64,000 nt of DNA from Anaeromyxobacter sp. (GTDB lineage: Bacteria > Myxococcota > Myxococcia > Myxococcales > Anaeromyxobacteraceae). Shown piece by piece: positions 1 to 64,000 of the stretch; position 1 is the first letter of the stretch; every line of letters starts with the position of its first letter. Position numbers and translations under genes: made by a program. The stretch is taken from contig JANYBC010000255.1 in NCBI GenBank assembly GCA_025360965.1, forward strand, positions 1 through 64,000, written 5' to 3'. Under the pieces are notes generated by a model that saw nothing but the letters and a program-made list of their open reading frames with translations, was not told the origin of the DNA and made no database searches.

Positions 1-1
1 C

Positions 2-1039
2 TGGGACTGCGAGCACGCCAAGACCCCGGACGGCTACTACCAGGTGCGCGGCGGCATCGACTACGCCATCGCCAAGTCGCTGGCGGCCGCCCCCTTCGCC
101 GACATCCTCTGGATGGAGACCAAGACCGCCGACCTGCACGACGCCAAGCGGTTCGCCGACGCCATCCACCTCGCCTTCCCCGGCAAGATGTTGGCCTACA
201 ACCTCTCCCCCTCGTTCAACTGGGACACCACCGGCATGAACGACGAGCAGATGAGGGCTTTCCCCATCGAGCTCGGCAAGATGGGCTTCGTCTTCAACTT
301 CATCACCTACGGCGGCCACCAGATCGACGGCCTGGCGGCCGAGGAGTTCGCCGCCTCGCTGCGCGAGGACGGCATGCTGGCGCTGGCCCGGCTGCAGCGG
401 AAGTTCCGGCTCACCGAGTCAGGCTACCGCACGCCGCAGACGCTGGTGGGCGGCCCGCGCGCCGACGCCGGGCTGATGGCCATCTCCGGCCGCACCTCGA
501 CCACCAAGGCCATGGGCCAGGGCTCGACCCAGCACCAGCACCTGGTCCAGACCGAGGTGCCGCCCAAGCTGCTGGAGGACTGGATCGACCTCTGGCGCAA
601 GCGGCACGGCGTGGCCGAGAAGCTCAAGGTCTCGCTCAAGCCGCGCACCGCCGGCTCCGACCTGCTCGAGCTCTCGCTGCTGGCCCCGGACGGGAAGGCG
701 AGGGCCAACGTCATCTTCGCCGTGATCCAGGACCGCAAGGGGCGGAACATCCTCTCCATCCGCGACCAGAACAACTTCGATCTCGCCCTCCGGAAGAAGC
801 GGCTCATGACGCTGCTGCAACTCTTCCTCATGCACCGCTACAAGATCTACTCGGTGCACTACGTGTCGCCCACCGAGGACAACCAGCGCCAGGCCGAGGG
901 CATGAAGAAGCTGGGGCTCTTCCGGCTCGTCAACGTGGAGGTCGGCGAGATCATCGTCGCCGACGTGGACCAGGACAAGGTCAAGGGGCTGCTGGCGCTG
1001 GAGCGGGCCGCGCTGGTCGACATGGTGCTGGCGAAGTAG
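2..1039 (+). CDS. aceA: Isocitrate lyase, C-terminal part (5' end outside window)
   Basis: Glyoxylate-shunt enzyme that cleaves isocitrate to succinate and glyoxylate in the cytoplasm. The reading frame is open from base 2 ([11 protein letters not shown]...), so the ORF-track GTG at 44 is not the real start and the gene enters from the left edge. The segment NLSPSFNWD and the later QTEVPP stretch are typical isocitrate lyase core. About 130 further residues follow, including [17 protein letters not shown], so this is the large (about 530-residue) bacterial form rather than the shorter E. coli type. It ends 19 bp before hemH on the same strand, so the two may be co-transcribed. Identification is firm; the N-terminal half, with the catalytic Cys loop, cannot be checked here. 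Confidence 0.93.
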
Positions 1040-1058
1040 GCCAGCGGTCGAGGCCACC

Positions 1059-2099
1059 ATGCTCGGCGTCCTGCTGCTCAACCTCGGCACCCCTGAGGCC
1101 CCCACCGCGCCCGCGGTCCGCCGCTACCTGCGCGAGTTCCTCTCCGACCCGCGGGTCATCGACATCCACCCGGTGGCCCGCACGCTCCTCCTTGAGCTGG
1201 TCATCCTGCCGACGCGGCCGAGCAAGAGCGCCGCGGCCTACGCCAAGGTCTGGACCGACCAGGGCTCGCCGCTGCTCACCTTCTCGCGGGCGCTGGAGGG
1301 CAAGGTGCGCGAGGCGCTCGGGCCCGGCCACCTCGTCGAGCTGGCCATGCGTTATGGCCGCCCACCGATCGCCGACGCCCTGGCGCGCCTGCGGGAGGGC
1401 GGGGCGACCCGGCTGGTGGTGGCGCCGCTCTACCCGCAGTACTCCTCGGCGGCGACCGGCTCCTCGCTCGAGGCGGTCTTCGCGGCGCTCTCCCGCCAGC
1501 ACGTGGTGACGCCGGTCCAGGTCCTGCCCCCCTTCTACGACGACCCCGGCTTCATCGCCGCCTTCGCCGCGGTCGGCGCGCCGGTGCTGGCGCGCGAGCA
1601 CCCCGACCACGTCCTCTTCAGCTTCCACGGCCTGCCGGAGCGGCACGTCAAGGCCTCCGACCACTCCGGCCGCACCTGCCTGCGGTCGGCCGGCTGCTGC
1701 GACGCCATCGGCCTGGCCAACCGCGACTGCTACCGGGCCCAGTGCTTCGCCACGGCGCGGGCGCTGGCGGTGCGGCTCGGGCTGCGGCCCGGCGCCTGGA
1801 GCGTCTGCTTCCAGTCCCGCCTCGGCCGGACCCCCTGGATCAAGCCCTACACCGACCTGCGGCTCGACGAGCTGGCCCGCGAGGGGAAGAGGCGGCTGGT
1901 GGTCTTCTGCCCGGCCTTCGTGGCCGACTGCCTGGAGACCCTGGAGGAGATCGGCCTGCGCGCCAGCGAGCAGTTCACGGCGGCCGGCGGGGAGCGGCTG
2001 GCGCTGGTCCCGTCGCTCAACGCCACCGGACCCTGGGTCGAGGCCCTGGTCGAGCTGCTGCGCCGCACCGCCGGGGCGCCGGCCCGGCCGGTGGCCTGA
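1059..2099 (+). CDS. hemH: Ferrochelatase
   Basis: Inserts Fe2+ into protoporphyrin IX, the last step of protoheme synthesis. Diagnostic motifs are LLLNLGTP at the N-terminus, FSFHGLPERH (residues about 188-197, with the metal-binding His), CFQSRLGRTPWIKPYTD and the C-terminal FCPAFVADCLETLEEI. The length of 346 residues fits the family. Between the HGLP and CFQS motifs there is a cysteine-rich stretch (C-x5-CC-x9-C-x4-C). [2Fe-2S] ferrochelatases with internal cysteines are known from Caulobacter and Myxococcus, so cluster binding is plausible but inferred. ATG start is preceded by GAGG. It follows aceA closely on the same strand. Confidence 0.95.
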   Translation: MLGVLLLNLGTPEAPTAPAVRRYLREFLSDPRVIDIHPVARTLLLELVILPTRPSKSAAAYAKVWTDQGSPLLTFSRALEGKVREALGPGHLVELAMRYGRPPIADALARLREGGATRLVVAPLYPQYSSAATGSSLEAVFAALSRQHVVTPVQVLPPFYDDPGFIAAFAAVGAPVLAREHPDHVLFSFHGLPERHVKASDHSGRTCLRSAGCCDAIGLANRDCYRAQCFATARALAVRLGLRPGAWSVCFQSRLGRTPWIKPYTDLRLDELAREGKRRLVVFCPAFVADCLETLEEIGLRASEQFTAAGGERLALVPSLNATGPWVEALVELLRRTAGAPARPVA

Positions 2100-2127
2100 C
2101 CGCTCGAGGGCGCGAGAGGGGCGGGCC

Positions 2128-4233
2128 CTACTTGAGGTGGCCGTCGTACCAGTCGAGGTAGCGCTCTGCCCGGTCGCGGATGTAGCTCGGCCGGGTGAAG
2201 CCGTGGGCCTCCCCCGGATAGATGACCAGCCTGGTGTCGCGCCCCAGGCTGCGCAGCGCTTGGTACATCTGCTCGCTGCCGCTGATGGGGACGTTGAAGT
2301 CCTTCTCCCCGCCGAGGAAGAGCGTCGGCGTCTTGATCCGGTCGGCGTGCAGGAAGGGCGCGGAGAGCTTGAGCCAGGTCCCGGCCGCGCTCCACGGCGT
2401 CCCCAGCTCCGCCTCCCACTCCCGCACGTACATGTCCGCCCCGTAGCCGGCCAGCATGTTCGACATGCCGGCGCCGCTGATCGCCGCCTTGAAGCGCTGG
2501 TCCTGCGCGATCACCGAGTTGGTGAGGATGGCACCGTAGCTCCAGCCGCCGATGCCGAGCCGGGTGGGATCGGCCAGGCCGCGCGCCACGGCGTCGTCGA
2601 CCGCCGCCAGCGCGTCCTGCGCGTCCTTGTTGCCCCAGTCGGCGAGGACGGCGCTGGCGAAGTCCTGCCCCTTGCCCAGGCTGCCGCGCGGGTTGACGAG
2701 GATCACCAGGTAGCCCCGCGCCGCCAGCAGCTGCCAGCACGGATCGAAGGGCTGGTCGAGCGCGTAGCTGAACTGCCCCACCGGTCCACCGTGGAGCCTG
2801 AGGATGGCCGGGGCGCGCGTCCCCTCGCGGTGGCCGGGCGGCTTGATGATGAAGCCGGAGATGACGGTGCCGTCGCGGCTCTTGAAGCTGGTCTCCTCCA
2901 TCGCACTGAGCCGCAGCTCGTCCAGCAGGGCGTCGTTCTGCCGGGAGAGCGGACGCCAGCCGGCCCCGTCCTGCACCTGGACCTCCGGCACGGTGGTGGC
3001 GGTGTTGGAGAGCGCCGCGATCCGCCCGGCCCGGCTGACGTCGAACCCGGCCACGGATCGGCGCCCGTCGAGCACCGGCTCCGGCCGGCCCCCCGCCGCC
3101 GGGACCCTCACCAGCCGCTGGGCCCGGTCCTCCTCCACGATCACGTAGAGCGCCTTCCCGTCGGGGGCCCAGGCCGGGCTCGACACCCAGCGGTCGAGCT
3201 CCGCGGTCAGGACCCGCACCGGGCCACCGGCCACCGCCACCGTCGCCAGCCTGGTCGGCGCGTAGTAGAGGAGCCTCGGCGCGCCGCCCTGCAGGAAGGC
3301 GAGCTGGCGGCCGTCGGGGCTCCAGGCGATCCGGTTGGTCCCGCCCTCGCCGCCCGGGTTGTTGACCGCCCCCTCGAAGCGGGTGAGCTGGCGCGGCTCG
3401 GCGCCGGCGTGGGCCTCGATGAGGTAGAGCTCCCAGGCGTTGGAGCGGTCGGCGTCGGCGCCCCGCTGGGCCAGGAAGGCGATGCTCCTCCCGTCCGGCG
3501 ACCACTCCGGGTTGAGGTCCTCGCCTTCACCATGGGTGAGCGGCTCGATCCGGCCGCTGGAGAGCTCGAGGAGGTGGAGGTGGCTGCGCCCGCGGGCCAG
3601 GTAGCCGGCGCCGTCCTCCTTGAAGTAGTACCGGTCGATGACGATGGGCGGGGACACCTTCTCCTTGCCGGCCTCGCCGCCGGGCGGGGCCGGATCGACG
3701 TCCTTCATCACCAGCACCAGCCGCGATCCATCGGGCGCCCAGGCGTAGTCGGCCACGCCGCCGCGGGCCTCGGTGAGCCGCCGCGGCTCCCCGCCGGCGC
3801 GCGGCAGCAGCCAGACCTGCTCGACGCCGTTCTCGTCCCCCCGGCTCGACAGGTAGGCCAGGTACCTGCCGTCCGGGCTCCAGCGTGGGCTGGTCTCCGA
3901 CTCCCGGGCGCCGGCCGTCAGCTGCATGGTGGTGGCGCCGTCCCAGCTGGTCATCCAGAGGTGGCCGAGCCGCTTGTCGGCCTTGAGGTCGTGGGTGGCG
4001 ACCACGTAGGCCACCCAGGCGCCGTCCGGCGAGATGCGCGGGTCCTCCACCTCCTTGAAGCGCGAGAGGTCGTCGACGGTGATGAGCCGCTTCGGGGTCG
4101 CGGCCGGGGTCGCGGCCGGGCTTGCCGCCGGGCCGGTGATCGGAGCCGCCTGCGCGGCCAGGGGCACGGCTGGGAGTGCCACGGCCAGGAGGGCCACGGC
4201 GAGACAGGCGGCGCGAGGCAGGAGCTGGTGCAT
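2128..4233 (-). CDS. Secreted prolyl oligopeptidase-family (S9) peptidase
   Basis: A serine peptidase of the S9 acylaminoacyl/dipeptidyl peptidase type, expected to trim oligopeptides outside the cytoplasm. A signal peptide is clear (residues 1-28, ending near PLAAQA). Residues about 50-400 are TolB/WD40-like blades of a propeller with repeated PRWSPDG/PEWSPDG motifs. The C-terminal alpha/beta hydrolase carries GGWSYGA with the nucleophile at about residue 561, the acid in GGEKDF (about 643) and the His in GEAHGF (about 676), so the triad is complete. 701 residues is usual. A TAGAAG hexamer lies 6 nt before the ATG and there is no Shine-Dalgarno, suggesting a leaderless message. It is convergent with hemH. 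Confidence 0.93.
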   Translation of the reverse strand: MHQLLPRAACLAVALLAVALPAVPLAAQAAPITGPAASPAATPAATPKRLITVDDLSRFKEVEDPRISPDGAWVAYVVATHDLKADKRLGHLWMTSWDGATTMQLTAGARESETSPRWSPDGRYLAYLSSRGDENGVEQVWLLPRAGGEPRRLTEARGGVADYAWAPDGSRLVLVMKDVDPAPPGGEAGKEKVSPPIVIDRYYFKEDGAGYLARGRSHLHLLELSSGRIEPLTHGEGEDLNPEWSPDGRSIAFLAQRGADADRSNAWELYLIEAHAGAEPRQLTRFEGAVNNPGGEGGTNRIAWSPDGRQLAFLQGGAPRLLYYAPTRLATVAVAGGPVRVLTAELDRWVSSPAWAPDGKALYVIVEEDRAQRLVRVPAAGGRPEPVLDGRRSVAGFDVSRAGRIAALSNTATTVPEVQVQDGAGWRPLSRQNDALLDELRLSAMEETSFKSRDGTVISGFIIKPPGHREGTRAPAILRLHGGPVGQFSYALDQPFDPCWQLLAARGYLVILVNPRGSLGKGQDFASAVLADWGNKDAQDALAAVDDAVARGLADPTRLGIGGWSYGAILTNSVIAQDQRFKAAISGAGMSNMLAGYGADMYVREWEAELGTPWSAAGTWLKLSAPFLHADRIKTPTLFLGGEKDFNVPISGSEQMYQALRSLGRDTRLVIYPGEAHGFTRPSYIRDRAERYLDWYDGHLK

Positions 4234-4239
4234 CGCCGA

Positions 4240-4245
4240 CTTCTA
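4240..4245 (-). promoter_or_regulatory. Candidate -10 box for a leaderless S9 peptidase transcript
   Basis: On the minus strand TAGAAG sits exactly 6 nt before the ATG of the S9 peptidase, with no GA-rich ribosome site between them. A -10 at this distance puts the first transcribed base on the start codon. No convincing -35 is seen. Confidence 0.4.
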
Positions 4246-4309
4246 CCCCAAAGAGCGGCGGGCCGGCCCGGGTAACCAGCCGACAGCAGGGCTCCACTAG
4301 CAGCCCCCG

Positions 4310-4575
4310 GGGCCGGACTTCTGTGCCGCTCTTCGAGACGTAGACGTACTCGTAGTTCCCGGCCAGCGACGCGTTGCGCGGCGGGGCCCGGAAGCTGACC
4401 GACTGGGCGATGGCAGGCCTTGGAGCAGCCATCGGGAACCGGTCGCGCAGGCCCCAGAAGGGGCGCGGTCGTCTTGCCAGGTTCAAGCTGCCTCCACCTG
4501 GCGCGCGCACTCGAAGAGCAGGGCATCGCCGGTGACCTGGACCGGCACGCGCTCCCACCTGATCCGCCGCGGAAG
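4310..4575 (-). pseudogene. Possible coding remnants in the 380-bp gap before the NERD helicase
   Basis: The gap 4234-4613 holds no intact gene. On the minus strand two stretches read like real protein but lie in different frames. One ends at a TGA (4483-4485) and includes VPVQVTGDALLFECARQ. The other, after an ATG at 4432, includes AGNYEYVYVSKSGTEV and then runs on out of frame into the S9 gene. They could be fragments of one decayed gene, or chance reading in GC-rich DNA. No family is recognised. Confidence 0.2.
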
Positions 4576-4601
4576 TTGGCCGCGCGGCGCCGACGGCGGG
4601 C

Positions 4602-4607
4602 TACACT
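4602..4607 (+). promoter_or_regulatory. Candidate -10 box for a leaderless NERD-helicase transcript
   Basis: TACACT lies 6 nt before the GTG start at 4614. The intervening bases are C-rich with no ribosome site. This matches the spacing seen before several other genes in the window. Confidence 0.4.
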
Positions 4608-4613
4608 CCCCGC

Positions 4614-6233
4614 GTGCCCCCCCCGGTTGGAACGCTCCACCCCTCCGACGAACCCCGCCCCGGCTCCTCGCTGGCCGAGAAGGCGCTCTGGTCTCGCCTC
4701 AAGACCGGGCTGCCGGCCGGCTGGACCGCCTGGCACTCGCTGCGCATCCGCGACGCCAGGAACCTGCTGGGCGAGACCGACTTCGTGCTGGCCCACCCGG
4801 AGCGCGGGCTGCTGGTGCTGGAGGTCAAGGGCGGGCAGGTGGAGCAGCGCGACGGCCGCTGGTTCTCCAACGGCGCGCCGCTGCAGCACTCGCCGCTCGA
4901 TCAGGCGCGGACCTTCCTCTCCCGGCTCGTGAAGCGGCTCGACGAGTGGCACTGCACGCCGCCGGCCTGGGGCGCGGCCGTGGCCTTCCCGGATCGCGAC
5001 GTCGACGAGCAGCCGACCCAGGATGACCTGAAGGGCGTGGTGCTCGGCAAGAACCACCTCGTCTGGCTCGACCAGTGGCTGCTCTCGGTGGTGGAGAAGG
5101 CGCTGCCCGAGGCCCGGCCGGCGCGCGGCGAGTGGATGAAGCGGCTCAACGACCTCTGGGGCGAGAGCTGGTCGAAGCCGCTCAGGCTCGGTACCCGGGT
5201 CGAGCTGGCCAGGCAGCGGCGGCTGGCGCTCGACGAGCGGCAGCTCGACGCCCTCGACCTGCTGGCGGGCCAGGACCGGGCGCTGATCCAGGGCGGCGCC
5301 GGCACCGGCAAGACGCTGCTGGCGGTCGAGGCGGCGCGGCGGCAGGCCGACGAGGGGAAGCGGGTGCTGCTGCTCTGCTCGACGCAGCCGCTGGCCAAGT
5401 GGCTGCGGGCCCGGCTCGAGGGCACCGGCATCCAGGTGGAGACGGTGAGCGGGCTGGCCCGGACGCTGGCCGAGCAGGCCGACGGCCCGCGCGCCGGCGG
5501 GGAGCCGCTGGTCGAGGCCGACTGGAAGCGCTTCTTCGAGCGGGCCTGCGAGCTGGTCACGCCCGACTGGGACTCGGTGATCATCGACGAGGCGCAGGAT
5601 TTCCCCTTCGAGGCCTGGGCGCTGGTCGAGGGGCTGGCGCGCGGGCGTCGGCTCTGGGCCTTCCAGGACCCGGGGCAGTGCTACTGGCGCGATCGGGTGG
5701 TGCCGGCCGAGCTCTTCGGCAAGCCGTTCCTGCTGCGGCGCGGGCAGCGTTCGCCGGGCGGCATCGAGGCCCTGGCGGCGCGCTACGCCGGCGAGTACGG
5801 CGACGACAAGGCGATCGCGCGGGCGGTGGCGTCGCGCGAGCTGGTGCTGGTCGAGTGCGCGGCGCCGGCGCAGGCGGCCGACAAGGTCGGCGTCGAGGTG
5901 GAGCGGTTGGTGGGCGAGGGGATCGCGCTCGGCGACATCGGCGTCGTCTCCTTGCATGGCCAGGGGAAGCCGGAGGCTGTCCACCGCGCGGCGAAGCTGG
6001 GGCGCTTCCAGTTCGTGCTGGCCGACGCCGACGGGATGGAGGAGCGGCTGGTGGCCGACTCCTTCCTGCGCTGGAAGGGGCTGGAGCGGCCGGTGATCAT
6101 CATCGCCGACGGCGACCCGGCCATGAACCAGTTCGCGGTGCGCATGCACATCGCGCTGACGCGGGCGCTGGCCGCGGTGCGGATCGTGGCGCCACGCGGC
6201 GACGGGCCGTGGCCGGGGTTGCCTCCCCGTTGA
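4614..6233 (+). CDS. NERD nuclease-related domain fused to a UvrD-like superfamily I helicase
   Basis: Predicted DNA-processing protein. Residues about 20-130 form a NERD domain, with the nuclease-like core ETDFVLAHPERG...LEVKGG containing the E/D...ExK residues. Residues about 215-530 are a superfamily I ATPase: Walker A GGAGTGKT, Walker B VIIDEAQD, and a C-terminal HIALTRAL motif VI region. NERD-helicase fusions are widespread and often found in defence or plasmid contexts; the exact role of this one is unknown. The start is GTG at 4614, with TACACT 6 nt upstream and no Shine-Dalgarno, so it is probably leaderless. It opens the accessory block ending near 11.6 kb. Confidence 0.85.
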   Translation: MPPPVGTLHPSDEPRPGSSLAEKALWSRLKTGLPAGWTAWHSLRIRDARNLLGETDFVLAHPERGLLVLEVKGGQVEQRDGRWFSNGAPLQHSPLDQARTFLSRLVKRLDEWHCTPPAWGAAVAFPDRDVDEQPTQDDLKGVVLGKNHLVWLDQWLLSVVEKALPEARPARGEWMKRLNDLWGESWSKPLRLGTRVELARQRRLALDERQLDALDLLAGQDRALIQGGAGTGKTLLAVEAARRQADEGKRVLLLCSTQPLAKWLRARLEGTGIQVETVSGLARTLAEQADGPRAGGEPLVEADWKRFFERACELVTPDWDSVIIDEAQDFPFEAWALVEGLARGRRLWAFQDPGQCYWRDRVVPAELFGKPFLLRRGQRSPGGIEALAARYAGEYGDDKAIARAVASRELVLVECAAPAQAADKVGVEVERLVGEGIALGDIGVVSLHGQGKPEAVHRAAKLGRFQFVLADADGMEERLVADSFLRWKGLERPVIIIADGDPAMNQFAVRMHIALTRALAAVRIVAPRGDGPWPGLPPR

Positions 6234-6281
6234 TCGCGCTGGCCTTAGCCAGCGCAAGCCTCTGGCCAGCACCTCCAGCCC

Positions 6282-6380
6282 ATCGTTTCACTTCCGCGGC
6301 ACAGTCACCGCCCAACTGCTCGTCATCACTCGACTTGCCTCCTTGTTATCGTTTCATGTATCGTTTCAGTCATCGTTTCA
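6282..6380 (+). repeat. Four ATCGTTTCA iterons, three in exact 12-bp phase, upstream of the HipA-like gene
   Basis: The 9-mer ATCGTTTCA occurs at 6282-6290, 6348-6356, 6360-6368 and 6372-6380. The last three are spaced exactly 12 bp and end 27 bp before the ATG of the HipA-like kinase. The segment is AT-rich for this genome. It looks like a multi-site operator, perhaps for the HTH domain carried by the downstream kinase, but that binding is inferred. A weaker version, ATCGTCTCA, sits near 9275 in front of the HNH gene. Confidence 0.6.
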
Positions 6381-6407
6381 CCCACCAGCCCTGCCTCACC
6401 AACCACC

Positions 6408-7733
6408 ATGTCCGACGTCGACGCCCTCCTCTCCCAGCTCGCTCGCTGCCGCGTGGCCCGGGCCGCCGAGCTGCGCGGGGCGCTGAGGATCTCCGGGCCG
6501 ACGCTCTCCCGGCTGGTGGCCAAGGCCGGTGAGCGGGTCTTGCGCATGGGGAGCGGGCGGTCGACCGCCTACGCGAGGACGCGCACCATCGAGGGGCTGG
6601 GCCAGCGGCTGCCGATCTTCCGGGTCGACGAGGCCGGCGAGGCGACCGCGACCGGCCTGCTGCACCTGCTGGCCGAGGGGCGTCACTGGTGGGCTTCGGG
6701 CCGCGCTGGCGTCCACTTCACCGGACTGCCCCCGGCGCTGGCCGACATGGCGCCGCAAGGGTTCCTGGGCCACGGCTTTCCGGCCCGCTTCCCGGAGCTG
6801 GGGCTCCCTCCACGACCGGGGCGCTGGACGGATGACCACCGGCTCATCGCGCTGGCCCGCCGCGGCGAGGACTGCGTCGGCGACCTGGTGGTAGGGGACG
6901 AGTCGCTGGCGCGCGCCCTGTCGACGCCGCTGCGCGAGGTCGAGCCGGTCGTCTACCCGCAGCTCGCCGAGCGGGCCGCCACCGACGTGGCAGGCTCCTC
7001 GGCCGGCGGCGAGCGGCCCAAGTTCGGCGCCTTCGCCCGGGGGCGTCACCTGCTGGTGAAGTTCGCGTCCGGCGAGTCGGCACCGAGCGCGCGGCGCTGG
7101 CGCGACCTGCTCTGGTGCGAGTGGAAGGCGCTGGAGCTGGTGGCCACCGCGGGCGTACCGGCCTCGACGGCCCGCTGGATGGACGTGGAGGGCTGGCGCT
7201 TCCTCGAGGTGGAGCGGTTCGACCGGGTCGGTGCGCGCGGCAGGCGGGCGGTCATTTCGCTGGGCGCCATCGACAACCAGCACCTCGGCGTGGGCGGCGA
7301 CTGGATCGCGGTGGTGGCCCAGCTGGTCGGGCCGCCCTTCCTGCTCTCGCCTGAGGACCGGCGACGGGTGCGCTGGCTCGACACCTTCGGCCAGCTGATC
7401 GGCAACACCGATCGTCACCCCGGCAACCTGGCCTTCCTGGCGGCGCCGGGCGGGGCGCTGCGGCTGGCGCCGTCCTACGACATGCTGCCGATGATCCTCG
7501 CCCCCTCGGCGGAGACCCTGGTGCAGCGGCGCTTCGTGCCGGCGCCGCCGACGGGCGCCACGCTCGACGTCTGGCCCGACGCCGCGGCCTGGGCCGGGCG
7601 GTTCTGGGGCGAGGTGGCGGCGCAGCCGCTGCTCACCGATGCGGTGCGGCGCTTCGCCGAGGAGGCTGGGGCCGCGGTGGCGGCGCTGGAGCGGCGCGTG
7701 GCGCCGGGGCGTGTCGGGCGGCCTTCCGGGTAA
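6408..7733 (+). CDS. HipA-family kinase with built-in N-terminal HTH (YjjJ type)
   Basis: A HipA-like Ser/Thr kinase. HipA toxins phosphorylate a host target (glutamyl-tRNA synthetase for E. coli HipA); the target here is unknown. Residues about 1-70 are a winged-helix-like module (LRISGPTLSRLVAKAGERV). The kinase region contains HLLVKF as the nucleotide-binding lysine strand, GNTDRHPGN as the catalytic loop and APSYDMLP as the metal/activation loop. The overall plan and 441-residue length match E. coli YjjJ, in which the DNA-binding part is fused, so no separate hipB is needed, and none is seen. The upstream 12-bp iterons may be its own operator. It is convergent with the HNH gene, with a 35-bp gap. 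Confidence 0.82.
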   Translation: MSDVDALLSQLARCRVARAAELRGALRISGPTLSRLVAKAGERVLRMGSGRSTAYARTRTIEGLGQRLPIFRVDEAGEATATGLLHLLAEGRHWWASGRAGVHFTGLPPALADMAPQGFLGHGFPARFPELGLPPRPGRWTDDHRLIALARRGEDCVGDLVVGDESLARALSTPLREVEPVVYPQLAERAATDVAGSSAGGERPKFGAFARGRHLLVKFASGESAPSARRWRDLLWCEWKALELVATAGVPASTARWMDVEGWRFLEVERFDRVGARGRRAVISLGAIDNQHLGVGGDWIAVVAQLVGPPFLLSPEDRRRVRWLDTFGQLIGNTDRHPGNLAFLAAPGGALRLAPSYDMLPMILAPSAETLVQRRFVPAPPTGATLDVWPDAAAWAGRFWGEVAAQPLLTDAVRRFAEEAGAAVAALERRVAPGRVGRPSG

Positions 7734-7768
7734 TCGGGCGCGCTTCAGCGGGCCCTGTCTTCTGGCCA

Positions 7769-9268
7769 TCACCTCAGGTCAACCTCCCCGAAGCCGCTAC
7801 CCCGTGGCGCCCGCACCGTGGCGGCCACCCCGTACTCCGCCCCGTACTCCGCCCCGTATTCCGCTCCGTACTCCGCCACCGCCTCCCGCGCCCCGCGGTA
7901 CCTCGCCATCACCCGCTCGCCAAACGCCTGCCGCGCCGCCAGTCTGTTGTGCGCGGCACAGACGAGGCGAAAATCGGCCTCCTGCTCCCCGCCCCAGTCG
8001 GCCCACGGGACGATGTGGTCGAGCTCCAGCCGCAGCTTCGAGCCGCAGCAACCTCCGCCGTCGAGCGGCCAGCTGCAACGTCCGGCGTCGCGCGCCCAGA
8101 CGGCGCGCTTCACCGCGGCCGGGATGGCCGCGCGGGGGCCGTCGCGCCGGTGGAGCGGTTCGGCGAGGTTCGGCTCCGCCGCAGGCTGCGCCGGAGTCGG
8201 AGCGGCGTCCGGGGTGGTGTCGGGACCGGGGGCCGGGGCGGGGGCGGGGGCGGGGGCGGGTTCTGGAGCGGAGGCCGAGGCTGCGATCGCGGTCGGGATC
8301 GCGGTCGGGATCGCGGTCGACGCCGGAGCCGGAGCCGGAGCCGGGGTCGCCGTCGACGTCGCCCGCACCGCCCGCGGCTTCTTCACCTGCCCGCGCGCCC
8401 TTGCCTGCTTCTCCAGCAGCAGGTCGAGCGCCGCCTCCAGCACCTGCTCGGTGGTGGCGCGGGGGATGGCGTGGCCGAGCCCCTGGCGGGCAGTCTTGAG
8501 CTTCTCGAGGAAGCGGCGGCTGACCGTGGTGCTGAGGCGGCTCAGCTCTGCCGTGAGCGGGTCGACCTCGTCCCGGCGCGGCTCCGGCCGGCGCGGCTCG
8601 ACCGGTGCGGGGGGCGAGACCTGCGTTTTGGACGTCCAAAGTGACTCTGGGTCCGTGTTCTGCGCGGCGGCCGCCTGCGGCAGGCCGGCCTGGGCGGTCG
8701 ACGCCGAGGGGGAAGCGGAGTCGCACGACCTGTCGAGCAGGAAGGACGCCGCCTCGGCACCGCGAACCGTCGCCAGCGGCCTGACCACCGTCCGCATGGG
8801 CGGCGACTCGCGCGGCTGCAGCTCGGCGACGATCTCCCTGGCCTCGCGGGTGGAGATGCCGAGGAAGCGGGGCAGCACCGCCTCCCGGTTCTCCTCCGTC
8901 AGGACCTTGGCCAGCTCGCCCATGGTGCTCAGGCAGAGCTGCCCCTGGCGGAGCGGCTGCTCCAGCTCCGGGAAGCGCTGGAGCAGGCGAGCCGCCTCCT
9001 GCCGCCAGAAGGTCGGGGCCGGGGAGAGGCCGAGCTCGACGAGCAGGAAGGCGAAGAGGTTCGCGTGCCCGAGCGCCTCCCAACCACCGCGCCGGTCGAA
9101 GTCGGCCAGGGCGATGAGGAAGTCGGCCATCGCCGACTGCTCCGTGCGCAGCAATGTCTTGAGTGCGTCGCGCTGCTGCCGTGCTTCCAGGAGTTCGAGA
9201 GGACGGCAGGCCGGAGCGTGAGCGTGCGCCGCGGCCGAGGGAAGGGTCGGTTGCGCGTGGTTGATCAT
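7769..9268 (-). CDS. HNH endonuclease, DUF222-like, with long low-complexity linker
   Basis: Predicted HNH nuclease of 499 residues. The N-terminal half (about 25-150) is a helical DUF222-like region (LADFDRRGGWEALGHANLFAFL). A linker of about 100 residues rich in PAPA and IPTA repeats follows. The C-terminal HNH core is VWARDAGRCSW, then LELDHIVPWADWGG and CAAHNRLAA, giving the His-Asn-His set plus zinc-type cysteines. The tail contains EYGA repeated four times. Several such proteins per genome are common in actinobacteria and myxobacteria; substrate and role are not established. Start is ATG at 9268, in a 124-bp gap shared with the divergent small gene at 9393. Confidence 0.8.
   Translation of the reverse strand: MINHAQPTLPSAAAHAHAPACRPLELLEARQQRDALKTLLRTEQSAMADFLIALADFDRRGGWEALGHANLFAFLLVELGLSPAPTFWRQEAARLLQRFPELEQPLRQGQLCLSTMGELAKVLTEENREAVLPRFLGISTREAREIVAELQPRESPPMRTVVRPLATVRGAEAASFLLDRSCDSASPSASTAQAGLPQAAAAQNTDPESLWTSKTQVSPPAPVEPRRPEPRRDEVDPLTAELSRLSTTVSRRFLEKLKTARQGLGHAIPRATTEQVLEAALDLLLEKQARARGQVKKPRAVRATSTATPAPAPAPASTAIPTAIPTAIAASASAPEPAPAPAPAPAPGPDTTPDAAPTPAQPAAEPNLAEPLHRRDGPRAAIPAAVKRAVWARDAGRCSWPLDGGGCCGSKLRLELDHIVPWADWGGEQEADFRLVCAAHNRLAARQAFGERVMARYRGAREAVAEYGAEYGAEYGAEYGVAATVRAPRGSGFGEVDLR
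7829..7879 (-). repeat. 12-bp tandem repeat encoding four EYGA units
   Basis: A run of near-identical CCGTACTCCGCC units near the 3' end of the HNH gene encodes EYGAEYGAEYGAEYG on the minus strand. Further simple repeats in the same gene are a GGCGGG run near 8235-8262 (PAPA) and a GATCGCGGTCG run near 8284-8320 (IPTA). All keep the frame, so copy number can vary without breaking the protein. Confidence 0.85.
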
Positions 9269-9380
9269 TCACGCATCGTCTCACGCAGGTCTGACATTTC
9301 CGGGGTCGCGGACACGCATGAGACCCAACAGGGACGGGGGCTTCCTGGCGATCGGGCGGAGCGGCTGTCCTTGGCCTGGG

Positions 9381-9386
9381 TAGGCT
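9381..9386 (+). promoter_or_regulatory. Candidate -10 box for a leaderless transcript of the duplicated small protein
   Basis: TAGGCT is followed by 6 nt and then ATG. A similar GTAGGCTACTCGCA string precedes the EVE/HNH gene at 10639-10652, compared with GTAGGCTCCTCGCA here, suggesting the two promoters are related. Confidence 0.4.
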
Positions 9387-9392
9387 CCTCGC

Positions 9393-9755
9393 ATGGTCGC
9401 CGACGCGCTGAAAACCCCGCTTCCCCGCTCCCGGCGTCGCTGGGTCGACACCTGGATGCAAGGCGGTTCAGGTCGCTCCGGGCGGCCCCGCCCTTCCGCC
9501 GAGCTGCGGCTGCTCTGGCGCCTCTCGCTCTCGGCACTCAACGAGGCGCCGCGCTTCAGGGAGCCGGGCATGGCCCGCGACTCCTACTGGCTGGCGGCCA
9601 GGCTAGAGCGCGCGCGCGGGGAGGCGCAGGTGCGGCGGCTGCTCCTGCTGGCGCTGGAGGCCTTCAACGCAAAGCCACGCTTTGCCATCCCCTGCGAGCG
9701 GACCGACTCGTATGCCGTCGCGGCGAGGTTGGGGCGATTGTTTGACGCCTGGTAG
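9393..9755 (+). CDS. Small protein with an internal duplication, function unknown
   Basis: 120 residues, no family recognised. The protein contains two copies of one unit: NEAPRFREPGMARDSYWLAARLER and then NAKPRFAIPCERTDSYAVAARLGR, sharing N-x-x-PRF, P, DSY and AARL-x-R. This internal similarity at protein level is good evidence that the frame is real. A TAGGCT box sits 6 nt before the ATG with no Shine-Dalgarno, so a leaderless transcript is likely. It lies between two HNH genes and ends 49 bp before the ATG of the next one, on the same strand, so it could be part of that transcription unit. Confidence 0.6.
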   Translation: MVADALKTPLPRSRRRWVDTWMQGGSGRSGRPRPSAELRLLWRLSLSALNEAPRFREPGMARDSYWLAARLERARGEAQVRRLLLLALEAFNAKPRFAIPCERTDSYAVAARLGRLFDAW

Positions 9756-9804
9756 CAGCCGCCGGATCCTGGACTGGCTCCTCCGCCCCGACGAGAGGTC
9801 TCGA

Positions 9805-10584
9805 ATGCCCGCCGAACGCCGCCCCTGGTCTCGCGAAGAGCTTCTCCTGGCGCTCAACCTCTACTTCCGGATCTCCTTCGGGCGGCAGCACAAGCTGGCC
9901 CCCGAGGTGATTGAGCTTGCCGCCGCCATCAAGCGCTCACCCTCCGCCGTGGCCATGAAGCTCGGCAACTTCACCTCGATCGATCCCGAGGAGAAGGCGC
10001 GCGGCGTCGCTGGCCTGGCCGGCGCCAGCCAGGCCGATCAGCGGCTCTGGGCCGAATTCCAGGAGCGCCAGGAGGCGTTAGCCGCGGAGAGCGAACAACT
10101 CTGGCTGGCACGCGTTGATCGTCGGCCTGTTGATCGGGCGAGTCCAGCCGACCATGCTGCCGACTTCCAGGGGGCCACCGAAGGATCCCGCACCGTCACC
10201 GTCCGCCTCGCCCAGGGGTTCTTCCGGAAGGCCGTTCGCGCCGCCTACGGTCATCGTTGCTGCGTGAGCGGCATCGCCCTGCCCGGCCTCCTCATCGCGA
10301 GCCACATCGTCCCCTGGGCAGAGGACGAGACCAACCGTGCCCGCCCCACCAATGGCCTCCTGCTCTCGAGCCTTCATGACACCGCCTTCGACAAGCATCT
10401 GATCACCTTTGACGAGGAGTACCGGCTCATGATCGGCCAGCGACTCCGCGACCACTTCACCAACTCGGTGGTCCGCGAATCGTTCGCCCGGTTCGAGGGC
10501 CAGTCTCTTCGCCTCCCTGAACGACACGCTCCCGACCCCCGGCTCTTGGCGCGGCACAGGGACCGATTCATTTCGGCCGCCTGA
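9805..10584 (+). CDS. HNH_2-type endonuclease
   Basis: Predicted restriction-like HNH nuclease. The ORF track starts at 9682, but the first 41 residues overlap the previous gene and read as shadow. ATG at 9805 follows GAGAGG and gives 259 residues beginning MPAERRPWSREELLLALNLY. The N-terminal domain (about 8-60, RSPSAVAMKLGNFTSIDP) is one often found in front of HNH_2 domains. The C-terminal HNH_2 core reads CCVSGI, LLIASHIVPW and TNGLLLSSLHDTAFD. Its HNH core closely resembles that of the next gene (LIASHI-x-PW), so the two are probably tandem paralogues with different N-terminal specificity modules. Codon use is less GC-biased than neighbours, in keeping with transfer. Confidence 0.8.
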   Translation: MPAERRPWSREELLLALNLYFRISFGRQHKLAPEVIELAAAIKRSPSAVAMKLGNFTSIDPEEKARGVAGLAGASQADQRLWAEFQERQEALAAESEQLWLARVDRRPVDRASPADHAADFQGATEGSRTVTVRLAQGFFRKAVRAAYGHRCCVSGIALPGLLIASHIVPWAEDETNRARPTNGLLLSSLHDTAFDKHLITFDEEYRLMIGQRLRDHFTNSVVRESFARFEGQSLRLPERHAPDPRLLARHRDRFISAA

Positions 10585-10654
10585 GAATTCGCGCTTCCCC
10601 TGGGTGGTGGACGCCTGGCCCGGATTGCCCAGGTGGGAGTAGGCTACTCGCACC

Positions 10655-11626
10655 TTGCGCTACTGGTGGGTCAACCAGAAGCAGACGCACCGCCACGAGA
10701 TTGGCGGCGGCTATCTCTGGTCGCCCAAGCGCAAGGCCAACGATTCTCGAAACCAGTTCTATGAGAACATGAAGGCCGTCGCCCCCGGGGATCTCGTCTT
10801 CTCCTACTGGGAGGGTGCGGTACAGGCGTACGGCACGATCTGCTCCTTCGGCTACGACGCTCCAAAGCCCGTCGAGTTCGGCTCCGCTGGCCGCAACTGG
10901 GGAGAGGTCGGATATCGGGTGGACGTGGAATACGTCCGGCTCGAGAGGCCGATCGCTCCCAGGGATCACTGGAGCTCGATCGGCGACTTGTTGCCCGAGA
11001 AGTACTCACCCTTGAACAGGACCAAGGGCGTTGGGCTCCAATCCGTCTATCTCGCTGCGCTCCCGGCCGCGCTGGGACAAGTGCTTTGGAATCTCTCTGC
11101 CGAAGCCGGAAACCCCATCCTCGTGAAGGATAGGAAGCAGGCCCTGGTGCTCTCGACCGAGGAGCCTGAGCGAGAGCTCTGGGAGGGGCACCTCATCGAG
11201 GAACTTGCGGCCGGCGCCATCCAGGAGACCGAACGCGAGGCACTCGTCAAAGCTCGCCGCGGCCAGGGGCTCTTCAGGAGCAACATCTCCCGGATCGAGA
11301 GGGAATGTCGGATCACCGGCGTCACCAACCCCGCCTACTTGATAGCGAGCCACATCAAACCCTGGCGGCATGCCTCCAATGGCGAGCGCCTGAGCGCGCA
11401 CAACGGCCTGATGCTGGCTCCACAGGCAGACTTCCTGTTCGACCGCGGCTTCATCACGTTCAAGGAAGGTCGCGTGCTGGTCTCTCCCGTCGCCGACGAA
11501 CCCTCGCTCGTGAAGCTGGGCGTTGATCCGGACCATCCTCCTGAGGTCGGGTCCTTTTCGGGTGAACAGGAGCGCTTCCTGGAATTCCACCGATCGGAGA
11601 TCTTCCGATCGGCCTCGGCCGCCTAA
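10655..11626 (+). CDS. EVE-like/HNH_2 fusion, probable modification-dependent endonuclease
   Basis: The N-terminal 150 residues begin RYWWVNQKQTHRHEIGGGYLWSPKR and include DLVFSYWEG, the pattern of PUA-like EVE-type domains that read modified bases such as 5-methylcytosine. The C-terminal part (about 195-323) is an HNH_2 nuclease: CRITGV, YLIASHIKPW, HNGLMLAPQADFLFDRGFI. EVE-HNH fusions are a known architecture predicted to cut modified foreign DNA; activity here is inferred. The start is TTG at 10655, the only suitable start before the conserved YWWVNQ. It lies 70 bp after the HNH_2 gene on the same strand. The cargo reads as a restriction pair. Confidence 0.78.
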   Translation: MRYWWVNQKQTHRHEIGGGYLWSPKRKANDSRNQFYENMKAVAPGDLVFSYWEGAVQAYGTICSFGYDAPKPVEFGSAGRNWGEVGYRVDVEYVRLERPIAPRDHWSSIGDLLPEKYSPLNRTKGVGLQSVYLAALPAALGQVLWNLSAEAGNPILVKDRKQALVLSTEEPERELWEGHLIEELAAGAIQETEREALVKARRGQGLFRSNISRIERECRITGVTNPAYLIASHIKPWRHASNGERLSAHNGLMLAPQADFLFDRGFITFKEGRVLVSPVADEPSLVKLGVDPDHPPEVGSFSGEQERFLEFHRSEIFRSASAA

Positions 11627-11946
11627 CCCCTACTCCCCGGGCGCAGCAGGACCGGGGCCCAGCAACCGGCGCCGCCGCGGCTGGCCGCACTCCTTATAGA
11701 TCCCGGCTCGTGGCCGCCGGTGACCGCGGCCAGCGAGCGTCGCACTGCGACCTGAGACCCTCCTCGTGTCTTGCGACGGCGCCACCAGCAGCCGGCGCCG
11801 CCGCGATTGACGCGCGCGCGCCAGCCGATTCCCGAAATCCCCCCTGATTTCCTCGTGTCATACCCATCCCGCAAGCTCTCCTGGCACTACCCGTCTGAAC
11901 CTCGCTGGTTGACAAGACCCTCCACCTCCACCTATCCGTCCCCGCC
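11627..11946. repeat. 320-bp intergenic region with a duplicated GC-rich hairpin sequence
   Basis: No gene is seen. The 20-mer CAGCARCCGGCGCCGCCGCG occurs at 11660-11679 and again at 11786-11805. The second copy forms a hairpin, CGGCGCC (11777-11783) with GGCGCCG (11794-11800). Related hairpins occur near 34783-34810 and 40831-40855, so this looks like a dispersed extragenic palindrome family. The remainder leads into the topA promoter. Confidence 0.5.
11909..11937 (+). promoter_or_regulatory. Probable sigma-70 promoter of topA
   Basis: A perfect TTGACA at 11909-11914 is followed by 17 bp and CTATCC at 11932-11937, 9 bp before the topA ATG. The -35 is ideal and the -10 is weak. The leader would be only a few bases long. 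Confidence 0.5.
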
Positions 11947-14769
11947 ATGGCTACCAAGTCCCTCGTCATCGTCGAGTCGCCCGCCAAGGCCAAGACCATC
12001 GAGAAGTACCTCGGCGCCGACTTCAAGGTGATGGCCTCCGTCGGCCACGTCGTCGACCTCCCCTCGAGCCCGCTCTGCGTGGAGCTCGAGGACAAGGCCC
12101 ACCTCTTCGACCTCACCTACGAGGTGACCAAGCGCGACGTCATCAACTCGCTCAAGGAGGCGCTCAAGGGCGCCTCGACGCTCTACCTCGCCACCGACGA
12201 AGACCGCGAGGGCGAGGCGATCGCCTGGCACCTGCTCAACCAGCTGAAGCCGAAGGTGCCGGTCAAGCGGATGGTCTTCCACGAGATCACCAAGAAGGCG
12301 ATCCTCGAGGCGGTCGAGCACTCGCGCGGCATCGACGACGGCCTGGTCGACGCCCAGGAGTCGCGCCGCACCCTCGACCGGCTCTACGGCTACGAGCTCT
12401 CCCCGGTGCTCTGGCGCAAGGTCGGCCCGCGCCTCTCGGCCGGCCGCGTCCAGTCGCCGGCGCTCCGGCTGATCGTGGAGCGCGAGCTCGAGCGGATGCA
12501 GTTCCGCGCCGCCTCCTACTGGGACCTCTCGGCGCGCCACGCCACCGCCCCGGCCTTCACCAGCACGCTCACCGCCATCGACGGCCGCCGCATCGCCACC
12601 GGCAAGGACTTCAGCGAGCAGGGCGCGCTCTCCTCCGACGCCCGCCTCCTCGACGAGGCGACCGCCACTGGCCTGGCCAGCGGGCTCGAAGGGCGCCCCT
12701 TCACGGTCCGCTCGCTGGAGAAGAAGGGCTACCGCAGCTCGCCGAAGCCCCCCTTCATCACCTCCACCATGCAGCAGGAGGGCGGCCGCAAGCTTCGCCT
12801 CTCCGCCCAGCAGGTGATGCGCCTGGCCCAGGGGCTCTACGAGCGCGGCTACATCACCTACATGCGCACCGACAGCACCACGCTCTCGGCCACCGCCCTC
12901 TCGGCCGCCCGCAGCCAGATCGGCGAGCTCTACGGCGACAAGTTCCTCCCGCCGGCGCCGCGCAGCTGGGCCAAGAAGGCCAAGAACGCCCAGGAGGCCC
13001 ACGAGGCGATCCGCCCGGCCGGCGACGCCTTCCGCACCCCCGAGTCGCTGCAAGGCGAGCTGGGCGGCGGCGAGTGGAAGCTCTACGACCTGATCTGGAA
13101 GCGGACCATCGCCTCGCAGATGGCCGATGCGGTCGGCGAGTCGGTCAGCGTCAAGCTCGAGGCCACCACCGCCAAGGGCGAGCGCTGCGAGTTCAGCGCC
13201 GGCGGCCGGACCATCACCTTCCCCGGCTACCTGCGGGCCTACGTCGAGGGCGCCGACGACCCGGACGCCGCGCTCGACGACCAGGAGTCGCCGCTGCCGG
13301 CCCTGCAGGAGGGGCAGGCGGTGCCGGTCAGCGCGCTCGAGCCGATTGGCCACGTCACCTCGCCGCCAGCCCGCTTCACCGAGGCCTCGCTGGTGAAGAA
13401 GCTGGAGGAGCTCGGCATCGGCCGCCCCTCCACCTACGCCTCGATCATGGGGGCGCTCGCCTCGCGCTACGTCTGGAAGAAGGGGCAAGCGCTGGTGCCG
13501 GACTGGGTCAGCTTCCCGGTGATCCGGCTCTTGAAGGAGCACTTCACCGAGCTGATCGACTTCGCCTTCACCGCCGAAATGGAGGAGGACCTCGACGAGG
13601 TGGCCGGGAAGGAGCGCGGCCGCGTCGAGTTCCTCAAGCTCTTCTACTTTGGCGACGCCAAGCACAAGGGGCTGAAGCAGCTGGTCGAGGCGCTCGGCGA
13701 GATCGACGCCGCCGCCATCAACTCGATCCCCATCGGCTTCGACGCCAAGGGCGTGCTGATCGAGGCCCGCCCGGGCCGCTACGGCCCGTACCTGAAGCGC
13801 GGCGAGGAGACCGCCTCGATCCCCGGCAACCTCGCCCCGGACGAGCTGACTGTCGCGCTGGCGCTCAAGATCCTCTCGGCGCCGACCGGCGGGCGCGAGC
13901 TCGGCACCGACCCGGCCACCGGCCTCGAGGTGCGGGTCAAGTCGGGCCGCTTCGGCCCCTACGTGCAGCTGGCGCCGCCGCCCCAGCCGGCTGCCGCGAA
14001 GGCCGAGGCGAAGCCGGCCGCCGTGAAGACCGCTGCGAAGGCCGCAGGCAAGACCGCCGGCGCCAAGGAGAAGGTCAAGTCGCAGGCCAAGGCCAAGCCG
14101 GAGAAGCCGCTCAAGACCCAGTCGCTGCTCAAGTCGATGGACCCGGCCACGGTCACGCTCGACGAGGCGCTGCAGCTGCTGGCGCTTCCCCGCCCGCTCG
14201 GCCTGAGCCCCGGGGGCGACGAGGTGCGGGCCTGCTACGGCAAGTTCGGCGCCTACCTGACCATGGGCGGCGAGAGCCGCAACCTCGGCGGCGAGGAGGA
14301 CCGGATCTGCCTCACCATCACGCTCCCGCAGGCGCTGGCCATCTTCGACCAGCCGAAGCAGTTCCGCGGCCGCGGGGCGCCCAAGCCGCCGCTCGCCACC
14401 TACGGCGAGGACCCGGTCTCGGGCAAGAAGGTGATCCTCAAGGACGGCAAGTTCGGCCTCTACGTCACCGACGGCGAGACCCTCGCCTCGCTCCGGCGCG
14501 GCGACCAGGCCGAGGACATGACGCCCGACCGGGCCCACGAGCTGCTGGCCGAGCGGCGCGAGTACATGGCCTCGCCGGAGGGGCAGGCCAAGGCGGCGCT
14601 GCGGGCGGCGAAGCGGGGCGGCCGCGGGGCTCGCCTGGCGAAGGGGGCGGCGAAGTCGGTCAAGGCGGCGCCGAAGCCCGCAGCCGAGCCCAAGCTGGCG
14701 AAGGCTTCAGCCGAGCCAGGAAAGTCCAAGGGGAAGCAGCCGGCGAAGAAGAAGGTTTCCAAGGCGTAA
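11947..14769 (+). CDS. topA: DNA topoisomerase I (type IA)
   Basis: Relaxes negative supercoils by a single-strand break and passage mechanism. The N-terminal Toprim domain has LVIVESPAKAKTI and the acidic triad ATDEDREGEAIAWHL. The catalytic tyrosine is in YITYMRTDSTT (Tyr305). The core ends near residue 590. C-terminal topoisomerase repeats follow, with paired GRFGPYV/GKFGAYLTM/GKFGLYV motifs instead of four-cysteine zinc fingers. An Ala/Lys-rich linker (about 675-720) interrupts the repeats and the last 60 residues are Lys/Ala-rich, which probably aids DNA binding. 940 residues is long compared with E. coli (865), accounted for by the linker and tail. Essential housekeeping gene; a flanking boundary of the accessory block. 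Confidence 0.97.
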   Translation: MATKSLVIVESPAKAKTIEKYLGADFKVMASVGHVVDLPSSPLCVELEDKAHLFDLTYEVTKRDVINSLKEALKGASTLYLATDEDREGEAIAWHLLNQLKPKVPVKRMVFHEITKKAILEAVEHSRGIDDGLVDAQESRRTLDRLYGYELSPVLWRKVGPRLSAGRVQSPALRLIVERELERMQFRAASYWDLSARHATAPAFTSTLTAIDGRRIATGKDFSEQGALSSDARLLDEATATGLASGLEGRPFTVRSLEKKGYRSSPKPPFITSTMQQEGGRKLRLSAQQVMRLAQGLYERGYITYMRTDSTTLSATALSAARSQIGELYGDKFLPPAPRSWAKKAKNAQEAHEAIRPAGDAFRTPESLQGELGGGEWKLYDLIWKRTIASQMADAVGESVSVKLEATTAKGERCEFSAGGRTITFPGYLRAYVEGADDPDAALDDQESPLPALQEGQAVPVSALEPIGHVTSPPARFTEASLVKKLEELGIGRPSTYASIMGALASRYVWKKGQALVPDWVSFPVIRLLKEHFTELIDFAFTAEMEEDLDEVAGKERGRVEFLKLFYFGDAKHKGLKQLVEALGEIDAAAINSIPIGFDAKGVLIEARPGRYGPYLKRGEETASIPGNLAPDELTVALALKILSAPTGGRELGTDPATGLEVRVKSGRFGPYVQLAPPPQPAAAKAEAKPAAVKTAAKAAGKTAGAKEKVKSQAKAKPEKPLKTQSLLKSMDPATVTLDEALQLLALPRPLGLSPGGDEVRACYGKFGAYLTMGGESRNLGGEEDRICLTITLPQALAIFDQPKQFRGRGAPKPPLATYGEDPVSGKKVILKDGKFGLYVTDGETLASLRRGDQAEDMTPDRAHELLAERREYMASPEGQAKAALRAAKRGGRGARLAKGAAKSVKAAPKPAAEPKLAKASAEPGKSKGKQPAKKKVSKA

Positions 14770-14804
14770 GCCTCTGATTTCTATTTGTCTTTGTTAGTTT
14801 GTCC

Positions 14805-14820
14805 TTTGTTCGGGAACAAA
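14805..14820. promoter_or_regulatory. Perfect palindrome upstream of the HTH/nucleotidyltransferase pair
   Basis: TTTGTTC-GG-GAACAAA is a perfect 7+2+7 inverted repeat in a strikingly AT-rich stretch (14775-14865) between topA and the HTH gene. It lies 66 bp before the HTH gene's ATG and is a good candidate for that protein's operator. Confidence 0.6.
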
Positions 14821-14850
14821 CGACGTCTGCAACATAAACATTCGCGTTCA

Positions 14851-14879
14851 TTGCTTTATCTGCCGTCTGATGACAGGCT
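14851..14879 (+). promoter_or_regulatory. Candidate promoter of the HTH/nucleotidyltransferase pair
   Basis: TTGCTT (14851-14856), 17 bp, CAGGCT (14874-14879), then 6 nt to the ATG. This is the same near-leaderless layout seen for other genes in the window. Confidence 0.4.
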
Positions 14880-14885
14880 TCGCGG

Positions 14886-15437
14886 ATGGTCCTGAAGCCG
14901 CAAGACCTGTTCGTCGCCATCCGCCTGGCCCTCCTGCCGGCCGGAGCGCACTTCAGGTACACGGAGGCGGCCTCCGCGCTCGGCCTCAGCCGCAGCGAGG
15001 TGCACGCCGCGGTTCGACGCTGTGTGGCCGCACAGCTGGCCAGCGAGCTGGCGCATCGTGCTGACGCCGCCGTCGCGGTCAACCGCGGCAACCTGGTCGA
15101 GTTCCTCCTCCACGGCGCTCGCTTCGCCTTCCCGCCCACTCACGGCGGAGTGACGCGCGGAGTTCCCACCGCGCACGCGGCGCCCGGGCTTGCCGGTCGC
15201 TTCGCTCCGACCGACCTGCTCCCTCCGGTCTGGCCCCACCCGGAAGGGACCACCCGTGGCCGTGCCTTCGAACCGCTCTACCGCTCAGCCCCGGTGGCCG
15301 CGGCCGCCGACCCGCGCATGTACACCGCGCTGGCGCTGGTCGACGCCATGCGCGGTGGTACGGCCCGTGACCGAAGCGTCGCCGCGCCGCTCCTCGAGGC
15401 GTTGCTCGCACCCTCCGGTTCGGGCGGCTCGCCATGA
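14886..15437 (+). CDS. Winged-HTH protein, probable antitoxin/regulator of the downstream nucleotidyltransferase
   Basis: 183 residues. The N-terminal 60 residues look like a winged helix-turn-helix (YTEAASALGLSRSEVHAAVRRC). The C-terminal part has no family I can name; it contains a Pro/Gly-rich stretch, then helices around RMYTALALVDAMRGG. Its TGA overlaps the ATG of the next gene by 4 bp (ATGA), so translation is coupled. The layout of a DNA-binding first gene, an MNT-fold second gene and an upstream palindrome is that of an autoregulated type II or IV toxin-antitoxin unit such as AbiEi/AbiEii. That role is inferred. Confidence 0.65.
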   Translation: MVLKPQDLFVAIRLALLPAGAHFRYTEAASALGLSRSEVHAAVRRCVAAQLASELAHRADAAVAVNRGNLVEFLLHGARFAFPPTHGGVTRGVPTAHAAPGLAGRFAPTDLLPPVWPHPEGTTRGRAFEPLYRSAPVAAAADPRMYTALALVDAMRGGTARDRSVAAPLLEALLAPSGSGGSP

Positions 15438-16109
15438 CGGCCAACACCGTCCTGCTCGAACGCGTAGCCCCGCACCTCTCCAAGGTGAGCGCTGGTTTCG
15501 TCTACCTGGGCGGCGCCGTCGTGGACCTGCTCTTGACCGACCAAGCCAGTCCGCAGGCCCGTCCGACCGACGACGTAGACACCATCGTCGAGGTCGGAAC
15601 GACTTCGCAGTACTACCAGCTCGCCGAGAGGCTCCGCGCCGCCGGCTTCAAGGAAGACACTTCGCCGGGTGCCCCGCTCTGTCGCTGGATCGTGGCCGGG
15701 ACCAAGGTCGACGTCATGCCGACGGAGCCTGCGGTGCTGGGGTTCTCGAACCGCTGGTACCCGTCGGCCATTCGCCACGCCGAGCCGGTCCAGCTTGGGG
15801 ACGGGTCGGTCGTCCAGGTCGTGACTGCGCCCCACTTCGTCGCCACCAAGCTCGAGGCCTTCAAGTCTCGGGGTGCCGGCCTCTTCCGCGAGAGCACCGA
15901 CATCGAGGACATCGTCGCGGTCGTCGATGGTCGCCCCGAGCTCGGTGCCGAGGTCGCGCGCGCCCCAGCCGACCTCAGGGGCTATCTCTCGCAGGAGCTC
16001 GGCACGATGCTCGGCAACCCACGCTTCCTCGACGCCCTGCCCGGCCACTTGCCTTCAGACACCGCCAGCCAGGCCCGCCGGCCGCTGCTGCTGGCCAGGC
16101 TGCGCGCGA

Positions 16110-16129
<20 letters not shown>
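15434..16129 (+). CDS. MNT-fold nucleotidyltransferase, AbiEii-like toxin candidate
   Basis: 231 residues with the polymerase-beta/MNT catalytic pattern: YLGGAVVDLLL, then the DxD in RPTDDVDTIVEV and a third acidic residue in TKVDVMP. All three metal-binding aspartates are present, so activity is expected. Enzymes of this fold in AbiE/MenT-type systems add nucleotides to tRNA or protein and arrest growth; the substrate here is unknown. It is coupled to the preceding HTH gene by an ATGA overlap. Its 3' end overlaps ettA (opposite strand) by 20 bp, so insertion here was tight or ancient. Confidence 0.7.
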
Positions 16130-17774
<1,645 letters not shown>

Positions 17775-17780
17775 GGCGGC

Positions 17781-17822
17781 CTTATACCCGAGAACATGGC
17801 GAGGCCGGGCAGGCACTATACT
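17781..17822. promoter_or_regulatory. Divergent, possibly leaderless promoters of ettA and the DUF2721 gene
   Basis: In the 55-bp gap between the two start codons, the minus strand has TATAAG (17786-17781) 6 nt before the ettA ATG. The plus strand has TATACT (17817-17822) 7 nt before the DUF2721 ATG. Neither gene has a Shine-Dalgarno sequence. The two promoters must overlap, so they probably influence each other. Confidence 0.5.
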
Positions 17823-17829
17823 CGGGGCC

Positions 17830-18309
17830 ATGAACCCCGAGCCGCTGCTGACCGACATCACCCACACCATCCAACTGGCGGTCGCCCCGGTCTTCCTCCT
17901 CACCGCGGTCAGCACCACGCTCTCGGTCTTCACGGTGCGGCTGGCCCGCATCGTCGACCGGGCCCGCCGGGTGGAGGAGCTGCTGGCCGCGGCCCCGCCG
18001 GGCCGGCTCGAGGCCACCCGCGCCGAGCTGGGGGTGCTCCACTCCCGCGCCAGGCTGATCCACCTCGCCCTCACCTTCGGGACCGGCACCGCCATCCTGG
18101 TCTGCCTGGTCATCGCGGTCGCCTTCATCGGCTACCTGCTCGAGGCCCACCTCGGCGCCAGCCTGGCGATCCTCTTCATCCTGGCGGTGGGGGCCTACGT
18201 GGTGGCGCTGCTCTTCTTCCTGCGCGAGATCTTCATGGCCATCCAGCACTTGCGCTTCGGCCTGCCCCACGAGATCCACGGCGGCCCGCCGCCCGAAGCG
18301 GGGGCCTGA
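17830..18309 (+). CDS. DUF2721 family membrane protein
   Basis: 159 residues. An N-terminal hydrophobic segment (about 10-35, LAVAPVFLLTAVSTTLSVF) is followed by a short charged helical region with RLARIVDRAR, typical of DUF2721. Two more transmembrane segments follow (about 75-100 and 105-130). Function of the family is not established. The ORF-track start at 17566 is inside ettA; ATG at 17830 is chosen because the conserved N-terminus starts here and TATACT lies 7 nt upstream. Confidence 0.85.
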   Translation: MNPEPLLTDITHTIQLAVAPVFLLTAVSTTLSVFTVRLARIVDRARRVEELLAAAPPGRLEATRAELGVLHSRARLIHLALTFGTGTAILVCLVIAVAFIGYLLEAHLGASLAILFILAVGAYVVALLFFLREIFMAIQHLRFGLPHEIHGGPPPEAGA

Positions 18310-18374
18310 GCGACGGTGCGCCCCACCCTGCCGGCCAAGGCCACCCGGGGTGGCGGTGCTGCTGCCCGGCGAGC

Positions 18375-19106
18375 TCAGCGACGCGGCAGGCGCAGCCGGA
18401 GCCACCACCAGGCCGCGCCCGTCGCCAGCACCACCAGGGCCAGCACCGCCAGCCGCAGCAGCGCCCCGCTGGCCAGCGCCGCCGGCCTGCGGCGAGGTCT
18501 GGTTCGCAGCAGCTTCCCGGGGTCGGGGGGCTGCAGCCCGGCCACCAGCGACAGGCCGATGCCGGCGTAGGGCGGGTCGCCCTCGTTGACGGCGACCGCG
18601 CGGGCCACGCGGAAGAGCCGCACCTCCTCCTTCAGCCCCGGCAGCGCCCGCCAGCCCAGCTCCTCGACCGGGACCCGGGAGCGGTCGAGCGTCCAGTAGA
18701 TCGACTCGGAGAACCAGACCTCGCCCGACTCGGCCAGCCCCTCGATGCGGGAGGCGAGGTTGACCGCCTCGCCGAAGACGTCGCCGCGGTCGAGCCGGAC
18801 GTCGCCGAGGGCCAGCGCGATGCGCACCTCGATCCGGTCGCCCTCCACCACCCGCCGGGCGTGGTCGGCGAGCCGGTCCTGGATGGCCACCGCGCAGAGC
18901 AGCGCCTCGGTGGAGGCGGCGAAGATCACCAGGTAGGCGTCACCAATGGTCTTGATCCGCTGCCCGCCGAAGGCGGCGATCACCGGCGAGAGCAGCGCGT
19001 CGTGCAGCCGGAGCATGCGGGCGTTCTCCTCCCGCGTCTGCCGGCTGGTGGCGGCGGTGAAGCCCTTCATGTCGGTGAGCATCACCACGCGGCTCTCGGT
19101 CAGCAT
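18375..19106 (-). CDS. Class III adenylate/guanylate cyclase with C-terminal membrane anchor
   Basis: Predicted nucleotide cyclase. The catalytic domain (about 5-170) is intact: metal Asp in LTDMKGFT, substrate lysine and second Asp in KTIGDAYLVIF, base-reading Asp in GDVFGEAVN and the transition-state Asn/Arg in NLASRIEG. Lys plus Asp favours ATP. One hydrophobic helix (about 215-238) near the C-terminus should anchor it, with the catalytic domain in the cytoplasm. ATG at 19106 is chosen; the TTG at 19130 would overlap the kinase gene. It follows the kinase/pseudo-cyclase gene by 10 bp on the same strand, so the two are very likely co-expressed and may interact. Confidence 0.85.
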   Translation of the reverse strand: MLTESRVVMLTDMKGFTAATSRQTREENARMLRLHDALLSPVIAAFGGQRIKTIGDAYLVIFAASTEALLCAVAIQDRLADHARRVVEGDRIEVRIALALGDVRLDRGDVFGEAVNLASRIEGLAESGEVWFSESIYWTLDRSRVPVEELGWRALPGLKEEVRLFRVARAVAVNEGDPPYAGIGLSLVAGLQPPDPGKLLRTRPRRRPAALASGALLRLAVLALVVLATGAAWWWLRLRLPRR

Positions 19107-19116
19107 GGCGCGCCGC

Positions 19117-21063
19117 TCACCACTTCCCAACCCGCCGCCTGGGCGATGCCACCCCGGCCTCGACCGCCAGCGGCGCCACCGGCCGCGGCGAGAGCGGCCG
19201 GGCCAGCGCCGCCCGGTTCACCGTCCAGCGCCGCCCCATCCAGCCGCGCGCCGTGGCCAGCCCGCGGCGCCAGCTGAGCGCCCGGGGCCCCACCTGGCCG
19301 AGCCCCCAGACCCACCCGGCCAGGACCACCAGCGCGGTGGCCAGCAGCGAGAGCAGCGACGCCAGCAGCAGCGCGGTGAGCGAGAGCAGCGACCAGGCCA
19401 CCCGCAGCGACGAGCGCCAGCGCGCCTCGCCGCCCGCCTCCAGCGAGCCGAAGGTGTCGGTGACCGGCTCGAGCAGGCGGGAGACCCCGGTGTCGCGCGG
19501 CACCCGCTCGGCCTCGCGCCCGCCGAAGGGGAGCGGTCCGCTCGAGGGCCGCACCCGGTAGAGCGAGAGCCGCTCGTCACCCGGCAGCGGCAGCGCCTCG
19601 GCCACCGGCTCGAGCGCCACCTCGGTCTGGTTCATGGTGAGCGCCACGGCGCGGGTCAGCCAGATCTCGCCGGCCGGGGTCCGGGATCGCGTCGCCTCGG
19701 CCTGCGCCACCGGGAGCGCGCCCGCCACCACCCGGCCGCCGGCCAGCTCGCCGGTGGCGAGCCCGAGCCGGAGCGCCAGCCGGTCGGACTCCGGCGCGGT
19801 GGAGTTCCACCCCGCCACGCGGTCCTGGATCGCCATGGCGCAGAGCACCGCGTTGGTGGGTGAGGCGAAGTCGGCGGTGAGCGCCTCGCCGGTCACCAGC
19901 GCGCGCCGCCCCTCGAAGGCCAGCAGGGCCGGCACCACCAGCCGGTCGTGCGCCAGCAGCAGGCGGGCGCGCTCCTCGGGCGGCAGCGCCGCCCGCGCTC
20001 CCCAGCCGTCGATCTCGACGGCCAGCAGCGTCAAGGTGCGGGCCCGCGGCAGCCCGGTGGTGACCGGCCAGAAGAGGCTGGTGATGGGCCGGGGTCCGCG
20101 GCGCCGCGGCGGCTCGACGCGGCGCGGGGCGTTTCGGAGCACCGCCCGCCCCCCCTCGCGCCCGTCGAGGATGGCGAGCAGCTCGGCCGCCGACTGGGCG
20201 CGGCCTGACCGGTCCTTCACGGTGGCGCGGGCCACGAAGCGGAGCAGGGCCGGCCAGCCGGCCAGCTCGGGGGCCTCGCGCTCGGGGGACGGCACCGGCT
20301 CGAAGGCCTGGGACTTGAGGAGCGCGCGGGTGTCTGCAGTGGGGAACGGGTGGCGCCCGGTCAGCAGCACCCAGGCGATCAGCCCGGCGCTGTAGAGGTC
20401 GGCGCGGTGATCGAGCTCGCCACCGACCGCCTGCTCGGGCGCGAGGTACTCGGGCGTCCCGACCACCAGCCCGGCCTGTGTCGAGGCGGCGCCCGGCACC
20501 CCGCCGGCCTGCTTGGCGATGCCGAAGTCGAGGATGGTGAGCCGCACCTGCCCGTCCTCGGGCACCAGCCAGAGGTTGTCCGGCTTCAGGTCACGGTGAG
20601 TGATGCCGGCGGCGTGGGCCGCCACCAGCCCGCGCAGCAGCTGGCGCATCAGGTCGGCCACCAGCGACGGCGGCAGCGCCCCCTCGCGCGCCAGCCGGTC
20701 GCGCAGCGACTCCCCCTGGAGCAGCTCCATCACCAGGAAGAGCTCGCCGGTCGGGGCCTGACCGAAGTCGAGCATCTCCACGACGTGCGGCGAGGAGACC
20801 TGCACCGCGGTGCGGGCCTCGCGCCGGAACCGCTCCACCTCGATGGGGCTCTGGGCGAAGCGCGGGTGGAGCACCTTGACCGCCACCGGCCGGCCGATGC
20901 GGACCGCCTCGGCCTCGTAGACCGCCCCCATGCCCCCCTCGGCGATGAGCCGGGAGATCCGGTAGCGGCCGTCGAGGAGCGCCCCGGGCGCCAGCGGCGG
21001 GAGCGGCGCGACCGCCTCCGGCACGAGGTCGTCGTCGCAGAGGGCGAGGGTCTTCTGCTCCAT
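19117..21063 (-). CDS. Ser/Thr protein kinase fused to a degenerate cyclase-homology domain
   Basis: 648 residues. The kinase (about 30-300) is complete: glycine loop AEGGMGAVYEAE, VAVKVL lysine, THRDLKPDN catalytic loop, LDFGIAK and YLAPEQ. Residues about 345-510 match a class III cyclase (LAMAIQDR-like segment CAMAIQDRVAGW as in the neighbour). The metal positions are Glu (AVEIDGW, GEALTADF), the substrate lysine is absent, and the Asn/Arg pair is lost, so the domain should be inactive. Two close hydrophobic segments (about 555-600, LLSLTALLLASLLSLLATALVVLAG) form a membrane hairpin. A GGAGGGG ribosome site precedes the ATG. It is followed 10 bp later by an intact cyclase. Confidence 0.88.
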   Translation of the reverse strand: MEQKTLALCDDDLVPEAVAPLPPLAPGALLDGRYRISRLIAEGGMGAVYEAEAVRIGRPVAVKVLHPRFAQSPIEVERFRREARTAVQVSSPHVVEMLDFGQAPTGELFLVMELLQGESLRDRLAREGALPPSLVADLMRQLLRGLVAAHAAGITHRDLKPDNLWLVPEDGQVRLTILDFGIAKQAGGVPGAASTQAGLVVGTPEYLAPEQAVGGELDHRADLYSAGLIAWVLLTGRHPFPTADTRALLKSQAFEPVPSPEREAPELAGWPALLRFVARATVKDRSGRAQSAAELLAILDGREGGRAVLRNAPRRVEPPRRRGPRPITSLFWPVTTGLPRARTLTLLAVEIDGWGARAALPPEERARLLLAHDRLVVPALLAFEGRRALVTGEALTADFASPTNAVLCAMAIQDRVAGWNSTAPESDRLALRLGLATGELAGGRVVAGALPVAQAEATRSRTPAGEIWLTRAVALTMNQTEVALEPVAEALPLPGDERLSLYRVRPSSGPLPFGGREAERVPRDTGVSRLLEPVTDTFGSLEAGGEARWRSSLRVAWSLLSLTALLLASLLSLLATALVVLAGWVWGLGQVGPRALSWRRGLATARGWMGRRWTVNRAALARPLSPRPVAPLAVEAGVASPRRRVGKW

Positions 21064-21134
21064 CTGGTGGTGCCCCTCCCCGGAGCGGCGACCTTCTTAG
21101 CCGGGACAAGTAGTGCCTCTGCCGGCCCGACCGG

Positions 21135-23822
21135 TCAAGGCATGGCGGCGCGGGTCAGGAAGGCGGAGATGGCCTTCTGGTGCCTGGCCCGGGCGGTGGC
21201 GCAGGCGTCGGCCTCCTCCAGCGCCGTGGAGAGGGCCCGCGGGGCCCCGTCAAACGGCACGGCCCGGGGCTTCAGGAACGCGGCCACCTCGGCCCGCTTG
21301 CCCGGCTCGCAGGCCACCCGGGCGGCGGCGCTGATGAGCCAGCTCCCCTCGTCGGACCGCAGCCTGGGCACCAGGGCGCCCCACTTCTCCATGAGGAAGC
21401 TCCAGGCCAGGGAGCGCGTGGCCCGGGTGGAGAGCATGGTGGTGAGGATGGCGCGAGTGTCGCGCAGGTCGTTGCCCGGCGCCAGCACCAGCGCCAGCGC
21501 CGCCCTGGCCACCAGCGGATCCTGCACGTTGCCGAGCACCGCCAGCAGCCGCCCCCTCTCGGTCCGGTCGGTGGTCCGCGCCACCTCGGCCACGATCCGG
21601 TCGAAGAGCCCCTTGTCGGCGCGCCGGGCCGCCACCGCCAGCGCCGGCCAGGCCACCTCGGCGGGCACCTGCCTGTGGTCGTTGAGCCAGCGGCTCGCCA
21701 GCGCCAGAGCCTCGCCGGCCAGCACCGCCTCCTCGCCCGGCCCGGCCACCAGCGGCAGCAGCTGGCGGCGCAGGGCGCGGGTCTCGTCGTCGTCGTCGGG
21801 GCGCGGCAGCCAGCCGAGCGTCCGGGCCCGTTCACCCCAGGTGCGCCGCGCGAAGGCCCGCCAGCGCGCCAGGTCGGCGTCGCCGAGCCGGTTCGGGTCC
21901 ATCAGGCCAGCCACGCCGATGGCCGCGGCCACCAGCAGCCGGTCGGGGGAGCCGGCCAGCTGCGTCACCAGCCCGAGCGCGTCGGCCATGGGCAGGTCGC
22001 CGCGCCGGGCCAGGAGCTCGGCGTCGGCGGTGAGCGCCAGCTTCTCGGCCAGGGTGAGGTGCGGCAGCACCTTGGTGAGCTCGGCCGGCGAGAGCGCCGT
22101 CAGGTAGTAGCCGGCGCCGCCGGCGTTGGGCCAGAGCCACTCCGGGCAGAAGGGGAGCGTCAGCGCGCCCCGGGGCGCGCCGATGAGGCCACAGACGGTC
22201 GCCTCCTTCTCGCCGGCGCCGGCCCGGACGCAGACCGGCACCGACCAACGGGTGGCCTTGTCGCGCGGCCCGGTGGAGAGGAAGCGCTCCTGCGTGAAGG
22301 AGACCCCGGAGCCCCCCCGTCCGCAGCTGACGGTGGCCTTGAGCAGCGGCACGCCCGGCTGTTCGAGGAAGCCGCGGAAGGAGACGGCCACCTGGGGCCC
22401 GGCCGCCGCCGAGAGGGCCACCAGGAAGTCCTCGCCGGTGGCCACGCCGTGGGCCCGCGCGTCGAGGTGGGCCTGCACCGCCCCGCGCCAGCGCGCCGCG
22501 CCGAGGAAGGCCTCGTACATGGTCAGCAGCGAGGCCCCCTTCTCGTAGGTGATGCCGTTGTCGAAGGAGCCCTCGATGTCGTGGCGCGAGGTGACCGGCT
22601 GGCGCAGCCGCTTGGCCGAGGGGAGCGCGTCGACCTGCATCCCGCCCGCCCGGCGCTGCCAGCGGCCGGTCACCAGCGCCCGCCAGGCCGGCTCGAGCCG
22701 CTCGGTGACGTTGGCGTCCTCCCAAGTGCCGAAGGACTCGTTGAGCCAGATGTCGTCCCACCAGGCGTGGGTGACGAGGTCGCCGTACCAGTGGTGCGCC
22801 AGCTCGTGGATGGCGATGGTGGCGTACCGCTCACGCCGCTCGCGCGTCTCCTCGGCCGGCGGGATGAGCGTGAGCGGCTGGCCGAGCGCCACCAGCCCGG
22901 GGTGCTCCATGGTCCCCCAGAAGCGCGGCACCACGGCCACGTCGCACTTCTCGTAGGGGTAGGGCCGGCCGATCTCGGCCTCGAGGGCGTCGAGGATGCG
23001 CGGGGTCACCTCGGCGGCGTAGCGGGTCTCGGCCCCGCGTCCCTTCGGGACCACGAAGCGGATGGGCACGCGGGCCGCGCCGCCGGCCCCGCCGTCGATG
23101 AGGTCGAAGGGCCCGACCACGAAGGCCACCAGGTAGGCCGGGAGCGGCCTGGTCTCGTCGAAGGCGACCCGGCGCAGCCCTCCCTCCTCGGTCTCGGAGG
23201 CGACCTGGCTGTTGGCCAGGGCGACGTCGCCCGGCTTGACCCGGAGCGAGAGCTTCCAGGGGATCTTGGCCGAGGGCTCGTCGAAGCAGGGGAAGGCGCG
23301 GCGGGCGTCGGAGGGCTCGAAGAAGGTGTAGGCGTACCAGCGCTCCCCCTCGGCCACCGCGTAGAGCCCACGGGAGAGCGTGCGGTCGAAGGCCCCCGAG
23401 AAGTCGATCACCACCTCGACCTCGCCGACGGCGGCCGGGGCCTGGAGGAGCAGGCCGAGGAAGCCGCCAGCGGCGGTGATCGGCCTGGCCTTTGCGCCGC
23501 CGACGGTGGCGGCGGCGATCTCCAGCCCCTCGGCGTGGAGCCAGAGGGTGCTGGTCGGGGCGGTCAGCGCCACCAGGTAGCGGACCGTGCCGCGGTACCG
23601 CTGGCCGGCCGGATCGACGGTCAGGTCGATGGCGCCGCGGACCGGTCGCGCCGTGGTGGGCAGGCGCAGCGTGGGCGGCACTGCGACGGCGCGGCGGGCG
23701 GGTGCGGCGGCGGGGGCCGGCGCGGGAGAGGCCGGCGCGGTCCTGGCCAGGGTCGGCGAGTTCGGCGAGGCAGCGGCGGCGACGCTGGCGAGGAGGGCCG
23801 CTGCGGCGAGGGCGTGGAGCAT
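21135..23822 (-). CDS. Exported M1-family zinc aminopeptidase with altered GxMEN motif
   Basis: 895 residues. A signal peptide (1-18) and Ala/Pro-rich spacer precede a full M1 domain. The zinc site [10 protein letters not shown] plus the downstream Glu in WLNESFG (HExxH-x18-E) is intact near residue 339. The substrate N-terminus-anchoring motif, normally GxMEN, reads GTMEH (about 302-306), an Asn to His change. The C-terminal half (about 500-895) is an ERAP1-like helical domain. The family removes N-terminal residues from peptides. The gene lies 15 bp after the hemerythrin gene and 71 bp before the kinase, all on the minus strand. Confidence 0.9.
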
Positions 23823-23837
23823 CGGGGGGCCGGCCGG

Positions 23838-24254
23838 CTACGAGATGCCGGCCCTGTTGCGGAGCATCGACGAGGCGAAGTGCCGGTCCATGCCCTTGAC
23901 GTGGGCGCCGAGCCACTCCTCGATCCAGCCGATGCTGGGGCGCAGGTCGATGGCCGGATCGGCCTCGAAGCGGGAGCGCACCTCGGCGAGCTGGTCGAGC
24001 AGCTTGCGGTGCTCTTCCACGTGCGCGCCATACTGCTGGTAGGACTCGAGCCGCATCAGCAGCTCCTCGCTCATGAAGTGGACGTTGGAGGTGTCCTCGA
24101 CGCGCCGCAGGATCTCGGCGACCACGGCGCGGTCGCGCCCGGTCTCGACCGCCTCGCGCAGCACGCCCAGCAGCCTGGCCTGCAGGGCGTGCTCCGAGTC
24201 GATGGTGGCGACGCCGAGCTGCTGCTCCTTCTCCCACGCGGTCTTCGGCTCCAT
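23838..24254 (-). CDS. Bacteriohemerythrin
   Basis: 138-residue single-domain hemerythrin, a non-heme di-iron O2-binding protein used for O2 storage, delivery or sensing. The ligand pattern is present: His22 in IDSEH, His59-x3-Glu63 in NVHFMSEE, the HVEEH pair and HVKGMDRHF near the C-terminus. ATG at 24254 after GGGAGG is chosen; the longer ORF-track start is antisense to the hydrogenase protease gene. It is transcribed divergently from the hydrogenase maturation operon. Since [NiFe] hydrogenases are O2-sensitive, an O2-binding protein beside this operon is suggestive, but a functional link is inferred. Confidence 0.92.
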   Translation of the reverse strand: MEPKTAWEKEQQLGVATIDSEHALQARLLGVLREAVETGRDRAVVAEILRRVEDTSNVHFMSEELLMRLESYQQYGAHVEEHRKLLDQLAEVRSRFEADPAIDLRPSIGWIEEWLGAHVKGMDRHFASSMLRNRAGIS

Positions 24255-24431
24255 GGCGGCCTCCCAGGCTCGATCACCAATAGCCCGGCGGCCGAGGTGA
24301 CGCCACCTCGAGATGGGCAGGGCGCCGGCCGGGTAGGACCCCGGCCAGCGGTGTGATGTAATCGGATCCCGCCGCCGGAAGGCCGGCCACCGGGAGCATT
24401 CATTTCCAGGGGCGGGGACGAAGGAGCAGGC
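24255..24431. promoter_or_regulatory. Divergent intergenic region between hemerythrin and the hydrogenase maturation operon
   Basis: The 177-bp gap must carry promoters for both units. The segment includes AT-richer bases around 24350-24365 (GATGTAATCGGAT) and ends with AAGGAG before the protease gene start, a clear ribosome site. No recognisable regulator site is seen. Confidence 0.35.
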
Positions 24432-24971
24432 GTGGCCCGCATCAGCGTGATCGGAATCGGCAATGTGCTCGAGGGCGACGACGCCATCGGGCCGACCGTG
24501 GTCCGCGTCTTCGAGGCCCGCTACGCGGTCCCGGAGGACGTCTCGGTGGTGGACGGTGGCACCCCGGGCCTCGACCTGACCGCCTACATGATGGGGCTCG
24601 AGGGGCTGGTGGTGATCGACGCCATCAAGAGCAGGTCCGGAGTGGCCGGCGAGGTGAAGGTCTTCGACAAGAAGGGGATCCTCAACCGCGGCCCCATGGT
24701 GGCCCTGAGCCCGCACGAGCCGGGGCTGCGCGAGTCGATCCTCCACGCCGAGTTCCAGGGTGTCTCGCCGCCGGTCATCAACCTGGTCGGCGTGGTGGCC
24801 GGCTCGATCGAGTTCGGCTGCCAGCTCACCCCCGAGGTCCGCGGCGCCATCGACGGCGCCGTCGAGGCGGTCCGCGCCGCGCTCTTCGGCATGGGCGTGA
24901 CCCCGGTGAGGCGCGACCCGCCGCTCCCTCCCGACCTCTGGTGGGAGAAGCCGCAGCACTCACCGGCGTGA
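24432..24971 (+). CDS. Hydrogenase maturation endopeptidase (M52, HyaD/HupD type)
   Basis: Cuts the C-terminal peptide from the [NiFe]-hydrogenase large subunit once nickel is in place. Family signature GIGNVLEGDDAIGPTVV at the N-terminus contains the nickel-sensing Glu (about residue 15), and the second Asp is in VVIDAIKSRS. The conserved SPHEPGL motif supplies the His. 179 residues is usual. It is the first gene of the maturation operon and overlaps hypF by 4 bp (GTGA). An AAGGAG ribosome site lies in the preceding gap. No large-subunit gene is present in the window, so the matching hydrogenase cannot be named. Confidence 0.92.
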   Translation: MARISVIGIGNVLEGDDAIGPTVVRVFEARYAVPEDVSVVDGGTPGLDLTAYMMGLEGLVVIDAIKSRSGVAGEVKVFDKKGILNRGPMVALSPHEPGLRESILHAEFQGVSPPVINLVGVVAGSIEFGCQLTPEVRGAIDGAVEAVRAALFGMGVTPVRRDPPLPPDLWWEKPQHSPA

Positions 24972-27304
24972 CGCCAAAGCGGCCCACCGCAGCAGGCGGG
25001 GCCCCGCACGCCCCGGTCACAGGGCGGCGGCTCGCAGTCACCGGCACCGTGCAGGGGGTCGGCTTCCGCCCCTTCGTCTTCCGCGCCGCCGAGGCGCTCG
25101 GGCTGACCGGCCGGGTCTGGAACGACGGCGACGGCGTCACCATCGAGGCCTTCGGCCCCGCGGCGCGGCTCGACGAGCTGGCCCGCCTCATCGAGGCCTC
25201 GCCCCCGCCGGCCGCCCGCGTCGAGCGGCTCACCGCCGTTCCCCTGCCCGGCCTGCCCCCGGCCGCCTTCGAGATCGCCCCGAGCGTGGCCGGCGGCCTG
25301 CCGCGCGCCTCCATCGGGGCCGACCTGGCCACCTGCGCCGCCTGCGCGGCCGAGGTGGCCGACCCGTCCGACCGTCGCCACCGCTACCCGTTCACCAACT
25401 GCACCGACTGCGGCCCGCGCTTCACGATCGCGCTCGGCGTCCCCTACGACCGCCCGGCCACCACCATGGCCGGGTTCACCATGTGTGAAGCGTGCGCCGC
25501 CGAGTACCACGACCCGCGCGACCGGCGCTACCACGCCCAGCCCAACGCCTGCCCGGCCTGCGGCCCGCGCCTGGCGCTGCTCGACGCCCAGGGAACGCCG
25601 CTGCCGGGAGACCCGCTGGCGCTGGCCGGCGCCGCCCTGCGGGAGGGGCGGCTGCTGGCGGTCAAGGGGCTGGGCGGCTACCACCTCTGTGGCGACGCCA
25701 CCTCCAGCGCCGCGGTGGCCGAGCTGCGCCGGCGCAAGCGCCGCGACGAGAAGCCGCTGGCGGTGATGGTGGCCGACCTGGCGGCCGCCGGGCGGCTGGC
25801 CTGGCTGACCCCGCCCGAGGCGACGCTGCTCTCGGGTGTGGAGCGGCCCATCGTCCTCTGCCGGCGGCGCGACGACGCGGCGCTGGCCGACGGCCTGGCG
25901 CCGGGCAACCCGCGCCTCGGGCTCATGCTCCCCTACACGCCGCTCCACCACCTGCTGCTGGCCGAGGCCGGGCGGGCGCTGGTGATGACCAGCGGCAACC
26001 TCTCCGAGGAGCCCATCGCCTTCGTCGACGCCGAGGCCAGGCAGCGCCTCGCCGGGGTGGCCGACCTCTTCCTCACCCACGACCGGCCCATCGCCTCCCG
26101 CTGCGACGACTCGGTGGCGCGGGTGGTGGCGGGGAGGCCGCTGGTGATGCGCCGCGCCCGGGGCTGGGTGCCGCGCCCGGTGCGGGTCAGGCGCCGCTTC
26201 GAGCGCCCCACCCTCGGCGTCGGCGCCCAGCTCAAGAGCGCCTGCTGCCTGGGGCGCGGCGAGGAGGCCACGCTCGGGCCGCACGTCGGCGACCTCGACA
26301 ACCTCGAGACCTACGCCGCCTTCGAGGCGGCGGTGGCCAGGCTCGAGGCCTTCCTCGAGTTCCGGCCCGAGGTGATCGGCTGCGACCTGCACCCGCTCTA
26401 CCTCTCGACCCGCTACGCCCGCGAGCGGGCCGCCGCGCTCGGCGCCAGGCTGGTGCCGGTGCAGCACCACCACGCCCACGCCGCCTCGGCCATGGCCGAG
26501 CACGGCCTCTCCGGTCCGGTGCTGGCGCTCTGCTGGGACGGCACCGGCCTCGGCAGCGACGGCGCCGCCTGGGGCGGTGAGTTGCTGCGCTGCTGGCCGG
26601 GGAGGTTCGAGCGGCTCGCCACCTTCCGCCCCATCCCCCTCCCCGGCGGCGACCGGGCCATCCAGGAGCCGTGGCGGGTGGCGCTGGCGGCGCTGCTCGA
26701 CGCCTTCGACGGCGCGCCCCCGCTCGACCTGCCGCTCTTCGCCGCCGTCCCGCCCGCCGAGCTCGAGGTGGCGCGGCGCATGGTGGCCGGGGCCTTCAAC
26801 GCGCCGCCGGCGCACGGCGTGGGGCGGGTCTTCGACGCCGCCGCCGCGCTCGCCCTGGGCCGTCCGGTGGCACGGTACGAGGGGCAGCTGGCCCTGGCGC
26901 TCGACGGCGCCGTCGACGAGGCGCTGCTGGCGGCCGGGACCGAGCCGTTTCCCTTCGAGCTCGACCGCTCCGGCGCGCTCCCTGAGATCGACCTGCGGCC
27001 GCTCTGGCGAGCGCTGGTCGAGGCGCTGCGGGGCGGGAGCACTCCCCGGCTCATCGCCACCAGGGTCCACGCCGCGCTGGCGGCGGCCGGGGCCGCCCTG
27101 GTTCGTGACGCAGCCGGACGAGACGGGCGGCTGCCGGTGGTGCTCACCGGCGGCTGCTTCCAGAACGCCCACCTGGCGGAGCTGATCCAGCGAGAGCTTT
27201 CGCCCTCGTTCAAGGTATATCTGCATGGCCACGTCCCCCCCGGCGATGGCGGCTTGGCGCTCGGCCAGGCCCTCGTCGCCGACGCCGTGGCACGCGGGGC
27301 GTAG
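24968..27304 (+). CDS. hypF: Carbamoyltransferase HypF
   Basis: Makes the carbamoyl group that becomes the CN ligands of the hydrogenase iron, passing it to HypE. Domains in order: acylphosphatase (residues about 15-95, VQGVGFRPFVFR), two CxxC-x18-CxxC zinc fingers (CAACAAEV...CTDC and CEACAAEY...CPAC), YrdC-like (about 205-385), and a Kae1-like carbamoyltransferase with VQHHHAHAASAMAEHG. GTG at 24968 overlaps the upstream stop (GTGA) and is preferred over the track GTG at 24941, giving 778 residues. Full-length and apparently functional. Confidence 0.95.
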   Translation: MTPKRPTAAGGAPHAPVTGRRLAVTGTVQGVGFRPFVFRAAEALGLTGRVWNDGDGVTIEAFGPAARLDELARLIEASPPPAARVERLTAVPLPGLPPAAFEIAPSVAGGLPRASIGADLATCAACAAEVADPSDRRHRYPFTNCTDCGPRFTIALGVPYDRPATTMAGFTMCEACAAEYHDPRDRRYHAQPNACPACGPRLALLDAQGTPLPGDPLALAGAALREGRLLAVKGLGGYHLCGDATSSAAVAELRRRKRRDEKPLAVMVADLAAAGRLAWLTPPEATLLSGVERPIVLCRRRDDAALADGLAPGNPRLGLMLPYTPLHHLLLAEAGRALVMTSGNLSEEPIAFVDAEARQRLAGVADLFLTHDRPIASRCDDSVARVVAGRPLVMRRARGWVPRPVRVRRRFERPTLGVGAQLKSACCLGRGEEATLGPHVGDLDNLETYAAFEAAVARLEAFLEFRPEVIGCDLHPLYLSTRYARERAAALGARLVPVQHHHAHAASAMAEHGLSGPVLALCWDGTGLGSDGAAWGGELLRCWPGRFERLATFRPIPLPGGDRAIQEPWRVALAALLDAFDGAPPLDLPLFAAVPPAELEVARRMVAGAFNAPPAHGVGRVFDAAAALALGRPVARYEGQLALALDGAVDEALLAAGTEPFPFELDRSGALPEIDLRPLWRALVEALRGGSTPRLIATRVHAALAAAGAALVRDAAGRDGRLPVVLTGGCFQNAHLAELIQRELSPSFKVYLHGHVPPGDGGLALGQALVADAVARGA

Positions 27305-27319
27305 CGAAGGGAGCAGTTC

Positions 27320-27607
27320 ATGTGCCTCGGAGTCCCAGGAAAGGTGCTGGCCATCGACGGGATGGTGGCCACCGTCGACTTCTTCGGCGTCAAGAAGGAG
27401 CTGCGGCTCGACATCGTGGACGAGCCCGTCACCGTGGGTGACTACGTGCTCAACCACGTCGGCTACGCCATCCGCCGCATCCCGCCCGAGGAGGTCCAGG
27501 AGACGCTGGCGCTCTTCGAGCAGATCCTCGACATCACCGGCGCGCGCGAGGACCTGATGGCGATGGACGTGCAGGGCGAGATCGCGGCCGGCAGGGCCAA
27601 GGCCTGA
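27320..27607 (+). CDS. hypC: Hydrogenase maturation chaperone HypC
   Basis: 95-residue chaperone that works with HypD to assemble Fe(CN)2CO and deliver it to the large subunit. It begins MCLGVPGKVLAID with the essential Cys2 after the start methionine, and includes YVLNHVGYAIRRI. A GAAGGGAG ribosome site sits just before the ATG. It is 15 bp after hypF and 10 bp before hypD. Confidence 0.96.
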   Translation: MCLGVPGKVLAIDGMVATVDFFGVKKELRLDIVDEPVTVGDYVLNHVGYAIRRIPPEEVQETLALFEQILDITGAREDLMAMDVQGEIAAGRAKA

Positions 27608-27617
27608 GCGGCCCGCC

Positions 27618-28772
27618 ATGGCCAAGGACCTGACGCAGGAGCTCAAGTTCCGCGACCCGGCCAAGGCCCGCGCGCTGGCCGAGGCCATGCAGCGCAACCT
27701 GGACGCCATCGGCCGCGAGGTCTCGGTGATGCACGTCTGCGGCAGCCACGAGCAGGCCATCGCCCGCTTCGGCCTGCGGGCGGTGCTGCCCAGGCAGCTG
27801 CAGCTCATCATGGGGCCGGGTTGCCCGGTCTGCGTCACCGACGGACCCGAGGTGGACGAGGCGGTGGCGCTGGCCGGCATGGGCGTCCACGTCTGCACCT
27901 ACGGCGACATGTTGCGGCTGCCCGGCACCTCCCGCTCGCTGGCCGACGCCCAGGCCGACGGCGGCAAGGTCCACGTCGTCTACTCGGTCGACCAGGCGGT
28001 CGAGCTGGCCAGGGCCCACCCGGCCGAGGAGGTGGTCTTCTTCGCCTCCGGCTTCGAGACCACCGCGGTGGCCACCGCCGCCGCCGCGCTGGCCCAGCCG
28101 CCGAAGAACTTCTCCATCCTCTCGGTCCACAAGTACGTGCCGGCCGCCATGGATCTGGTGGCCCAGTCGAAGCAGACGAAGATCGAGGGGTTCATCGCCG
28201 CCGGCCACGCCGCCATCATCACCGGCTGGGCCATCTTCGAGCCCTTCGCGCAGAAGACCAACACCCCGGTGGTGGTGGCCGGCTTCGAGCCGCTCGACGT
28301 GCTGGCCTCGATCGTCAAGCTGACCGATCTCATCCGCGAGCGGAAGGCCGAGGTCTTCAACGCCTACCCGCGCTGCGTCACCAGGGAGGGGAGCCAGCCG
28401 GCCCAGCGGGTGCTCTGGAAGGTCTTCGAGGCCCGCTCCGGGAAGTGGCGCGGCATCGCCGAGGTGCCTGAAGGGAACCTCGACCTGCGCCCCGAGTTCG
28501 CGCACCTCGACGCCCGCAAGCGCTTCCGCATCGACACCGGCGCGGTCCGCGACGAGGCGGCCTCCGGGCTGGAGGCCGAGTGCATCTGCGGCACCATCAT
28601 GATGGGGCTGGCCAGCCCGCACGACTGCACGCTCTTCGGCAAGGCCTGCGTCCCGGAGTCGCCGGTGGGGGCCTGCATGGTCTCCTCCGAGGGGACCTGC
28701 CGCATCTGGCACACCTACGGCGGGGCCCCGGACCTCCGCGGCGTCGGCCTGCCGGCCAGCTCGGAAGGATAG
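27618..28772 (+). CDS. hypD: Hydrogenase maturation scaffold HypD
   Basis: [4Fe-4S] scaffold on which the Fe(CN)2CO group is built together with HypC and HypE. Signature motifs are MHVCGSHEQAI (active Cys), MGPGCPVCVT, and the C-terminal cluster cysteines in AECICGTIM, GKACVPESPVGACMVSSEGTC. 384 residues fits the family. It sits in the operon with 10 bp to hypC and 6 bp to hypE. Confidence 0.96.
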   Translation: MAKDLTQELKFRDPAKARALAEAMQRNLDAIGREVSVMHVCGSHEQAIARFGLRAVLPRQLQLIMGPGCPVCVTDGPEVDEAVALAGMGVHVCTYGDMLRLPGTSRSLADAQADGGKVHVVYSVDQAVELARAHPAEEVVFFASGFETTAVATAAAALAQPPKNFSILSVHKYVPAAMDLVAQSKQTKIEGFIAAGHAAIITGWAIFEPFAQKTNTPVVVAGFEPLDVLASIVKLTDLIRERKAEVFNAYPRCVTREGSQPAQRVLWKVFEARSGKWRGIAEVPEGNLDLRPEFAHLDARKRFRIDTGAVRDEAASGLEAECICGTIMMGLASPHDCTLFGKACVPESPVGACMVSSEGTCRIWHTYGGAPDLRGVGLPASSEG

Positions 28773-28778
28773 GGGACG

Positions 28779-29801
28779 ATGGAGAAGCTGGTCCAGAAGA
28801 TCGGGCTGAAGCACGGGTCGGGCGGACGCGCCATGCGGCAGCTCATCGAGGAGGTCTTCCTCGAGTTGGCCTCGCCGGTAGACGGGATCGGCCTCTCGGC
28901 CCTCGACGACGGCGCCGCGCTGCGCATCGGCGACCAGTGGCTGGTGGTGACCACCGACTCGCACGTGGTCCACCCCATCTTCTTCCCGGGCGGCGACATC
29001 GGGCGCATCAGCGTGTCGGGCACCGTCAACGATCTCGCCATGATGGGCGCCACCGAGCCCATGGGGCTGACCTGCGCGGTGATCCTCGAGGACGGGTTCC
29101 CGCGCGCCGACCTGGAGCGCATCCGCGACTCGATGAAGGCGACGGCGCTGGAGGCCGGCGCCCCCTTCGTCACCGGCGACACCAAGGTGGTGGGGCGCGG
29201 CGACGCCGACGGCATCTTCATCAACACCACCGGCGTGGCCCTGACCCGGCGGGTGGTCACCGACGCCGGGCTGCGGGCCGGCGACCTGCTGATCATCACC
29301 GGCACCATTGGCGACCACGGCATGGCCATCATGTCGAAGCGCCACGACCTCGGGCTGCAGGGCGATCTGCGCTCCGACGTGGCCCCCATCAACGGGCTGA
29401 TCCGCGCCGCGCTGGCGGCCGGCGGCGATGACGTGGTGGCCATGAAGGACCCGACCCGCGGCGGCGTGGCCGGCTCGCTCCACGAGATGGCGGCCAAGGG
29501 GAAGGTCGGCGTCCTCATCGACGAGCAGGCGGTCCCGGTCCGCGACGAGGTGCGGGCGGCTGGCGACATGCTCGGCATCGATCCCCTGCTGGTGGCCAAC
29601 GAGGGCAAGGCGGTCATCGGGGTGCGCGCCGCCTCGGCCGGGAAGGTGCTGGCCGCCCTGCGCGCCCACCCGCTCGGCCGCGACGCCGCCATCTTCGCCC
29701 GCGCCCTCGGCGAGCGGCCCGGCGCGGTGATCCTCGACACCGGCCTCGGCAAGCGGCTGCTGGCCGAGCCCGAGGGGGAGCTGCTCCCCCGCATCTGCTG
29801 A
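28779..29801 (+). CDS. hypE: Hydrogenase maturation dehydratase HypE
   Basis: Takes carbamoyl from HypF onto its C-terminal cysteine and dehydrates it to thiocyanate with ATP. PurM-like fold; LKHGSGGRAMRQLI at the start, ALDDGAAL and GDTKVVGRGDADGIF for ATP/metal binding. The protein ends in ...LLPRIC, the canonical PRIC tail carrying the acceptor cysteine, so it should be active. 340 residues. An AGGGGA ribosome site precedes the ATG. Confidence 0.96.
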   Translation: MEKLVQKIGLKHGSGGRAMRQLIEEVFLELASPVDGIGLSALDDGAALRIGDQWLVVTTDSHVVHPIFFPGGDIGRISVSGTVNDLAMMGATEPMGLTCAVILEDGFPRADLERIRDSMKATALEAGAPFVTGDTKVVGRGDADGIFINTTGVALTRRVVTDAGLRAGDLLIITGTIGDHGMAIMSKRHDLGLQGDLRSDVAPINGLIRAALAAGGDDVVAMKDPTRGGVAGSLHEMAAKGKVGVLIDEQAVPVRDEVRAAGDMLGIDPLLVANEGKAVIGVRAASAGKVLAALRAHPLGRDAAIFARALGERPGAVILDTGLGKRLLAEPEGELLPRIC

Positions 29802-29820
29802 GGCGAGGCGGGCCCCCGGC

Positions 29821-30165
29821 ATGCACGAGTACTCGCTGGTCGAAGCGCTCATCACCCGGGTCGAGGCCGAGGTCCACCGGCGCAAGGCGCTCAAGGTCCA
29901 CGGCCTCTCGGTGCGCATCGGCGAGCTGGCCGGGGTCGACGCCGGCCTCTTCCAGACCGCCTACGACACCTTCCGGGCCGGCACCGTCTGCGCCGAGGCC
30001 CCGCTCACCATGCGGCGCATCCCCGCCAGCTGGTCCTGCCCGAGCTGCCGCGCCGTCATCCCTCGCGGCGCGCCGCTCCGCTGCGACGCCTGCGCCGCGC
30101 CGGCCCGCCTCGACGACGGCGGCGACGCCCTCACCCTCGACGGGATCGACCTCGAGGTGCCGTGA
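29821..30165 (+). CDS. hypA: Nickel metallochaperone HypA
   Basis: Delivers nickel to the hydrogenase large subunit with HypB. It begins MHEYSLVEALI, where His2 is the nickel ligand. The zinc-ribbon has WSCPSCRAVI and LRCDACAAPA. 114 residues is normal. It is 19 bp after hypE and before hypB in the same operon. Confidence 0.94.
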   Translation: MHEYSLVEALITRVEAEVHRRKALKVHGLSVRIGELAGVDAGLFQTAYDTFRAGTVCAEAPLTMRRIPASWSCPSCRAVIPRGAPLRCDACAAPARLDDGGDALTLDGIDLEVP

Positions 30166-30201
30166 TGCGCTCCATCGTCTGGCGTGGAAAGGGTCACTGA
30201 C

Positions 30202-30945
30202 ATGTGCACCACCTGTGGCTGCGGCGATACCGAGCTGGTCCCGGTGGAGCTTCACGAGAAGATCCTGGCCGGCAACGATCGGGCGGCCAGGCACAACCGC
30301 GAGCACTTCCTCGAGGCCGGCGTGCTGGCCCTCAACCTGATGGGCTCCCCTGGCGCCGGCAAGACCGCGGTGCTCGAGGCCACCGCCCGGGCCGCCGCGC
30401 CCAAGGGCTGGCGGCTCGGCGCGGTCTCGGCCGACCTCGCCACCGACAACGACGCGGTCCGGCTCGTCAAGGCCGGCATCCCCTCGCACGCCATCACCAC
30501 CGGGCAGGCCTGCCACCTCGACGCCGACCTGGTGCACCGCTCGCTCCACGGCATCGCCTGGCAGAGGACCGACGTCTTCTTCATCGAGAACGTCGGCAAC
30601 CTGGTCTGCCCGGCCATCTACGACCTCGGGCAGGCCGCCAACGTGGTGGTGCTCTCGGTCACCGAGGGTGAGGACAAGCCGCTCAAGTACCCGACCATGT
30701 TCCTGGCCGCCGACCTGGTGGTGGTCTCGAAGTGCGATCTCATCCCGCACCTCGACTTCGACATGGCGGCGCTCGACGACGCCATCGCCCGGGTCATGCC
30801 CAGGCCGCGGGTCTTGAAGCTCTCGGCACGCACCGGCCAGGGGCTCGACCAGTGGGTGGCCTGGATCGAGGAGCAGCGGCTGGCGCACGGGCTGGTCGGC
30901 AAGGTGGCGGGGCTTGCGGCGCACGTCCACGCGCCGAAGCCGTAG
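30202..30945 (+). CDS. hypB: Hydrogenase nickel-incorporation GTPase HypB
   Basis: GTPase that drives nickel insertion. The start is ATG at 30202, after GAAAGGG at good distance; the track GTG at 30184 adds six residues and moves the ribosome site inside. The chosen N-terminus MCTTCGCG is the high-affinity nickel site. Walker A is GSPGAGKTAVLEA, switch segments include ENVGNLVCPAIYDLG with the second metal site, and NKxD reads SKCD. There is no histidine-rich stretch, so nickel storage is not expected. Last gene of the hyp operon, with a strong hairpin at its stop codon. Confidence 0.95.
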   Translation: MCTTCGCGDTELVPVELHEKILAGNDRAARHNREHFLEAGVLALNLMGSPGAGKTAVLEATARAAAPKGWRLGAVSADLATDNDAVRLVKAGIPSHAITTGQACHLDADLVHRSLHGIAWQRTDVFFIENVGNLVCPAIYDLGQAANVVVLSVTEGEDKPLKYPTMFLAADLVVVSKCDLIPHLDFDMAALDDAIARVMPRPRVLKLSARTGQGLDQWVAWIEEQRLAHGLVGKVAGLAAHVHAPKP

Positions 30946-30966
30946 GGCCCGGCGGCGACCGGGCCC
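30945..30966 (+). terminator. GC-rich hairpin at the end of the hyp operon
   Basis: GGGCCCGG and CCGGGCCC form a perfect 8-bp stem around a 6-nt loop, starting on the last base of the hypB stop codon. There is no U-tract afterwards, so it may slow or stabilise the 3' end rather than act as a classical intrinsic terminator. Confidence 0.55.
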
Positions 30967-31016
30967 GCCATGCCAGGTTCCTTGTCGCGGCCCGCGGCTT
31001 GCTCTTCCGCGAGGGC

Positions 31017-32606
31017 ATGGCCCCACGGTACGAGCCTGTCGAGAGCTGGGAGCGCCGGCCCGGCGCGGCCACGGCGCCGCTCGGCGGATACCGGCGGCGG
31101 GAGCCGGAGAATACCCTGCTCCACCAGGTGGTGCGGGGGCGGCTGGAGCCTTTCCTGGCCTCGGTCCGGGAGCGGAGCGCCACCGGACGTGGGCTGCCCT
31201 CGCACGTCGAGCGCGACCTGCGGGCCTACCTCGACTGCGGGATCTTGGGTCGGGGCTTCGCGCGAATCCGCTGTCCCGACTGCGGTTTCGAGCGATTGGT
31301 GGCCTTCTCGTGCAAGGCGCGGTCCTGCCCGAGCTGCAACGCCCGGCGCATGGAGGACGCCGCCGAGCACCTCGTCCACGACGTCTTCCCGCGGGTGCCG
31401 GTCAGGCAGTGAGTGCTCTCCTTCCCGCGGAGGCTCCGGTTCCTGGCGGCACGGGATCCGGCCTTCTGCTCGAGGCTGCTCGACCTCTTCACGCGGGCCG
31501 TCTTCGCCTGGCAGCGGCGGCGCGGCCGGCTGGCTGGGGTGGCCGGTCCGCGGACCGGCGGCTGTACCGCGGTCCAGCGATTCGGCTCGGCCATCAACTT
31601 GAACGTCCACTTCCATACGCTGATCCCCGACGGCGTCTTCGACCTGTCGCGGCCTGGTAGGGGGCTCTTCGTCCGGCTGCCGGCGCCGAGTGACCAGGAG
31701 CTGGAGCGGATCCTGACCAGGATCATCCGGAAGGTGGCCCGGGTCGTCTCGGCCGACGAGTCGTTGGCGCGGGCGCTCGACGACGATGACGCCTTCGCCG
31801 AGCTTCAGGCGGCCGAGGTGGACCGGCGGATGCGCTTCCCCGATCCCTTCAAGCACGCCCGCCACTCGGTCGCCCTCGACGGCTACTCGCTCCACGCCGG
31901 GGTGCGGATCCACGAGCACGACCGCGCCGGGCTGGAGCAGCTCTGCCGGTATGCGGTCCGGCCGCCCTTCGCGCTTCACCGGCTCTCCCAGGGGCCGGAC
32001 GGGAAGCTGCTCTACAAGATGAAGCGGGCGCGGAGTGGTGCGCTCTTCCTGCTGCTCACGCCGGACCAGCTGCTGGCCCGCATCGCCACGCTGGTGCCGC
32101 CTCCGCGGACGCACGCGCTCCGGTACCACGGCGTCTTCGCGCCCAACGCGAAGGACAGGTCCAGAGTGGTGCCGGGGGGAGCGGTCGCGCCGCCCACGGC
32201 GACCGGAGGACGCCTGCCGCACGGCGGACAGGATGGTCTCACGGGCCAGCCACCACCCCGGGCGCTTGCCACGGAGGGCCCCCTTGCCGGTTCAGCGGCG
32301 ACAGCCGGCTTCACCCTCGCCGGGCCCAACGATTCGCCTGAGGACGTCGGGAGCGGCCCTCGATACCGGGTGCCCTGGGCCGAGCTGCTGAGGAAGGTCT
32401 TCTCCCTCGACGTGCTGTCGTGCCCCGAATGCGGCGGGCGAATGGAGTTGATGGCATTCATCGCCGAGGCGGGGGTAGCGAAGAAGATCCTCGACCACCT
32501 CGGGGTGGCCTCTACCGGACCGCCACTGCTGAAGGTCGCGGCGCCTGAGGAGCACGCCGACCCCGGCCCTGAATACGGCGGCGAACATCCTTCCTACGAC
32601 GACTGA
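31017..32606 (+). pseudogene. IS91-family transposase interrupted by one in-frame TGA
   Basis: HUH-type rolling-circle transposase. The first part (from MAPRYEPVESW) contains the N-terminal zinc-ribbon, CPDCGFERLVAFSCKARSCPSC, and ends ...RVPVRQ at TGA 31410-31412. The frame continues directly as VLSFPRRLRFLAARDP. Related transposases read VPVRQWVLS here, so one TGG to TGA change explains the break. The second part carries the HUH motif NLNVHFHTLIPDGVF and the C-terminal segments KMKRARSGALFLLLTPDQLL, ALRYHGVFAPNA and CPECGGRMEL. Apart from the stop the 530 codons are intact, so the inactivation looks recent. Readthrough cannot be excluded. It sits directly behind the hyp operon. Confidence 0.85.
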
Positions 32607-32646
32607 CTGCTGAAGGCTGGGCCCGGGTGTCGGCCGTGGGCGGAGC

Positions 32647-32706
32647 CATGCCCCGGGTTCGCCTTTGCCGCCCATCGCGGCACCCTTGCGGAGCGTCCGG
32701 GGCATG
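32647..32706 (+). repeat. Inverted repeat 3' of the transposase
   Basis: CATGCCCCGG (32647-32656) and CCGGGGCATG (32697-32706) form a perfect 10-bp inverted repeat around 40 nt, and AGCGTCCGGG occurs twice (32692, 32711). This could be part of the element's origin or terminus, as IS91 3' ends carry hairpins. This is inference. Confidence 0.35.
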
Positions 32707-32793
32707 TGGCAGCGTCCGGGAGTCGAAGAAACGGGCTTTGAACCAGTAGGTCCTCTGTCACCATAGCGAACGTTATCAGACGCGAACCGTGGG

Positions 32794-32844
32794 TTGGATC
32801 CCCTACCCCCTTGGATCCCCTACCCCCTTGGATCCCCTACCCCC
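32794..32844 (+). repeat. Three perfect tandem copies of a 17-bp repeat
   Basis: TTGGATCCCCTACCCCC occurs three times head to tail (32794-32810, 32811-32827, 32828-32844) in the 428-bp gap between the IS91 remnant and the ATPase gene. There are no spacers, so it is not a CRISPR. The copies are identical, which points to recent expansion. No other gene is seen in the gap 32607-33034. Confidence 0.9.
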
Positions 32845-33001
32845 TCACATTCGTCGCCTACCCGTAGGCTCGCCGCATTCTCGGCGGTCGGCCCGATTGA
32901 ATCTGTGACCGTGTCCGGCCGCCCGCAAAGCCCCGCCGTGACGCATGAGCGGCGCGCCCCTGGTAGCAGGGCTCGGCGCCCGGCCCCGGTTGGCCATCTG
33001 G

Positions 33002-33029
33002 ACAAGTTATACATATGCGTATAACTTGT
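33002..33029. promoter_or_regulatory. Perfect 28-bp AT-rich palindrome directly upstream of the ATPase start
   Basis: ACAAGTTATAC and GTATAACTTGT (11-bp arms, zero mismatches) flank ATATGC, and the right arm ends 5 bp before the ATG at 33035. It is the most AT-rich stretch nearby. Binding of a dimeric regulator here would block both promoter and ribosome access. It is a strong operator candidate. Confidence 0.7.
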
Positions 33030-33034
33030 GTTCC

Positions 33035-34513
33035 ATGGCTGATCGCCCTGCCGGCCAGCTCGCCTTCGTCCCGCCAGAGCTCCCCGCCCTCCTGCGTGGG
33101 TTGAACAGCTGGTGGAGTCCACCTCATCAGGTCCGGCCTTCCGTGCCGGCCTTCCGGCGCCGCCAGACACGACTGCTCTCGGAGCGGCTTCGTCAGAAGT
33201 CCCCGCTCATCCAGGTGATTCGAGGCCCTCGCCAGGTCGGCAAGACCACGTCGACGCTCCAGCTCGTGGAAGCGCTCCTCGCCGACGGGGTGAAGCCCAC
33301 GGACGTCCTGGTGCTCCGCTTTGACCTGCAGACGCTGCGGGAGGCGGGCGGGCTGCTCGGCCTCGTCCGATGGTTCGAGGCCAACATCCGCCAGCGAGAA
33401 CTCAACAGCGGCGAGCCCGCCTTCCTCCTCCTCGACGAGGTCCACAAGCTTCCGAGGTGGAACGAGGAGGTGAAGCACCTCGCCGAGACGACCCGTGCCC
33501 GGATGGTGGTGACGGGATCCTCCAGCGTCCTGGTCGCCAAGGGTACGCGAGAGAGCCTGGCCGGCCGGGTCGTGACCACCGAGTTTCCCCCCTTCTCCTT
33601 CCGAGAGGTCGTGGAGGCCTGGCACCCCGAGCTCGCGCCCCCGGTCGCGCCACTCCGCTTCCTCAAGACCTTCGACAGCGAGGCTCGAGCGGCCTTCCTG
33701 GAGCTGCACGCCTTTGGCGAGGCTCACGCCCCCCCGCTCGCCCAGGCCCTCGATCGCTACTACAACCGGGGCGGCTATCCGAGGCTCCACTCGGGCGAGG
33801 TCGAGGAGGATGGTTGGGCCGACTACCTCATCGAGACGGTGTTCGATCGGGTCCTCGGCGTCGACATCCCGGACCTCTTTCCCATCCAGCAGCCTCAGCT
33901 CCTCCGGCACCTCTACCTCTCGGTGGCACGGCGAACCGGCCAGGAGGTGAGCCAGCTCGAGCTCGCCGCGGAGGCCAATGCCGCCGGCCTGCGAACCAAC
34001 CAGCCAACGGTCGGGCGCTACCTCCACTACCTGGCGGATGCCCTCCTCATTCGCGAGTTCCGACGCTTCCCGCTCGCCAAGGCCAAGACGGCCCGTGTCC
34101 CTGTCAAGACCACGCTCACCGACCTCGGGGTGCGCAACGCCATCTTCCGCGGCGCCCCGTCGCTATGGGAGTCGACGCCGGACGTGGTCGGCCCGCTCGT
34201 CGAGACCGTCGTCCAGTCTGTGATCCGGGACGCCGACCTCGCGGTCCACTTCTACCGGGAGCGGCTCAACCCGGCGGACCGTCGTTCGCCGTTCCAGGAA
34301 GTCGACTTCGTGGCCGAGCGAACCGACGGGGCGGTGCTACCAATCGAGGTGAAGTTCCGGCGCCGCATCGACGATGCCGACTTCGCTGCGCTCCGCCGCT
34401 TCATGGAGCAGTTCAAGTGCCGGCGCGGCCTCCTCGTGACCCGGGACATGTCCAAGCTGGACGATGATCGGTTGCTGGTCGTGCCGCTCCGGGACTTCCT
34501 GCTGGCCTACTGA
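33035..34513 (+). CDS. AAA_14/DUF4143 family ATPase
   Basis: 492-residue P-loop ATPase of the ArsA/ORC-like AAA_14 plus DUF4143 type. Walker A is RGPRQVGKTTST (about residue 65), Walker B FLLLDEVHKLP (about 130), and sensor TGSSSV. The DUF4143 region (about 290-470) ends with a nuclease-like fold strand, QEVDFVAER...LPIEVKFRR, as usual for the family. Cellular role of the family is poorly known; these genes are scattered in accessory regions. ATG at 33035 is chosen because the track start lies upstream of the palindrome, in non-coding-looking DNA. Less extreme GC at wobble sites than neighbours suggests acquisition. Confidence 0.85.
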   Translation: MADRPAGQLAFVPPELPALLRGLNSWWSPPHQVRPSVPAFRRRQTRLLSERLRQKSPLIQVIRGPRQVGKTTSTLQLVEALLADGVKPTDVLVLRFDLQTLREAGGLLGLVRWFEANIRQRELNSGEPAFLLLDEVHKLPRWNEEVKHLAETTRARMVVTGSSSVLVAKGTRESLAGRVVTTEFPPFSFREVVEAWHPELAPPVAPLRFLKTFDSEARAAFLELHAFGEAHAPPLAQALDRYYNRGGYPRLHSGEVEEDGWADYLIETVFDRVLGVDIPDLFPIQQPQLLRHLYLSVARRTGQEVSQLELAAEANAAGLRTNQPTVGRYLHYLADALLIREFRRFPLAKAKTARVPVKTTLTDLGVRNAIFRGAPSLWESTPDVVGPLVETVVQSVIRDADLAVHFYRERLNPADRRSPFQEVDFVAERTDGAVLPIEVKFRRRIDDADFAALRRFMEQFKCRRGLLVTRDMSKLDDDRLLVVPLRDFLLAY

Positions 34514-34814
34514 CACACCTGCCGCTGAATGACGAAGGCATGAACGCGGAGGTCGACAACGCACGTCGCCAGCGCGGTCCCGCCACCATTGTGGGTGAAG
34601 CGCCCTTCCCTGACTGACCTTCCCTGACCGAGAGGTCCGCCCCGCGGACCATGGTCCGTTGTTCGGCCGGGTTCCGGGCTGCGTGCTGAGACCGCTGCGA
34701 GTTTACGCTGAATCCGTTTTGGGCGCCCAAACCGCAAGAGCGGGGCCACGCACGGGGCGTCCCGGTTGCTATCAAGTTTTGCGCTGGCGCCACCAGAAGC
34801 CGGCGCCAGCACGA
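34514..34814. other. 301-bp convergent gap with two palindromes
   Basis: No gene seen. TTTGGGCGCCCAAA (34718-34731) is a perfect 14-bp palindrome and resembles TTTGGACGTCCAAA inside the HNH gene (8627-8640); both have the extended form TTTGGRCGYCCAAAACG on the minus strand. A 9-bp stem hairpin lies at 34783-34810. Confidence 0.5.
34783..34810 (-). terminator. Hairpin after the CarH-like gene, possible terminator or extragenic palindrome
   Basis: GCTGGCGCC and GGCGCCAGC form a perfect 9-bp stem with a 10-nt loop, 4 bp past the stop of the minus-strand regulator. On the minus strand it is followed by GCAAAACTTG, a short A run but no U-tract. Its sequence resembles the hairpins at 11777-11800 and 40831-40855. 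Confidence 0.45.
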
Positions 34815-35714
34815 TTAAGCCGCCAGCGCCAGCAGGGCCCGCTCGAAGCCGTCGAAGTCCTCGAAGACCAGCGCGCCGGCCGCTTCCAGCAGTGGCCGCG
34901 CCGCCATGGCCCCGACCCCGCCCACCCAGCAGGCGGTCCCGGCCGGCAGCGCGCGAGCCAGCTCGGCCACCGACTGGGGCACGCCCTCACGCGCGTCGGC
35001 CCCGGTCATGGAGAGCACCACGGCACGGGGGTGGAGCCTCCTGGCGGCCGCCACCAGCTCCCGGGTCGGAAGCCCGGGGCCGAAGTAGAACGGCGCGGTC
35101 CCGGCTCCGGTCGCCAGCAGCGCCGCCACCAGCGCACCCAGCTCGTGGGCGTCGCCCTCGGGCGTGGCGATCAGGACCCTCGGCGCACCCGGTGGCGGCT
35201 CGCGCAGGCGGGCCAGCGCGCCGACCAGGCTGCGGATCTCGGCGGTCACCAGGTGCTCCTGCCCGATGGTCAACTTGCCGTCGTGCCAGGCCTCGCCGAC
35301 CAGGCGCATGAGCGGCAGGGCCACGTCGAGGGCCAGCTGCCGCGGCGTCAGCACCACCGCCAGGCGGGTCAGCTCCCGCCGGAGCGAGTCGAGGTCGAAG
35401 CGCACCACCGCGGCGAGCAGCTCTCCGATGGCCACCGGCGTCGAGAGCGGCACGGCCGGCTGTGCGGCCGGCGGCCGGCCGACCAGAGAGCGCAGGTCCT
35501 CGACCGAGAGTGGCGCGACCCGGCCGATGGCGTGGCCACGCTCCACCGCCCGGCGCAGCAGGGAGAGCCGCTCCACGTCGGCCTCGGAGTAGACCCGGCC
35601 GCGCTCGTCCCGCGCAGGAACGACCACGCCGTAGCGCCGCTCCCAGGCTCGCAGGGTGTCGACCGAGATGCCGGTCAGCTTGGCGACGGCGCGGATGGGA
35701 TAGGTGAGCGGCAT
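34815..35714 (-). CDS. MerR-type regulator with B12-binding domain (CarH/LitR-like photoreceptor)
   Basis: 299 residues. N-terminal MerR HTH (IRAVAKLTGISVDTLRAWERRYG), a helical cap, and a cobalamin-binding Rossmann domain. The adenosylcobalamin signature W-x9-EH is present (WHDGKLTIGQEH), as is the B12 His motif DxHxxG (GDAHELG). CarH proteins bind DNA as tetramers in the dark and dissociate when light breaks the Co-C bond, often controlling carotenoid genes. No carotenoid genes are in the window, so its targets are unknown. ATG at 35714 (MPLTYPIRAVAK) is chosen over 35786. The upstream region has TTGCAT-N17-CATATT on the minus strand as a possible promoter. Confidence 0.88.
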   Translation of the reverse strand: MPLTYPIRAVAKLTGISVDTLRAWERRYGVVVPARDERGRVYSEADVERLSLLRRAVERGHAIGRVAPLSVEDLRSLVGRPPAAQPAVPLSTPVAIGELLAAVVRFDLDSLRRELTRLAVVLTPRQLALDVALPLMRLVGEAWHDGKLTIGQEHLVTAEIRSLVGALARLREPPPGAPRVLIATPEGDAHELGALVAALLATGAGTAPFYFGPGLPTRELVAAARRLHPRAVVLSMTGADAREGVPQSVAELARALPAGTACWVGGVGAMAARPLLEAAGALVFEDFDGFERALLALAA

Positions 35715-35802
35715 CGGGGTGCTCCGGCTGTCCAGGTAACGTCCGGCAGTTGACCCTAATATGTCCGCCCTGCGTACATGATGCAACCCTGTTTGGTCCC
35801 TC

Positions 35803-36981
35803 CTACAGGATTGGTACCGGCACCAGGTCCCCGGCGTCGGGCATCACGATCACCCGCCCCTGCCCGCCGAGGAGCCTGGCCGCCTCGCTCACCGCCGCCT
35901 CGAGCGACGGCGCATGGCGGGCGTAGGTCTGCTTCACCGTCGCCTCGTCCATCCCCGACACCAGCAGGAGCGTGTATCGCTCCGGAAGGAAGCGGCGGAC
36001 GCCGAGCGCGAAGATCGCCTCGTTGACGGTCTTGAGCGGCCCGGTCCCGCCCGGGCACTCGGCCGCGACGATCACCACCCCGCCATCCTGCAGCAGCAGC
36101 CCGGCCGGCGGCAGCAGCTTGGAGGCCTGGTAGAGGCTCCCCGAGATCGGCAGCGGCGCCGAGACCACCACCATGGGAGCCGGCGCCGCCCGCACCTCCA
36201 CCCAGCGCCGCAGCTGCCGCACCCCCTCGCGGTGGGCCAGCACGATGTCACCAGCCACCGCGCCGGTGATGACGCCTCCGGCCTCGACCACGTTGAGCAT
36301 GAAGGTGTCGCGCCCCAGCCTCCGCGCCGCCTCCTCGAGGTCCTCCCGGCAGGGGTTGAGGTCGGCCCGCCCCAGCGTGCTCCCCGGGTCGGTCTTGAGC
36401 AGGTGGTTCTGCCGGATGTCGGCCTCGGCGCCGAGCCCAGGGAAGATCCCCTTGGTGCCGCCGCCATACCCGGCGAAGTAGTGCGGCTTGATCCGGCCGG
36501 TGGTGACGATCAGGTCGGCCTCGACCAGGCAGCGGTTGACGCGCAGGCGGGTCCCTCGCGAGGTCCGCCCCACCTCGACCAGCTGCGACTCGTCGCGCGA
36601 GTCGTGGTTCACGAGCCGGTGGCGCCGCAGCACTTCGGCCGGCAGCCCCAGCCCCTCCACCGGGCCGGGCTGGTGGGTGCCGTTGGCCACCGCCAGCGTG
36701 AGCTGCGCATCGGGGACGGCCGAGAGCTCGGCGCGCACCGCCGCGTAGAGCTCGGCGCGCGGCTCTTCGCGGGAGGCGTCGGAGACGATCACCACCACCC
36801 GGGTCCTGGAGGTCGCCACCTGGCGCAGCGGCAGGCTGCCGAAGGGGTGGGCCAGCGCCGCCGAGAGCGCGGCGCGCAGGTCGGCGACCGGCGGCGGGGC
36901 CGGCGGCGCCAGCACCTCGGCCTCCAGCCCCTGCGGCAGGGTGAGCGGGAGCGGCCGCGTGCCGTAGGCGAGCTCGATCAC
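35803..36981 (-). CDS. LarA-family protein (nickel-pincer lactate racemase homologue)
   Basis: 392 residues, DUF2088/LarA fold. LarA interconverts D- and L-lactate with a nickel pincer cofactor; many homologues act on other 2-hydroxy acids. Expected landmarks are present: VIVSDASRE, ANGTHQP (catalytic His), NHDSRDE (second His region), GRIKPHYFAGYGGGTKGIFPG (cofactor lysine region) and NPCREDLEE. The cofactor-making genes larB, larC and larE are not in the window. It overlaps plsC by 4 bp, so the two are co-translated in the order plsC then... in transcript order larA comes first, since both are on the minus strand. Confidence 0.85.
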   Translation of the reverse strand: MIELAYGTRPLPLTLPQGLEAEVLAPPAPPPVADLRAALSAALAHPFGSLPLRQVATSRTRVVVIVSDASREEPRAELYAAVRAELSAVPDAQLTLAVANGTHQPGPVEGLGLPAEVLRRHRLVNHDSRDESQLVEVGRTSRGTRLRVNRCLVEADLIVTTGRIKPHYFAGYGGGTKGIFPGLGAEADIRQNHLLKTDPGSTLGRADLNPCREDLEEAARRLGRDTFMLNVVEAGGVITGAVAGDIVLAHREGVRQLRRWVEVRAAPAPMVVVSAPLPISGSLYQASKLLPPAGLLLQDGGVVIVAAECPGGTGPLKTVNEAIFALGVRRFLPERYTLLLVSGMDEATVKQTYARHAPSLEAAVSEAARLLGGQGRVIVMPDAGDLVPVPIL

Positions 36982-37736
36982 CCGACCTCCGGCAGCTCCA
37001 CGGGCGCGGGTGCCATCGCCTCGGGCGGCAGCGTGGCCACGAAGGCGGCGCGCACCCGGTCGCGCAGCGTGCCGGCGTCGGCCTGGGTCATGCCGTCGGT
37101 CGAGATGGGCGGGAGCAGGTGGGCCACCGCGTCGCAGGGCCCCACCGTGGCCCCGCCCTTCCTGAAGCCAGCGGCTGTACCCGAGATCACCACTGGCAGC
37201 ACCGCCACCCCGGCGTCGATGGCCAGCCGGAAGGCCCCCTTCTTGAACGGCAAGAGCCTGGCGTCCCGGGAGCGGGTCCCCTCAGGGAAGATCATCACGT
37301 TCATGCCGCGCCTCAGGTAGGCCCTGGCCCTGGCGACCGCCTCGCCGCCGCTCTCGGGGTCGCCGCGCTTCACGGCCATGTCGCCGGTGAGGCGCAGCAT
37401 CAGGCCGATCCAGGGGACCTTGAAGAGCTCCTCCTTGATGACCCACTTCATCTCGCGCGGCAGGCGGCAGAGCAGCACGATGTCGAGCAGCGACTGGTGG
37501 TTGGCCACCACCACGAACGGTCCACCCTCGGGGGGCCACGTCCCCTCCAGCCGGAAGCTCCAGGGCCGGTAGGTCTTCCCGAGCAGGAAGCCGATGAAGC
37601 GCAGGAACTTCCCCGGCATCACCAGGTTGCGGTCGAACGGCCGCGTCACCACCCAGAGCAGCAGCTGGATGGGCAGGCCGAGCAGGAGGATGACGGCCGC
37701 GGCGGCCCAGCCGAGGTACTCGATGAGCTTGTTCAC
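36978..37736 (-). CDS. plsC: 1-acyl-sn-glycerol-3-phosphate acyltransferase
   Basis: Adds the second acyl chain in phosphatidic acid synthesis. 252 residues with an N-terminal transmembrane segment (about 8-30, AAAVILLLGLPIQLLLWVV), catalytic NHQSLLDI (HX4D), GDMAVKRGD and the substrate-binding FPEGTRSRD. Its first codon region follows the amidase stop by 9 bp and its stop overlaps the LarA gene start by 4 bp. Transcript order on the minus strand is Tat microprotein, amidase, plsC, larA. Confidence 0.93.
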   Translation of the reverse strand: MNKLIEYLGWAAAAVILLLGLPIQLLLWVVTRPFDRNLVMPGKFLRFIGFLLGKTYRPWSFRLEGTWPPEGGPFVVVANHQSLLDIVLLCRLPREMKWVIKEELFKVPWIGLMLRLTGDMAVKRGDPESGGEAVARARAYLRRGMNVMIFPEGTRSRDARLLPFKKGAFRLAIDAGVAVLPVVISGTAAGFRKGGATVGPCDAVAHLLPPISTDGMTQADAGTLRDRVRAAFVATLPPEAMAPAPVELPEVG

Positions 37737-37745
37737 GGGCCCAAC

Positions 37746-39161
37746 TTACAGCGGCGGGCGAAGCAGGTGGTAGTCGCTGCGCTGCTGCAGCCAGGCGCCG
37801 GTCGAGAGCAGCCGCGCCTCGGCGAGCGGCGGCCCGACCAGCTGCGCCGAGACCGGCAGCCCATCGACGAACCCCATGGGCAGCGCCAGCGCCGGCAGGC
37901 CGCAGACGTTCCCGGCGGCCCCGAGCGGATCAGGGAAGTCGAACGCGGCGTCGAAGTTCTCCTCCACCAGCGGCGGCGCCACCGGCAGGTTGGGCGCCAG
38001 CACCAGGTCGTGGCGCTCGAAGAAGGCGGCCATGGCGCGGGTGGCCTCGCCGCGCACCCGCATGGCGCGGACGTAGTCAGTCGAGGTGGCGCGCGGCAGG
38101 TAGTCCTCCGGCCTGCGCGTCCGGTGGGAGGCGTCGGCCAGCTCGCGGGTGCGGCCGCTGCGGATCATCTCCTCGAAGACGCTGGCCGCCTCGGCCTCGA
38201 GGAAGAGCTGCGCCAGCGGCTCCCAGGGCAGGGCCGGGAGCGTGGCCGGCTCCAGCAGCGCCCCGCCCTCCCGCAGCAGACCCTTGAGCCGCTCGAAGGC
38301 CGCCACCGTCCCGGCCGAGAGCAGCGCGGCCGGCACGCCGTCGAAGCCGAGCACCGCCACCCGCAGGCCGGGGGTCAGCTCGGGCCGGACCCGCGGCAGG
38401 GCGGGCGGGGCCTGGATCGAGGAGGGATCGCGCGGGTCCTCGCCGGCCAGCGCCGAGAGCACCAGCGCGCAGTCGACGGCGCTGCGCGCCATGGGGCCGA
38501 GCTTGTCGAGCGTGAAGGAGAGCGGCATGGCGCCGAAGCGAGAGAGCACGCCGTAGGTGGGGCGCAGGCCGGTGACGCCGCAGAATGCGGCCGGGCAGGT
38601 GATCGAGCCCCAGGTCTCCGAGCCGATGGCGAACGGCACCAGTCCGGCGGCCACCGCCGAAGCCGAGCCGGAGGAGGACCCACCGGCCCAGCGGGTCAGG
38701 TCCCACGGCGTCCGGCACGGGCCGATCAGGGAGGCCTGGCCGGTGTGGTAGCCGAGGCCACCGGCCAGCTCGATCATCGAGAGCTTGGCGCAGAGCACGG
38801 CGCCGGCGGCGTCGAGCCGGGTCACCACGGTGGCGTCCTCGGCCGGGACACGGCCGGCGAATGGGCGCGCCCCCCAGGTGGTCGGGATCCCCCTGGTGTC
38901 GACCAGGTCCTTGAGGCCGTAAGGGATGCCATGCAGCGGTCCCCGCCAGGCGCCACGGGCCAGCTCGGCCTCGGCGGCCCGCGCCTGCTCCAGCGCCCGG
39001 TCGGCCGTGAGGGTGATGACGGCGCCGAGTCGCGGCCCGAGCCGCTGCAGCCTCGCCAGGAAGCTCTCGGTGAGCGCCACCGGCGAGAGCTGCCTGGTCC
39101 GCAGCTGCTCGGAGAGCGCGGCCACCCCGGAGAAGAGGACGTCGTCGGGGAGGAGGCTCAT
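37746..39161 (-). CDS. Amidase signature family protein
   Basis: 471 residues. Ser-cisSer-Lys amidase: LHGIPYGLKDLVDT contains the catalytic Lys, GGSSSGSASAVAAG the two serines and the glycine-rich signature, and GSETWGSITCPAAFCGV the oxyanion region. It hydrolyses an amide, but the substrate cannot be predicted; related proteins include GatA, with no gatB or gatC here. The ORF track extends to 40931 but ATG at 39161 fits the family start (MSLLPDDVLFSGVAALSEQL) and overlaps the upstream microprotein stop by 4 bp (ATGA), indicating translational coupling. Confidence 0.9.
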   Translation of the reverse strand: MSLLPDDVLFSGVAALSEQLRTRQLSPVALTESFLARLQRLGPRLGAVITLTADRALEQARAAEAELARGAWRGPLHGIPYGLKDLVDTRGIPTTWGARPFAGRVPAEDATVVTRLDAAGAVLCAKLSMIELAGGLGYHTGQASLIGPCRTPWDLTRWAGGSSSGSASAVAAGLVPFAIGSETWGSITCPAAFCGVTGLRPTYGVLSRFGAMPLSFTLDKLGPMARSAVDCALVLSALAGEDPRDPSSIQAPPALPRVRPELTPGLRVAVLGFDGVPAALLSAGTVAAFERLKGLLREGGALLEPATLPALPWEPLAQLFLEAEAASVFEEMIRSGRTRELADASHRTRRPEDYLPRATSTDYVRAMRVRGEATRAMAAFFERHDLVLAPNLPVAPPLVEENFDAAFDFPDPLGAAGNVCGLPALALPMGFVDGLPVSAQLVGPPLAEARLLSTGAWLQQRSDYHLLRPPL

Positions 39162-39400
39162 CCGCACCGCCCGCGGCCGCCGACGGCCCTGAAGATCATG
39201 GCCGGCTCGACCGAGGTGGCGAGCGGCACGGCGCGCAGGGCCTCGAGCGGCTCGAGCGCGGCGGCCGCGGACGACGGGCCGGCCGCGGGCTCTCGGGCCG
39301 GGCCGACGCCGACGGTGGCGCAGCCGGCGGCCAGCGGGGCGAGGGCGGCGAGCTGGAGGAACCGGCGGCGAGAGGCGGTGGGTGAGCTGGGATCGGACAT
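39158..39400 (-). CDS. Small twin-arginine signal protein coupled to the amidase
   Basis: 80 residues. SRRRFLQLAALAPLAAGC combines a Tat motif with a lipobox-like LAAGC, so it should be exported folded and perhaps lipidated. After cleavage only about 55 residues remain, with no recognised domain and a conserved-looking LEALRAVPLATSVEPAMIFRA. Its TGA overlaps the amidase ATG by 4 bp, so it is made in step with a protein that lacks its own export signal. It could be an exported partner of a larger system, or a leader whose main use is coupling. Function unknown. Confidence 0.7.
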   Translation of the reverse strand: MSDPSSPTASRRRFLQLAALAPLAAGCATVGVGPAREPAAGPSSAAAALEPLEALRAVPLATSVEPAMIFRAVGGRGRCG

Positions 39401-39433
39401 GGCCGGAGCCTAACGCGGGGCCGCGGGGGCCCG

Positions 39434-40726
39434 CTACGTCGTGGCGCGGCCTGGCCGGAGCTGGGAGGGGTAGATGCTGCGCCGGCCGGAGACCACCCAG
39501 GCGATGACGCAGACCACCACCACGTGCGGGAAGGCGCCGGCGCCCAGCAGCTCGAGCGCCATGATGGAGAGGGCCAGCGGGGTGTTGGAGGCGGCGGCGA
39601 AGACGGCCGCCATCCCGACGCCGGCCGCCAGCTCCAGCGGCAGCCCGAGCAGCCGCCCCATGAGGTTGCCGAGCGCCGCGCCGATGAAGAAGAGCGGCGT
39701 CACCTCGCCGCCGAGGAAGCCGAAGCCGATGGTGACCGCGGTGAAGAGCAGCTTCCAGGCGAAGGCCGAGGCCGGCAAGGCCGGATCGGTGAAGGCGCGC
39801 AGGATGCCCGGGACGCCGAGTCCGAGGTAGTCGGAGCTGCCGGCCACCTTCCAGAGCAGCAGCACGGCCACGCCGCCGAGGAAGAGGCGCGCCGGGGCGA
39901 AGGGGACGCGCCGCTCGGCCTGCCGCTTGAGCCCGTGGGTCAGCTCGATGAAGAGGGCGGCCGCCAGCGCCATGGCCACTGCGAAGACCACCCAGGTCCC
40001 GAGCAGCGGCAGGTCGAGGGAGAGTTGCGGCGCCGCGGGGTAGGCGGTGTGGACGATGCCGAGCCGCCGGGTGACCAGGTCGCCGACCAGCGACGCCGCC
40101 AGCGCCGGCACCAGGGCCCCGTACTCGATCCGCCCCAGCACCACGAACTCGAGGCCGAAGATCGCGCCGGCGATGGGCGTGCCGAAGACCGAGCCGAAGC
40201 CGCCCGCCACGCCGGCGGCCAGCAGCTGCCGGCGCAGCGGCGCCGGGAGCCTGAGCCGGTGCGAGAGCCAGTCGGTGAGGCTGGCCCCCATCTGCACGGC
40301 GGTGCCCTCGCGGCCGGCGCTGCCGCCGAAGAGGTGCGTCACCACCGTGCCGCCCAGGACCAGCGGCGCCATGCGGAACGGGAGCTCGGGACCGTCGTCG
40401 TGGATGGTGTCGATCACCAGGCTGTTGCCGGCCTGCACCGCCTGGCCGTAGCGCTGCTGGATCCAGCCGAGCCCGAGCCCGGCCAGCGGGAGCGCGTAGA
40501 TGATCTGCTCGTGGCCGGTGCGGAACCCGGTGGCCAACTCCAGCAGCCAGAGGAAGAGGGCCGAGCCGGCACCGCAGACGGCCCCGACCAGCGCACCGAG
40601 CAGGAGCCAGCGGAGCAGCGCCACCAGGTGGTCCCACCGCGCGCCGAGCTGGAGGCCTGGCGCTGCGGCGGGCGCCGGAGCCGGCCTCGCTGTCGACGGA
40701 GAGTGTGGCTCGGCGGGAGCGGTCAC
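39434..40726 (-). CDS. ClC-family chloride channel/transporter
   Basis: 430-residue polytopic membrane protein. ClC filter motifs are present: GGSAGREGTAVQMGA (GxxGxE-type, with the gating-type Glu), GFGSVFGTPIAGAIFGLE, and GFLGGEVTPLFFIGAALGN. The motif starting the filter reads GGSAGREG where GSGIP is usual in helix D; a clear GSGIP was not found, so ion preference is uncertain. No CBS domains. GTG start at 40726. It stands 33 bp upstream of the Tat microprotein gene and may lead that operon. Confidence 0.85.
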   Translation of the reverse strand: MTAPAEPHSPSTARPAPAPAAAPGLQLGARWDHLVALLRWLLLGALVGAVCGAGSALFLWLLELATGFRTGHEQIIYALPLAGLGLGWIQQRYGQAVQAGNSLVIDTIHDDGPELPFRMAPLVLGGTVVTHLFGGSAGREGTAVQMGASLTDWLSHRLRLPAPLRRQLLAAGVAGGFGSVFGTPIAGAIFGLEFVVLGRIEYGALVPALAASLVGDLVTRRLGIVHTAYPAAPQLSLDLPLLGTWVVFAVAMALAAALFIELTHGLKRQAERRVPFAPARLFLGGVAVLLLWKVAGSSDYLGLGVPGILRAFTDPALPASAFAWKLLFTAVTIGFGFLGGEVTPLFFIGAALGNLMGRLLGLPLELAAGVGMAAVFAAASNTPLALSIMALELLGAGAFPHVVVVCVIAWVVSGRRSIYPSQLRPGRATT

Positions 40727-41066
40727 GGTGCGGGATGCGCTCCCGGCCCGGCGGGTGAGGGCGCAGGGAGCACGCTAACACGCGGATCTCCGTGTCGCCC
40801 GCTTCGCGCTCCTGCGTGCGCCTCGACGCGGCTGGCGCCGGCCACGGCCGGTGGCGCCCTGCGTCAACCGAGTCAGAACCGTGGATTGGCGTCGCCGCGC
40901 GCGCACCAGCGCAGCCTGCTGATTCCTTCACCCACCGATGATGTCGAGTTGTGCAAAAGGCGTGCCTCGACTCCCTGCTCCCTTGACACGCTAGTCCGAT
41001 GGGGGTTTTCTCCCCGCCCTACAAACACGAGCGAGCCTCACAACCCCACGTCTCCGAGGACGAGCG
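40727..41066. other. 340-bp divergent gap between the ClC gene and maeB
   Basis: No gene is seen. It must hold promoters for both flanking genes. TTGACA occurs at 40983-40988 on the plus strand but lacks a good -10 at 16-18 bp. A GC hairpin-like element at about 40831-40855 (GGCGCCGGCC...GGTGGCGCC) resembles, in reverse, the elements at 11777 and 34783. GAGGACGAG before the maeB ATG is a reasonable ribosome site. Confidence 0.4.
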
Positions 41067-43382
<2,316 letters not shown>

Positions 43383-43387
43383 CATCA

Positions 43388-43422
43388 AGACCTGCTCCTC
43401 CTCAAGGGGAGCAGGTCTCTTC
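43388..43422 (+). terminator. Rho-independent terminator after maeB
   Basis: AGACCTGCTCC (43388-43398) pairs perfectly with GGAGCAGGTCT (43408-43418), an 11-bp stem with a 9-nt loop, followed by a short CTTC tail. It is the clearest intrinsic terminator in the window. Confidence 0.8.
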
Positions 43423-43506
43423 ATGTCGGAGGCCGCTCCTTCAGCACCCCGGCCTGGGTCCTGCTTCATCCTTGTCCACCCCAGCACGGGGGCGGTAGGG
43501 GACGCC

Positions 43507-43596
43507 TCAAGTCTGGATGCCCAACCTGGGGAAGATCCAGGTCTGGAGCACCCACCAGCCGGCGACGAAGAGGACCAGCTGCAGCAGGTCGTTCAC
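43507..43596 (-). CDS. 29-residue single-pass membrane microprotein coupled to the DUF302 gene
   Basis: Too short for the ORF track. The frame starts with GTG at 43596, which overlaps the TGA stop of the DUF302 gene by 4 bp (GTGA), and ends at TGA 43507-43509. The peptide, VNDLLQLVLFVAGWWVLQTW plus a short RLG tail, is almost entirely one hydrophobic helix. The coupled start and coherent hydrophobic composition make it likely to be translated. It could anchor or partner the DUF302 protein. No homologue is recognised. Confidence 0.5.
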   Translation of the reverse strand: MNDLLQLVLFVAGWWVLQTWIFPRLGIQT

Positions 43597-43985
43597 GTGA
43601 CCAGCCCGCTGAGCGCCCGGTGGAGCTGCGCGCGCACGTCGCCGGCCAGCACCTTGAACCGCTCGTCCTGCCCGGCCAGGGTCTTGAGCGGGTCGACGGC
43701 GGTCACCACCGTGCTGCCGTCGTTGGCCTCGTAGACCACGACGTTGCAGGGCAGCAGCACGCCGACCCCGAGATCCATGCCGAGCGCCTCGAGGGCGAAG
43801 TTGGGGTTGCAGGCGCCGAGGATCTGGTAGCGCCGGAAGTCGACGCCCAGCTTCTCCTTCATGGTCGCCTTGATGTCGATGCGGGTGAGGATGCCGAACC
43901 CCTCGGCCTTGAGCCGCTCGGGCACCTGCGCCAGCACCTCGTCGTACTTCGCCTTCAGCTTCCAGCTCATCCCCAGCTCGGCCAT
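43593..43985 (-). CDS. DUF302 family protein
   Basis: 130 residues, single DUF302 domain: KYDEVLAQVPERLKAEGFGILTRIDI and YQILGACNPNFALEALGMDLGVGVLLPCNVVVY, with the typical LGACNP and LLPCN motifs. Proteins of this type are common beside sulfur, redox and respiratory genes but their biochemical role is unclear. The two conserved Cys suggest redox or metal binding. A strong GGGAGGAGAG ribosome site precedes the ATG. Followed by the coupled 29-residue membrane peptide. Confidence 0.88.
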   Translation of the reverse strand: MAELGMSWKLKAKYDEVLAQVPERLKAEGFGILTRIDIKATMKEKLGVDFRRYQILGACNPNFALEALGMDLGVGVLLPCNVVVYEANDGSTVVTAVDPLKTLAGQDERFKVLAGDVRAQLHRALSGLVT

Positions 43986-44067
43986 TGATCTCTCCTCCCA
44001 GGTGGGAGCCTGCTCCTCGAGGGGAGGTTCGCGCCTGCTCCCTTCTGGGGTGGAGGGACGATCGGGC

Positions 44068-45660
44068 CTAGAGCGCCACCCGCAGCGCCACGCCGAGGTC
44101 GAGCACTGGCACCCCGACGGTGATGGGGACCGGCGGGAGCCCGGCGCCGCCGGCGTCGGCGCCCACCGTGCCGCCGAAGCGGAACTCGCCCCACTGGTGG
44201 CCGACGTGGCCGGCCACGAAGGTCTCGAGCCGCAGCCAGGTGTTGAGCTTCACCGAGTGGTCGAGCCGCACCAGCCCGGAGCCGTCAGAGAGGCTCCCGA
44301 GCGCGCTCAGGGTGAAGGTGGTGTCGTTCCAGCGCCCCGGCGCCGGGAGGTAGAGGTAGAGGCCGAGGTACTGGCGGGCCAGGGAGAAGGGGAGGAAGGC
44401 GGGGCGCCGGTCGGGCGTGTCGCGCTGGCCGGGAATGCCGTGCAGGTTGGGCAACGCCAGCAGGTAGGGGTAGAGGTCGGCCGAAGCGTAGCCGGAGGCG
44501 TCGTAGGAGTACTCGGCGCCCACCGTGAGGGTGTCCTGGTCGGAGTACTTCCAGCTCCACTCGGCGCCGACCACCGCCGCCGGGGTCAGGTTGGTGAACT
44601 GCTCGACCCGATAGCGGTCGAAGACGCCGGCGGCCGGGTCGGCCCCGGGGACCAGCTCCCAGCGCGGGGCGTCGCGCCCCTTGCGCAGCGCCAGCTCGAA
44701 GCGGAGATCGAGCTCGCCGAGCGGGAAGGAGCCGTCGGCGCCGAAGCGCGGCGCGTGGCCCTTCTGCGCCATGCCGTCGACCGCCAGCTCGACGTTGCCG
44801 AGCACCACCTCGGCGCGGCCGCCGTAGCCGACCTGGCCCAGCGTCGAGATGGTGGTGACGGTGCCGTCGGGCTGAAGCCCGCCGGAGAGGTCCTCGAGCA
44901 AGGCGATGCCGTAGAGGTTCCAGCCGCGCTTCTCCCAGGGGAGATGGGCCTTCACCATGGTGACGCCGCTGCGCTCGTCGAACTGGGTGAGCGGGTTGCG
45001 GCGGGTCGGGTGGAGGTAGTCGGTCGGGTTCCAGAAGCAGCCGGTGCCCCACTTGACGTGCTGCTTCCCTGCGGTGACGAAGACGGTCCGGCCGAGATCG
45101 AAGTTGATCCAGAGCTGGTCGAGCAGACTGCGCGTGGTCTGGGCGGCGGGGGCGCTGCCGAGCAGGGCGGCCTGGGCGCCTGCGCCTGCACCGGCGCCGA
45201 TGCTGGTGCCTCCGAGCGACGGGTCGTAGAGGAGCCGCCCCAGCGCGAAGGCCCGCACCCGGTCGTTGGGCCGGGCGTCGAGGTAGACGTCGAGCAGCGC
45301 CGGGGCGGAGAAGGCCCACGCAGATGGGGGCGTGCCGCGGGTCCAGCTGCTGACGGCGCGCAGATAGGCGAGGCCGCCGAGCTTGAGCCAGTCTTCCCGC
45401 TCGCCGCTGATCAGGCCGGTGGCGCGCGGGCTGGTCCCCTCCCCCAGCAACTCGTCGCCGCGGCTGTCGGACGCAGGGGCCGGAGCCGGGGTGGCGGGCG
45501 GGGCGGGCGCCGGGACCGCGGTCGGGGCCGGGTCGCCGAACAGCTCGGCCTCGTCAGGCCGCGGCTGGGCCCGGGTGGCGCCCAGCGGCGCAGCGGCCAG
45601 CAGGGCGGCGGCGCAGAGGGTGAGGGCGGCGGGCCGCCGGCTCGGGGCGGGCGCGCTCAC
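44068..45660 (-). CDS. Outer-membrane beta-barrel protein of the export operon
   Basis: 530 residues. GTG at 45660 overlaps the LolA-like gene stop by 4 bp (GTGA) and gives a signal peptide (ALTLCAAALLAAAPLGATRA). A Pro/Ala-rich spacer follows. From about residue 85 the chain alternates polar and hydrophobic residues in strands ending in aromatic pairs (YLGLYLYLPAPG, ELDLRFELALR, WSWKYSDQDTLTVGAEYSYD), and ends in LGVALRVAL, as in outer-membrane barrels. No named family is recognised. As last gene of the ABC/LolA-like operon it is likely the outer-membrane end of that path, either channel or client. Confidence 0.7.
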   Translation of the reverse strand: MSAPAPSRRPAALTLCAAALLAAAPLGATRAQPRPDEAELFGDPAPTAVPAPAPPATPAPAPASDSRGDELLGEGTSPRATGLISGEREDWLKLGGLAYLRAVSSWTRGTPPSAWAFSAPALLDVYLDARPNDRVRAFALGRLLYDPSLGGTSIGAGAGAGAQAALLGSAPAAQTTRSLLDQLWINFDLGRTVFVTAGKQHVKWGTGCFWNPTDYLHPTRRNPLTQFDERSGVTMVKAHLPWEKRGWNLYGIALLEDLSGGLQPDGTVTTISTLGQVGYGGRAEVVLGNVELAVDGMAQKGHAPRFGADGSFPLGELDLRFELALRKGRDAPRWELVPGADPAAGVFDRYRVEQFTNLTPAAVVGAEWSWKYSDQDTLTVGAEYSYDASGYASADLYPYLLALPNLHGIPGQRDTPDRRPAFLPFSLARQYLGLYLYLPAPGRWNDTTFTLSALGSLSDGSGLVRLDHSVKLNTWLRLETFVAGHVGHQWGEFRFGGTVGADAGGAGLPPVPITVGVPVLDLGVALRVAL

Positions 45661-46448
45661 CGGCTCCTCGACTCCAGCCAGGCCTTCGTGAAGAGGTTGG
45701 CCTCCAGCGGCCGCAGGTCGATCTCCTTGATCAGCACCAGCGTCTGGTTCCCCTTCTCGATCTCGTCGAAGAAGCGCATCTCCTCGGGGTACCAGACGTC
45801 GGTCCCCTTGGACGGCGAGAGCACCTTCTTCCACTTCGGGTAGTAGGCGGTCCGCATCAGCTTGCCGGAGAGCGCCAGCTCCTGGCGCTTCAAGATGTTC
45901 TGGGTGGCCTGGTCGACCCAGAGCTCCAGCTGCGGGAAGGCCACGTCGACGCCGGCCTTCACCCTGAGGGAGAGGTGCCAGGCCTGGTACTTGCCGAGCG
46001 CCGCCGCGCCGACGTAGGTGGCGTCGTACTCGTCGGCCAGCTTCGACTCGGCCAGGTCGCCGCGCCGGGTGTCGGTGCCGCCGATCCGCTCGCGCTCGGT
46101 GCGCCGCTCCCAGCGCCCGGTCGAGGGGTCGTACATCCAGAGGTTCTTCTCGATGCGCAGGTAGCCCTTGCCGGCCTCGGCCTTGGGCTTGGTGAAGAGG
46201 AAGAGCTGCTTGTCGTCGGCGTCGCGCCGGTAGACCAGCAGCTCGGAGACCACGTCGGTCTTCCCCTTCTCCTTGGCCTCCATGTAGCAGAGGGCCTTCC
46301 AGTCGCCCTGGTTGCGCTGGCGGTCGTCGATGAGCCTCACCAGGCTGGCGAGCCCGGCGGGCGTGGCCGGATCCGGGGCGGCGGCGAGGGCCGGCGCGGC
46401 GGCGGCGGAGAGCAGCAGGACGGCGAGCAGGCGGTGCATGGCGTTCAC
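45657..46448 (-). CDS. LolA-like outer-membrane lipoprotein-sorting protein
   Basis: 263 residues with a signal peptide (MHRLLAVLLLSAAAAPALAA). The mature part is of the LolA-like beta-sheet type found next to MacB-type permeases (LVYRRDADDKQLFLFTKPKAEAGKGYL, LWMYDPSTGRWER, ELWVDQATQNILKRQELALSGKLMRTAYYPKW). It probably carries a hydrophobic cargo across the periplasm from the permeases to the outer membrane. GTG at 46448 overlaps the permease stop by 4 bp. Its own stop overlaps the barrel gene start. The tight coupling implies fixed stoichiometry. Confidence 0.8.
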   Translation of the reverse strand: MNAMHRLLAVLLLSAAAAPALAAAPDPATPAGLASLVRLIDDRQRNQGDWKALCYMEAKEKGKTDVVSELLVYRRDADDKQLFLFTKPKAEAGKGYLRIEKNLWMYDPSTGRWERRTERERIGGTDTRRGDLAESKLADEYDATYVGAAALGKYQAWHLSLRVKAGVDVAFPQLELWVDQATQNILKRQELALSGKLMRTAYYPKWKKVLSPSKGTDVWYPEEMRFFDEIEKGNQTLVLIKEIDLRPLEANLFTKAWLESRSR

Positions 46449-47752
46449 CCGATGTGGTGCATGGCGGTGATGGGCTTGAGGCGGGCGGCGCGCAGGGCCG
46501 GGGCCAGCGAGGCCACCACCGTGACCAGCGTGAGCAGCAGCACGTCGCTGACGGCGTCGGCGGCGCGGAGCTGGAAGGTGAGGTGCTCCTGGGAGAGGAA
46601 GAGCTGGACCGCCTCAGGCACCCGGATGGCCGCCGCGTTCAGGCCGGCGGCCAGGGCGCTGGCGCCGAGGGCCCCGGCGGCACAGCCGGCCAGGCCGAGC
46701 AGGGCCGTCTCCAGCATGAAGAGCCAGAGCACCTTGCGCCGCTGCATGCCGATGGCGCGCAGCGTGCCGATCTCGCGGGTGCGCTCGCGGATGGCGATGG
46801 CCAGGGTGTTGAGGATGCCGATGACGATCACCACCATGAGGATGAAGACCAGCAGGCCGGTGAAGACCTTGATGCCCCAGATGAACTGCTTGAACTGGCC
46901 GAGCTCGTCCTCCCAGGTGGTGACGTCGAGCTTCTGGCCGGTCCAGTCCTCGCTGGGGACGGTCTGGAAGAGCTTCATGTAGTAGGGCTGCGGGTCCGGC
47001 TCCATGACGCGCCAGCCCTGCCGCTGGAACTCCTCGCGCAGCCGCGCCGCCACCAGGGCGGACTGCCCGCGATCCTTGAGGAAGAGGTGGATGGCGCCGG
47101 TGGCCTCCGGGGAGAGGCCGTAGAGCCCGCGCAGCGAGTCGGCCTGGATGAAGGCCGAGAAGGCCGACATGATGCCGACGTTCTTCACGACCACCACCAC
47201 GCGCACGTCGACGGTGTTGTTGACGCCGCGCTCGGTCGGGGCCGAGAGCGTCAGGACGTCGCCCACCGAGACCTTGAGCCGCTCGGCCTGCCCCTGGAAG
47301 AGCAGCATGGTGTTGGGCCTGGCCAGCTCGTCGAGCGTCCCGCCGATGGGCTGCAGCACGCGCCGCACCGCCGGCTCGTGGGCGATGTCGACGCCGCCCA
47401 GCACCAGGTCCATCGAGGCGCTGTCGGAGACCGCCTTGGCCCAGCCCCGGCCGCGGACCGTGTAGTAGTCGAGCTCGGGCACGGCGGCGCGGGTGGCCTC
47501 CAGCACCTTGGGGTACCCCGAGACCAGCGGCGCGGCCGAGCCGCTGGTGACCTTGAAGAAGCCGCCCACGTTGACGTCGCCGGTCATCAAGGTGGTGGCC
47601 GACTCCATCATCGAGCCCTCGATGCCGGCGGTGAGCGCGCCCAGCAGGACCAGCAGGCCGGTCACCGACGCCAGCGCGGCGCCGAGGAAGAGGTTGCGCC
47701 GGGTGTGGCGGGTCAGGTTGCGGGCGGCCACCTGCAGGTCGACGAGCAGCAT
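46445..47752 (-). CDS. ABC transporter permease, MacB/LolC-like (short)
   Basis: 435 residues. An N-terminal transmembrane helix (about 18-42), a large periplasmic domain (about 45-285) and three C-terminal helices with the FtsX-type core ILNTLAIAIRERTREIGTLRAIGMQRRKVLWLF. This is the LolC/LolE/MacB topology, in which the periplasmic domain drives mechanical extrusion. ATG at 47752 is chosen; the ORF-track extension is shadow of the neighbouring gene. It lies 2 bp after the longer permease. Pairs with it as a heterodimer, by inference. Confidence 0.88.
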   Translation of the reverse strand: MLLVDLQVAARNLTRHTRRNLFLGAALASVTGLLVLLGALTAGIEGSMMESATTLMTGDVNVGGFFKVTSGSAAPLVSGYPKVLEATRAAVPELDYYTVRGRGWAKAVSDSASMDLVLGGVDIAHEPAVRRVLQPIGGTLDELARPNTMLLFQGQAERLKVSVGDVLTLSAPTERGVNNTVDVRVVVVVKNVGIMSAFSAFIQADSLRGLYGLSPEATGAIHLFLKDRGQSALVAARLREEFQRQGWRVMEPDPQPYYMKLFQTVPSEDWTGQKLDVTTWEDELGQFKQFIWGIKVFTGLLVFILMVVIVIGILNTLAIAIRERTREIGTLRAIGMQRRKVLWLFMLETALLGLAGCAAGALGASALAAGLNAAAIRVPEAVQLFLSQEHLTFQLRAADAVSDVLLLTLVTVVASLAPALRAARLKPITAMHHIG

Positions 47753-47754
47753 GG

Positions 47755-49899
47755 TCAGTCCTCCGTGGACATCGCCTCGACGGGCGTGACCCGCATGGCG
47801 ATCCAGGCCGGGTAGAGGGCGGAGGCGACGGCCACGCCGAGCACCAGGACCAGCGAGGCCACCACGCTGGTCCCGCCGATGCGCGGCAGGAGCGCCGGGC
47901 CGGAGAAGAGGAAGAAGAGCAGGTCGGAGGTGGCGGGGATGCCGCCGGTGGCGCGGATCACGGCCACCACGCCCCCGCCCAGGGCCGCCCCGGCCAGCCC
48001 GAAGACCACGCTGACGGTGATGATCTCGACCAGCAGCATGCCCACCACGAAGCGCCGCTGGGCCCCGATGGCCCGCATGGTGCCGACCTCCTTCACCCGC
48101 GCCAGCGCCGCCATCACCATGGCGTTGTTGATGATCACCAGGGCCACGCCAAAGAAGATGATGACCGCGAAGATGAGGATGCCGCGCAGCAGCAGCACGA
48201 ACTGGCCGACCATGCCGGAGGCCGCCTCCCAGTCGATGACCTTGAGCTTGAGGCCGGCGGCGTCGGCCGCCGCCTGGACCGCCGCCTGCGACTCCCGGAT
48301 GCGGCCCGGGTCGTGGAGCAGGATGGCGGCGTTGAGCGCCACGCCGTGGTCGATCTCCTCCTGGGTGTAGGCCCGGGTCTCCTCGGCCTTGGCCGCCTTG
48401 CGCTTGGCCCCCACCCCGGCCAGCAGCTGCCGCTCGTCGATGGCGGCGGCGCGGGTGGTCTCCACCTGCCTGCCTGGCCCCTCCCCGCCGAAGAGGGCCG
48501 CCTCGGCCTCCTCGCGGGAGACCTGGGTGGCGCCCATCTGGGTGCGGATCTTCGCCAGCTCCTCGGCCTTGTCGCTGGTGACGTAGCCGTAGAGGTCGCG
48601 GAAGGACTGGAGGTCGACGACGCTGGTGGTGCCGGCGATGCCCGACTTCTCGATCCCCCTGTACTGGATGAAGCCGTAGACCTTGACGTTGACGGCGTTG
48701 AAGGCGCCGGTCTTGCCGGGCGCTTTGATGGTGATGACGTCGCCGACGCTGATCTTGTAGAGGCGCAGCATGGGCGCCAGCTGCTCGTAGAAGACCTGGT
48801 AGTGCCGATCGAAGTTGGCGTCGTCGAGGTCGAAGAGGCGGGCCAGCAGGGCCGGCAGCTCCTCGCCGGCTGGGGCCTCGAGCGCCGGCCGCAGCCGCCG
48901 CTCCGCCTCGGCCGCCTGCAGCGGGTCGAGCTGGGCGAGGATCTCGCGGGCCCGGCTCCGGGTGTCCTTGACCCAGCGCTGCAGCTCCTCCTCCTTGGCG
49001 ATGCGGGCGTGAAAGCGGTCGCGCTTGTCCTTGATCTGGTCGAGGCGGCGGGCGTTCTTCAGCTTGAGCCACTCCTCGGCGTACTGCTTGCCGAGCAGGA
49101 TGCCGCGCTGGCCGGGCGGGATGGCCGTCCCCTCCGCCACCTCGGCGAGCTCGAAGGCCTTCATGAAGGCGGCCACGTCGGTCCCGACGTAGCGGATGAA
49201 GGTGAAGCCGGAGTCCATCGCCAGCGGCGTGACCTTGTTCTCGAGGAACTCGAGGCCTGCCAGCGGGTCGCGGTCGAACTCGATCCAGAAGGCAGGCACG
49301 GCGGCGTGGTCGAGGTCGGCCCGCTGGGCCTTCCGCAGGCTGGCGTCCCGGCCGTTGGGATCGACCAGCACGCGGGCCTGGGTCAGCTCCTCGGCCAGCA
49401 GGGCGATGAGCCGCTGCACGTGGGCCTTGCGCGCCTCCAGCCCGCGCCGGACCTCGGCGTCGCCGGGGCTGGCCTGCAGCTGGCGGACGTCCTCGCGCAG
49501 CTTGGCCAGGGTCACGTCGAAGACGTTGCCGGTGGCCACCAGCGCCTGGTCGATCCCCATGGGGACGATCATCTTCACGTTGGGGACCTTGCCGAGCACC
49601 TCCTTGACCCGGGCGAAGTCGGGGATGGGTTCGAGCAGCGACTCCCCGCGGATGCCGCCGTAGAGCTCCAGCTGCCCCTCGGAGGCGGAGGAGTAGACCT
49701 GCAGCTGCCCGCCCAGGCTCCCCTGGATCGAGGTGCGCATGCCCTGGTCGATGCTCTCCATCATCGAGGAGCCAACCACCACGATGAGCGCCCCGACCAG
49801 CACGATCAGGCCGATGATGACGGTCCGCACCCGGCTGGCCACCAGGTTGCGGAAGGCGATGCGAAGGAGGACGCGGGTGGCGTCGAGGCGTGCGCGCAT
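47755..49899 (-). CDS. ABC transporter permease, MacB/LolE-like, with unusually large periplasmic domain
   Basis: 714 residues. Same topology as its partner: one helix near 18-42, then about 450 periplasmic residues, then three helices with INNAMVMAALARVKEVGTMRAIGAQRRFVVGM. The periplasmic part is about twice the usual size and contains a long charged, coiled-coil-like helical section (about 205-330, with KNARRLDQIKDKRDRFHARI and RRLRPALEAPAGEELPALLARLF). Starts at ATG 49899, 11 bp after the ATPase gene stop. The expanded domain is a candidate docking site for the LolA-like protein or cargo. Confidence 0.87.
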   Translation of the reverse strand: MRARLDATRVLLRIAFRNLVASRVRTVIIGLIVLVGALIVVVGSSMMESIDQGMRTSIQGSLGGQLQVYSSASEGQLELYGGIRGESLLEPIPDFARVKEVLGKVPNVKMIVPMGIDQALVATGNVFDVTLAKLREDVRQLQASPGDAEVRRGLEARKAHVQRLIALLAEELTQARVLVDPNGRDASLRKAQRADLDHAAVPAFWIEFDRDPLAGLEFLENKVTPLAMDSGFTFIRYVGTDVAAFMKAFELAEVAEGTAIPPGQRGILLGKQYAEEWLKLKNARRLDQIKDKRDRFHARIAKEEELQRWVKDTRSRAREILAQLDPLQAAEAERRLRPALEAPAGEELPALLARLFDLDDANFDRHYQVFYEQLAPMLRLYKISVGDVITIKAPGKTGAFNAVNVKVYGFIQYRGIEKSGIAGTTSVVDLQSFRDLYGYVTSDKAEELAKIRTQMGATQVSREEAEAALFGGEGPGRQVETTRAAAIDERQLLAGVGAKRKAAKAEETRAYTQEEIDHGVALNAAILLHDPGRIRESQAAVQAAADAAGLKLKVIDWEAASGMVGQFVLLLRGILIFAVIIFFGVALVIINNAMVMAALARVKEVGTMRAIGAQRRFVVGMLLVEIITVSVVFGLAGAALGGGVVAVIRATGGIPATSDLLFFLFSGPALLPRIGGTSVVASLVLVLGVAVASALYPAWIAMRVTPVEAMSTED

Positions 49900-49910
49900 G
49901 GAGGGCCTCC

Positions 49911-50609
49911 TCAGGCCGTGGCGCCGACCAGCTCGCGCACGGCCACCAGGCCGTCGGCGATGCGGATGATGGCGCTGGCGTGGGCCATCACCTTTGGATC
50001 GTGGGTGGAGAAGATGAAGGTGGTCCCGTCCTTCCGGTTCATGTCGCGCATCAGGTCGATGATGTTCTGGCCGGTCTGCGAGTCGAGGTTGGCGGTCGGC
50101 TCGTCGGCCAGCACCAGCGCCGGCCGCGTCACCAGGGCCCGCGCCACCGCCACCCGCTGCCGCTGCCCGCCGGAGAGCTCGCTGGGGCGGTGGCGCCCGT
50201 ACTCGCCGATGCCGGTGGCCTCGAGCAGGCCGTTGACCCGCGCCGCCCGCTCGGCCTTGGTGAGCCCACCCTGCAGCAGCAGGGGGAACTCGATGTTCTG
50301 GAAGACCGAGAGCACCTGCACCAGGTTGAAGCTCTGGAAGATGAAGCCGATCTGGTGGAGCCGCAGGTCGGTGAGGGCCCGCTCGGTCAGCTTCGAGGTG
50401 TCCAGGCCGCCCACCTCGACCAGCCCGGTGGTGGGGGTGTCGACGCAGCCGATCAGGTTGAGCAGAGTGGTCTTGCCCGACCCGGAGGGTCCGGCCACCG
50501 AGAGGAACTCCCCCTTGTCGACGGTGAGCGAGACGCCGCGCAGGGCGTGCACCTGGGTCTTGCCCAGCAGGTAGACCTTGGTGACGTCGCGAACCTGGAT
50601 GATCGACAT
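49911..50609 (-). CDS. ABC transporter ATPase, LolD/MacB type
   Basis: 232 residues that power the two permeases. Walker A GPSGSGKTTLLNLIG, Q-loop FIFQSFNLVQVLSV, signature ELSGGQRQRVAVARAL, Walker B ALVLADEPTANLD and the H-loop FSTHDPKVM. This set matches the LolD/MacB/FtsE subfamily. First gene of the five-gene minus-strand operon and divergent from marR, with a 98-bp gap containing CTTAG-N3-CTAAG. Confidence 0.93.
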   Translation of the reverse strand: MSIIQVRDVTKVYLLGKTQVHALRGVSLTVDKGEFLSVAGPSGSGKTTLLNLIGCVDTPTTGLVEVGGLDTSKLTERALTDLRLHQIGFIFQSFNLVQVLSVFQNIEFPLLLQGGLTKAERAARVNGLLEATGIGEYGRHRPSELSGGQRQRVAVARALVTRPALVLADEPTANLDSQTGQNIIDLMRDMNRKDGTTFIFSTHDPKVMAHASAIIRIADGLVAVRELVGATA

Positions 50610-50660
50610 GTGACGGCTCCCGGCCGGGCTCTCGGTCGCCGGCGCACCCCGGCGCCGGAC

Positions 50661-50690
50661 TTGACTTAGCCACTAAGATGATGAGTTACT
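50661..50690. promoter_or_regulatory. Operator/promoter candidate between the export operon and marR
   Basis: CTTAG-CCA-CTAAG (50665-50677) is a perfect inverted repeat, followed by a similar half-site TTACTAAAG. TTGACT at 50661 overlaps it. In a gap shared by a marR gene and the operon it probably controls, this is the natural MarR binding site. Binding is inferred. Confidence 0.55.
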
Positions 50691-50707
50691 AAAGGGAACG
50701 ACCGGCC

Positions 50708-51250
50708 ATGTCAAGGACCCCTCACCGACCCCTCAAGACACTCGAAGCCCTGGCCCCGAAGGGACCGCCCCATGCCCCGGCCCGGGTCCTGCACGAGCTG
50801 GGGGAGGCGGCCGGCCTGCTGGAGCAGGTGATGGCCGGCCGGCTTGGCCTGGCCCGCTCCGACTTGGTGGTGGCCTCGATCCTGGCGGTTCACGGCCCCC
50901 GCACCGCCGGCCAGCTGGCCGAGGCCACCGGGCTCACCAGCGGCGCCGTGACCGGCAGCCTCGACCGGCTGGAGTGGGTCGGCTTCGCGCGGCGCAGCGC
51001 CGACCCCGGCGATCGCCGGCGTGTCGTCGTCACCCTTCGTGAAGATCGGCTCGGCCCGGTGGTCGCGCTCAACGCGCCGCTGGTCGGCGCGCTCATGGCG
51101 CTTGACGATGAGTACAGTCCGGCCCACCGGGCGCAGCTGGCCGACTACGTGCGGCGGGCCGCCGGCCTCTTCCGCGCCGAGGCGCTGCGGCTGCGAGCCG
51201 AGGGACGGCCGGCCCCCCTGAAGAAGAGGGCGCGCCGGGCCGCCAAGTAG
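50708..51250 (+). CDS. MarR-family transcriptional regulator
   Basis: 180 residues with a MarR winged helix: LVVASILAVHGPRTAGQLAEATGLTSGAVTGSLDRLEWVGFARRSADPGDRRRVVV, where DPGDRRR is the wing hallmark. The N-terminus is extended and basic, and the last 20 residues are Lys/Arg-rich. Divergent from the ABC export operon, so it most likely represses that operon and itself via the CTTAG-N3-CTAAG site. The ligand is unknown. Confidence 0.88.
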   Translation: MSRTPHRPLKTLEALAPKGPPHAPARVLHELGEAAGLLEQVMAGRLGLARSDLVVASILAVHGPRTAGQLAEATGLTSGAVTGSLDRLEWVGFARRSADPGDRRRVVVTLREDRLGPVVALNAPLVGALMALDDEYSPAHRAQLADYVRRAAGLFRAEALRLRAEGRPAPLKKRARRAAK

Positions 51251-51270
51251 CCGGCGCCTCCCCCGGCGAC

Positions 51271-51453
51271 TCAGGCGTCGGGCGGCACCACCCCGACCGC
51301 GAAGCCGCCAGGCTCCTCCTCCACCGCGACCAGCCGGATGAGCTCGCCGCACTCCGGGCAGGGCTCCTCCAGCTCCTGGCGCTCGCCGCCCCGGGGATCG
51401 ATGAAGCAGACGACCCAGGCGCCGCAGCGCGGGCACTCGACCTCGTGGTCCAC
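51271..51453 (-). CDS. CPXCG-motif cysteine-rich small protein
   Basis: 60 residues. CPRCGAWVVCFIDPRGG and CPECGELIRL give the paired CPxCG zinc-ribbon of the Cys_rich_CPXG family, whose function is not known. GTG at 51453 (VDHEVECPRCG) is chosen; the long ORF-track frame above it is antisense to the Smr gene. TAGAGT lies 7 nt before the GTG on the minus strand, with no ribosome site. It is convergent with marR and divergent from smr. Confidence 0.75.
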   Translation of the reverse strand: MDHEVECPRCGAWVVCFIDPRGGERQELEEPCPECGELIRLVAVEEEPGGFAVGVVPPDA

Positions 51454-51460
51454 GCGCCAT

Positions 51461-51466
51461 ACTCTA
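51461..51466 (-). promoter_or_regulatory. Candidate -10 box for a leaderless CPXCG-protein transcript
   Basis: TAGAGT (minus strand) is 7 nt before the GTG at 51453. The 21-bp space between the two divergent start codons is too small for separate full promoters, so they must share DNA with TACTCT on the plus strand. Confidence 0.4.
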
Positions 51467-51474
51467 GCTCCACC

Positions 51475-52089
51475 GTGAAGAAGAAGCCCTTCCACGCACC
51501 GCTCGAGAAGCTGGCCGCCAGGCGGCGGGCCCTGGCTGAGCCGCGGGAGCCGAGCGAGGAGGAGCTCTGGGCGCTGGCGACGGCCGGCGCGTCGCCGCTG
51601 CCGGCGGGCGCCGACCGGGTGGCGCCTGCCGCGCCAGGGTCGGCCGCCCGGAGGTCCTCCGCCGCCGACCTCGACGCCTTCGACGACGAGCAGGCCATGC
51701 TGGTCGGCGAGCCCTGCGAGGGTGCGCCGGGCGAGGCGCTGTTGGAGGGGGCGGTGAAGGGGCTCGACCGGGAGGTGGTTCGCCGGCTGCGACGCGGCGG
51801 CTACCGGATCGAGGGGCGGCTCGACCTCCACGGGCTGGCGCGTGACGCGGCGCAGGGCGCGGTGGAGCGGTTCCTCCGCGAGTCCCGGCTGGGTGGCAAG
51901 CGCTGCCTCCTGCTGGTCCACGGACGTGGCCGCCACTCCGCCGACCAGCAGCCGGTGCTGAAGGAGGCTCTCCACGGCTGGCTCACCACCGGTCGGTTTG
52001 GCCGGCAGGTGCTCGCCTTCGCCACGGCGCTGCCGGCCGATGGCGGGGCCGGGGCCCTCTACGTCCTGCTTCGTCGGGCCGGGCGCTGA
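51475..52089 (+). CDS. Smr-domain protein
   Basis: 204 residues. The C-terminal Smr domain (about 118-200) has the hallmark RLDLHGL and LLVHGRGRHS, plus the final LLRRAG. Smr domains, as in MutS2 and E. coli SmrA/SmrB, are nicking or ribosome-rescue endonucleases. The N-terminal 100 residues are charged and low-complexity, as in SmrA/B. GTG at 51475 (VKKKPFHAPLEKLAARR) is taken because standalone Smr proteins usually start with this basic stretch; the track start at 51445 lies in the promoter gap. Confidence 0.85.
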   Translation: MKKKPFHAPLEKLAARRRALAEPREPSEEELWALATAGASPLPAGADRVAPAAPGSAARRSSAADLDAFDDEQAMLVGEPCEGAPGEALLEGAVKGLDREVVRRLRRGGYRIEGRLDLHGLARDAAQGAVERFLRESRLGGKRCLLLVHGRGRHSADQQPVLKEALHGWLTTGRFGRQVLAFATALPADGGAGALYVLLRRAGR

Positions 52090-52212
52090 CCCACAAGGGG
52101 GGAGCGACCGGGAGTCGGTCACGTTTGGCCGCCGCGGAGGTCAGATCGTGGAGGGGGAGTGCCCTGCCCGGCGCCTCGCCGGTTCGACCAGGAACATCAC
52201 CGAACGTCCACG

Positions 52213-53136
52213 ATGGCACCCGCCACCATTCCTTCACCGCCCCCCGCGCCGATCCGATCCGGCGACTCGGTCAGCGACCTGCTGGCGCTGCTGGTTCGTG
52301 CGCCCGAGGTCGATCTCACCGGCGGGCTCGGTCCGCGACTCGGCCCCGGCGCCAGGCTGGGCCGCTTCGTCCTCGCCCACGAGCTGGGGCGTGGCCGGAG
52401 CGGGGTGGTCTACGAGGCGATCGACGCCGAGCGGGAGCGGCCGGTCGCGCTCAAGGTGCTCGCCCCGGGCCCGGCCGGCCTGCCCCGCGGCAGCGGCTGG
52501 GCGCAGCGCGAGGCGGCCGACCTGAAGCGGCTCGACCACCCGAACATCGTGGCGCTCCGCGGCGTCGGGTTCGGCCAGTCCGCGACCTACCTGGTCTTCG
52601 ATCTGCTGCGCGGCCGGACCTTGCGGCAGCGGCTCGAGGACGGCCCGCTCGACCTAGCCGGCGCGCTCCGCATCGCCGCCGACGTGGCCAGGGGGCTGGC
52701 CCACGCCCACGCCCTCAGCGTGATCCACCGCGGCCTGACCGCCACCAAGGTCTTCATCTGCGACGATGGCCTGGTCAAGGTGCTCGCCTTCTCGCCGTCG
52801 CGCCGCCTCCCCTCCAACAGCCCTGCGGGCGAGGTGGACTCCAAGCTCTCGCCGGAGCAGCAGGCCGGCTGGCCCGGCGACGAGCGGAGCGACGTCTACG
52901 CCCTGGCGGCGCTGCTGCAGCAGATGCTGGCTGTGGCGGCAACCGCCGGCCACGCCACCCAGCCGGGCGGCACCTTCCTCCCCCGCCGCCTGCATCGCCT
53001 CCTCTCCGCCGGCCTGGCCAGCGACCCGGCCGACCGGCACCAGTCGGCGGCCGAGTGGCTCGACGAACTCGAGGCGGTGCGCCGCGGTCTCGACGGCCGC
53101 TGGCCGTGGCGCGGCCTCTTCGCTTCCGCGAGCTGA
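52213..53136 (+). CDS. Serine/threonine pseudokinase (catalytic residues lost)
   Basis: 307 residues with a protein kinase fold from about residue 50. The glycine loop (ELGRGRSGVVYEAID) and ATP lysine (VALKVLAP) remain. The catalytic loop, normally HRDLKPxN, reads HRGLTATKV, so the proton-accepting Asp and the Asn are gone; DFG is replaced by AFS. It should not phosphorylate, but may still bind nucleotide and act as a scaffold. ATG at 52213 gives a Pro-rich N-terminus. It is followed 241 bp later, on the same strand, by an ECF sigma factor gene, suggesting a role in controlling it. No transmembrane helix. Confidence 0.83.
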   Translation: MAPATIPSPPPAPIRSGDSVSDLLALLVRAPEVDLTGGLGPRLGPGARLGRFVLAHELGRGRSGVVYEAIDAERERPVALKVLAPGPAGLPRGSGWAQREAADLKRLDHPNIVALRGVGFGQSATYLVFDLLRGRTLRQRLEDGPLDLAGALRIAADVARGLAHAHALSVIHRGLTATKVFICDDGLVKVLAFSPSRRLPSNSPAGEVDSKLSPEQQAGWPGDERSDVYALAALLQQMLAVAATAGHATQPGGTFLPRRLHRLLSAGLASDPADRHQSAAEWLDELEAVRRGLDGRWPWRGLFASAS

Positions 53137-53178
53137 CCGCGGTGACGGAGGTCAGGAACCTCCCGATTTCGTACCCGT

Positions 53179-53205
53179 TTGTGACCTTCGACTTTTGTGT
53201 CACAA
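53179..53205. promoter_or_regulatory. Palindromes upstream of the sigma-factor gene
   Basis: TTGTGAC (53179-53185) and GTCACAA (53199-53205) form an inverted repeat, and the right part is also a compact palindrome TTGTG-T-CACAA (53195-53205). The half-site TGTGA is like those of CRP/FNR-family regulators but the spacing is not the classical six. A GC hairpin, AGAGCC-GGGG-GGCTCT (53233-53248), follows. The site lies in the 241-bp gap before the ECF sigma gene. Confidence 0.45.
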
Positions 53206-53377
53206 CCGCCCCGGCCTCTTATCTTCACATCTAGAGCCGGGGGGCTCTGGCTCACCGTGCAGCTGGCGGGGGGCCGCCGAGAGCGCGAGGGTCCGGGTTC
53301 TCCTCCAGAGGCCCGGGCCCCCGCGGCTCGCATTTTTCTTCTCCCCCCTCGCCCGCTGTCCCTCCGACGACTACCAT

Positions 53378-53953
53378 ATGGGTATGCCGGTCGAGGGGAA
53401 GGTCCAGAAACTGCTGGCCAGTGGCGATCTCCGCAGCGCGGCGACCGCGGCCATCCAGGGCTTCGGACCCAAGGTGCTCGGCTACCTGCGCTCCATCCTG
53501 CGCGACGACAACGACGCGGCCGACGCCTTCTCCCACTTCGCCGAGGATCTCTGGCGGGGCATCGGCGGCTACCGGGGCGAGGCGTCGTTCAAGACCTGGG
53601 CCTACAAGCTGGCCTGGTGCGCGGCCATGCACGTCCGCTCCGACACCTACCGCAGGCTGGGGCGCCGGCTCGAGAGCGGCGAGGCCTCCAAGCTGGCGCA
53701 GGACGTCCGCACCAGGTCGGTGGTGCGCGACGAGGTGCAGCGGCGCGGCCTCGACAAGCTGCGCGCCACGCTTTCGCCCGAGGAGCAGACGCTGCTCTTC
53801 CTGCGGCTCGACCAGCAGCTCGAGTGGAACGACGTGGCCGAGGTGCTCTCCGGGAACGGCGAGCCGATCGAGGCGTCCACGGTCCGCAAGCGCTACGAGC
53901 GGCTCAAGTCCGACCTGGCCAAGCTGGTCAAGGAGCAGGGGCTGGCCGACTAG
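53378..53953 (+). CDS. ECF-type sigma factor
   Basis: 191 residues. Region 2 (about 20-90) contains DDNDAADAFSHFAEDLWRGIGGYRGEASFKTWAYKLAWCAAMHV, and region 4 (about 125-185) LSPEEQTLLFLRLDQQLEWNDVAEVLSG...STVRKRYERLKSDL. No anti-sigma gene is adjacent. A kinase-like partner gene upstream suggests a kinase-type control as known for STK-associated ECF sigmas, but the partner lacks catalytic residues. Two in-frame ATGs are possible: 53378, or 53384, which lies 6 nt after TACCAT and fits the leaderless layout seen elsewhere. Confidence 0.82.
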   Translation: MGMPVEGKVQKLLASGDLRSAATAAIQGFGPKVLGYLRSILRDDNDAADAFSHFAEDLWRGIGGYRGEASFKTWAYKLAWCAAMHVRSDTYRRLGRRLESGEASKLAQDVRTRSVVRDEVQRRGLDKLRATLSPEEQTLLFLRLDQQLEWNDVAEVLSGNGEPIEASTVRKRYERLKSDLAKLVKEQGLAD

Positions 53954-53960
53954 CGCTGCA

Positions 53961-54443
53961 CTAGCCCTCGATGGCCGCGTCGACGGGCGTGGCGGAGAGC
54001 AGCGCCGCCAGGGCCCTCGGCTCCACGCCGACGAGGAAGCCGCGCGAGCCGCCGTTGACGTAGATGAGCGGCAGGTCGAGCACGGTCCGCTCGATGAAGA
54101 TGGGCAGCGCCTTGCGGGTGCCGAGCGGGCTGGTCCCCCCGACCTGGTAGCCGGAGTGGCGCTGCGCCACCTCCGGCCTGCAGGGGCTGATGCTCTTGCG
54201 CCCGAGCTGGCGGGCCAGCCCCTTCACCGAGACCTCGCGGTCGCCGTGCTGCAGCACGATGAGCGGCGCGCCGGCCTCGTCCTCCATCACCAGCGTCTTG
54301 ACGACGGCGTGCTCGTCGACCCCCAGCTCGCGGGCGCTCACCGCGGTGCCGCCGCGCTCCTGGTAGCGGTAGAGGTGCTCGGTGTAGGCGAGCTTCCGCT
54401 CGCGGAGCAGGCGCGTCGCCGGGGTCGAGGGGGCCTTGCTCAC
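53961..54443 (-). CDS. ybaK: Cys-tRNA(Pro)/aminoacyl-tRNA deacylase, YbaK/EbsC family
   Basis: 160 residues. Removes mischarged cysteine from tRNA-Pro after ProRS errors. Family motifs are VVKTLVME (catalytic Lys), SPCRPEVAQRHSGYQVGGTSPLGTRK and LIYVNGGSRGFLVGVEP. GTG start. It lies 26 bp after pyrF in the same orientation, and proS itself is only 2.0 kb upstream in the same operon-like run, an apt pairing of the misacylating enzyme with its proofreader. Confidence 0.93.
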   Translation of the reverse strand: MSKAPSTPATRLLRERKLAYTEHLYRYQERGGTAVSARELGVDEHAVVKTLVMEDEAGAPLIVLQHGDREVSVKGLARQLGRKSISPCRPEVAQRHSGYQVGGTSPLGTRKALPIFIERTVLDLPLIYVNGGSRGFLVGVEPRALAALLSATPVDAAIEG

Positions 54444-54469
54444 GGCGTGGGGGCTCCGGTCCCGGTTCG

Positions 54470-55159
54470 TCAGCCCAGCTCGGAGGCGATGGCCCGCGCT
54501 GCGGCCACCGGATCCGGCGCATCTCGCAGCGGCCGCCCCACCACGATCACGTCGGCGCCGGCCCGGACGGCGTCGCCCGGGGTGGCGAAACGGGCCTGGT
54601 CGCCGGTGGCGCTCCCGGCCGGACGGACGCCCGGGACCACCAGCAGCGGCCCCGCCCCGACCGCGGCGCGGACCGCCGCCACCTCATGGGGAGAGCAGAC
54701 CAGCCCGCCGGCCCCGGCCTCGACCGCCAGCCTCGCCAGCCTGACCACCGCCGCCTCCGGCGGACCGCCGAGACCGATGCGCTCGAGGGCCTCGGCGTCG
54801 AGGCTGGTGAGGACGGTGACGGCCAGGATGCGGACCCTGCCCCCGGCCCCGCGCACCGCGGCCCGGATCATCTCCGGCCCGCCGCTGGCGTGGATGGTGA
54901 GGAGCGCGGCCCCGGTGGCGGCCGCGCTCCGGGCGGCCCCCTCGACGGTGGCCGGGATGTCGTGGAGCTTGAGGTCGAGAAAGACCGGCAGACCAAGCGC
55001 CGCGGCGGCGCGCACCACCGGCGGCCCCTCGGCGGTGAAGAGCTCCAGCCCCACCTTGAGCATCCCGACGTGCGGGGCGATGGCGCGGGCGAAGGGGGCC
55101 GCCTCCGACCAGGAGGCGAAGTCGAGGGCGCTGCAGATCCGCTCCCGGGGCGCGGTCAT
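54470..55159 (-). CDS. pyrF: Orotidine 5'-phosphate decarboxylase
   Basis: Last step of UMP synthesis. 229 residues, TIM barrel: [26 protein letters not shown], and the catalytic [10 protein letters not shown] (Asp-Lys-Asp tetrad). [35 protein letters not shown] is the phosphate-binding end. ATG at 55159 overlaps the DUF4388 stop by 4 bp, so it is translationally coupled to it. Confidence 0.96.
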
Positions 55160-56370
55160 GCCTTCCCCACCTGCATCTTGCCCACCTCGCGCAGCAGCGC
55201 CTCCGCCTCCGGCCTGGGCATCACGTTCTTCACCTCGAAGAGGGCGAAGGTGAGCAGCTCCTCCAGCCCCTCCAGCGAGCGGGCCTTGGCGGCGGCGCCC
55301 CGGTAGGAGCCGGTGGCCGTGACGTTGGCCAGCACCCGGGCCACGTCGAGGTCACCGTCGGCGCCGAAGCGAATCCCCTCGAAGACGAAGCGCCGCCCCT
55401 CCGGCATCCGGGAGAAGTAGCTGTCGAGCCGCCGCTCGGCGCCGGGGCGGGCTCCGGCCAGCGCGGCGTGGACCCGCTTGAAGATGCGCCGGTAGAGCGA
55501 GAAGGGGCCACCCTGGCGAACCAGTGTGTCGCTGCTGCCGGTCGCGGCTTCGATGCCCGGCCCGGCCCCGAGGATGGCGTTGACGAGCGGTGACTCGACG
55601 GCCGGTGCCAGCACGCCGGCCTCGAGGAGCGGCGCCGCCTCTCGCAGGGCGAAGAGCAGCCCGAGCCGGCTCTCGTCGGCCGCCTCGGCGAAGGTCCGGC
55701 GGCCCTCCAGCGCCTCGAGGAGCCGGTGGCCGAACTCGCCCAACCCGGCCGGGATGGGGCCGCGCCGGGTCAGCAGCGCGCCGCGACCGCCGACCGCGGC
55801 CAGCAGCCGCTCGGTCTCGTCGACCCGCTTGAGCCCCTCCAGCAGCAGGTCGCGGGTCCGCTCCGGGAGCCGCACCTCGTTCTGCTCGCCGTGCGGCCCC
55901 TCCACGAAGAGGAACTCGCCCTCGGTGTCGAGGAAGGCGTTGAGGAGGATCTCGCGGACCTGCGCGGCCACGCCGGCGTAGAGGTCGGCGGCGGTGATGA
56001 CCCCCTCGTCCACCAGCACCTGCCCGAGCAGCCGGCCCGGCTCCACCTCGCCTCCCAGGCGGTCCAGGGCCTCGCGGCCGATCAGGCCGCCGCGCCAGAG
56101 CACCGGGCCGAGCCGGTCGCCCGGCTCGGAGGAGGCGGCGAAGACCAGCTGCCCCTCGCGGAAGTAGAGGCTGCGCCGGTGCGGGCGCTCGCCGGCCGAG
56201 GCGCCGCCCGGGCCGGCGAAGGAGAGCCGCAGCACCCCGCTCTTGAGCGAGGTGAAGATGAGCTGGACCACCTCGAGGATGGAGAGCGCCGAGAGCGTGC
56301 CGGCCAGCCAGGGGCGGCCGTCGTGCGGCGCCTCCAGCTCGCTCTCCCCGCTGCCGTGTGGCTCGCCCAC
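55156..56370 (-). CDS. DUF4388 (PATAN-type) domain protein
   Basis: 404 residues. The N-terminal 110 residues match DUF4388/PATAN ([52 protein letters not shown]), a domain common in deltaproteobacterial signalling and motility proteins. The rest is a repeat of [31 protein letters not shown] type helices plus a C-terminal domain with no assigned name. No transmembrane segment. GTG start; 16 bp after proS and coupled to pyrF. Precise role unknown. Confidence 0.8.
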
Positions 56371-56386
56371 CCGTCGCTCCCTTCGC

Positions 56387-58105
56387 CTACCGCCCGGCCA
56401 CCAGCGCCGCAGCCTTGGCGGCCACCTCGCCGATGGGGACCAGGGTGACCTCCTTGCCGCCGCGCAGCTTCCACTCCACCTTGCCCTCGGCCAGCCCCTT
56501 CTTGCCGACGGCGATCCGGACCGGGTGGCCGATCAGGTCGGCGTCCTTGAACTTCACGCCCGGCCGCTCGTCCCGCTCGTCGAAGAGCACGTCGACCCCG
56601 GCCGCGGTCAGCGCTGCCACCACCTGCTCGGCCGCCTCGACCAGCTCCGGCTCCTTGCCGAGCGTCAGCACCGCGACGTGGAACGGGGCGATGGCGAGCG
56701 GGAAGACGATGCCGTCGGCGTCGTGGTGCAGCTCGATGGCGGCGGCCAGGATGCGCTCCACGCCGATGCCGTAGCTCCCCATGACGATGGGCACCTGGGC
56801 CCCGGACGCGTCGAGGACGCTGGCCTTCAGGGACTCGGAGTACTTGGTGCCGAGCTTGAAGATGTGCCCGACCTCGAGCGCCTTGAAGACGTCGAGCGTT
56901 CCGTCGCAGCGCGGGCAGCCCTCGCCGGCCTTGACGCTGCGCAGCTCGGCCAGCTTCCCGTGGACTAGCAGGTCGCGCCGCACGTCGACGCCCTTCCAGT
57001 GGAAGCCGTCCTCATTGGCGCCGGTGACCATGTTGGTCCGGTCGGCCACCGAGGGATCGACGAAGACCGGCGCCGCCGTGAAGCTGACCGCGCCGAGCGA
57101 GCCGGCGCTGGCCCCCATGATAGCCGGGATCTCGTCGGCCCGGGCCGGGCGGACCTCGACGGCCCCGGTGGCGGTCTGCAGCTTGGCCTCGTTGAGCTCC
57201 TGGTCGCCGCGCACCACCGCCACCACCGGCTTGCCGTCGGCCACGTAGATCAGCGACTTGAGCTGGCGCCTGGCGCCGACGCCGTAGGGCTGGCGCTGCA
57301 GCGCCTCGATGGTCACCACGCCGGGCGTGGCGAACTTCTCCAGCGCCGGCGGGCCGGGCTGGTCGGGGAGCTGCTCGAGGCGGGAGGTGGCGGTCTCGGT
57401 GTTGGCGGCGTACCGGCACTTCGGGCAGGCGGCGACCAGATCCTCGCCGGCGTCGGTGCGGACCATGAACTCGGACGACTCCGAGCCGCCCATCGAGCCG
57501 GAGTGGGCCTGCACGGCCACGAAGTCGAGGCCGCAGCGGGTGAAGATCTTCTGGTAGGCCTGGCGCTGGTCCTCGTAGCTCTTGTCGAGGCCGGCCCGGT
57601 CGACGTCGAAGGAGTAGGCGTCCTTCATGGTGAACTGTCGGACCCGCAGCAGCCCGGACTTGGGGCGCGGCTCGTCGCGGAACTTCGACTGGATCTGGTA
57701 CCAGACCTGCGGCAGCTGCCGGTAGGAGCGCAGCTCGTCGCGGGCGATGGCGGTGAAGATCTCCTCGTGGGTCATGCCGAGGCAGTAGTCGCCGCCCTTG
57801 CGGTCCTTGAGCCGGAACATGTTGTCGCCCATCACGTCCCAGCGCCCCGACTCCTTCCAGAGGTCGGCCGGGTGGAGGGCCGGCAGGTAGAACTCCTGCG
57901 CCCCGATCGCCTCCATCTCCTCGCGGATGATCTGCTCGATGCGGGTGAGCGAGCGCCTGGCGAGGGGGAGGTAGTCGTAGATGCCGGCGCCGAGCTGCCG
58001 GACGAAGCCGGCCCGGACCAGCAGCTTGTGCGAGGCGACCGTGGCGTCGGTCGGGGCTTCCTTGAGGGTCGGGATGAAGGCCTTGGAGGCGCGGACGGCG
58101 GGCAT
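56387..58105 (-). CDS. proS: Prolyl-tRNA synthetase (bacterial type)
   Basis: Charges tRNA-Pro. 572 residues, as for E. coli ProS. Class II motifs: motif 1 around [22 protein letters not shown], motif 2 [26 protein letters not shown], motif 3 [16 protein letters not shown]. Between them lies the INS editing domain (about 225-400) of the bacterial type. The ORF-track start at 58201 is too long; ATG at 58105 ([18 protein letters not shown]) is conventional. TATAAC lies 9 nt before it on the minus strand. Heads the run proS-DUF4388-pyrF-ybaK. Confidence 0.97.
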
Positions 58106-58114
58106 GGTCCGCGC

Positions 58115-58120
58115 GTTATA
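58115..58120 (-). promoter_or_regulatory. Candidate -10 box of proS
   Basis: TATAAC on the minus strand, 9 nt before the proS ATG, in a 152-bp gap shared with the divergent cytochrome gene. No -35 is convincing. Confidence 0.4.
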
Positions 58121-58257
58121 CCCCGGAGCCACGCGGCGGTGCAGGCGGCGCACGGGGTCGGGCGTGGGGTGCGGGGCTCGCATCCCCCTTCCCTCCCGCA
58201 CGCCGGGACGGTACTCCTCGTCCGGGGTGGCGCGAGACCTCCCCGGGGAGCCGACGC

Positions 58258-59598
58258 GTGGAATTGCCGGAGCTGGCGCGGAGCGTGGGGGTCGGGCCGG
58301 TCCTCGGCCTGGGGGGGATCGCCGCGGCGGTCCTGCTGCAGCTCGCCGTCGGCCTCACCCTGCTGCTGCCGGCGCTGCGCTGGTGGTCGGGGAGGCGCTG
58401 CGGAGAGGCGGCGCCGGCTTGGTCCGAGTGGCTCGATCGCCGTGGCCGGCCGCTGCGGCGCCGGGTGCTGATCGCCACCCTGCTCACCACCCACCTCTAC
58501 GGGCTGCTGCTGGTGGCGACCTTCCCGCGCCTGCCGGCCGCGCTGCTCGAGGCCCTGCGCAGCCGGTTCGGCAGCGACGCCGCCGGCACGCTGCTGCAGC
58601 TCGCCGCGTGGGGGCTGCTGCGCCTGGCGGTGAGCGTCGCGCTGGCCGGGCTGCTCCTGCTCTGGACGGCCTCGCGGAGCCGCTCCGAGGCCCGGCCCGA
58701 CCTGGCCCGGGTCGCAGCCTGGATCGCCGCGGGCGGATTCGGCGCGGCGGCGCTGTCCGCCGGGCTGGCGGCGCAGACCCTGACCCCGTGGCAGCTCGAG
58801 GCGGTGCAGGGCGAGCTGCCGATGGCCACGGTGGTGGCGGGGCTCGGGCTGGCCCTGGCCGCGGCGCTGGCGCTCGGTCTCGGGTCGCTGCTCTGGCAGG
58901 GGGGCGCCTGGACCGCCGTGCGCACGCAGCGGCTGGCGAGCGTCCTGCTGGCGCTGGCGCTGGTGGTCGCCGGGAGCGGCGAGTTGGTGCGCGAGTCGCT
59001 GCGCCGGCCATGGCTGATCGGGGGCGGGAAGGTCGGCCTGCTCTACCTCAACGGGCTCACGCCCGACGAGGTGCAGCGGGCCCGCGCCGACGGGCTGGGG
59101 AGCGTCCGGCCGGTCCTCGGCGCCGACGGGGCCCCCTCCGGCGCTCGCATCTTCCGCGCCGCCTGCACGCCCTGCCATTCGCCGCGCGGGCTCCGCGGCG
59201 CGGTGGACGGGCTGCCTCCGGCGGCCATCGCCGCCTGGCTGCCGCGGCTGGATCGGGTCCGAGGCCGGATGCCGCCCTTCCCCGGCAACGCCGCCGACGC
59301 CGCGGCCCTGACCCTCTACCTGGCCGGCCTCGACGGCCGCCTCGACGAGACGCTGCTCCCGCCGCCGGGGCCGCTCATCGCCGCCGGCCGGCGCGTCATG
59401 GAGTACCGCTGCCTCGGCTGTCACCGCGACCTGCCGCTGCGCAAGCGGGTGGCCGGCTGGTCCATGCCGTTCGCCTACGAGGCGATCGGCCGGCTGCCGA
59501 AGCTCAACCCGGGCATGCCGGCCTTCGGCGGCACCGAGCAGGAGCGCCGGGCCCTGGCGGCCTGGCTCGCAGCGCTCGGCGCGGGGCTGGCGGACTAG
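58258..59598 (+). CDS. Six-helix membrane protein with two C-terminal c-type heme sites
   Basis: 446 residues. Six transmembrane segments (about 12-40, 70-90, 115-140, 158-180, 188-212, 222-240) precede a periplasmic C-terminal half with two CxxCH motifs, CTPCH (about residue 303) and CLGCH (about 385), and conserved Met-containing stretches such as GRMPPF and GMPAFGG that could be axial ligands. It looks like a membrane-bound diheme electron-transfer protein, but no named family is recognised. GTG start. It is divergent from proS and is not in an operon with respiratory genes here. Confidence 0.75.
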
Positions 59599-59729
59599 GG
59601 AAGGCAGGGCGGCGCGGCACGCCGGTGTAGTCAGGGGTGCGCCTCCCTCCTCACGCCGCTCCGCGGACGGCCGGGGACCGCGTGCTAGGCTCCTCCCCGC
59701 AGCGCGCTCCTCGCGCCGGAGGTCCCCCC

Positions 59730-61154
59730 GTGCGTCGCATCCTCGCTCCGCTCATCCTGTCCGCCGCCGTCGCCACCCTCGCCGCCGGCTGTGGCTCGCC
59801 CGCGCCGCACGCCCCGCCGCCGGCCACGCCCCCCTCGGCGTCGGCCGTCAACGCCCTGGCCGACCTGCCGCAGGACCTCTCCCTGCCTCCGGGCCAGCGC
59901 AACTTCTGGGACCTCGACCGCGGCTTCGCCCTCTCCGACGGCGGCGACGACCAGTTCGACCGGGCCGTGCAGCTCCACCTCGGCCTCCCCAACCCGGTGC
60001 CGAGCGCCAACTCGCTGGCCGGCGACCTCGGCCCCGACCTGACCCCCTTCCCGTTCGACCAGGTGCTCGCCGAGCTCTCCTTCACGACGCCGGTGGTGAC
60101 CCGCGACTCAGGCCGGCTCGCCGCCGTGGTGCCGCTGGTCCCGGCCTCGCTCGGCCACGAACTGGTGCTGGCCGGGAGCCACGGGGTCCCGGCCGCCGGC
60201 GGCGGGCCGCTCGGGACGCGGCTGTCGCAGGCCATCGACCTCCCGGCCGCCTCGGGGAACATGTTGCTCGGCTGGACCCACCACGGGGTGGTGCTCGACG
60301 GGACCATCCCCGGCGCAGCGCCGTCCTGGCGCGTCGCGGTTCGCGACACCGCCAGCGGCAACGAGCTGGTCGCTTTCACCTCCGGCGTGGGGAACCCCGG
60401 GCCGGTGGTCCCCCTCGACGTCTCGGCCTTCGCGGGGCGCCGGGTCGAGCTCCTCTTCGACCTGGTCGGCTCGCCGCGCGGGTACATGGCGATCGACGAC
60501 GTCTCGATCATGAGCGGCGGCAACCAGCTCGTCGTCAACGGGAGCTTCGAGGAGGCCACCCTGGCCCCCTGGACCGTGACCGGTCCCGACCAGCCCTGCC
60601 AGGTGGTCTCGGGGAAGCGCGACGTGAAGGGACTGCAGGTGGAGCGGCGGGTCCTGGCCCGGCCCGAGGCGCGCTGGGCCCGCTTCGTCGATCGCTTCAC
60701 CAACCTCGGCACCACCACAGTCACCACCGAGGCGAACTATCTGCACGAGCTCGGCGCCGGCCTGGAGGCGGTGATCCAGCGGAGCGGCAACCAGAAGTCG
60801 CTCTCCTCCTGGGACGGCAACGGGGTCCACCCTGCCCGGCGGGATCTCGCCATCGTCTACGGGGCCAGCGCGCTGCCGACCGCCTTCCGCTCCTCCACCG
60901 CCAGCCTGCTGGCCGACGGCTCCCCCTACGTCTGGACCCGCTTCCCGCTCAGCGTGGCGCCGGGCCAGACCAGGGTCGTCGTCCACTTCGTGGTGCTGGC
61001 CGAGAGCCGGACCGGCGACACCGCCTGGGACGCGACCACCCGCTCGGCGCTGGCCGACCGGGAGGCGGCCGCCATCGTCAACGGCTTCTGGAGCAGCGCC
61101 GCCTACCGCGAGGGGATGACCGCGGAGGACCAGGCCGGGCTCGTCAACTTCTAG
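59730..61154 (+). CDS. Predicted lipoprotein with a carbohydrate-binding-like domain, function unknown
   Basis: 474 residues. GTG at 59730 follows GGAGG and yields a lipoprotein signal (LILSAAVATLAAGC, Cys21). The track start at 59637 lies upstream of the ribosome site. Residues about 150-305 read as a jelly-roll-like segment with NGSFEEATLAPWTVTGP, as in CBM-like or choice-of-anchor domains. Residues about 310-470 show a second domain (RWARFVDRFTNLGTTTV). No family is assigned. Its last 11 bp overlap the ispG end on the opposite strand. Confidence 0.65.
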   Translation: MRRILAPLILSAAVATLAAGCGSPAPHAPPPATPPSASAVNALADLPQDLSLPPGQRNFWDLDRGFALSDGGDDQFDRAVQLHLGLPNPVPSANSLAGDLGPDLTPFPFDQVLAELSFTTPVVTRDSGRLAAVVPLVPASLGHELVLAGSHGVPAAGGGPLGTRLSQAIDLPAASGNMLLGWTHHGVVLDGTIPGAAPSWRVAVRDTASGNELVAFTSGVGNPGPVVPLDVSAFAGRRVELLFDLVGSPRGYMAIDDVSIMSGGNQLVVNGSFEEATLAPWTVTGPDQPCQVVSGKRDVKGLQVERRVLARPEARWARFVDRFTNLGTTTVTTEANYLHELGAGLEAVIQRSGNQKSLSSWDGNGVHPARRDLAIVYGASALPTAFRSSTASLLADGSPYVWTRFPLSVAPGQTRVVVHFVVLAESRTGDTAWDATTRSALADREAAAIVNGFWSSAAYREGMTAEDQAGLVNF

Positions 61155-62256
61155 GCGTCCGCTCGGCGGCGATCTGCAGCGCCTCCCCGATCAGCGCCTC
61201 CTCCAGCTCCTCGGCCTTCATCCGCTTCACGATCTTGCCGGCCTTGAAGAGCAGCCCGACGCCGCCGTGGCCGTAGGCGACGCCGACGTCGGCCGCCGCC
61301 GCCTCGCCGGGCCCGTTCACCTCGCAGCCCATCACCGCCACCGAGACCTCGCCCTTGACGGCCGAGAGCCGCTGCTCGACCCGCTCGGCGATGGGGATCA
61401 TGGCCACCGAGCAGCGCCCGCAGGTCGGGCAGGAGGTGAGCGTGGCGCCGCCGAACTTGAGGCCGAGGGCCTTGAGCAGCATGCGCGCCACCTTGACCTC
61501 CTCGACCGGGTCGGCGGTCAGCGAGATGCGGATGGTGTCGCCGATGCCGTCGGCCAGCAGGATGCCGAGCCCGGCCGCCGACTTGACGGTCCCGCCCAGC
61601 AGCGTCCCGGCCTCGGTGACGCCGAGGTGGAGCGGGTAGTCGAACTTCTTCGAGAAGAGCCGGTTGGCGGCCACCGTCATGGCCACGTCGTGGGCCTTGA
61701 GCGAGACCTTGATCTCCCGGTAGCCCTCGTCCTCGAGGAAGCGGATGTGGCGCTCGGCGCTCTCCACCATCCCCTCGGCGGTGGGCCAGCCGTGCTTGTC
61801 GACGATGTCCTGCTCCAGCGACCCGGCGTTGACGCCGATGCGGATCGGCACCATCCGCTCCTGGGCCGCCTTGACCACCTCGCGGACCCGGTCGCGCGAG
61901 CCGATGTTGCCGGGGTTGAGCCGGATGGCGTGGATGCCGGCGTCGAGCGCGCGCAGCGCCAGCCGGTAGTCGAAGTGGATGTCGGCCACCAGCGGGATGG
62001 GCGTGGCCTTGCAGATGGACGGGAGCGCGTCGGCCGCCTCGGCGCCGGGCACCGCCACCCGCACGATGTCGGCCCCGGCCTCGGCCAGGGCGCGGATCTG
62101 GGCCAGCGTGGCTGCCGCGTCGGCGGTGTCGGTGGTGGTCATCGACTGCACCGAGACCGGCGCGCCGCCGCCGATGGCGACGCCGCCGACCTTCACCTGT
62201 CGCGTCGGGCGCCTGGCGCCGAGCGCCGACTCCTCACCCTGACCGTATCCACCCAT
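61144..62256 (-). CDS. ispG: 4-hydroxy-3-methylbut-2-en-1-yl diphosphate synthase (IspG/GcpE)
   Basis: [4Fe-4S] enzyme of the MEP isoprenoid pathway. 370 residues, short bacterial form. Motifs are PVSVQSMTTTDT, VADIHFDYRLAL, RLNPGNIG, the cluster ligands SCPTCGRCSV and GCEVNGPGEA. ATG at 62256 follows GGGAGGTGG and replaces the longer track start. It lies 65 bp after the DsbA-like gene on the same strand. Confidence 0.96.
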   Translation of the reverse strand: MGGYGQGEESALGARRPTRQVKVGGVAIGGGAPVSVQSMTTTDTADAAATLAQIRALAEAGADIVRVAVPGAEAADALPSICKATPIPLVADIHFDYRLALRALDAGIHAIRLNPGNIGSRDRVREVVKAAQERMVPIRIGVNAGSLEQDIVDKHGWPTAEGMVESAERHIRFLEDEGYREIKVSLKAHDVAMTVAANRLFSKKFDYPLHLGVTEAGTLLGGTVKSAAGLGILLADGIGDTIRISLTADPVEEVKVARMLLKALGLKFGGATLTSCPTCGRCSVAMIPIAERVEQRLSAVKGEVSVAVMGCEVNGPGEAAAADVGVAYGHGGVGLLFKAGKIVKRMKAEELEEALIGEALQIAAERTPRS

Positions 62257-62321
62257 AGGGTCCACCTCCCGGCGCTCCGATCCTAATGGCCGGACCGCCG
62301 GGCTTCCACCGAGAGCCGCGG

Positions 62322-63371
62322 CTACTTCTTGGGGGCCAGCTCGGCGTCGACGAGGGCCGTGAAGGCCTCGAGCTTCTGGGCGCCGGAGATGAGCCGGCCG
62401 TTGATGAAGAAGGCCGGGGTGCCGCGCACGCCGGCGTCGTTGCCGGCCTTGAAGTGGTCGGCCACCAGCTTGGCCTTCTCGCCGGAGTCGAGGCACTTGC
62501 TGAAGCGCCCCTCGTCGAGCTTCAGGTCGCGGGCGTAGGCCTTGAGGTCGGTGATCTCGAGCTTGGGCGTGGCCGCGAAGAGCCGGTCGTGCATCTCCCA
62601 GTACTTGCCCTGGTCACCGGCGCAGTGGGCCGCCTCAGCCGCCTTGGGGGCGAGGTTGTGGTTGGGGAGCGGGTAGTCGCGGTAGACCAGCCGCAGCTTG
62701 CCCTTGTACTTCTCCAGCTCGAGGAGGTCCTTCACGGTGGCCTCGGCCTTGGAGCAGTAGGGGCACTGGAAGTCGGAGAATTCGACGATGGTGACCGGCG
62801 CGTTGTCCGGGCCCTTCGACGGCCCGGTGGCGGCGACCTCGACCTTGGACGGCAGGTAGGGGGCCAGCAGCACCTCCACCTTGGCGTCGGCGCGGAGCTG
62901 GTCGATGTACTGGGCCAGCACCGCCTCGCTCTTCTGGCGGCGGAGGAACTGGACGATCTGCGGCTTGACCTGATCGAACGGCTCCTTCACCTGCCCGGCG
63001 GCCTTGGCGCGCTCGTAGAGGGCCCGGACCTCCTCGTCGGTCGGCTCGCCGACCTTGGGCGAGAGCACGACGCGGAGGAACTCGTCGACCGGCTTGCCGG
63101 CCACCTTGGCCTTGGCCTCGATCAGCTTCTGGTTGATGAGCTGGTCGAGCGCCGCCTTGCGCATGTCGTAGGTGCGCTGCTCCATGTCGTTCAGCTCGCC
63201 GCGGATCGACTTGTCGACGTCGCCGGCGGTGATCACCTCGGCGCCGATCCGGGCGACCGGCGCGTTGATCCCGGAGGCGGCCGCGGTGTCGGAGGCCTGC
63301 GTCGGGCGGGTGGACTGGCAGGCGATGGCGGCCGAGGCGAGCAGGCCGAGGACGACGTGACGGATGTGCAT
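62322..63371 (-). CDS. Lipoprotein with SurA-like N-terminus and DsbA-like thioredoxin domain
   Basis: 349 residues. Lipobox LLASAAIAC places it on a membrane. Residues about 40-165 form a helical SurA N-terminal-like chaperone region (TAGDVDKSIRGEL, LINQKLIEAKAKVAG). Residues about 185-345 are a DsbA/thioredoxin_4 domain with active site FQCPYCSKAE and the cis-Pro RGTPAFFING. It is likely a periplasmic thiol oxidoreductase for substrates held by its own chaperone part. ATG at 63371 is chosen; the track frame extends upstream. Adjacent to ispG, with no clear functional link. Confidence 0.85.
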   Translation of the reverse strand: MHIRHVVLGLLASAAIACQSTRPTQASDTAAASGINAPVARIGAEVITAGDVDKSIRGELNDMEQRTYDMRKAALDQLINQKLIEAKAKVAGKPVDEFLRVVLSPKVGEPTDEEVRALYERAKAAGQVKEPFDQVKPQIVQFLRRQKSEAVLAQYIDQLRADAKVEVLLAPYLPSKVEVAATGPSKGPDNAPVTIVEFSDFQCPYCSKAEATVKDLLELEKYKGKLRLVYRDYPLPNHNLAPKAAEAAHCAGDQGKYWEMHDRLFAATPKLEITDLKAYARDLKLDEGRFSKCLDSGEKAKLVADHFKAGNDAGVRGTPAFFINGRLISGAQKLEAFTALVDAELAPKK

Positions 63372-63510
63372 GGGACTCCAGACGGGGGATGAGGAAAGAA
63401 CGGGGCAATTTGCATCGTCCCGGGGCTCAAGGTCAATCGGCGAGGGCCGGCCGCCATTCCCTGGCCCTGGCTCCTTCCCGCCCCGAAAGCGGTAGACTCC
63501 GCCTCCGCCC

Positions 63511-64000
63511 ATGAGCACCACCGACACTTGGAATCCAGACCAGTACGCCCGCTTCGCCGGCGAGCGGCGGCAGCCGTGGGACGATCTCACCGCGCTGCTC
63601 TCGCCGCTCAGCCGACCGCGGGTCGTCGACCTCGGCTGCGGCGACGGCGCGCTGACGGCGGAGCTGCACGGGCGGCTCCAGGCGCGGGAGACGGTGGGCG
63701 TCGACAGCTCGCCGGCCATGCTGGAGCGGGCGGCGCCGCGTGCCGGGGCCGGGCTGCGCTTCAAGCAGGGTGACGCAGGCAGCTTCAGCGGCGGGCCGTT
63801 CGACCTGGTCTTCTCCAACGCGGCGCTCCACTGGGTAGCGGACCACGCCGCCTTGCTGCCCCGCCTCGCCGCGCTGCTGGCGCCGGGCGGCCAGCTCGCG
63901 GTGCAGGTGCCGGTGAACGACCAGCACCCCTCGCACCTGGAGGCGGCGGCGACCGCGGCCGAGCCGCCCTTCGAGGCGGCGCTGGGGGGCTGGCGCCGGG
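63511..64000 (+). CDS. SAM-dependent methyltransferase, Tam-like (3' end outside window)
   Basis: The first 163 codons are present. Begins TWNPDQYARFAGERRQPWDDL, the pattern of trans-aconitate 2-methyltransferase. SAM-binding motif I is VVDLGCGDGAL, motif II VGVDSSPAML, and motif III DLVFSNAALHWV with LLAPGGQLAVQVP follow. It would methylate a carboxylate such as trans-aconitate, but the specificity is not certain. Runs off the right edge. A TAGACT at 63493 lies 12 nt upstream of ATG. Confidence 0.85.
   Translation, partial: MSTTDTWNPDQYARFAGERRQPWDDLTALLSPLSRPRVVDLGCGDGALTAELHGRLQARETVGVDSSPAMLERAAPRAGAGLRFKQGDAGSFSGGPFDLVFSNAALHWVADHAALLPRLAALLAPGGQLAVQVPVNDQHPSHLEAAATAAEPPFEAALGGWRR

Follow-up and report, generated by a model that had tools for sequence, protein, structure and literature searches.

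A variable accessory locus of Anaeromyxobacter with a putative EVE-HNH type IV restriction gene and one copy of a dispersed HNH gene family that forms transposable elements in sister species

The structure of VcaM4I, an EVE-HNH enzyme, has been used to assign the residues that bind the flipped base and those that cut the DNA (PMC7897488), and EVE-HNH architectures are regarded as putative type IV enzymes (PMC7641849). The HipH/YjjJ proteins form clade X of the HipA kinases (PMC8262856; PMC9948734), a clade of monocistronic kinases that carry an N-terminal HTH domain (PMC8262856), and the E. coli YjjJ paper makes no mention of phage. Dispersed HNH genes are known from the REP13E12 repeats of M. 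tuberculosis, to which no defined function is ascribed (PMC13061034). In the IS231 group of the IS4 family, insertion is accompanied by target duplications of 10-12 bp (PMC2266710). Here we compare these systems with a block of accessory genes from Anaeromyxobacter sp., located at positions 4614-11626 of the window, the whole stretch of 64,000 nucleotides that was analysed.

The block holds six accessory genes, which encode a NERD-SF1 helicase, a HipH/YjjJ kinase, an HNH protein referred to as HNHm, a small protein, an HNH_2 protein and an EVE-HNH protein. A first-pass annotation had named these genes at this place, and their presence was confirmed. It had also described the last genes as poorer in GC at wobble positions, and this is borne out since GC3 falls from 0.97 (NERD), 0.94 (YjjJ), 0.90 (HNHm) and 0.87 (small protein) to 0.81 (HNH_2) and 0.80 (EVE-HNH), against 0.96-0.99 for hemH, the S9 peptidase, topA and an isocitrate lyase fragment. 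The description of the flanks as core genes holds only in part. The relatives of the S9 peptidase within the family are only about 37% identical, and topA on the 3′ side (11947..14769, + strand; Pfam Topoisom_bac) is unlike the topA usually found in the family, sharing 75-80% identity with three relatives and about 47% with the usual gene. Because the GC3 of the NERD and YjjJ genes looks native, part of the block may consist of older chromosomal genes. The low GC3 of other genes and their absence in one relative could also mean loss there, not gain here. We consider it quite probable that the block is not one system but an accessory locus of mosaic and variable composition, with EVE-HNH as its defence core and HNH_2 as a possible second restriction nuclease.

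EVE-HNH (10655..11626, + strand) aligned with VcaM4I over its whole length (PDB 6yex and three further entries; 1.4e-71, residues 1-318 versus 1-307), with both the N-terminal EVE and the C-terminal HNH domain present across its full length. In the alignment, the pocket residues Q10, T11, E15, W22, P24 and W82 of VcaM4I and the stacking residue Y130 have identical counterparts in EVE-HNH, as do the wedge residue Q128 and the active site residues H224, N241, D250 and D254; the pocket residue S23 is present as well. Given this full-length match and the conserved pocket and catalytic residues, EVE-HNH is by homology a putative type IV modification-dependent restriction endonuclease of the VcaM4I type and, as such, a complete one-gene system; the previous statement that no known complete system is present was therefore wrong. 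It would represent a further member of an already known kind of restriction enzyme. The EVE domain is predicted to hold in its pocket a modified cytosine (5mC/5hmC type) flipped from incoming phage or plasmid DNA. Capture of this base would free the HNH dimer, which would then cut the DNA, and a partner gene would be unneeded. Both the substrate and the restriction of phage are predicted from the protein sequence.

Every search for relatives was run over the own genome and 59 further genomes. Homologues of EVE-HNH at full length were found only in G011 and G005, at unrelated loci. The G011 relative (74%) adjoins a tyrosine integrase at serS, in an island that also holds an HmaC ATPase (1e-127) and a type IV-like HIT-PLD-helicase, so that, of the two closest homologues found, one is part of a defence island with an integrase. 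The G005 relative stands alone amid housekeeping genes. The full-length homology, the intact residues, the patchy spread and the absence of the gene at the corresponding site of G003 (see below) together support EVE-HNH as the defence core of the locus.

The HNH_2 protein (9805..10584, + strand, in an ORF that opens at 9682; Pfam HNH_2, 5e-14) is restriction-type according to the PADLOC model HNH PDLC04132, which it matched over its full length (4e-85); the PADLOC HNH_2 models are single-protein models, and such a match is no proof of defence. It resembles VcaM4I in the HNH part only, and full-length relatives were found in just two genomes of another family. The gene is a possible second restriction nuclease. 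The NERD helicase (4614..6233, + strand, 539 aa) combines a NERD nuclease-like domain (Pfam NERD, 1.2e-9) with an SF1 helicase (AAA_30, 1.3e-9) and matched the PADLOC family RTasNERD-Hel (6e-29), within residues 10-355 only. Close homologues occur in 10 other genomes of the family, where the neighbours differ from genome to genome and include an AbiEi-like and a DUF2779-like gene. For both the HNH_2 gene and the NERD helicase gene, a role in defence is plausible. The small protein (9393..9755, + strand, 120 aa) matched no known family in family and profile searches, including PADLOC, and has only weak relatives. Its halves form an internal duplication (alignment score of 69, compared to 41 for the best of 500 shuffles), and what had been noted as a duplicated small protein is therefore one gene with an internal repeat and not two genes.

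The kinase (6408..7733, + strand; HipA_C, 2e-19) carries an N-terminal extension, aligns to the HipA structure 3tpd and scored 402 bits with the YjjJ model NF007297 of NCBIfam (cut-off 401). The match covers residues 7-432 and, being full-length, is what implies a putative N-terminal HTH domain. No antitoxin gene was recognised beside the kinase, the flanking genes being those of the NERD helicase and HNHm. Homologues were present in 19 other genomes. The kinase had been counted, as toxin-like, among the usual components of phage-defence islands; HipH/YjjJ kinases are encoded alone (PMC8262856).

To follow the locus in a relative, we compared it to G003, a 98% complete genome of the same genus (contigs of MAG SKS1.bin67). 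The order topA-HNHm-YjjJ is kept in G003, with a kinase that is 79% identical, while the NERD, small protein and EVE-HNH genes are lacking at the orthologous place. Between topA and HNHm, G003 has a DUF1697 gene and a 64-bp remnant (84%) derived from the beginning of HNH_2. On the far side of the kinase, a DUF2779 gene takes the position that NERD has in the window. HNHm and YjjJ are a pair adjoining topA that is common to G003 and probably lies outside the defence function. Since full-length EVE-HNH, NERD and HNH_2 are patchy among the relatives and are absent or a remnant in G003, the genes are not fixed and syntenic in all relatives, and the variability proposed for the interval holds. The homologues are scattered and have differing neighbours, which indicates an interval that varies and is in part of a defence type, with genes that are not inherited as one unit.

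We regard it as very unlikely that the NERD helicase, HNH_2, EVE-HNH and the kinase work together as a single new system in a genuine multi-gene island. The majority of the genes are nucleic-acid or toxin-like, and G014 has within 6 kb a NERD homologue, a different HNH_2 protein, a PLD-like protein, a PDC-S02-like nuclease and a short EVE-HNH-like fragment, as might be expected of such a system. However, the EVE-HNH homologues of G005 and G011 have neither NERD nor the HNH_2 gene next to them, the surroundings of NERD are different in each genome, and HNHm and YjjJ persist in G003 without the others. When co-occurrence and co-inheritance were checked over the own genome and the 59 others, no evidence was found that binds the six genes into one system. 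The opposite explanation, a locus with no defence function that is composed of older chromosomal genes and dispersed selfish HNH genes, with EVE-HNH and HNH_2 as decaying passengers, is also unlikely. It would account for the HNH_2 remnant in G003, the frequent truncation among HNHm copies and the native GC3 of NERD and YjjJ, but not for an intact EVE-HNH that has kept every functional residue checked, nor for its 74% relative within the integrase-bearing island of G011. The preferred reading thus remains that of a mosaic locus with EVE-HNH as its defence core. The defence reading as such is correct for one gene, plausible for two others and doubtful for the remaining ones. From the proposed defence island, the variable interval, the one restriction enzyme type (EVE-HNH) and the G011 homologue in a defence island can be retained, whereas the idea of one system in which every nuclease is defensive cannot, HNHm being a gene of a dispersed repeat family. 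The recognisable defence content of the block is accordingly a known single-gene restriction enzyme and no hidden new system.

HNHm (7769..9268, − strand) has a helical N-terminal domain, low-complexity linkers and a C-terminal HNH domain. We obtained 29 matches to HNHm in the own genome. Most other well-assembled genomes in the family gave 20-56 matches and G004 gave zero; fragments were tallied separately, so that one copy can give several matches and the matches exceed the copies. In the genus of the window, the repeat unit has sharp boundaries, one about 72 nt ahead of the ATG and the other where the HNH coding region ends. As seen in the alignment of upstream regions and a pattern scan, its conserved 5′ leader (9269..9340, − strand) has the left end GTCCCTSTTGGGTTYC, which is conserved in most copies of this genus. 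A pattern scan in the genus did not detect an inverted partner of this end downstream. G003 site L147, which a flank search had proposed as an empty HNHm site, holds an HNHm remnant, and a clean empty site was not found. The protein had been called DUF222-like. HNHm of the window itself has no match to DUF222 (PF02720), and among 40 members of the family five matched (best 8e-5), suggesting that the family may be weakly linked to DUF222-HNH repeats such as REP13E12. HNHm was also considered as a defence gene; the window copy matched no PADLOC family at 0.001, and the matches of a few relatives to restriction models covered the HNH only and were judged generic. A fold search with the HNHm model gave no significant match (best E 0.16, to the HNH parts of Cap5 and EcoKMcrA). 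Weak matches to ParB/Noc DNA-binding domains recurred in this search (E of at least 0.7), a hint only.

A different organisation was observed in the sister species, and these elements are the unusual and most novel result of the analysis. In Anaeromyxobacter oryzisoli SG63, A. soli SG29 and A. terrae SG22, the HNHm unit of about 2 kb is conserved beyond the gene on both sides and has at its boundaries imperfect inverted repeats that follow the pattern TCANNATTCRTCACA. This pattern, with at most one mismatch, had 13-29 matches in each of six genomes of the genera g4 and g5 and none in G000, G003 and G006, and the reversed control pattern had none anywhere. In the complete genome G022, HNHm is present at 19 of the 22 distinct end sites, the other three being single ends that have neither HNHm nor a partner end; in G011, also complete, all end sites hold HNHm. 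Full-size elements measure 1.8-2.1 kb and some are shortened. HNHm is the sole gene inside every sampled pair of inverted repeats, and the element extends at most about 600 nt on either side of it, a length that would probably not accommodate a DDE transposase gene of the usual kind.

In 8 of the 16 elements inspected, the ends are flanked by direct repeats of 9-11 bp, among them GGGCGCAGCCC in three A. soli insertions and GCCTGTAAGGC in another. The three A. soli insertions sit in a dispersed palindromic repeat, unoccupied copies of which (L319 and L320) read CGGGGGCGCAGCCCCCG once, showing that insertion duplicates the 11 bp. In A. terrae and G011, both the palindromic repeat and the element are missing from the orthologous flanks. 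As the A. terrae flanks thus lack the target repeat as well, they do not alone show insertion of the element; the unoccupied repeat copies do. Nearly all inspected G011 elements lie within GGTCGG-like hexamer arrays, where a target duplication is unreadable. With inverted repeats, target duplications and unoccupied targets, HNHm in the sister species is the gene of a transposable element with terminal inverted repeats. The median dN/dS among HNHm copies within a genome was 0.27-0.46 in the three sister species and 0.54 in G003; the ORF is therefore under purifying selection between copies and the protein is maintained. An Rfam scan of three element-bearing loci gave no match, and an RNA-guided reading gains no support from it.

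It is possible, and we propose it tentatively, that the HNHm proteins themselves move these elements, which would then form an undescribed class of bacterial transposon characterised by inverted repeats, 9-11 bp duplications and palindromic or short-tandem-repeat targets. The presence of HNHm as the only gene in every sampled pair, the purifying selection and the lack of a transposase with shared ends back such self-mobility. As part of this reading, the window copy might be an immobile relative of the sister-species elements. Since duplications of about one helix turn resemble those of the IS4 family, the main rival is mobilisation in trans, to which we give an even chance: an IS4-like transposase would act on the ends of the elements and move them as mobile insertion cassettes, with HNHm as a passenger. 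The target of IS231 is GGG(N)5CCC. However, neither G022 nor G011 was found to contain an element or IS that has the same ends and lacks HNHm, and the ends lack the initial CAT that is typical of the IS231 group (PMC2266710). In open-access papers, we found no description of an element like the one proposed here.

Compared to known systems, EVE-HNH of the window shares with VcaM4I the whole-length homology, the domain order and the base-pocket and catalytic residues, and differs in its host lineage and in being known from sequence alone. The kinase resembles HipH/YjjJ as a lone HipA kinase that has an N-terminal extension and passes the NF007297 cut-off. The NERD helicase has the order of NERD followed by SF1 helicase seen in PADLOC RTasNERD-Hel and C3a187, but its match spans the N-terminal two thirds only, and no linked reverse transcriptase was found among the proteins of the block with Pfam, PADLOC and NCBIfam profiles. 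The sister-species elements are similar to mobile insertion cassettes and IS4-IS231 elements (PMC2266710) in their inverted repeats, the duplication of about one helix turn and the lack of an internal transposase gene; unlike in those, the sole gene is an HNH nuclease, and no partner IS with the same ends was found. With REP13E12 and other DUF222-HNH genes of mycobacteria, HNHm shares the multi-copy, dispersed occurrence and a weak DUF222 similarity in 5 of 40 members. The terminal inverted repeats are absent at the HNHm copy of the window (no matches to the pattern in G000 and G003), and it is the sister-species copies, not this one, that differ from REP13E12 by inverted repeats and target duplications. 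Multi-copy HNH genes that lack a defined purpose exist elsewhere, for instance REP13E12 (PMC13061034), and in Anaeromyxobacter the ends, target duplications and unoccupied targets make HNH-nuclease-driven transposition directly testable.

The topA gene of the window (11947-14769, +), which flanks the accessory block downstream, shares 75-80% identity with its counterparts in three closely related genomes (G001, G003 and G004), but only ~47% with topA of the remaining family, and both kinds are present in G004. This split in sequence identity, together with the presence of both kinds in one genome, suggests that a foreign topA has replaced the usual one. The long open reading frames downstream of topA (14886-19274) gave no match in Pfam. 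Codon-position GC in the frame at 15873-17351 is 0.91/0.48/0.67, unlike coding sequence, and the real genes of this region may therefore lie in a different frame.

A nuclease-rich cluster in G014 (L093, C79) contains a NERD helicase, an HNH_2 protein, a PLD-like protein, a PDC-S02-like nuclease, an additional HNH-like protein and a C-terminal fragment of EVE-HNH.

Elements of Anaeromyxobacter species at L204, L215, L217, L222, L226, L288, L290 and L292 have inverted repeats and target duplications of 9-11 bp, and their sole gene is a relative of HNHm, the HNH protein encoded at 7769-9268 (-) in the window. The HNHm elements of the relative G011 show a striking target preference for GGTCGG-type hexamer repeats: approximately 20 of them (L277-L282, L296-L312) sit within such tandem repeats in a fixed orientation. 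In A. terrae and A. soli, HNHm elements target a dispersed palindromic repeat of roughly 200 bp (L319, L320 and L321 in G020), which varies between species, being present in some and absent in others.
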